Under the pieces are notes generated by a model, which ran no database searches, was not told where the DNA came from, and saw only the letters and a list, made by a program, of their open reading frames with translations. From positions 1 to 22,947 of the IMG/VR virus record IMGVR_UViG_3300005095_000127: DNA of 22,947 nt; one strand, 5' to 3'. Source of the stretch: a virus. The translations under genes were made by a program, and so were the position numbers. This document shows positions 1-22,947 of this stretch, piece by piece (the first letter of the stretch is position 1; the number at the start of each line of letters is the position of its first letter).

Positions 1-98
1 AGCACACCGTTGTCTCCCGGTCGGTCGTTCATGATGATCTGGTCGCATACCGGTCCGTTGATATACCCCTCAGCGAAAATATCATATACGCTCGTCAT
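1..98 (-). CDS. Partial gene at the left window edge, function unknown
   Basis: An open frame starts with ATG at 98 and runs off the left edge after 32 codons. The start overlaps the stop of the Rz1-like lipoprotein by 4 bp (ATGA), the coupling style used throughout this block. The visible N-terminus begins MTSVYDIFAEG and has no signal peptide or membrane segment. Its place directly after the spanin genes makes an endolysin or another late gene possible, but too little is visible to assign a family. Confidence 0.5.
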   Translation of the reverse strand, partial: MTSVYDIFAEGYINGPVCDQIIMNDRPGDNGV

Positions 99-466
99 GA
101 CGCGTCCTTGTTGTATGCTGCAACAAGCGCATTGCATTTACGCACGTTTGAGTTGTTTATCACATCGCACCGCCGAAGATCGTACAGCGTATCATTGCAC
201 CGTTGTTTTATGCGCAGGTAGTCATCAACCTTGATGCAGAGATACACGCCGTCACGTTTCGGGATCAGCTCCCAATTGCGGCCGTCTTTGAGCAGACTAC
301 CACGGATGCCATGTACTTTCCCGATCTGTTCGTGTTTTTTGGGCTTGAATTCTGTCATCTTCGGGTCTGGAAGCCTCGGCAGCGGCTGGCTACATCCCGA
401 AATCATCAATCCAATCGCCGTCATAATCAGCATCTTGAATGGATACGTTTTCATCGTGCTCATCAT
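95..466 (-). CDS. Rz1-like outer-membrane spanin lipoprotein (o-spanin candidate)
   Basis: A 123-aa protein with a lipoprotein signal: a basic N-terminus, a hydrophobic stretch and the lipobox LMISGC with the modified cysteine near residue 25. A proline-rich segment (QPLPRLPDPK) follows, as in Rz1 o-spanins. The gene begins inside the 3' end of the upstream Rz-like gene in another frame, the classical overlapping Rz/Rz1 layout. AAGGA lies 5 nt before the ATG. The family's role is to join the i-spanin across the periplasm and fuse inner and outer membranes at the end of lysis. It is longer than classical Rz1 and has an extra C-terminal part of about 80 residues with several cysteines. The spanin role is inferred from architecture and position. 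Confidence 0.72.
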   Translation of the reverse strand: MMSTMKTYPFKMLIMTAIGLMISGCSQPLPRLPDPKMTEFKPKKHEQIGKVHGIRGSLLKDGRNWELIPKRDGVYLCIKVDDYLRIKQRCNDTLYDLRRCDVINNSNVRKCNALVAAYNKDAS

Positions 467-653
467 CGATGTCCTTTAATAGTTTTATCGTTGAGATGTC
501 TATCTCCTCGATGTGGGCTTTTGCCTCTATCTGTTTCGCTTCGGCCTTTGTGCGCTCAAGCTCTGTCTCAAGATGGTCGTTAAGGACGTTAAGCCACAGC
601 ATGTACGCAACTATAATACCAGCCAGCCCTATTACAGCGTACAGCTTCGTCAC
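390..653 (-). CDS. Rz-like inner-membrane spanin (i-spanin candidate)
   Basis: An 87-aa protein starting at GTG 653, with AGGA 7 nt upstream. One N-terminal membrane segment (about residues 5-23) is followed by a charged helical region (HLETELERTKAEAKQIEAKA) that should form a periplasmic coiled coil, and then an acidic tail. This is the i-spanin plan: type II membrane anchor plus coiled coil. Its 3' end overlaps the lipoprotein gene by 77 bp in a different frame, supporting a spanin pair. It follows a 33-codon membrane peptide gene and a holin candidate, forming a lysis cassette. Confidence 0.7.
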   Translation of the reverse strand: MTKLYAVIGLAGIIVAYMLWLNVLNDHLETELERTKAEAKQIEAKAHIEEIDISTIKLLKDIDDEHDENVSIQDADYDGDWIDDFGM

Positions 654-751
654 ATCGTTATCCTGTACGCGATGCAGGTTGCCAGCGCAATGGCAAGCAG
701 TTCGATCAAGATCATTGGTATATTGGTTTTCTCGGATATAAGTTGGAACAT
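650..751 (-). CDS. 33-aa single-pass membrane peptide in the lysis cassette
   Basis: A small ORF with ATG at 751 and TGA at 650-652. Its ribosome site GAGGAG forms the last codons of the upstream holin candidate (GAG GAG TGA), 5-6 nt before the ATG. The peptide is mostly one hydrophobic helix (residues about 12-28, IPMILIELLAIALATCIAY). The downstream GTG start of the Rz-like gene lies within its last codons, so the genes are tightly coupled. Position and size would fit a second holin, antiholin or pinholin-like peptide, but this is inference. It may also act as a translational relay for Rz. Confidence 0.6.
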   Translation of the reverse strand: MFQLISEKTNIPMILIELLAIALATCIAYRITM

Positions 752-753
752 GT

Positions 754-1182
754 TCACTCCTCGTAGTCGCTCATTGGCTCTTTTCTCTTCACCTTCAACC
801 CAAATTTCTCCAGAACGCCGGGGATGAGTTTCCCAGAGAATTCAATAACCGTGTCGTAGTAAAGAGAAAAAATGAAAGCTATCGAAATAAGAAAAAACCG
901 CTCAACGGAGAACTCACACTGGTGAGAGCAGGACACTCCGCCGTAGTACGTCACGGCCGCCAGTGCCATTGGGGTAGCGATAGCGGCGGGTGCCCCCATG
1001 ATTACCTTTCGTTTGTCCTCCTTAAATGCATCGTGGTCGTACCGCCTCATCCATCCCACTATCCCACCGATCAGACCGACGATGATTATCTGCCACAGTT
1101 CTGCCCCGGCCGCCGTAGCTGTAATTCCTGACAGGATGCCGGTTCCAGCTCCCTTAGCTGCGATCACAACATCTTCGCTCAT
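754..1182 (-). CDS. Putative holin, about 3 membrane segments
   Basis: A 142-aa protein starting at ATG 1182, chosen because GGAGG lies 7 nt upstream and the start overlaps the upstream stop by 4 bp; the frame stays open further upstream but has no ribosome site there. Hydrophobic segments lie at about residues 30-45 (LWQIIIVGLIGGIVGW), 64-80 and 92-108. The C-terminus is charged (KVKRKEPMSDYEE). Size, topology and position just before the Rz/Rz1 pair suggest a holin that permeabilises the inner membrane. I see no diagnostic sequence motif, so the call rests on topology and context. No endolysin is visible within the window. Confidence 0.55.
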   Translation of the reverse strand: MSEDVVIAAKGAGTGILSGITATAAGAELWQIIIVGLIGGIVGWMRRYDHDAFKEDKRKVIMGAPAAIATPMALAAVTYYGGVSCSHQCEFSVERFFLISIAFIFSLYYDTVIEFSGKLIPGVLEKFGLKVKRKEPMSDYEE

Positions 1183-1436
1183 GTGTACCTCCAGTTCATG
1201 TAGATGGAAACTGTCATGACGATCGGCAGAGACACCGTCGCCACCCAATCCCAGATATCAGGTGTATGGGTGTCGCGGTGAAAAAAGTCATAGATCTCTT
1301 TCGCCGCTCCGATGACCGCTGCTACTACAATGCCAGCCCACACAGTGAGCCCAACTGCGATAGCGAACGCCCAGATGAGCGCGCCTGTTATCATGTGTCC
1401 ACGCTTGTCGAACGGGATCTTATCTATCGGATTCAT
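1179..1436 (-). CDS. Small inner-membrane protein, 85 aa
   Basis: ATG at 1436 with AGGTAG upstream. There are two or three hydrophobic segments (about residues 15-42 and 62-80). Between them lies the polar stretch AAKEIYDFFHRDTHTPDIWDW. The combination DKRGH near the N-terminus, a glycine/alanine-rich helix, then KEIYD and a D-x-x-D region resembles small YfiM-like envelope proteins; this is resemblance only. It sits between a 45-aa acidic protein and the holin candidate, so it probably belongs to the lysis or host-envelope module. It could itself be a second holin. Confidence 0.5.
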   Translation of the reverse strand: MNPIDKIPFDKRGHMITGALIWAFAIAVGLTVWAGIVVAAVIGAAKEIYDFFHRDTHTPDIWDWVATVSLPIVMTVSIYMNWRYT

Positions 1437-1557
1437 CTTCGCTACCTTCCACTGTCAGAATATACATACCATCACGCTCCTCAACGTTGATTATCGTATC
1501 TTCTCCGTACTTGTCGCCTACCTCATATTTGTTTTTTGTCGTCACTGTGTACGTCAT
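1420..1557 (-). CDS. 45-aa acidic protein, unknown
   Basis: A short ORF with ATG at 1557 and TAA at 1420-1422. It has one of the best ribosome sites in the region (AAGGAG, 6 nt before the ATG) and overlaps the start of the next membrane-protein gene by 17 bp. The peptide begins MTYTVTTKNKYEVGDKYGED, looks beta-rich, and is acidic at its end (EGSEDESDR). No family is recognised. It directly follows the broken fibre gene. Confidence 0.55.
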   Translation of the reverse strand: MTYTVTTKNKYEVGDKYGEDTIINVEERDGMYILTVEGSEDESDR

Positions 1558-1566
1558 GATATCTCC

Positions 1567-2079
1567 TTATGTAAGTACATCCCAACCGTTATCAACCGCC
1601 GGTTGTTTGTCGTCGTCTGTGAGTAGACCCGCGGCGGCCGTGTATCGGAAGTCGATTAGTGGATTCGGGTCGATAGCCGTTACGTCAGGCAGGCTGTTGA
1701 TTACGTGAATTGCTTCATCTCTTGTGAAGTTGTATACAGCATTAAACATAATTGATCCAGAACTAAGCGCAGGGAATTCAAATGAGCCGATATTGATAGA
1801 GTTGTCACGGTAGAACATATGAGTACCATTTGACAATTTATTGAACTTCGCTGCCGGGATATTAATATCTACCGCCCGGTGGAACTGATAGCTTCCGTCT
1901 GTCTGATTGCTGAACGTTGCTGATGGGGCGTAAACATTATTTGAGCTGTAAAACTGATACCTCCCGTCTGTTTGACTGTCGAACGTGGCGTTAGGGATAG
2001 CTTGATGTGACGTTGTGTAGAACTGGGCATATCCATTCTCCTGCTTGTCGAATGTGGCCTCGGATAATGTTGCCACCAT
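1567..2079 (-). CDS. C-terminal piece of a frameshifted repeat-containing tail fibre
   Basis: This frame encodes the rest of the 23-residue repeats begun in the neighbouring frame to its right (DGRYQFYSSNNVYAPSATF and related units), then a non-repeat C-terminus ending VDNGWDVLT. The first in-frame ATG (2079) has no ribosome site and falls inside a repeat unit. I therefore read it as the end of a longer protein split by a frameshift near 2060-2065, not as a separate gene. The repeats resemble BspA/DUF285-type surface repeats (aromatic-N-G pattern), which would suit a receptor-binding fibre. Confidence 0.45.
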   Translation of the reverse strand: MVATLSEATFDKQENGYAQFYTTSHQAIPNATFDSQTDGRYQFYSSNNVYAPSATFSNQTDGSYQFHRAVDINIPAAKFNKLSNGTHMFYRDNSINIGSFEFPALSSGSIMFNAVYNFTRDEAIHVINSLPDVTAIDPNPLIDFRYTAAAGLLTDDDKQPAVDNGWDVLT

Positions 2080-2194
2080 TGTAGAACTGATTCGATCCGT
2101 CAATCTGCTCGTTGAAGGTTGCGGATGGGATATAGACATCCGCACACTCATAAAACTGACTCGCTCCATTCGTTTGTTCTGCAAATGAAGCCTC
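1740..2194 (-). repeat. About seven tandem 23-aa (69-bp) fibre repeats
   Basis: The coding units follow the pattern ATF-x-x-Q-x-x-G-x-x-QFY-x6-IPS, as in ATFNEQIDGSNQFY, ATFDKQENGYAQFY and ATFSNQTDGSYQFH. Complete units are 23 residues long. One unit, at about 2060-2100, is too short by about two codons with an offset, and this is where the reading frame changes. The repeats have diverged at DNA level. Confidence 0.75.
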
Positions 2195-2419
2195 AACATA
2201 ACGTATATTGAAACAGTACGAGAACATCGAGTTATTCGCTTCCATCCCGTCAGAGTCATCATAGAAGCGCACGATGTGCGACCTGGAAAAGTATGCTTTA
2301 ATAGGGCCATTAACCACGCGCACCTCATGCAGACCAGGGGTGTAAACGTTATCTGGACCATATCGGAAATTCTGGTAATATGTTGAAATAGCACTCCCAT
2401 CCTGTGGCAGAACTTTCAC
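1991..2419 (-). CDS. Middle piece of a frameshifted repeat-containing tail fibre
   Basis: An open frame whose first usable codon is GTG 2419, without a ribosome site. It begins with KVLPQDGSAISTYYQ, which is the natural continuation of the DWGDDTRYDVASGEI region encoded in the preceding frame. It carries the first two fibre repeats, then leaves the repeat pattern after QFYNGG and ends in unrelated residues. Both joints of this piece are +1 frame changes. I interpret it as the middle of a single broken fibre gene covering 1567-2879. Confidence 0.45.
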   Translation of the reverse strand: MKVLPQDGSAISTYYQNFRYGPDNVYTPGLHEVRVVNGPIKAYFSRSHIVRFYDDSDGMEANNSMFSYCFNIRYVEASFAEQTNGASQFYECADVYIPSATFNEQIDGSNQFYNGGNIIRGHIRQAGEWICPVLHNVTSSYP

Positions 2420-2432
2420 GATGTAGACTCCA

Positions 2433-2879
2433 TCATCCTCGTATATCTGCTATCTCACCTGACGCTACATCGTATCTCGTATCATCCCCCCAGTCTACAA
2501 TATAGTCACCAACAGCCTTTATAGCGGTCGATCTTCCTGAGATAGACGTGTCGAACACGCCTACGATGGCGGGAACGGAGAATGTGGGTACGTCTGGCCA
2601 GTGATCCGGCCGCGCGAAATCTGTCTCTTTCCTCGGCGCAGCTTCTATCTCACTTCGCAACGCAGAGATGGCAACGTCACTGAACCGACTGCAACATCCG
2701 GTGGGATCGTTAATGATCGAGGCCTCCATATCGCGGATGACATTGCTGAGGATCGGAGATGCTATACCAGCTGACAGTTTGTTGACAGCTGCGCGCAGTT
2801 CAGACTCGAATGATGGCGGAAGGCCACACGCGCCGCATTTCCCGGTGACGTTATCGAGCAGTTGTTGCCAATATGTCAT
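2433..2879 (-). CDS. N-terminal piece of a tail fibre or tail-tip protein
   Basis: A 148-aa frame with a real start: ATG 2879 has GGAGG 8 nt upstream and overlaps the previous stop by 4 bp. Residues 1-90 are helical with paired cysteines (CGAC, GCC). Residues about 105-135 (SVPAIVGVFDTSISG then DYIVDWGDDTRYD) match the IDWGDG-type strand found at the N-terminus of BspA-like surface domains. The frame stops at 2433, just where such a domain continues in the next frame (YEDDGVYIVKVLP). It is either truncated by mutation or continued by a +1 frame change. Confidence 0.55.
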   Translation of the reverse strand: MTYWQQLLDNVTGKCGACGLPPSFESELRAAVNKLSAGIASPILSNVIRDMEASIINDPTGCCSRFSDVAISALRSEIEAAPRKETDFARPDHWPDVPTFSVPAIVGVFDTSISGRSTAIKAVGDYIVDWGDDTRYDVASGEIADIRG

Positions 2880-3247
2880 GCGTCACCTCCGTATCTGGGC
2901 ATGCGCGCGGCGATGTCCTCTTCGGTCACGTCGCCGCGGATCTCTCCGGCGACTACCCAGCACGCGTCGGCCCATTCAGCGATGCGGAGGCACTCGGAAC
3001 GGAACGGGTTGTCGTACCCGCAATATGCGCGAACGCTCTGCATGTTGTCGTACATCATCTCTTTTGCTTTTGCGTCGGTCAGCTCTGTGACGACGCGCGA
3101 GACGAGCCTGCGCGTATAAACATCCCTGGCCTGCTCCATCGCGTCCGAAATGTCGCCGACCGGCTGGCCGTCCGTGAATATCACCTCACCGTCGATCATC
3201 TTGAACGGGCGCTTTACGAGCCGAGCGAATGTGAATCTGTCTATCAT
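2876..3247 (-). CDS. Tail-fibre assembly-like protein
   Basis: A 123-aa protein with AGGA before ATG 3247. The C-terminal part (residues about 68-105: AYCGYDNPFRSECLRIAEWADACW) follows the pattern of small phage proteins encoded next to fibre genes: a GYD motif, a phenylalanine/glutamate pair, then a WxDACW-type helix. I place it with tail-fibre assembly or short tail proteins on that resemblance and on its position between two fibre-type genes. It is likely cytoplasmic. Exact role unknown. Confidence 0.45.
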   Translation of the reverse strand: MIDRFTFARLVKRPFKMIDGEVIFTDGQPVGDISDAMEQARDVYTRRLVSRVVTELTDAKAKEMMYDNMQSVRAYCGYDNPFRSECLRIAEWADACWVVAGEIRGDVTEEDIAARMPRYGGDA

Positions 3248-3254
3248 GTTATCC

Positions 3255-3926
3255 TCACTTTGCGTATAGTTTGATCTGCGACGACATCGTTATCTCTTTA
3301 CCGTCCGTAAGCGACATGAGCTTGAACCGTATAACATCGCCGCTCTGGACGTTCATGGGGGCCACATAGATGAATCGCAACTCCTCTCCGTCGTCGGATG
3401 ACCCGGCGCGAGAGTACTCTCCGTTCGTGACGCTATAGAGCTCTCCATTGATTTCGGCGACGATGGCCGCGCCGTCTCCGATAGACGTTTGGTCCGTGTT
3501 GATAGTGCATTGTGCCACGACGATCATTCCGGCGTCTCGCCTCGGGCGGATAGACATATCTGACAGCGTAATCCAGTCCTCCGGATCGGTCTGACCGTCA
3601 CCACCCTGGAAATATCGTTCACCGGAGCTGTCGACCGTGAACGTCTCCGAGACCGCGTACGCGGTCGATATCGTCGCGGAACCATGGATCTCCGCGTTGA
3701 GCTTCGATGAGCTCCACACGCGATCCGGCGCGATGGACCCGTCATCGAGCTGTGCTATCGGAACGGATGCCACCCAGGCGTTCAGGTCAGCGACGAGCGT
3801 GGTCAGGTATGTGAAGAATGCGGACAGGAACACCCACCATTGCTCCATCCTGTCAGCAAAGCTTGTCTGCGAATTCCTCTCGGGGATCGGTGGCGGGGTC
3901 GGTGCCGGTGTTGGTATGCTCATCAT
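3255..3926 (-). CDS. Tail fibre-type protein with N-terminal tail-attachment motif
   Basis: A 223-aa protein; AAGGAG lies a few bases before ATG 3926. A proline-rich leader (PTPAPTPPPIPERN) is followed by a helical segment (FADRMEQWWVFLSAFFTYLT...LNAWV, residues about 23-53). Such segments are common near the N-terminus of phage tail-tip or fibre proteins, where a sequence of the type 'F..R.D.F...LP.F...LN' attaches to the tail. The rest (residues 55-223) looks like a beta-sandwich with alternating hydrophobics and no recognised enzymatic motif. A structural receptor-interaction role is inferred. Confidence 0.55.
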   Translation of the reverse strand: MMSIPTPAPTPPPIPERNSQTSFADRMEQWWVFLSAFFTYLTTLVADLNAWVASVPIAQLDDGSIAPDRVWSSSKLNAEIHGSATISTAYAVSETFTVDSSGERYFQGGDGQTDPEDWITLSDMSIRPRRDAGMIVVAQCTINTDQTSIGDGAAIVAEINGELYSVTNGEYSRAGSSDDGEELRFIYVAPMNVQSGDVIRFKLMSLTDGKEITMSSQIKLYAK

Positions 3927-4162
3927 TGCTCCTTATATGCTGTTATGATCGCGTCGGCGTCGAACACGATCTCAATTGCGTCACCGTCGGTCGTCCACGG
4001 CTCACCCATTCGCACCGGTGCCATCTGCGTTCGGTCGATCGACACACTGACGCTCATCTGTGTCGGCGTGCGCGGGACGCACAACATCACTCCGCTTCCG
4101 CCAAAATTCGCGAGCGTGTACACCTCGCCCTTGTTTATCTTGTATGATCCGATGCGTATCAT
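3923..4162 (-). CDS. 79-aa unknown protein in the distal tail module
   Basis: A small beta-rich protein (MIRIGSYKINKGEVYTLANF...) with GGAGG before ATG 4162. Both ends overlap the neighbouring genes by 4 bp. There is no membrane segment or signal peptide and I recognise no family. Its position between a putative distal tail protein and a fibre protein suggests a small tail-tip structural or assembly protein. Confidence 0.5.
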   Translation of the reverse strand: MIRIGSYKINKGEVYTLANFGGSGVMLCVPRTPTQMSVSVSIDRTQMAPVRMGEPWTTDGDAIEIVFDADAIITAYKEQ

Positions 4163-5085
4163 ATCGCCTCCTCGAGCGTCAACGACGCGGATGATCGCGC
4201 CGGGCCGTCGAGATTCTGTGACAGGGTTCCCTTAGCGAGTAGGATGAGATTGTTGAACATGCTGTTGTCACCCGTGTCACCCACGTACAACGCGATGCTG
4301 TCGTGAAGCGTGTCGACCGCGTGATAGAATATAGCATCGGCCAGGCGCGTGTCGAATCTGACGTTCAACGTCATGCGCACGGCAGGAGTCCTGCGCTCTC
4401 CAGAGAAAGCGCCGAAATCATCGCGAGAATACGAGCCCGTGCTGTCCGGGCTGCGTGGCACACCCCACTGCACACATCCGAGATACGTCGTGTTGCCTCC
4501 GATCATGTCGCCGACGACGACGTCACCACCGTCACCAGCAGTCATCCGTATCCTGACGATCGCGCCTGGAGATTGTTGCAGCTCGAAATACATCGCGCGC
4601 GATGTTCCTACGTACTCGACGTCGCAATAGGGAGCGAACATATAGTCATATTCATTTGTCTCGCCGCACCAGATCGCCTGTCCGCGCTGTTTGGTCTGTA
4701 TCACATTCCCGCCGGCGTCGATGACGTCGACGATAATGGACTCCGCATCCGTTCGCACGAAGGCGATGTGCGTTATGTTCTCCTGAAAGAACGAGAACTC
4801 GAGGTACTCGCTATCATCCGTTGACACATCCTTGTTCCACCGAGTCGGCGTCGATGAGCGATTGTCGAGCATGGCGTACGCGTTCGCCGCACCCATATCC
4901 ACCCAGTCGTACGGGTAGTCAGGAGGGGCGTGACCGACATTGTCATCCACGGCGGATCGGTATACTCTGTTGTTGTAGATACACTCTTCGGCGAAAAAAT
5001 AGGTTCGCTCTGCGTCGTACGGTTCCTGATCTATCGCGACATTGATGGAGATCAGCGACGTGATGGTCTGCGTGATCGATATCAT
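4159..5085 (-). CDS. Putative distal or minor tail protein, 308 aa
   Basis: GAGGAGG precedes ATG 5085, and the gene overlaps the tape measure stop by 4 bp. Its position right after the tape measure is where siphoviruses encode the distal tail protein. The N-terminal 70 residues (TYFFAEECIYNNRVYRSAVD ... PYDWVDMGA) resemble small aromatic modules in tail-tip and carbohydrate-binding proteins that read 'xxYxxG..V.yxg..Y....n..g..P.....W...g'. The remaining 230 residues are beta-rich, with 'SPGAIVRIRM' and a C-terminal LTLEEAI. Role inferred from order and composition; no firm family match. Confidence 0.5.
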   Translation of the reverse strand: MISITQTITSLISINVAIDQEPYDAERTYFFAEECIYNNRVYRSAVDDNVGHAPPDYPYDWVDMGAANAYAMLDNRSSTPTRWNKDVSTDDSEYLEFSFFQENITHIAFVRTDAESIIVDVIDAGGNVIQTKQRGQAIWCGETNEYDYMFAPYCDVEYVGTSRAMYFELQQSPGAIVRIRMTAGDGGDVVVGDMIGGNTTYLGCVQWGVPRSPDSTGSYSRDDFGAFSGERRTPAVRMTLNVRFDTRLADAIFYHAVDTLHDSIALYVGDTGDNSMFNNLILLAKGTLSQNLDGPARSSASLTLEEAI

Positions 5086-7850
5086 GCCACCTCCTCGATG
5101 CCATCGGCGTAGTTGCGGAGACGTTCGGAATAGGCTATCTGCCCGCTTGCTGATGCGACGTCCATCAGCAGCGCACGCATGGCGCGGTTCTCCTCTTTGA
5201 CGGCTTTTAGCTCGTCGATCATTTTCTGGAAAAGTCCCTGCGATCCGTTAAGGCCGAGGTCGCGCGTCGTCTCGGCGTTAACGACATACTCCTGTCCGTG
5301 AACGATCCCCGCAAACGCATCGACGGGAAGGTCGCCGGTGTACCCGCCCGTCTGGAACTGCGCTACCTGCTGATAGAACTTCACCTTCTCGTACTTTGGC
5401 TTATACACCTGACTCTCGGTTCTTCCGGACTCGAAGAGGTCGCCGTCCACACCAAGCGTGTACGTCGTCTCTTTGATCGTCGCGAAGTACCCACCGGTAT
5501 CTACCCACTCCTCGTGGTACCCCTTCTCGAGCGACTGTGACTTGTCGGCCGTCTCGCCCGTGTAGCTTTTGATCGATGAGGAGTACGATTTTGTGGCGCT
5601 GGTATAGTCCTCTATCAGCTCGGACACTGACTTGTGCTCCGTGTTGACATCAAGGATGTCATTGAGGACGGCAAGCTGCGCGTCTATTTCGTCCTTCGTC
5701 TCGAGTTGGGCGTCCTGGTACCCGCTGATCTGATACAGCGCCTGGGCTTTTGCCCAGTCCTGCTGGGCCTTGGACTCGAATTTTGTGGTGTCGTTGAGGT
5801 CGGATACTTCTCCGATCAGTTCGGTCATGCGGTTGTTGTACGCGTCGAGCAGTTCTTCGTTGGTCGTGTCTTCAGCGAACGCGTCCCACGCTTCGGACGC
5901 GAGGGCGAAGTACTCATCGAGCTGCTTTGCCGCGTCGGTATCCCCATAGAGCGCTTCACGTGCCTGCTCTACCCAATCGGTCCCGAGACCGTCACTGATA
6001 CCCTGTAGTTCAGACTGCGCCGCTTTCAGTTCGTCGGTATATTCTCGTATAGCCTCTTCCTGCTCACGCAGAGCTTCTTCGACTGCCTTCTCCTCTTCTT
6101 CGCGCCTGCGGTCAAGCTCCGCCTGTGCCTCCTCAGCACGGCGCTGAAGTTCCTCTGCGGCTTTTTGTTCGGCAATGGCGGCCTGCTCATCCGCGCGCTG
6201 CTTCTCTTCGAGCAATTTCGCATAGGTATCGGCAGCCTGTTGTTCGCGGATATCGTTCTGCGCGCCATAAACGTCCCACCGCATACCCGTCTGCGGGGAG
6301 AAGTAGTTCATATCCATCACCTGCTCGTTCGTCAGTGACCCGCCTCCGCCTGATCCCGTCCGCGTCTGGTTGATAATGTTCCCGTTTTCGTCGTACATAG
6401 ACGACGGTGTGCTGTTGACGATGGATACATACTCAGCCTGAGCATCCGCCGCGTCACGAACGGCATCGGTATGAGCCTGAATGTTCGAGACGGCGTCGGC
6501 GTGCGCGTCGGCCTCGTTCTCGATGGCGGCTACCGCGTCGAGTTCGGCCTGGTAGTAGTCGATGGTGGCATCGGATGCCTTGACCTCGGCGGAATACACA
6601 TCCTCTATGGCGTCTTTTTGCGCTCCGAGCGACGACAGGAGTTCGTCGGCGGCTTCTTTTCGCTTTTTCGATTCCTCTGTTGAGGCAGATGTCGCAGCGG
6701 CCTCCTTGTGCAGGTCGGCGATGGTCTGCTCTGCCCACTTCTGTCCTGCTCCATCATTTGACAGCTTTATCTGCTCCATATACCCAGCGCGGGCCTTTTC
6801 TACTTTTTCCCACGCCTTGGCTGTATCGTACAGCGCCACGTTAGAGTCTGTTATGTAATTGTAGGCCTTTATCATGGAATTCATGGCGACGTCGATAGAG
6901 TACACGAACTCCCAGAACGCCGCGGAGATAAATCCGGCCCCTATCTCGATAAAGCGGAGAGCGTCACGCAGGACTCCGGCCGATTTTATGCTGGCGTCCA
7001 TGGCGTCTGTTATCACCTTCGCCCACTCTTCTGGTGTAGAAGCGTCGAACGCTTCTCCTATTTCGGCCTTCACCTCTCCAAGGACTGCTTTTATGTATTC
7101 GAACACCCCCGCATCCATCACGGCCTTCTGATACTTGGTCCATGAGTCGTTCAGGTTGGAGATCATGCCGACCCATGTATGGGACAGGCGGTCCATGGCA
7201 CCTGCGTACTTCTCGTTGAAGATCGCCGACAGGGTGGACTCGATGATGGCGCGGTTGTTCTCCACTGTCACCGCGCGCATCTTCCCGGATGAGTCGGTCC
7301 AGTTGTATGTGATCTGATCGCCGGTGACTTTGGCTTTGATGCCGAACTCTTTGAGCCGTTCGTTCTCGCCGGTCATGGCGTCGGCTATCGCCTCGACGGC
7401 CTGCATGAGGTCTTTGCCCATCGCGGCGGACGCGTCACCGAGCGCGATGAGCGACCCGGCTGTCGGGTCGATGCCGTAGGCTTTTGCCTTGACGAAGGCT
7501 TCGGTGACCTGGTCGACCTCGTACGGCGTGCGGGTAGCGAAGTCGCTCACCCACTCCATCGAACGGCTGGCGCTCTCAGATGATCCCTCTATCGATGTCA
7601 GGATCGTCTCAAAGCGCTCAAACTCACTGGCCGTAGCGACGAACGAGCTGGCGGCGGACTCGGCGGCCGAGAACGCCTTGGCGACACCGTAAACACCAAT
7701 GGCTGTCTTGATGTAGTTCTTCAGTGCGGCGTCGGCCTTGTATGTTGTATTTTTCAGCGTTGTCAATTTCGCACGCGAGACGTCGATGCCCTTTATCAGT
7801 CTGGCGGTCTCTGCGGTCATCTCGACGACGACGGTGGCGGCTCGTGCCAT
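5082..7850 (-). CDS. Tail tape measure protein, 922 aa
   Basis: The longest gene in the window, as expected for a tape measure, which sets tail length and helps DNA transfer. ATG 7850 shares one base with the stop of the tail chaperone frame (TAATG). Residues about 70-190 contain the conserved tape-measure region (FETILTSIEGSSESASRSME ... TPYEVDQVTEAFVKAKAYG ... GDASAAMGKDLMQAVEAIADA). A long charged coiled coil lies at about residues 545-615. Mid-protein hydrophobic helices (about 290-330) could interact with membrane. The C-terminus has the FQTGGYTG...GIVHGQEYVVNA motif common in tape measures. At roughly 1.5 Å per residue, a family rule of thumb, this predicts a tail of about 140 nm. Confidence 0.93.
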   Translation of the reverse strand: MARAATVVVEMTAETARLIKGIDVSRAKLTTLKNTTYKADAALKNYIKTAIGVYGVAKAFSAAESAASSFVATASEFERFETILTSIEGSSESASRSMEWVSDFATRTPYEVDQVTEAFVKAKAYGIDPTAGSLIALGDASAAMGKDLMQAVEAIADAMTGENERLKEFGIKAKVTGDQITYNWTDSSGKMRAVTVENNRAIIESTLSAIFNEKYAGAMDRLSHTWVGMISNLNDSWTKYQKAVMDAGVFEYIKAVLGEVKAEIGEAFDASTPEEWAKVITDAMDASIKSAGVLRDALRFIEIGAGFISAAFWEFVYSIDVAMNSMIKAYNYITDSNVALYDTAKAWEKVEKARAGYMEQIKLSNDGAGQKWAEQTIADLHKEAAATSASTEESKKRKEAADELLSSLGAQKDAIEDVYSAEVKASDATIDYYQAELDAVAAIENEADAHADAVSNIQAHTDAVRDAADAQAEYVSIVNSTPSSMYDENGNIINQTRTGSGGGGSLTNEQVMDMNYFSPQTGMRWDVYGAQNDIREQQAADTYAKLLEEKQRADEQAAIAEQKAAEELQRRAEEAQAELDRRREEEEKAVEEALREQEEAIREYTDELKAAQSELQGISDGLGTDWVEQAREALYGDTDAAKQLDEYFALASEAWDAFAEDTTNEELLDAYNNRMTELIGEVSDLNDTTKFESKAQQDWAKAQALYQISGYQDAQLETKDEIDAQLAVLNDILDVNTEHKSVSELIEDYTSATKSYSSSIKSYTGETADKSQSLEKGYHEEWVDTGGYFATIKETTYTLGVDGDLFESGRTESQVYKPKYEKVKFYQQVAQFQTGGYTGDLPVDAFAGIVHGQEYVVNAETTRDLGLNGSQGLFQKMIDELKAVKEENRAMRALLMDVASASGQIAYSERLRNYADGIEEVA

Positions 7851-8068
7851 TATGCTACTCCAAGTAGTTCGTTTATCTGATCGACGCTCATCGCGTCGAT
7901 CGCCGATGCAGGACGCGGCGGGCGGGTGACGAGGAAGTCCTCGACGGTACGGTCGCCCTTGAAGTTGGCAGCGAAGAACATCTGCATCAGTCGCGCCATC
8001 TGCATCTCCTGTATCTCGGGTTCGGTGCTGAAGAACTCAGCCCACTCTTCCAGCTCCGAGGCGGTCAT
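7850..8068 (-). CDS. Downstream frame of the tail assembly chaperone (GT-type extension)
   Basis: The first ATG of this frame is at 8068, but the frame is open back to 8149, where it meets an A AAA AAG slippery site in the upstream chaperone gene at exactly the -1 phase. The likely product is therefore a fusion: 113 residues of the upstream protein plus 99 residues from here (about 212 aa), like gpG-T of lambda. The sequence (TASELEEWAEFFSTEPEIQEMQMARLMQMFFAANFKGDR) is helical, as in second chaperone domains that contact the tape measure. It lies immediately before the tape measure, as expected. Independent translation from 8068 is possible but the ribosome site is weak. Confidence 0.75.
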   Translation of the reverse strand: MTASELEEWAEFFSTEPEIQEMQMARLMQMFFAANFKGDRTVEDFLVTRPPRPASAIDAMSVDQINELLGVA

Positions 8069-8085
8069 GGTCGCCTCGATCTGCG

Positions 8086-8487
8086 CTACGGTCCTTCCGA
8101 TGTACCCGGCGACTCTGTGGAGGAGGACCCTCCGTTTGTCGCCGGCGGCTTTTTTGGGCGGTCAAGTTCCTCCAGCGCCTCACCAATGGTATTGATACCG
8201 GCAATGGCTCCACCACCGAGAGCGCGAAGCTCGTCGGCGGTCATCTCGGGATCGGTCAGCGCGTATGCGACCGCCTGGATCCGCCCGGCGGTGAATGCCT
8301 CGAGCGTTGGCCGAAGTTTCCCATTCTCTGCTGGTTCCGCGTCGCGGAACATGATCTCATTGACATGCGCGCGCTCGCCGACGCTCAGCTGCCGGATCGT
8401 CACCTCGCCGCCCCACTCGGGCACGGGAACAACACGGGTATCGAAGCCGAAGCGCTCTTTGAGCTTTTTTGCGCTGATCTTTTTCAT
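8086..8487 (-). CDS. Tail assembly chaperone (gpG-like), 133 aa
   Basis: Lies between the major tail protein and the tape measure, the standard place of the tail chaperone. The N-terminus (MKKISAKKLKERFGFDTRVVP) leads into a compact domain with a RQLSVGERAHVNEIMF helix, typical of short phage chaperones. After a proline- and serine-rich tail the zero-frame product stops at 8086. At codons 112-113 the heptamer A AAA AAG allows a minority of ribosomes to shift -1 and add the downstream domain. The family coats the tape measure during tail assembly and is absent from virions. Confidence 0.8.
   Translation of the reverse strand: MKKISAKKLKERFGFDTRVVPVPEWGGEVTIRQLSVGERAHVNEIMFRDAEPAENGKLRPTLEAFTAGRIQAVAYALTDPEMTADELRALGGGAIAGINTIGEALEELDRPKKPPATNGGSSSTESPGTSEGP
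8106..8155 (-). other. Programmed -1 frameshift signal in the tail chaperone gene
   Basis: Read on the minus strand, positions 8155-8149 are A AAA AAG in the zero frame (CCA AAA AAG), the classic strong -1 slippery heptamer of bacteria. Three nucleotides later an 8-bp perfect stem can form, CCGGCGAC (8145-8138) with GTCGCCGG (8113-8106). It encloses a smaller GGAG/CTCC hairpin. A -1 shift enters a frame with no stop until 7850. The spacer is shorter than the usual 5-9 nt, so the base of the stem may open. Confidence 0.8.
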
Positions 8488-8499
8488 GCGATCACCCCG

Positions 8500-8964
8500 T
8501 TAGGCCGCGGCCGCTTCTACGGGGATGCCGACCTGACGCCAAGTGGTCTCGGTCTTCCACTTTCCGTTCTGCTCGCCCTTGTGTTTGTAGCCCTTGACCT
8601 TGAACGGTATGATGTAGGTGGTGCCGGTGGTCTCAGAGCCGGTGGCGTTGTTCATGGTCAGGCGCACCTCGATCTCCTTGTCCGCGTCGTTGGTGGCGGT
8701 CTTGGCCGAGCGGACGATGGTGTCGGCGGCGTTGGTAGCCGCCTGTGTCCATGTGTACTCGAATGTCTGATCGGAGAATTTGTTCATCCCCAGTGTGACA
8801 TCCTCGGTATCGGTCTCGAGGCAGTAGTCGCTCTGCTCGTCATTGGTGCCAAAGTCGATCTCGATCGCGTTGGCGTTGCAGACGAACTTCTCCCAGTCGG
8901 TGTCGCCTTTTTTTCGTACTTCGACGACGGTACCGCCGTACATGGTTTTGCCGGTGTTGGCCAT
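8500..8964 (-). CDS. Major tail (tube) protein, 154 aa
   Basis: AAGGAG lies 6 nt before ATG 8964. The protein is beta-rich, with an N-terminal MANTGKTMYGGTVVEV and a central immunoglobulin- or tube-like pattern; its size suits a siphovirus tube subunit. Gene order fixes the assignment: tail terminator upstream, tail chaperone with a frameshift downstream. An alanine-rich C-terminus (PVEAAAA) ends the protein. Many copies would stack as hexameric rings around the tape measure. No separate C-terminal Ig-like domain is seen. Confidence 0.78.
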   Translation of the reverse strand: MANTGKTMYGGTVVEVRKKGDTDWEKFVCNANAIEIDFGTNDEQSDYCLETDTEDVTLGMNKFSDQTFEYTWTQAATNAADTIVRSAKTATNDADKEIEVRLTMNNATGSETTGTTYIIPFKVKGYKHKGEQNGKWKTETTWRQVGIPVEAAAA

Positions 8965-8973
8965 GGTGTCTCC

Positions 8974-9315
8974 TTATGTGTTGGTTTGGAATGTGATGAT
9001 CTGCACGAACTGCTCGGCAGGCTCATCGAAGCCGTCCTGCGAGACGACCTCTCGGATATCGTGGCCGAATGCGGCCAGAGCAGCGATGGTCTCTTCGCGG
9101 ATGGTGACCGCGTCGAGGTAGTCGTCGGCATAGACATCGATCTCCCAGTCGGTCTGCCGCACCGGATCGGCGCAGGTGACGTCGTCGATCCGGTCGCGGC
9201 GGGTGAAGACAAGCTTCGGACTCACGGTGTCCTGATGGAACACATTCGCGAAGACCCGGCCGCCGACAGACGTGACGTTGTCGCGCAGGTGGGTGAACAT
9301 CTCCTGTTCGATCAT
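8974..9315 (-). CDS. Tail terminator / tail completion protein (DUF3168-like)
   Basis: A 113-aa protein; AAGGAG precedes ATG 9315. The N-terminus (MIEQEMFTHLRDNVTSVGGRVFANVF) and the later pattern (LVFTRRDR ... DWEIDVYADDYLDAVTIREE) match the small alpha/beta fold of DUF3168/gpU-type proteins. These cap the tail tube and join it to the neck. Its position between the HK97 gp10-like protein and the major tail protein is canonical. Confidence 0.75.
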   Translation of the reverse strand: MIEQEMFTHLRDNVTSVGGRVFANVFHQDTVSPKLVFTRRDRIDDVTCADPVRQTDWEIDVYADDYLDAVTIREETIAALAAFGHDIREVVSQDGFDEPAEQFVQIITFQTNT

Positions 9316-9316
9316 G

Positions 9317-9790
9317 CTATCTCCTTGTCTTTGCCAGCTGTTTTTCTACGCCGTCGTGGATCTTGTCAATGAAGGCGCGCGTCACCTCTGAGGTGGTCGC
9401 CTCGGCGGCCGGGCGCAGGTACGGCCTGGCCTCCATCTTGACGGTCCCGAACTCCAGAAGCAGGCCGTGGTAGGACCGCAGCTTGAACTTCGTTCGTGTC
9501 TTCTCTCCATCGACGCGGATGGTGCGGCGTACGGTGATGGTGCTCTTTGGCAGGACAAGGAACTGCACCGTGCCAGGAGGGGCTTTGTCCTCCTTGACCC
9601 TGCTGATGCCGATGCTCATCCGCAGGCGTCCGGTGCGTACCGGCGCGCGGCGTTTTGCCTCGTTCTTGATGACATTGGCCGCCGCGCGTGCGGCACTGAC
9701 GACCACGCGTTTGCGCAGGGCGACGTCGAGCTGCTGGAGCGCACGATCGGCCTGTTCGAACGACCGGGTTACTGTCGGCACCTGCATCAT
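9317..9790 (-). CDS. HK97 gp10-like neck / tail component
   Basis: A 157-aa protein starting with tandem ATG codons at 9790 and overlapping the head-closure gene by 4 bp. It shows the typical HK97-gp10 pattern: an N-terminal helix with LQQLDVALRKRVVVSAARAA, then KNEAKRRAPVRTGRLRMSI, and the later YHGLLLEFGTVKMEARPYLRPA. The motif 'AP..TG.L..SI' followed by 'EFGT....PFLRPA' is diagnostic of this family. It is basic. It acts in joining head and tail; the exact mechanism is not established for this phage. Confidence 0.85.
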   Translation of the reverse strand: MMQVPTVTRSFEQADRALQQLDVALRKRVVVSAARAAANVIKNEAKRRAPVRTGRLRMSIGISRVKEDKAPPGTVQFLVLPKSTITVRRTIRVDGEKTRTKFKLRSYHGLLLEFGTVKMEARPYLRPAAEATTSEVTRAFIDKIHDGVEKQLAKTRR

Positions 9791-10110
9791 GTGTCTGCCT
9801 CCTCCCGCGCGATGATCCGCAGTGCGCGGTCGCGCTCGTCGAGATTGAGTATCGAGACGATCTCGAAGGTGCGGTCGCGTGCGGCGATGCGCATCTTCGG
9901 ATCCAGCCCGGGGATGTAGCGGGTGAGGATCTGATGGGTGGCCGTGGCGTGCTTCTCATGCGCGTACCACCGCTCCCCGCCGCTGACGGGTCGGATCTCC
10001 GCGAAGGCGTCGGCGTAGTCCGACCATGTCTCGGTGCGGCCGCCTGCTGCGTCCTGCCCCTTGATCAGCTGCTGGAATCGGATGCGGTGGCGCATGGGTC
10101 CTACTCTCAT
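9787..10110 (-). CDS. Head closure / head-tail joining protein
   Basis: A 107-aa protein of the phage head-tail joining family (SPP1 gp16-like). It has the N-terminal MRVGPMRHRIRFQQ, the W-x-D-YADAFAEIRPVSG segment and a KMRIAARDRTFEIVSI strand. The pattern 'G.lr.ri.fq......G....W.......a.I.p..g.E' is what I recognise. It closes the connector after DNA packaging and gives a docking surface for the tail. It overlaps both neighbours by 4 bp. Confidence 0.83.
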   Translation of the reverse strand: MRVGPMRHRIRFQQLIKGQDAAGGRTETWSDYADAFAEIRPVSGGERWYAHEKHATATHQILTRYIPGLDPKMRIAARDRTFEIVSILNLDERDRALRIIAREEADT

Positions 10111-10658
10111 AACGGGTACACCCGATGGCTGTCAAGTAGACGATCGAACTGACCGGCGGCCGTGTCGGTGACGATCGTCCCGGTGACCAGACGCTCCCGA
10201 TGCTCGAAGAGCGTCAGGCCGTAGGTGAGGATGTAGCTGACGATCTGTGACGGGGTCGGATCGTATCCGGCGGTGAAGCGGATCGTCACCATGCCGCCGT
10301 CTGCCAGATCGTCCGGAGCATCGTCGAACGTGATGGTAGCGCGATCGGTGGACTCGGATACCGTCACGGTGTAGTCGGTGATCGTCCCGGTCGTGCCGTC
10401 CGTCGCCTCATAGGTGATCGAGACGATCTCACCCAGCGGCGTACGATCCAGCTCAACGGGCGCGAAGCTCTCGACGCTCATCTCGTAGGTCCCGCGGGTA
10501 AGGGTGCGGTTGGTCACCTGCGCAGCCCGCTCGGTCGCCGCATCGATGGTGCGCTGGACCGTGTCATCCTCGAAGTCGTGGAGGATACGGTAGAAGGCCT
10601 TGGCCTCTGCCAGCGTGACGGCTGGGACAGGATCGGAGACGAGCGTCGAGACCGGCAT
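10107..10658 (-). CDS. Head-tail connector / adaptor protein (gp6- or phiE125 gp8-like)
   Basis: A 183-aa protein with GGAGG upstream of ATG 10658. It starts with a short strand (VTLAEAKAFYRI) followed by a helix containing DDTVQRTIDAATERAAQVTNRTL, the hallmark of adaptor proteins that form a 12-13-mer ring beneath the portal. The longer form with a central beta insertion (residues 60-135), ending in VTIRFTAGYD and then a C-terminal helix, is typical of the phiE125 gp8 subfamily. It lies in the canonical order capsid - connector - head closure. Confidence 0.8.
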   Translation of the reverse strand: MPVSTLVSDPVPAVTLAEAKAFYRILHDFEDDTVQRTIDAATERAAQVTNRTLTRGTYEMSVESFAPVELDRTPLGEIVSITYEATDGTTGTITDYTVTVSESTDRATITFDDAPDDLADGGMVTIRFTAGYDPTPSQIVSYILTYGLTLFEHRERLVTGTIVTDTAAGQFDRLLDSHRVYPL

Positions 10659-11233
10659 CAGTCATCCTCCCCTTTGCGGCTCTCTACCACGGCATCGAGG
10701 ATGTGGCGTGCCGCGGCGGTGAGATTGCCTTTTTTTGTCAGGGTGATGTCGCCAATATCGACCGAGGCGATCACCGCGTCGATATCCTCATCCTCGTCGA
10801 AGAACTCTCCAAGGTAGTCGCGCACCTGCTCGACGACGGTGTCGTCGCCCGTGTCGCCATCTGGGAGGGCCGGGCGTCCGTCGCGCTGGCGCAGCTGATC
10901 GATCATCTCTGCGCGCGCTTCGTCTCCAAGATGCACATCGGCCAGCCGCGCCTCCAGATCGACGACGCGGCCGTATGCGGCGGTCAGCTCTGTTTCGAGC
11001 GCTTCGCGGTTGGCCAGATCACGGGCGCGCGCTTCGCGCTGCGCCGCTGCGGCCACTGCTTTGTCGTGCGCGGCGCGGGCGGCATCGTATGCTTTGGGGT
11101 CGACGGGACCTGCTGATCCGGCATCGATGAGGCGCAGCGCCTCGGCGATGGGCAGATCGATCTCGTCACCGGGTGAGTTGGATCCATTCGCGCCGGAGCG
11201 TCCGACGAGAAGTTTCACTGTGAGCCTCTTCAT
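10658..11233 (-). CDS. Putative head-associated protein, 191 aa
   Basis: Residues 1-42 (VKLLVGRSGANGSNSPGDEIDLPIAEALRLIDAGSA) form a short module common in phage head-region proteins: '..LL.G....g...pGd.i.l...EA.rLI.aG.A'. An alanine-rich coiled coil (about 48-115) and an acidic C-terminal region follow. The coil could be a spacer or oligomerisation segment. It sits between major capsid and connector, so a minor head or assembly protein is likely. The function of the module is not known to me. Confidence 0.55.
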   Translation of the reverse strand: MKRLTVKLLVGRSGANGSNSPGDEIDLPIAEALRLIDAGSAGPVDPKAYDAARAAHDKAVAAAAQREARARDLANREALETELTAAYGRVVDLEARLADVHLGDEARAEMIDQLRQRDGRPALPDGDTGDDTVVEQVRDYLGEFFDEDEDIDAVIASVDIGDITLTKKGNLTAAARHILDAVVESRKGEDD

Positions 11234-11237
11234 CTCA

Positions 11238-12434
11238 TCATCCCATCACGAAGTTGGCCGCAGCGTCGGTGAGCGTGAGCTTGCCATCGGTACGTTTGCG
11301 GATCCGGAATCCGATCATCCCCTCGTCTGCGTACTTCTCGTTAAGCCGCTGGAGGAACATCCCTCCGCGGTCTGCGATATCGTAGTAGCGCCAGTTGGCG
11401 ATGACGGCGGGTTTCTCACCGGAAGTGAGCGCGGCCATGTGCTCGGACTCGTAGAGCGGTTTACCCAGGAGCATGTCGGGTTGTCCGGCCTGGTAGCTCG
11501 GTTGCCAGAGGTACTGACCGTTGCCGTCCTTGAGCTTGCGGACGGCCTTGACCCATGCGCTGGATGCGACGATCGCCGCGTCGGTGCGGTAGCGTGCCTT
11601 GAGCGCGTAGACAAACTCGACCACTTCGTCGGAGGTGATCGCATCGGCCGCCGCCGCGGTGACGCCGGTGGCTGCCGTGACGGTGATGCCTGTGGGTTTC
11701 CCCGATCCGTCACCGGTAAGGAACGCAACCTCCTCGGCCTGCTCATATCCGGCCTGCATTTTGCCGATCAGGTGTGCTTCGAGATTGAAGGCACTGTCCT
11801 CGAGCAGCTCTTCGGATACTTTGATGATACCGCCGACCTTGTGCGCTCCGATGGTGACGCTTCCGAACGTCTGCTCTTTCTCTGTGTAGGTCGACCCCTC
11901 TCCAAGCCAGTCGAACTGAGGCAGTCCTGTGTCGATGGGGATGTCGGTGGTGTTGGCCGTCGAGTAGACGTTGGCCAGCTGACGGATCCAGCTGGCGGCG
12001 TTGAGCCCGGTGATGATCTCGGAGGCTATCTGGGTGGGGACGAGGTAGCCGCCCTTGGAGTCCGTACCTTCCACCTGCGCTGCGCGGTAGGAAGCGAGGA
12101 TCTTCTTGGACGAGGCGGACATGCCGGACGCGCCGTTGCGTACCATGTCGAAGAACGCTTCCTTGTGCGCCTGGAGATCGTAGGACTTCTGCGGATCTCC
12201 CTGCTGGTTGGTTCCGCCAACGAGCGGGTTGGAGGCAGGGGCGTTCAGGGTCGCTTCAAAATCATCGAGACGTTTCATCCGCTCGATCTGTTTGCCCAGC
12301 GCGTCGAACTCCTGCTCCATCGCGTCCCATTTTTGCGCGGCGGCTTCGTCCATGCCGTCGTGGTGTTTGTCGTTGAGGGCCTTCATGTCGTGGAAGAGCT
12401 TGTTGCGCTTCTCCTGCAGTTCTTTGGGTGTCAT
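11238..12434 (-). CDS. Major capsid protein, HK97 fold
   Basis: A 398-aa protein. The start at ATG 12434 is chosen because AGGAG lies upstream and the start overlaps the protease stop by 4 bp; the open frame extends further without a ribosome site. Residues 1-65 (TPKELQEKRNKLFHDMKALND ... ) form the helical delta/scaffold domain. Residues about 110-398 show HK97-family patterns: GGYLVPTQIASEIITGLNAASWIRQLA, a beta-rich E-loop region, AFLTGDGSGKPTGI and the P-domain helix. The adjacent protease presumably removes the delta domain during maturation. Confidence 0.92.
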   Translation of the reverse strand: MTPKELQEKRNKLFHDMKALNDKHHDGMDEAAAQKWDAMEQEFDALGKQIERMKRLDDFEATLNAPASNPLVGGTNQQGDPQKSYDLQAHKEAFFDMVRNGASGMSASSKKILASYRAAQVEGTDSKGGYLVPTQIASEIITGLNAASWIRQLANVYSTANTTDIPIDTGLPQFDWLGEGSTYTEKEQTFGSVTIGAHKVGGIIKVSEELLEDSAFNLEAHLIGKMQAGYEQAEEVAFLTGDGSGKPTGITVTAATGVTAAAADAITSDEVVEFVYALKARYRTDAAIVASSAWVKAVRKLKDGNGQYLWQPSYQAGQPDMLLGKPLYESEHMAALTSGEKPAVIANWRYYDIADRGGMFLQRLNEKYADEGMIGFRIRKRTDGKLTLTDAAANFVMG

Positions 12435-13168
12435 ATCTGTGCTCCTATGAGTTTGAGTCTGTTGGCCGTGTAGCCAGGGCTGCGTGCCAGGGCTGGTGGC
12501 TCTGCCGGTGGTGGGGTCGGATCTGGGGCGGGGTCGGCGCGTGCCGCCGGGGCGCAGGCTGCCATGAGCGCGGCCATGCGCTCCTCGTCCGGTGCCCGCG
12601 CGGCGTTGCGGACGTGCGCCTCGCACGCGCGGAACCGCTGGGTGGCGAGCGCGATCGCTGTCATGCGGTCTGTCGGGGCTTCTACTGTTTCCATCTCATC
12701 GGCAAAACCTCCTTGTGTGATCTCCTCGCCGAAGAGGTAGGTCTCCTCGTCGAGCAGTTTGGCGATGGCCTCTTCGCTCTTTCCGGTGCGTGCGGCGTAC
12801 GCGTAGATGAGCAGGCCGGTGAGCCCCTCGGCGATGTCGGCGGTGCGGCGCAGCTCTCGGTGATCTCCGATCCCGACCGTCCAGACGTTGTGGATCATCA
12901 TCGTGCTGTTGGACCGCACGGTGATGGTGTCGCCTGCCATCGCGATGTAACTGGTGATCGACGCGGCCAGGGAGTTGATGAGGATATGCACCGACCCGCG
13001 GTCGTAGTCGCGCAGGGCGTTGTGGATCTGGATCCCCTCGAACACATCCCCGCCGGGAGAGTCGAGGACGACCCGCACGTCGCCGGTGGCTTCTGTGAGC
13101 TGTCGGATGATCTGCTCCGCGGTGATGTACCCGTAGCCGATCTCGTCGTCGATCTTGATGATGGTCAT
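12431..13168 (-). CDS. ClpP-like prohead protease
   Basis: A 245-aa protein of the ClpP/crotonase-type head maturation protease group. The oxyanion loop DSPGG is at residues 36-40, the nucleophile in SLAASITSY (Ser70), and the histidine in TMMIHNVW (His93). Downstream lies the typical EETYLFGEEITQGGFADE helix. The C-terminal 60 residues are proline- and alanine-rich and low in complexity, probably a scaffold-like or capsid-contact tail. AAAGGAG precedes the ATG. It cleaves the capsid delta domain and itself in the prohead. The order portal - protease - capsid is standard. Confidence 0.9.
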   Translation of the reverse strand: MTIIKIDDEIGYGYITAEQIIRQLTEATGDVRVVLDSPGGDVFEGIQIHNALRDYDRGSVHILINSLAASITSYIAMAGDTITVRSNSTMMIHNVWTVGIGDHRELRRTADIAEGLTGLLIYAYAARTGKSEEAIAKLLDEETYLFGEEITQGGFADEMETVEAPTDRMTAIALATQRFRACEAHVRNAARAPDEERMAALMAACAPAARADPAPDPTPPPAEPPALARSPGYTANRLKLIGAQI

Positions 13169-14367
13169 TTTGTTTCTCCTTTAACGGCTCTCTCGAGCGT
13201 GGTCATGTTGAGCTGGATCAGGTGCGCGTCTCCTGCATCACCCATCGCGTCGAGCCCCTCGAGCTGGCGCACCTCATTCGGGGTCATCACACCGATGTCG
13301 ATGAGGGTGCGGTATCCGTCGGTGCGGCTCTTGTAATCACCGCGCATGAGGCTGTTGAGGTTGAACCGCACAAAGAGCGACGGATCGGATGCGAGGATCT
13401 GCGCCTCGATCGCCTGCTCGATCTTGACGGCGATGGGGCGCAGGGTGTTGACGACGAAGTTGGTGCTCATCTGCTCCATGTTGTTGAAGGTGCTTTTGTC
13501 CATCTCCCCGAGCATGTAGAGCGGTACTTTGAAGATCCCGGCGATCTCGGCTTTTTGAAATTTGCGTGTCTCGAGAAATTGGCTGTCCTCGTTCGAGATC
13601 GTGAGCTTCTCGAACTTCATCCCCTCCTCGAGCAGGATCGGTTTGCCGGTGTTGGCCAACCCCTGATAGCGATCCTTGAACTGTTTGCGCAGCTTGTCGG
13701 CCGCTTCGATGCTGAGCTGCCCGGGGTGGGAGAGGATCCCGCCTGCGTTGGCTCCGTTCTCGAAGTATTTTACCCCGTATGTCTCGGCAGTTTTTGCCAG
13801 TTTGATCGTATCGGCGTTGTAGGCGATCGGTGAGAGGCCGTCGAGACCGGTGCGATCTGGGAGTCCCTTGATGTGCAGTACGTCCTCGCTGGGGATCGCT
13901 ACCTGGTCGCCATCGACCGTGTAAACGTAGACGACGTTTTTGGCCTCGTCGAGCATCACCTGCATGTTGTCTGCGATGAGGGGGTAGAGCCCGAGCACCT
14001 CCCCGCGGCCGTTGCGGACGATCTGCGAGTAGTGGCGACCGCGGAGATTGAGATCGGTGATGATCATCTGCCGCCACTCGAAGCTGGTCATGTAAGGGTT
14101 GGGCGAGAGGCGCAGGATGCGGGAGAGGGACGAGTCGGTGATCTCCTCTTTGCCTTTTTGGGTGCGACGGTAGAGCTTGAGCGAGACGGAGCTCATCGCG
14201 TCGGCGATGGCCTGATTGCAGCTCCAGACGGCTGAGTGACGCATCGCGGTCTCCGGAGTGATATCACCGACGTCGGCCGAGAGCGTCGAGTAGATCAACC
14301 CCGTAGAGGGTACCGGGTAGAGCCCGTCGGTCGAACGCGCGAAAAACCCTCCGAATATCCCCATCAC
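13165..14367 (-). CDS. Portal protein, HK97 family
   Basis: A 400-aa protein, normal length for the family. Recognisable parts are HSAVWSCNQAIADAMSSVSLKLYRR near residues 44-68, then LSPNPYMTSFEWRQMIITDLNLRGRHYSQI, followed by VPLYMLGEMDKSTFNNMEQMSTNFVVNTLRP. These are signatures of the siphovirus portal that forms the dodecameric DNA channel and terminase dock. The first codons are tandem ATGs; either could be used. It overlaps a small membrane-protein gene upstream and the protease downstream by 4 bp each. Confidence 0.93.
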   Translation of the reverse strand: MMGIFGGFFARSTDGLYPVPSTGLIYSTLSADVGDITPETAMRHSAVWSCNQAIADAMSSVSLKLYRRTQKGKEEITDSSLSRILRLSPNPYMTSFEWRQMIITDLNLRGRHYSQIVRNGRGEVLGLYPLIADNMQVMLDEAKNVVYVYTVDGDQVAIPSEDVLHIKGLPDRTGLDGLSPIAYNADTIKLAKTAETYGVKYFENGANAGGILSHPGQLSIEAADKLRKQFKDRYQGLANTGKPILLEEGMKFEKLTISNEDSQFLETRKFQKAEIAGIFKVPLYMLGEMDKSTFNNMEQMSTNFVVNTLRPIAVKIEQAIEAQILASDPSLFVRFNLNSLMRGDYKSRTDGYRTLIDIGVMTPNEVRQLEGLDAMGDAGDAHLIQLNMTTLERAVKGETK

Positions 14368-14549
14368 TCACCCCGCTCACGTCCGTGGTGGACGATCAAA
14401 AACGCGCCGACAAGCGCGGATACGGTCATCATCGACGCGGCACCGATCCGGGCGGCCGACGGAGCGACGAGCCAGAGGGCTGCTGACAGGGTTGCGACGA
14501 TGGTGAGGATGTACGCATAGAGCGCGAAGAGTATCTTGAGCTTTTCCAT
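14364..14549 (-). CDS. 61-aa two-pass membrane protein between terminase and portal
   Basis: Almost the whole protein is hydrophobic: segments at about residues 5-28 and 33-54 with a short loop, ending in a charged HHGRERGE. It follows the only sizeable gap in the late block and has no good ribosome site, while its stop overlaps the portal start by 4 bp. Small membrane proteins at this spot occur in some HK97-like phages, but I know of no defined function. Real coding status is likely but not certain. Confidence 0.5.
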   Translation of the reverse strand: MEKLKILFALYAYILTIVATLSAALWLVAPSAARIGAASMMTVSALVGAFLIVHHGRERGE

Positions 14550-14552
14550 GTG

Positions 14553-14590
14553 CGAATGATATACCCGTTTTGCGAAAATGGGTAAAAGTA
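14553..14590 (-). promoter_or_regulatory. Palindrome and possible promoter ahead of the head genes
   Basis: In the 52-bp gap after the HTH gene, TACCCGTTTT (14562-14571) and AAAATGGGTA (14575-14584) form a 23-bp near-perfect palindrome with one mismatch. On the minus strand, TTTACC and TATATC are separated by 17 bp and could be weak -35 and -10 boxes, with the palindrome lying between them. It could be an operator for the adjacent HTH protein or a weak hairpin. On the plus strand the same repeat is followed by AAAAGTATTT, not by a good U-tract. Confidence 0.4.
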
Positions 14591-14601
14591 TTTATTGAGA
14601 G

Positions 14602-14844
14602 TTAACACTTTTTGGTTTCGCGGTCAAAAATCAGCCAGTCCAGCGACACGTCACGGCGGGCGCAGAACATCGCCAATTGGTCGAGCGGGAGATAGTCGGC
14701 ACTCTTATAGACGCGGATGGAGTTCGGGGAGAGACCGAGCTCTTCGGCGACGTGCCGATCGTATATGCGTCCTGGTATCTCCGGGGAGAGGATGTCCTTG
14801 ATCCGTTCGACTATCTCGGTGAATGGGGTGTGGTTGTATGTCAT
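14602..14844 (-). CDS. Stand-alone CI-type helix-turn-helix protein, 80 aa
   Basis: The start is ATG 14844, overlapping the terminase stop by 4 bp. The whole protein corresponds to the N-terminal DNA-binding domain of phage CI repressors: a helix FTEIVERIKDILS, then HVAEELGLSPNSIRVYKSADYLP as the HTH, and the family ending of the type 'l...c...gvSLDWLi'. It has no S24 peptidase domain, so RecA-triggered cleavage is not expected. It lies in the late block, immediately upstream of a palindrome at 14562-14584, and may regulate the head genes or act in control of another element. No partner is visible. Confidence 0.68.
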   Translation of the reverse strand: MTYNHTPFTEIVERIKDILSPEIPGRIYDRHVAEELGLSPNSIRVYKSADYLPLDQLAMFCARRDVSLDWLIFDRETKKC

Positions 14845-16475
14845 AGTTCGATGAGTCCTCTCTCTTCGTAGATGGATGGTTTGGACGCTGCGTCCTGATC
14901 GTGTATCAGGTAGGCCAGCGTGTTGATGATGGCGGCGACGCCGTCGATCTTGCGGTTGTAGTCTGCCTTGTCCGGCTTGATGTTGCCAGCCGCATCGGTC
15001 AGGATCGCCATGTTTGAGACCATCCATGTGAGTACCGGATCGCCGTCATGGACGATCTTGCCGTCGGTGACAAGTTTGAGCAGCCAGCTGGTTGGCTCCG
15101 ACAGGGTGACATACCCCTGCCGGATCGGGATACAGGCATCGTACCCGTCCTCGTCCTCCAGAGCGCGGATGATGCGGCGGGCGCGGTGTGGGTCATAGCA
15201 GACCGCTTCGGCGTGATCGAGCTCTTCGCGGATGTCGCGCAGGATGTACTCTTCGTCGATAGTGTTTCCCGGCGTTGCGATCAGGTGACCGGCCTCTACC
15301 CATCCGCTCAGCGGAGCCCGCAGTTCACGCTCACGCTCATAGACAGTCGCTTCTGGGATGTAGCACCGAACGCGGACATGATAGCGGTCATCCACACGTG
15401 ACACGAGTGCTACGGCGGTGAAGTCATCCCGCAGCGACATATCCAGACCGACGATCACCGTGTCACTGGCATCGACCTCACCACGGCACGCATCCCAGCG
15501 ATCGAGCGGGATGAAGGTCTCCTGCTGCGTCGTCCAGACGTTGAGGCGTTTTACGAGAAAATTGTTGAGCTTGTCGGGGCGTTCCCTCGCCTCGGCGGCC
15601 GCCTGGGCGAACTCATCCACGTCGATACTGACTCCGTAGTTCGGGTTGGCCGCCCGCCACACCTCTTCGCGAAAATAAAAATCCGGATCGTCATCCGGTG
15701 CAGGCGGTGCCTCGGCGATGAACGCGAACAGACTGTCATCCTCGACCACACCGTCGAGGACTTTTTTGGCGTGTTCTTCGAGGCGGTAAGCTGGAGAAGC
15801 GATGTTGAACCCTGCGGTGGTGATCGAGAGGATGAAGGGCTCCCGGCGCGACCCCTGCGAGCTCTTGACCACGTCCCAGATGCTGTCGTCCTTGTGGGCA
15901 TGGTGTTCGTCGCATAGGCCGAATCCGACGTTGAGGCCGTCGAGCGTGTCGCTGTCGCGTCCGAGCGTGTAGAGCTCTGTATCGGTGCGGGAGTATCGTG
16001 TGCGGCCGTAGACCTCCCGGGTGAGTTTGCGCAGCTCAGGATGATGGCGCAGGATGCACGACGCAGCGTTGTATGCCAGCTTAGCCTGGTCCCGCTTGGT
16101 AGCGAAAAACGCCACCTCTCCGCCTTGATCCGGGCGGATGATCATGTCCGCCACCGCGAAGGCGGATCCCAGCAGGGTTTTTCCGTTTTTGCGCGGGAGC
16201 TTGATGTAGCCCGTCCGCCAGCGGCGCACCCACCGGCCATCAGCGCGCCGACGCTCCCACCCACCCATGATCGCCACGAGACGTTTCTGCCACTGCTCCA
16301 GCCGGATCAACTGCCCGGCCAGATCACCCTTGCAGTGCTGCATCGTCTCGATCACCTTCACGTACGCCAGCCCGAGGTTGCGATTGAACCGGATATCGGT
16401 ACGCGCACCGGATGCGACGGCGGCTTTGTCAGCATCGTGTCGTGTGAATGTTTTTTCATAGTATGGCTGGATCAT
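14841..16475 (-). CDS. terL: Terminase large subunit
   Basis: A 544-aa DNA-packaging motor of the two-domain type. ATPase domain: Walker A-like LPRKNGKT at residues 93-100, Walker B GLCDE ending at 190 (Asp189, Glu190) and coupling motif SITTAG at 217-222. RNase H-like nuclease domain: acidic residues Asp345 (VGLDMSL), Asp428 (CYDPH) and Asp511 (DGVAA). It pairs with a P27-type small subunit, and an HNH gene lies just upstream, an arrangement seen in HK97-like phages with cohesive ends. It docks on the portal and cuts and translocates DNA. Overlaps both neighbours by 4 bp. Confidence 0.95.
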   Translation of the reverse strand: MIQPYYEKTFTRHDADKAAVASGARTDIRFNRNLGLAYVKVIETMQHCKGDLAGQLIRLEQWQKRLVAIMGGWERRRADGRWVRRWRTGYIKLPRKNGKTLLGSAFAVADMIIRPDQGGEVAFFATKRDQAKLAYNAASCILRHHPELRKLTREVYGRTRYSRTDTELYTLGRDSDTLDGLNVGFGLCDEHHAHKDDSIWDVVKSSQGSRREPFILSITTAGFNIASPAYRLEEHAKKVLDGVVEDDSLFAFIAEAPPAPDDDPDFYFREEVWRAANPNYGVSIDVDEFAQAAAEARERPDKLNNFLVKRLNVWTTQQETFIPLDRWDACRGEVDASDTVIVGLDMSLRDDFTAVALVSRVDDRYHVRVRCYIPEATVYERERELRAPLSGWVEAGHLIATPGNTIDEEYILRDIREELDHAEAVCYDPHRARRIIRALEDEDGYDACIPIRQGYVTLSEPTSWLLKLVTDGKIVHDGDPVLTWMVSNMAILTDAAGNIKPDKADYNRKIDGVAAIINTLAYLIHDQDAASKPSIYEERGLIEL

Positions 16476-17062
16476 ACCGCCACATCCTCTTCGTCGCTAT
16501 CGACGACAAGCGCTTCGACAAAATCAAACAGCGACTGTGTTTCCGTCTCCTGCCCAAGCGTAATCCCGATCCGCTTACGCGCAGCGATCGAGAGCCCCAG
16601 TTGCTGAGCTGTTTTAGCCAGGGACGATTTGACCGCCTGGAGCGCGGAGAAATTCGGGTTCATGTATGGCGCACCTGTCTTGGGACTGATACACGTCTCA
16701 CCCTCCGACTGCACGATCTCCTCCAGCCGGATCATCCGTTGATAATCAAACGCATAGCTCATCACCAGTGGCTCGTCCACCGACGAATAGTGTGACGAGA
16801 GCTCCGTGACGATCTCATCGATCTTGCGCACGGCAACATCTCCGAGGATCCCGTCAGCATCCTGCATCGTCTGCGGCTGGATCGTCTGAGCCGGAGCGTC
16901 CTTCTCTTTTTTCGGGCGCGTCCACTCCTCCTTGGTCGCGCGGCTGTGGATCGTGCTCCGCGGTATCCCGTACGCGGCTGACAGCTTGCGAAACGATGTC
17001 CCCTTCGTCTCATACTCCTCACGGATCCGTTCGAACATCTCCACATTCTTCGGACGGTTCAA
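16472..17062 (-). CDS. terS: Terminase small subunit, P27 family
   Basis: A 196-aa protein. The start codon is TTG at 17062, overlapping the HNH stop (TTGA), with a G-rich ribosome site (GAGGGG) upstream. Residues about 20-45 (KGTSFRKLSAAYGIPRSTIH) form an HTH for recognition of the packaging site. The C-terminal half shows the P27 pattern: AFDYQRMIRLEE, ISPKTGAPYMNPNFSALQ and QLGLSIAARKRIGI. It selects phage DNA and regulates TerL. The acidic C-terminal tail (DSDEEDVAV) probably contacts the motor. Confidence 0.9.
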   Translation of the reverse strand: MNRPKNVEMFERIREEYETKGTSFRKLSAAYGIPRSTIHSRATKEEWTRPKKEKDAPAQTIQPQTMQDADGILGDVAVRKIDEIVTELSSHYSSVDEPLVMSYAFDYQRMIRLEEIVQSEGETCISPKTGAPYMNPNFSALQAVKSSLAKTAQQLGLSIAARKRIGITLGQETETQSLFDFVEALVVDSDEEDVAV

Positions 17063-17481
17063 AGGGTACCCCCCTCACGCGAACTTCGTGAAAGGTTAGG
17101 GGGGGCGGCGGTGTAGGGCGGTTTGCCTTGGTTTTTTCTGCCCCGCCCCTCCCGTTCGTCCTCCCGGGTCTTTTCGTTGTGGCAGGATCGGCACACGCCC
17201 TGGAGATTGTCCTCACAGAGCCGACACCCGCCGACGCTGATCGGCACGATGTGATCCACGATCACCGACGGCACCCGTCTGCAGAGCTGGCAGATCGGAT
17301 CACGGGCAAGTATCCGGCGGCGCATCCGCTTCCACTCGACTGAGTGGTAGAAGACATCGGCATCCTGATCGCGGTGCAAGCGATCGTATGCTTTGGCGGT
17401 GGTGCGCTGGCACTGCGGGCATCGCGTGACGCGTTCGGTGCGCTCCCACATGCCGTGGATCGGGCAGATACGTTTCCCCAT
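17059..17481 (-). CDS. HNH endonuclease associated with DNA packaging
   Basis: A 140-aa HNH protein. Structural zinc knuckle cysteines lie at CQLC (64-67) and CRSCH (97-101). The catalytic part is VDHIVPIS (Asp76-His77) and DNLQ (Asn92). A second N-terminal zinc motif, CPIHG...CPQC (Cys6, His9, Cys21, Cys24), precedes it. Position right before terS/terL marks it as the packaging-type HNH needed for cos cleavage in HK97-like phages, not a homing enzyme. GGAGG lies 7 nt before ATG 17481. The basic, low-complexity C-terminus contains a run of seven Cs. Confidence 0.9.
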   Translation of the reverse strand: MGKRICPIHGMWERTERVTRCPQCQRTTAKAYDRLHRDQDADVFYHSVEWKRMRRRILARDPICQLCRRVPSVIVDHIVPISVGGCRLCEDNLQGVCRSCHNEKTREDEREGRGRKNQGKPPYTAAPPNLSRSSREGGTL

Positions 17482-17483
17482 CC

Positions 17484-18098
17484 CTACGCCTCCATCCGCT
17501 CAGCCGATGCGGCGACCATGCTCATGACGCGCTGTTGCCCTGCCGGGAGGGCTTTGGTGGCGGGGGGCTTTAGGATCGCTCGGGTCAGAGAGCTTAGCAG
17601 TGCGTCGCGGAGTTTGCCGGTCTCGCTCAGCTCGAGGATCCCGTCGGTGCTTCCGACCGAGGCGAGGGCGCGTAGCTGCTTGATGCTGAACATCGGTTCC
17701 CCCTCCCGTCGGATGTGACGGAACCCCACGTCGCGACCTGCGGCGCGTTCGTTGCGGATCGTGGTGCGGACATCGCCGACCATGTGAACCAGCTCATCGA
17801 TGAACCGCTCGCCCGCTTCGAACTTGTGGGCGTTGCGCTGGATCGCTTCGTCTCGGAGAAATCGGGTGACGAGGATATCGAGGCGTTCGGGCTTGGTGGC
17901 GTACTCGATGCCGCCGATCTGCTCTCGGGCGTACCGGATCAGCCGCTCAGCCATGTCGGAGACGGTGATCTGCGCTCGGGGATCAGCCATCTCAGCTACC
18001 CGGCGCACCGCATCGGTCAGTGCGACGGTGTGCTGTCGGTTGTGTGCATCGAGCCCGGCGACGTTGGCGAGTCGATGCATCTGCTCCTGGGCGATCAT
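17484..18098 (-). CDS. Helical protein downstream of the replication initiator, unknown
   Basis: A 204-aa, mostly helical, soluble protein; GGAGG precedes ATG 18098, which overlaps the initiator stop by 4 bp. It has no Walker motifs, zinc motif or membrane segment. Features include a long arginine- and glutamate-rich middle (RLIRYAREQIGG ... RLDILVTRFLRDEAIQRNAHKFEAGERFIDELVHM). Lambda-like phages often encode a helicase loader at this position, but this lacks the ATPase motifs of DnaC-type loaders. A role in replication is inferred from coupling only. Confidence 0.55.
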   Translation of the reverse strand: MIAQEQMHRLANVAGLDAHNRQHTVALTDAVRRVAEMADPRAQITVSDMAERLIRYAREQIGGIEYATKPERLDILVTRFLRDEAIQRNAHKFEAGERFIDELVHMVGDVRTTIRNERAAGRDVGFRHIRREGEPMFSIKQLRALASVGSTDGILELSETGKLRDALLSSLTRAILKPPATKALPAGQQRVMSMVAASAERMEA

Positions 18099-18877
18099 GG
18101 CAGCACCTCCACGTCGGTCACGTCACCCGCCGGGATCACTCCCGACGACTGCTGATCGTACCATGCCAGCGATCCGGGCTCGGGCTGGTGATAGCCGCCT
18201 GATCTGGGAGGCTTGGGGGCGAAAAGCCCCTGGTAGCCGTTGTCGATCGAGTGATTGACCTTCTGGACGAAGGCATCGGGATCGGCATCGTGCTGTTGCC
18301 TGAGCCGTTCGATGGTGATCGGCTTGATGGGTTTGCCGATCTGTTTGCGGTATTCGATCCAGTTGCGGAGCGGTTCGGGATAGTGGACTTCTTTTTTTTG
18401 TTTGTTTTTTTTCTTTTGTGACGGTTCAATACTAAGTGACGGTTCCCTATATACTGTTGCCTGGGTGCCCGCAGGTAGACTTTGGCTACCCGTTTGGGTG
18501 CCCGCTCGTGGACTTTGGCTCCCTCGATTTGGGTGCCCGCTCGTGGACTTTGGCTCTGCCTCATCCTCGAAAAATCCGGCGAAAATCTCGTCAAGTTTTT
18601 GGAGGTTTTCGGCGGGGTAGAGCAGGTAGATATTGGAGTATCTGCCTCCCTGTTTTTTGGCGCGGTAGCGTTTGCGGATCACCCCTTTGGCTTCGAGTTC
18701 CGATAGGTTGCGCACGACGGTGGTGCGGCTGAGTTTTGTTTTGTCGATGAGGGTCTGCTGATGAGGGTAGCATACGCCGTCGTCGTTGGCGTTGTCGGCA
18801 AGTGCCAGCATGATGAGGGTCTGGTTGGCGGTCAGTGCCGCGTCATTGAAAACGTCGTTGATCAGTTTGATGCTCAT
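18095..18877 (-). CDS. Replication initiator, lambda O-like organisation
   Basis: A 260-aa protein. ATG 18877 is chosen because GGGAG lies upstream and the previous gene stops 1 nt away; the open frame extends further without a start signal. Residues 1-88 form a winged helix of the HTH_36 type (NDAALTANQTLIMLALADNAN ... HQQTLIDKTKLSRTTVVRNLSELEAKGVIRK). Residues 110-165 are low complexity and carry the iterons and a lysine run at DNA level. Residues about 168-220 (LRNWIEYRKQIGKPI ... SIDNGYQGLF) match the C-terminal region of phage replisome organisers. It should bind the internal iterons and recruit the host helicase, directly or through a loader. Confidence 0.8.
   Translation of the reverse strand: MSIKLINDVFNDAALTANQTLIMLALADNANDDGVCYPHQQTLIDKTKLSRTTVVRNLSELEAKGVIRKRYRAKKQGGRYSNIYLLYPAENLQKLDEIFAGFFEDEAEPKSTSGHPNRGSQSPRAGTQTGSQSLPAGTQATVYREPSLSIEPSQKKKNKQKKEVHYPEPLRNWIEYRKQIGKPIKPITIERLRQQHDADPDAFVQKVNHSIDNGYQGLFAPKPPRSGGYHQPEPGSLAWYDQQSSGVIPAGDVTDVEVLP
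18389..18445. other. AT-rich unwinding region with a 10-bp direct repeat, part of the likely origin
   Basis: Within the initiator gene, 18389-18418 on the plus strand is almost pure T with a few C and G (A-rich on the coding strand, encoding a lysine run). Beside it GTGACGGTTC occurs twice, at 18418-18427 and 18436-18445, 18 bp apart. The tract lies 3' of the iterons in the gene's direction, the same order as in the lambda origin (iterons, then A/T-rich tract). It probably melts when the initiator binds. Confidence 0.6.
18462..18555. repeat. Three 26-bp iterons inside the initiator gene (replication origin)
   Basis: Copies lie at 18462-18487, 18495-18520 and 18530-18555. Consensus on the plus strand is TGGGTGCCCGC followed by 3-4 variable bases and GACTTTGGCT. 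Copies two and three are identical and copy one differs at three or four bases. Starts are 33 and 35 bp apart. Because 35 is not a multiple of three, the copies are read in two different frames, so their conservation cannot come from the protein and points to DNA-level selection. Confidence 0.75.
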
Positions 18878-18878
18878 G

Positions 18879-19334
18879 TTATATCTCCCAGTCGAATTCA
18901 TCGAGCACTGAGCCCGGCAGGTGTGGTGTTTGCGGTGTGTCGGGTTCGGAGGCAGGCGGCGCGTCCTCGGGCTCTCGTGCACGGGTAGTATCTCCGGAAT
19001 CGCCCGTCCACGCCGGATCGAGCCAGTACTCTTTGTACTTGCGATCCTCGACGAAGCGATCGGCGATCGGCATACCCCAGTCGCGGCGCAGGTCGGCGAC
19101 ACGGGAGCGGACGTTGTTGATGCGGTATCCCTTGTCGTTCAACACCGCATGGGTACTGCGGTAGTCGTCGATCGTCTCCCCGCGCAGCAGTGCCAGGACG
19201 ACGTACCAGTGGTGGGACCCCACCTTGAGGTGCCCCCCGTTGACCGAGCGCATCGCTCTGGCTGTGGCGATCACGTCCGGATCACGCCAGTCGATATCCT
19301 CATTCACCCGTGCACGGTTGTTCTGCTCATGCAT
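18879..19334 (-). CDS. 151-aa HTH-like early protein
   Basis: ATG 19334 overlaps the stop of the 57-aa gene by 8 bp (ATGCATGA), so the two are coupled. Residues about 15-100 have a winged-helix look: VVLALLRGETIDDYRSTHAVLNDKGYRINNVRSRVADLRRDWGMPIADRF, where short helices are followed by a basic wing and KYKEYWLDP. The last 50 residues are acidic, proline-rich and probably disordered. Similar small winged-helix proteins occur early in phage operons, but the exact function is unknown. It could be a transcription factor or an accessory to replication. Confidence 0.55.
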   Translation of the reverse strand: MHEQNNRARVNEDIDWRDPDVIATARAMRSVNGGHLKVGSHHWYVVLALLRGETIDDYRSTHAVLNDKGYRINNVRSRVADLRRDWGMPIADRFVEDRKYKEYWLDPAWTGDSGDTTRAREPEDAPPASEPDTPQTPHLPGSVLDEFDWEI

Positions 19335-19500
19335 CGTCGCCCTCCATCATCATCATCAGTTCTGCGATACTTCCGATCAGATACTCCCCGCGAAAGACCG
19401 CATAGCCGCTCCGACTGGTGCTCACGACATAGACGCCGTCCGCGAGTGTCGCATGGACGTACAGTCCTCGGCGCCTGGCCGCGCGTATCAGCCCATGCAT
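19327..19500 (-). CDS. 57-aa early protein, unknown
   Basis: A small ORF with an excellent ribosome site (GGGAGG, 6 nt before ATG 19500). It overlaps the end of the CII-like gene by 13 bp and the start of the 151-aa gene by 8 bp. The N-terminus is basic (HGLIRAARRRGLYVHATL) and the middle looks like beta strands (GVYVVSTSRSGYAVFRGEYLIGS). The C-terminus (ELMMMMEGDDA) is acidic. No family is recognised. Tight coupling on both sides argues that it is real. Confidence 0.62.
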   Translation of the reverse strand: MHGLIRAARRRGLYVHATLADGVYVVSTSRSGYAVFRGEYLIGSIAELMMMMEGDDA

Positions 19501-19994
19501 GACGCACCTCCCGTCGCGGCGCCTATCTCCCGATCCGCCATACGGATCACATCTTCGTACTTGTCCCGCGCTTCGATCGCTTCTTTGCGGATCCGCCTGA
19601 GCTCGTCCACGTCGAGGTGATCGTCTGTAAGCGCGTCCTTCATCGCGTGGAACACGTCGGCAGCCTCCAGCATCGCCTGATCGGCGAGATCACCGGGATC
19701 GATCCTAACCGGAGCGGTCTCCATCGGCTCCAGCCGGTAGCCGTACTCCCGCACCCGCGCATCGAAAAACACCCGACGCGCCGGATCGTCGAGGGCGTGG
19801 AGCAGGCGTTCGCGCTGGGCGTCGTTGAGAGCGCGTTCGGAGTTGTGATTGAGCAGAGTGGAGAGCTGGATTCGGGCATTTGGTCCGCGCAGGCCGATCG
19901 CGTCGGCCAGGTGGCCGCGATCGAGGTGGTGGCGACGGTTGAAGTCATCGACCGCCGCGGTCAGAGCGAGATAGAAAGATACAGGTTTTCGCAT
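19488..19994 (-). CDS. Putative CII-like phage regulator, first gene of the leftward operon
   Basis: A 168-aa protein. I start it at ATG 19994 (MRKPVSFYLALTAAVDDF) because GGGAGG lies about 10 nt upstream; an open frame from further upstream would run into the structured leader. Residues 1-95 resemble the HTH domain of phage CII/CP76-type regulators: HLADAIGLRGPNARIQLSTLLN followed by LNDAQRERLLHALDD. The second half is helical and charged (DDHLDVDELRRIRKEAIEARDKYEDV), likely for oligomerisation. Being first after the lytic promoter suggests an early decision or activator role. Its ribosome site can be covered by a 10-bp RNA stem. The family call is moderate. Confidence 0.55.
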   Translation of the reverse strand: MRKPVSFYLALTAAVDDFNRRHHLDRGHLADAIGLRGPNARIQLSTLLNHNSERALNDAQRERLLHALDDPARRVFFDARVREYGYRLEPMETAPVRIDPGDLADQAMLEAADVFHAMKDALTDDHLDVDELRRIRKEAIEARDKYEDVIRMADREIGAATGGASCMG

Positions 19995-20003
19995 GGCAGT
20001 TGA

Positions 20004-20111
20004 GCCTCCCAGCTCAGCAGATACGACAGCACTCTGATCTGCCGCCCGGCCGCGCTGGGAGGCGAAAACGGCAGGCAGCAGGTCAGAGCACTGTCCGGGG
20101 AGGCGGCAGAT
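20004..20111 (-). promoter_or_regulatory. Interlocking RNA stems masking the first ribosome site (possible switch)
   Basis: In the leftward leader RNA, 20094-20074 pairs with 20046-20026 as a 12-bp plus 8-bp stem with one mismatch; three of its pairs are G-U, which exist only in the minus-strand RNA. In its loop, GCCTCCCAGC (20063-20054) is perfectly complementary to GCTGGGAGGC (20013-20004), which contains the GGGAGG ribosome site of the CII-like gene. The two stems interlock as a pseudoknot or exclude each other. A third option pairs ATCTGCCGCC (20111-20102) perfectly with GGCGGCAGAT (20046-20037), destroying the long stem. Confidence 0.6.
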
Positions 20112-20112
20112 A

Positions 20113-20125
20113 TGATATAATATCA
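20113..20125. promoter_or_regulatory. TGATATAATATCA palindrome, possible extended -10 on the plus strand
   Basis: A 13-bp perfect palindrome with 6-bp arms. On the plus strand it reads TGATATAAT, an extended -10 element, with no good -35 box. It could start an antisense transcript to the PL leader that continues into the membrane HIRAN gene, or it may be a protein-binding site. Confidence 0.3.
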
Positions 20126-20187
20126 CCGCACCTCAGTGTGTGCGGAAGAGCGGCGATCCGCCAAGATACAGACCGCTCTTCCGGTGA
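20123..20187 (-). ncRNA. Three-way-junction element in the leftward leader RNA
   Basis: Four contiguous complementary blocks fit together without spare junction bases. Outer pairs are TCACC (minus 20187-20183) with GGTGA (20127-20123). The first arm is GGAAGAGCGG (20182-20173) with CCGCTCTTCC (20153-20144), 10 bp perfect. The second arm is GCAC (20143-20140) with GTGC (20131-20128), with an 8-nt loop. It lies about 50 nt into the transcript from PL. The placement resembles put sites of HK022 or nut sites of lambda; no sequence identity to those is claimed. Confidence 0.5.
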
Positions 20188-20240
20188 CATGACCGATAAA
20201 CAGACACGATGGACACAAAAAGAAAGCGTCCATGTTTGGA

Positions 20241-20270
20241 AGTATAGACAAAATGTATATGCTTTGTCAA
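20241..20270 (-). promoter_or_regulatory. PL: leftward lytic promoter
   Basis: On the minus strand, TTGACA (20270-20265), an 18-bp spacer and TATACT (20246-20241). Transcription should start near 20234 and run through the leader into the CII-like gene and the whole lytic block. Its spacer holds the operator. The unit is nearly identical to PR 1.66 kb away in opposite orientation. Confidence 0.8.
20247..20268. promoter_or_regulatory. OL: repressor operator within PL
   Basis: A 22-bp site, GACAAA - 10 bp - TTTGTC, lying exactly across the PL spacer and overlapping the -35 box, where a bound repressor would block polymerase. The same half-sites recur at OR. A possible plus-strand promoter for the HIRAN-like gene (TTGGAA 20236-20241, 16 bp, TATGCT 20258-20263) also overlaps it, so the repressor might control both directions. 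Confidence 0.75.
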
Positions 20271-20283
20271 GTATGGAGAAAAT

Positions 20284-20745
20284 ATGGAAGGAAAATCACA
20301 AACGAACTGGAGCATCCTGACGCTGCTCACCGTCGCGGCGTGGGTGTGGATATGGCTTAGCTCCCCGGGTGTGGCGTGGACGCTGCTCATCATTGGGATC
20401 GTCGGGTTCGTTGCGTATTGGTGGTTCGTGCCGAACAAAGAGGAAGTTTTCGATATCGAGATCGTCGGTGAGTACTACGACAACGACGACGGCACAAGCC
20501 GCCAGGAGATCATCACCCGCGCAAAAGTCGGCGATCCGGTGACCCTGTCATTTTACACATACCACGGGGAGCCAGCCTGCGCGGTCAAGACGGCCGACGG
20601 ACAGATCGGCCACCTGCCGAGAGACATCGCCGACGAGATGCTACAGGAAGTCGCCAGCGCAGACGATGTCACCGCCACCATCACAGACATCTATCGCAAC
20701 GACCTCGGCACGCTGAACGTCGCCATCCGCATTACCACAAAATAA
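20284..20745 (+). CDS. Membrane-anchored HIRAN-like protein in the immunity region
   Basis: A 153-aa protein; GGAG lies 5 nt before ATG 20284. Two hydrophobic segments (about residues 10-25 and 31-48, the latter ending WWFVP) form a hairpin anchor, leaving the rest in the cytoplasm by the positive-inside rule (uncertain). Residues about 57-150 resemble a HIRAN domain: FDIEIVGEYY, then KVGDPVTL, ACAVKTADGQIGHLPRDIAD, then TATITDIY. HIRAN domains bind DNA 3' ends in helicases such as HLTF. A membrane-tethered copy between OL and the repressor is unusual. It is followed 11 bp later by a lipoprotein gene. Lysogen-expressed superinfection exclusion or defence is inferred from location. Confidence 0.65.
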   Translation: MEGKSQTNWSILTLLTVAAWVWIWLSSPGVAWTLLIIGIVGFVAYWWFVPNKEEVFDIEIVGEYYDNDDGTSRQEIITRAKVGDPVTLSFYTYHGEPACAVKTADGQIGHLPRDIADEMLQEVASADDVTATITDIYRNDLGTLNVAIRITTK

Positions 20746-20756
20746 GGAGCAACACA

Positions 20757-21227
20757 ATGAAATACCTTCCGGAACTTCTGGCCGCCATCATCCTCGCCGG
20801 GTGCGGAGGCACCACGACGACGGTCATCAACGGCGATGCACCCATGCCGCCAGACGAGAATCTCACCTGCTGCATCGACGACATCAACGCACGCTTCCCG
20901 CAAAACGAGCACGGTCACTACGGAGACGGTGTGATCTTCGGATCAGAAAAGATATGCAAAGAATGGGTGGTATTCAACACGGAAACGAACATGACGGTCA
21001 GGATAGACTTCGAATCAAGGGGATACTACTTCTATGATGACACACTTGACCCTGATTATGAGTATGGTGTTTCGACTGACGGGCGATCAGTAGAGACAAG
21101 CATGCACGGGACATTCACCATCACGAAGTTCCTGCCGCACCACCGATGGGACAACACCGGTACCAAAAAGGTCAACTGCTACGAGATCGACGGTGCTGGA
21201 TACCCGGCCATGATCTGCCCGTGGTAG
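20757..21227 (+). CDS. Lipoprotein in the immunity region (lysogenic conversion candidate)
   Basis: A 156-aa protein with AAGGAG 8 nt before the ATG. A very short signal peptide ends in the lipobox LAGC with Cys16, so the mature part is anchored as a lipoprotein. The mature domain has about six cysteines (CC pair, IC, NC, IC) suited to disulphides, and aromatic-rich beta segments (SRGYYFYDDTLDPDYEYG). No family recognised. It stops 1 bp from the stop of the convergent repressor gene, with no terminator between. An envelope lipoprotein expressed from a prophage commonly changes surface properties or blocks phage entry; that role is inferred. Confidence 0.6.
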   Translation: MKYLPELLAAIILAGCGGTTTTVINGDAPMPPDENLTCCIDDINARFPQNEHGHYGDGVIFGSEKICKEWVVFNTETNMTVRIDFESRGYYFYDDTLDPDYEYGVSTDGRSVETSMHGTFTITKFLPHHRWDNTGTKKVNCYEIDGAGYPAMICPW

Positions 21228-21228
21228 C

Positions 21229-21879
21229 CTACTGCATCACCCGGATCACCCGCCCGACGATCCGCATGGTGCTCTGATCCTCTGTCGGATCGTACTCCCA
21301 GCTTGGGTAGTCGTCGTTTGCGCTGCGGATCCACAGATGACCAGTGGCCGGATCGGCGGTCACCTGCTTGACCATCAGCACCCCGCGAAACACCAGCACA
21401 TAAAGCCCGTCACCGTTCCACTCTCGGCTCTGCCGGCAAAACACCCAAGCCCCCGGCATCACCACCGGGACCATGCTCTGCCCGTCCACCTCGATCGCCC
21501 GCACGCCGTCGATCCCTCCGGGGAACATCCGCTCATCCACCCGCACCGATCCGCGCGTCTCCCACGCGTCGATGCTCTCGATGTTGTTTCCGCTGCCGGC
21601 CGAGGCGGTTGCCGAGAGTACCGGGATTGATGATCGCCCGTAGTCTGCTCGCGGTTCTTCTACAACATCCACGTCATCACCATGCTCAATATAGTGTATC
21701 TCCTCAGGAGTGAACACGTCTCTTAGTAGATGGTATAGCGCTGGAGGGAATTTCTTGACCCGTCCTTTTTCGTATCTGCTTATTTGCGTTCCATCTTTCA
21801 AAATTGCCCTTCCGACCTCGGCTTGAGACAACTTATTTTTCTCTCGCACTTCCTTGAAACGATCACCCCAGCTACTCAT
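21229..21879 (-). CDS. S24/LexA-type phage repressor (CI-like)
   Basis: A 216-aa two-domain repressor. Residues 5-40 are an HTH (FKEVREKNKLSQAEVGRAILKDGTQISRYEKG). The C-terminal S24 peptidase domain has the cleavage site ASAG (Ala94-Gly95), nucleophile Ser135 in DGQSMVP and general base Lys171 in VLMVKQV. All three key elements are intact, so RecA-stimulated self-cleavage and SOS induction are expected. AAAGG precedes ATG 21879. It lies between two matching operators, OL and OR, which are its likely targets. Transcription may come from a promoter overlapping OR or from a further one at 21985-22014. Confidence 0.93.
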   Translation of the reverse strand: MSSWGDRFKEVREKNKLSQAEVGRAILKDGTQISRYEKGRVKKFPPALYHLLRDVFTPEEIHYIEHGDDVDVVEEPRADYGRSSIPVLSATASAGSGNNIESIDAWETRGSVRVDERMFPGGIDGVRAIEVDGQSMVPVVMPGAWVFCRQSREWNGDGLYVLVFRGVLMVKQVTADPATGHLWIRSANDDYPSWEYDPTEDQSTMRIVGRVIRVMQ

Positions 21880-21893
21880 TTTCTACCTTTCTC

Positions 21894-21899
21894 GACAAA
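21894..21899. promoter_or_regulatory. Extra operator half-site GACAAA upstream of the repressor
   Basis: A third GACAAA, in direct orientation 13 bp from the left half of OR and 15 bp ahead of the repressor start. It could allow cooperative binding or autoregulation of the repressor gene. It has no matching TTTGTC partner at the 10-bp distance. Confidence 0.35.
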
Positions 21900-21904
21900 A
21901 AGAC

Positions 21905-21934
21905 TTGACAAATACTATACATTTTGTCTATAAT
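21905..21934 (+). promoter_or_regulatory. PR: rightward lytic promoter
   Basis: TTGACA (21905-21910), 18-bp spacer, TATAAT (21929-21934): consensus in both boxes. Transcription should start near 21941 and run rightward through a leader of about 590 nt to the gene at 22531. Across the aligned 29 bp it differs from PL only at three or four positions in the spacer. Confidence 0.85.
21907..21928. promoter_or_regulatory. OR: repressor operator within PR
   Basis: A 22-bp site, GACAAA - 10 bp (central TATA) - TTTGTC, filling the PR spacer and overlapping its -35 box. It lies 28-49 bp upstream of the repressor start, so the same protein can repress PR and control its own gene. Confidence 0.8.
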
Positions 21935-21950
21935 GCCATTATCAGTTCAA

Positions 21951-21969
21951 GTTAACGCCCGCCGTTAAC
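21951..21969. promoter_or_regulatory. 19-bp palindrome just downstream of the PR start
   Basis: GTTAACG and CGTTAAC are perfect 7-bp arms around 5 bp, about 10 bp after the predicted PR start. The position suits an operator for a second regulator (Cro- or CII-like) or a 5'-end hairpin of the PR transcript. Confidence 0.45.
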
Positions 21970-21984
21970 GGATAACGATAAGAG

Positions 21985-22014
21985 ATTATACCACACCGCC
22001 GCACAATGCGGCAA
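21985..22014 (-). promoter_or_regulatory. Possible second repressor promoter (PRE-like)
   Basis: On the minus strand, TTGCCG (22014-22009), an 18-bp spacer and TATAAT (21990-21985) preceded by TGG, an extended -10. It would transcribe across PR into the repressor gene about 100 bp away. GCCGCA/TGCGGC (21998-22012) lies across its upstream half, so an activator or repressor may bind there. Confidence 0.45.
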
Positions 22015-22530
22015 GGTTAATCGCCCTGTTCTGTAACACACCGACCCGTGGCGACCAACGGGCTGCGACATCTCCAAGGAGGCCAAAGAGGAGAAGAGAG
22101 CTTTCGATGATGGGTGCATACACGCCCATCACAGAGGGCTCACGAAGTGGGCATATGCGGTGTTGCAGCACCGCACATGCTGGCGTCCTTTAGTGCGCGG
22201 CAACCTTCACCAGGTGGTGAAGAGCCAGCACACAATAAACGACGACTAACACAATATCGATAGTGGCATCCACGTCGTGCCCCTTTTGTGGGGATACCAC
22301 CCGCACAACCCTGCAAAACAAACCAAAAAAAAAGCTCCGCACACCAAAGCTCTCACCCGATCCCGTCGGTTCGATAGACCGTGTCCGGTGCGCCGGACGA
22401 TACGGCACTGACAGAACTCTTCTTTCTCCTTTTGAAATAGTTCGCATCCTCCTGAGTGTATCCAAGCCCGACAAGTACGGCACCCCGCCGGGATCGTGTG
22501 AGAGCTTCACCTCAAAACAAAGGACCAACC

Positions 22531-22773
22531 ATGGCAGAAAGACACCTGATCGCGGCGCTCATGCCGCACGTCGATATCGAGCGCAGCGATATCGAGTCCG
22601 GCGACACGCTCGCCCGCGTCACGCTCACCGGCACTGTTCACATCCGCAAAATAGCCGACATCGAGGACAAGGCCGTGTCCATCGCCGACATCACCCGGCG
22701 TATCGCCGCCCTGTCACAGGCCGAACTCGACATCCTCTCCCGGCACCTCCTCGCAAAATACTTAGTCGTATAG
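22531..22773 (+). CDS. 80-aa protein, first rightward early gene
   Basis: The start ATG 22531 is chosen for its ribosome site (AAGGA); the open frame extends upstream into the leader without a start signal. The protein (MAERHLIAALMPHVDIERSD ... ) contains two beta-type stretches and a C-terminal helix pair (ITRRIAALSQAELDILSRHLLAKYLVV). No family is recognised. As the first gene from PR it could be a Cro-type or other early regulator, but no HTH is evident. It is followed 8 bp later by the next gene. Confidence 0.6.
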   Translation: MAERHLIAALMPHVDIERSDIESGDTLARVTLTGTVHIRKIADIEDKAVSIADITRRIAALSQAELDILSRHLLAKYLVV

Positions 22774-22781
22774 GAGCACAC

Positions 22782-22947
22782 ATGAAAAAACCCAAAAAGA
22801 TCGGCACCACAAGCATGGCCGCGCTCTACGGCATGCCGCTGGCCACCCAGCGCTACTGGCGCGCTACCGGCAAGTTCCGCCGCGGGCGCGACTACGACCA
22901 GGACGGCAACGCCATCCTCTACTACACCGCTGCCCTCGACCGCCACG
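22782..22947 (+). CDS. Partial early gene at the right edge, small DNA-binding-like N-terminus
   Basis: ATG 22782 with TAGGAG upstream; 55 codons are visible before the window ends. The visible part (KKIGTTSMAALYGMPLATQRYWRATGKF, then RRGRDYDQDGNAILYYTAAL) is basic. It follows the layout of a MerR- or excisionase-like winged helix: helix, turn, YWR-type recognition helix, then a small wing. It could be an excisionase, a Cro-like regulator or the start of a larger protein; the sequence is too short to choose. Confidence 0.55.
   Translation, partial: MKKPKKIGTTSMAALYGMPLATQRYWRATGKFRRGRDYDQDGNAILYYTAALDRH

Follow-up and report, generated by a model that had tools for sequence, protein, structure and literature searches.

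The described systems closest to the leader analysed here are the C4 RNA of phages P1 and P7 (RF01695) and the CI RNA of phage P4. C4 is released from a longer transcript by processing, and a ribosome site is occluded by its b' loop (PMC5320573), and P4 CI RNA pairs both upstream and downstream of itself, in the seqA/seqB/seqC scheme, which leads to termination (PMC4825925). In the annotation of the P1 record, the upstream targets a1/b1 are followed by the C4 RNA and then, downstream, by a2/b2, the b2 target directly preceding icd; these targets measure 7-8 nt, and the promoter carries a C1 operator. IsrK of Gifsy-1 is a prophage leader RNA acting on the translation of the downstream gene in its own transcript (PMC4825925), an arrangement similar to the one proposed below, but its effect on translation is activating, and the separate Rfam model that describes it had no match here. 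The SAM-II and preQ1-II riboswitches are H-type pseudoknots that sequester the Shine-Dalgarno sequence (SD).

We analysed a virus record of 22,947 bases (the window, i.e. the whole stretch of DNA studied), in which an operon leader resembles these systems in several respects. As with C4 of P1 and P7, a leader RNA precedes the first gene of the operon, loop segments are complementary to the SD (b2 in P1) and, in most of the relatives, to a site upstream (a1, b1), and the C1-controlled promoter of P1 has a counterpart in a promoter, PL, that is apparently CI-controlled. C4, which acts in trans and measures about 77 nt, differs, however, in having three stems, a' and b' in separate loops and RNase P processing, whereas the present leaders have one long hairpin with one loop of 12-33 nt, and the gene behind it is CII-like rather than icd or ant. 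With P4 CI RNA they share a loop complementary to one upstream and one downstream target in the same leader, ahead of replication genes, but the structure is different and most of the present phages use separate loop parts for each partner. Pairing of a hairpin loop with a downstream SD, here a candidate pairing derived from sequence, is also found in SAM-II and preQ1-II; unlike these, the present leaders have no conserved ligand-binding core and their loop letters vary freely. No Rfam family matched the leaders, neither a known riboswitch aptamer nor a thermometer, which does not favour the temperature or ligand sensor considered in the initial annotation, and a literature search retrieved no paper on such a leader. 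The RF01695 model, which matches P1 at 68.8 and P4 at 74.9 bits, found no counterpart in the 11 phage records up to an E value of 10, ruling out membership of C4. The element thus follows the same plan and is C4-like on paper, but lies outside that family.

The operon of the window is defined by the following features:

20241..20270, minus strand: PL promoter, TTGACA-18-TATACT (consensus scan, 11/12 matches)
20243..20259, minus strand: operator-like TATACATTTTGTCTATA inside PL (exact 17-nt match, 0 expected by chance)
19488..19994, minus strand: CII-like regulator of 168 aa, first gene of the PL operon (phrog_101, E 1.4e-8)

PL is a strong promoter that fires, through a leader of about 240 nt, into a minus-strand operon in which the CII-like gene is followed by a replication O-like gene and, further down, by terminase and structural genes. 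That a CII-like gene comes first after PL had been proposed from the sequence before and agrees with the phrog_101 match; the SNW-1 CII protein is 34% identical to the product (E 3e-11), and Pfam PF06892 (CP76) matches it weakly (18.2 bits, below the cut-off of 26). The palindrome-like TATACATTTTGTCTATA has an identical 17-nt copy at 21916-21932 on the plus strand, within an opposite promoter (21905-21934), and the two promoters bearing it point away from the cI region, where the gene for a CI-like repressor lies at 21879-21229. TATACATTTTGTCTATA is presumably a CI binding site and, because both promoters contain it, both are probably controlled by the CI-like repressor. The nearest annotated relatives of the window's CI and CII belong to phages of Nitratiruptor and Sulfurimonas, suggesting a host of this kind.

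Other elements of this region were noted in passing. Three 29-nt direct repeats (two identical, spacing 33 and 35 nt) at 18460-18556, inside the O-like gene, are iteron-like and a possible replication origin. Between PL and cI, two plus-strand genes, candidates for expression in the prophage, encode a membrane protein with a weak HIRAN-like domain (20284-20745), a relative of which adjoins the leader in the related phage L019 (E 6e-14), and a lipoprotein-like protein (20757-21227).

The leader folds more stably than shuffled sequences (z -5.8 for 256 nt and -4.3 for 126 nt) and contains the following elements:

20144..20182, minus strand: leader hairpin 1, GGAAGAGCGG...CCGCTCTTCC (minimum free energy (MFE) fold of the window)
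20102..20111, minus strand: ATCTGCCGCC, complement of 20046-20037 in the 3' arm of the long hairpin (perfect pairing, not conserved)
20098..20104, minus strand: upstream anti-SD copy GCCTCCC, paired with 20010-20004 in the nested MFE fold
20074..20095, minus strand: 5' arm of the long hairpin S (folding and coordinate recheck)
20054..20063, minus strand: 3' part of the loop (B), GCCTCCCAGC, perfect complement of the SD region (shuffle, permutation, 10-mer count)
20025..20046, minus strand: 3' arm of S (folding and coordinate recheck)
20004..20013, minus strand: B', GCTGGGAGGC, SD region of the cII-like gene with the SD GGGAGG at 20010-20005 (same tests as B)
20002..20015, minus strand: local hairpin GAGC-UGGGAG-GCUC with the SD in its loop (local folds)

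The 21-nt stem with three G-U pairs that had been described in the initial annotation was reproduced in its coordinates and pairs: 20094-20074 and 20046-20026 form 17 Watson-Crick pairs, 3 G-U pairs and 1 C.A opposition, and one further pair, 20095/20025, can be added. No U-tract follows this hairpin, and a terminator reading was therefore rejected. Its loop carries, as had likewise been pointed out, a perfect 10-nt complement of the ribosome site, GCCTCCCAGC (20063-20054) against GCTGGGAGGC (20013-20004), GGGAGG included. Chance is excluded as an explanation, as the 10-mer occurs at these two places only in 22.9 kb (0.02 expected) and shuffled loops reach 10 bp in about 0.05% of cases. The ordinary MFE fold hides the SD as well, since GCCTCCC (20104-20098) closes over the long hairpin, and small hairpins with the SD in the loop, similar to that of the window, were seen in the local folds of L005, L011, SNW-1, L023 and L024. 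A third pairing, which had been regarded as competing with the long stem, is indeed a perfect 10-bp match in the window (ATCTGCCGCC, 20111-20102, with GGCGGCAGAT, 20046-20037), but it is private to the window; other leaders reach at most 3-5 nt, and a role as a conserved switch was ruled out.

Leaders of 10 other phages were found before homologous CII-like genes, L023 and L024 being near copies in the leader stretch. L003 came from a CI search of viral contigs (61% identity), SNW-1 and NrS-1 from a CII search of phage records, L005, L019, L022, L023, L024 and L026 from alignment-based CII scans, and L011 from a DNA pattern and, independently, from the CII scan. CII identity to the window is about 26-34% in the four compared, and hosts, where named, are deep-vent Campylobacterota. 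Protein scans with the window CII alone, or with CI or SNW-1 CII in genome contigs, gave no match; DNA-pattern matches to stem and box in L009, L010, L014 and L015 lie inside coding sequence and were dismissed as chance. A Helicobacter jaachi prophage and CAM-P21, which are CI-related with no annotated CII next to CI, were left out. All relatives have a promoter-like site with the cII-like gene as the first gene behind it, and in 11/11 leaders the ribosome site is immediately preceded by a long hairpin. NrS-3, NrS-4 and L020 have CII-like genes without this leader position, and the hairpin was not found there. L021, with a distant CII-like gene, has a strong upstream hairpin near 2120-2222 (z -4.4) with no clear loop-to-SD partner and is possibly an outlier of the leader family.

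The complementarity of loop and start region recurs in these leaders with other letters. A loop complementary to the SD of the next gene is a trait of C4; here, perfect helices of 9-11 nt with the SD or first codons were found in 6/11 leaders: 10 bp in the window (GCCTCCCAGC/GCTGGGAGGC), 11 bp in L003 (TCCCCTCCCAG/CTGGGAGGGGA) and L005 (CCCCCACGGAT/ATCCGTGGGGG), 10 bp in L011 (CCCCAGATCG/CGATCTGGGG) and L019 (TGAACTCCTT/AAGGAGTTCA) and 9 bp in NrS-1 (AACGGGTGT/ACACCCGTT), where the target is codons 3-5 and not the SD. The remaining helices measure 6 bp (SNW-1, L023, L024) or 5 bp (L022, L026), and each of these alone is not significant or marginal. The letters are unrelated between phages, as a comparison of the L005 and L019 helices illustrates. 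Across 10 leaders, the helices between loop and own start region sum to 83 bp, compared to a mean of 54 bp for mismatched pairs, and 83 bp was reached by 1 of 300,000 permuted deals, a result resting mainly on six phages. Since the letters differ and yet each loop fits its own start region best, the pairing covaries; covariation in related phages, which the initial annotation had named as a check, was thus found for the loop-to-SD pairing, and the long stem is kept as well. In the six phages, the duplex amounts to -13 to -23 kcal/mol compared to -2 to -10 for local folds of the start region.

The leaders also share a second loop interaction, A:A', which is absent from the initial annotation. 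In 8/11 leaders, a 6-7 nt segment (A) ending 0-3 nt before the hairpin pairs with the 5' part of the loop (A'), as does the second target upstream of the RNA in C4. The A/A' pairs are TACCAAC/GTTGGTA in SNW-1, ATCAAAC/GTTTGAT in L022, CCAACC/GGTTGG in L023 and L024, TCCAAC/GTTGGA in L026, TTCACT/AGTGAA in L005, AACTCC/GGAGTT in L011 and TAAACC/GGTTTA in L003. Permutation of upstream A against loop A' gave 52 vs 35.6 (6/300,000); the pattern was seen first and tested after, and varying the stretch left the result standing (about 2 in 1000 in the least favourable case). L026, fetched after the rule had been written down, shows the predicted pairing. The window, NrS-1 and L019 have no upstream A; their 5' loop part pairs with the first codons instead, with shuffle p values of 0.0007 for NrS-1 and 0.03 for L019 (TTGGTTTT/AAAACCAA). 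In the window, the partners are:

20062..20069, minus strand: 5' part of the loop (A'), GTTTTCGC, complement of cII-like codons 1-4 (8 bp, shuffle p 0.003)
19985..19992, minus strand: GCGAAAAC at codons 1-4, partner of 20069-20062 (pairing)

The strand on which these structures act was judged from their imperfect pairs. The stems of 10 leaders contain 8 G-U pairs and 1 A.C, with the reservation that these stems had been chosen by folding minus-strand RNA. As the plus strand likewise folds well (z -3.5), this count is better evidence than fold stability for selection on the transcript, i.e. the minus-strand RNA, which it favours in line with the initial annotation. The good folding of the plus strand would also suit an inverted repeat acting as DNA (operator or origin) or an antisense transcript of the opposite strand, with the RNA pairings incidental; we regard this as very improbable, given the 8 to 1 ratio, the lack of a lambda OOP-like promoter on the plus strand at 19900-20284 (sigma-70 consensus only) and the covariation of loop and SD, which DNA palindromes leave unexplained.

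Two further parts of the leader are shared by some of the phages. The upper stem CAATGCCGGCC...GGYCGGCAGGCATTG is near-identical in L003, L005 and L011 while the lower stem and the loop vary, which suggests a part recognised by a protein or nuclease. The same three leaders share a box with the window:

20127..20138, minus strand: box CACTGAGGTGCG, shared with L003, L005 and L011

CACYGAGGTGCG is exact in all four and keeps its distance from the cII start, at -136 to -146 in L003, L005 and L011; three leaders also allow the box to be read as TEVR, with third-position changes of the silent type.

In phage lambda, the order is PL-nutL-rIII-N. The present succession of promoter, conserved box, long hairpin, SD and first gene is the same, and the hairpin might accordingly be an RNase III processing site in an antitermination leader, its loop complementarity being secondary. 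We consider this improbable: it does not account for the covariation of loop and start region, the box is missing in 7/11 leaders, and of all the leaders only that of the window showed a boxA-like word, CGCTCTTCC.

We think it fairly likely that the PL leader is a self-antisense control element of the CII-like gene, the first gene of the lytic operon. Hairpin, complementarity and covariation are present across 11 phages; that the pairing occurs in cells and represses the CII-like gene we infer from its having been kept while the letters changed, which makes control of that gene's translation probable. The hairpin, which is long, in most cases bulged and placed shortly before the ribosome site, would display the complement of the SD and/or the start-codon region in its loop, and the loop would pair with the start region of its own mRNA and block initiation. 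A block of the first gene could also lower downstream transcription by polarity, as is known for P4. The second interaction, of the 5' loop part with the upstream segment or the first codons, probably serves folding order or target specificity. Of the earlier proposal that translation is controlled by switching between folds, the stem and the loop-SD pairing stand, as they covary, but the third pairing and the temperature or ligand sensor do not.

Such a pairing may be intramolecular, giving a pseudoknot in cis, or may join a processed hairpin RNA to a second transcript; we slightly favour the former. The linkers of an H-type pseudoknot are L1 10, L2 7 and L3 11 nt in the window; by linker length, the fold is feasible in the window and in NrS-1 and tight in L005, L011 and L019, where L2+L3 is 7-10 nt, short across a stem of 13-22 bp. 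From geometry, A:A' and the full stem are unlikely to coexist in one molecule, so that A:A' would either form transiently at an early stage or connect two molecules.

One alternative is a switch in cis, in which early hairpins A:A' and B:B', hiding the SD, alternate with S, in which the SD is freed or only locally folded, the choice depending on a protein, on ribosomes moving along leader codons or on the order of folding. The steric difficulty of combining A:A' with S, A lying 0-3 nt upstream of the 5' arm in 8 phages, is consistent with it, as is the GAGGTG of the box in L005 and L011, which precedes by 7 nt a 6-codon ORF (MITK[LP]H) whose end lies shortly before A. Most leaders have no small ORF, however, the window has no upstream A, and S is far more stable than A:A' in the 8 phages with an upstream A (-19 to -36 vs -4 to -8 kcal/mol), which would make the alternative fold transient; we judge such a switch rather unlikely.

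Another alternative is an immunity or feedback RNA acting in trans, of the C4 and P4 CI kind. Here the hairpin, once excised, would build up and bind the upstream and SD targets on other PL transcripts, so that the operon is turned off in lysogens or at rising copy number. The order of upstream target, hairpin RNA and SD target is that annotated in P1, where the c4 promoter has a C1 operator; overlapping loop letters (TTGG) of L023, L024 and L026 fit both an upstream and a downstream copy, as in seqA/seqB/seqC of P4; most stems have a 2-4 nt bulge on the 3' side; and the loop letters diverge from phage to phage, as specificity elements would be expected to do. Against it, none of the 11 records has a C4 match, no processing signal was found in the leaders, and the leader RNA may be scarce in lysogens because PL appears CI-controlled. 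Moreover, the loop order 5'-A'-B-3' suits sequential hairpins in cis (A:A', then B:B') and is a poor fit to one continuous duplex with the upstream target. Action in trans is thus possible but somewhat doubtful.

For the self-antisense element as a whole, we see an even chance that it represents an undescribed RNA family of temperate phages (named hosts Sulfurimonas and Nitratiruptor), in which the loop of one long hairpin pairs with the start region and also with a second site, either flanking the hairpin or within the first codons, as a switch of the whole operon that converges on C4 and P4 CI RNA but is structurally separate, its loop being fast-diverging and phage-specific. Since SNW-1 and NrS-1 come from cultured hosts, control by the leader is testable. 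If this reading is correct, the lytic operon of these phages would be controlled by RNA at its first translated gene, besides the CI-like repressor, through an element whose pairing logic persists although its letters are completely replaced. The leaders would then represent an independent second solution to the task of C4 RNA in P1 and P4, and a clean system in which to distinguish action in cis, in trans or both in such leaders.
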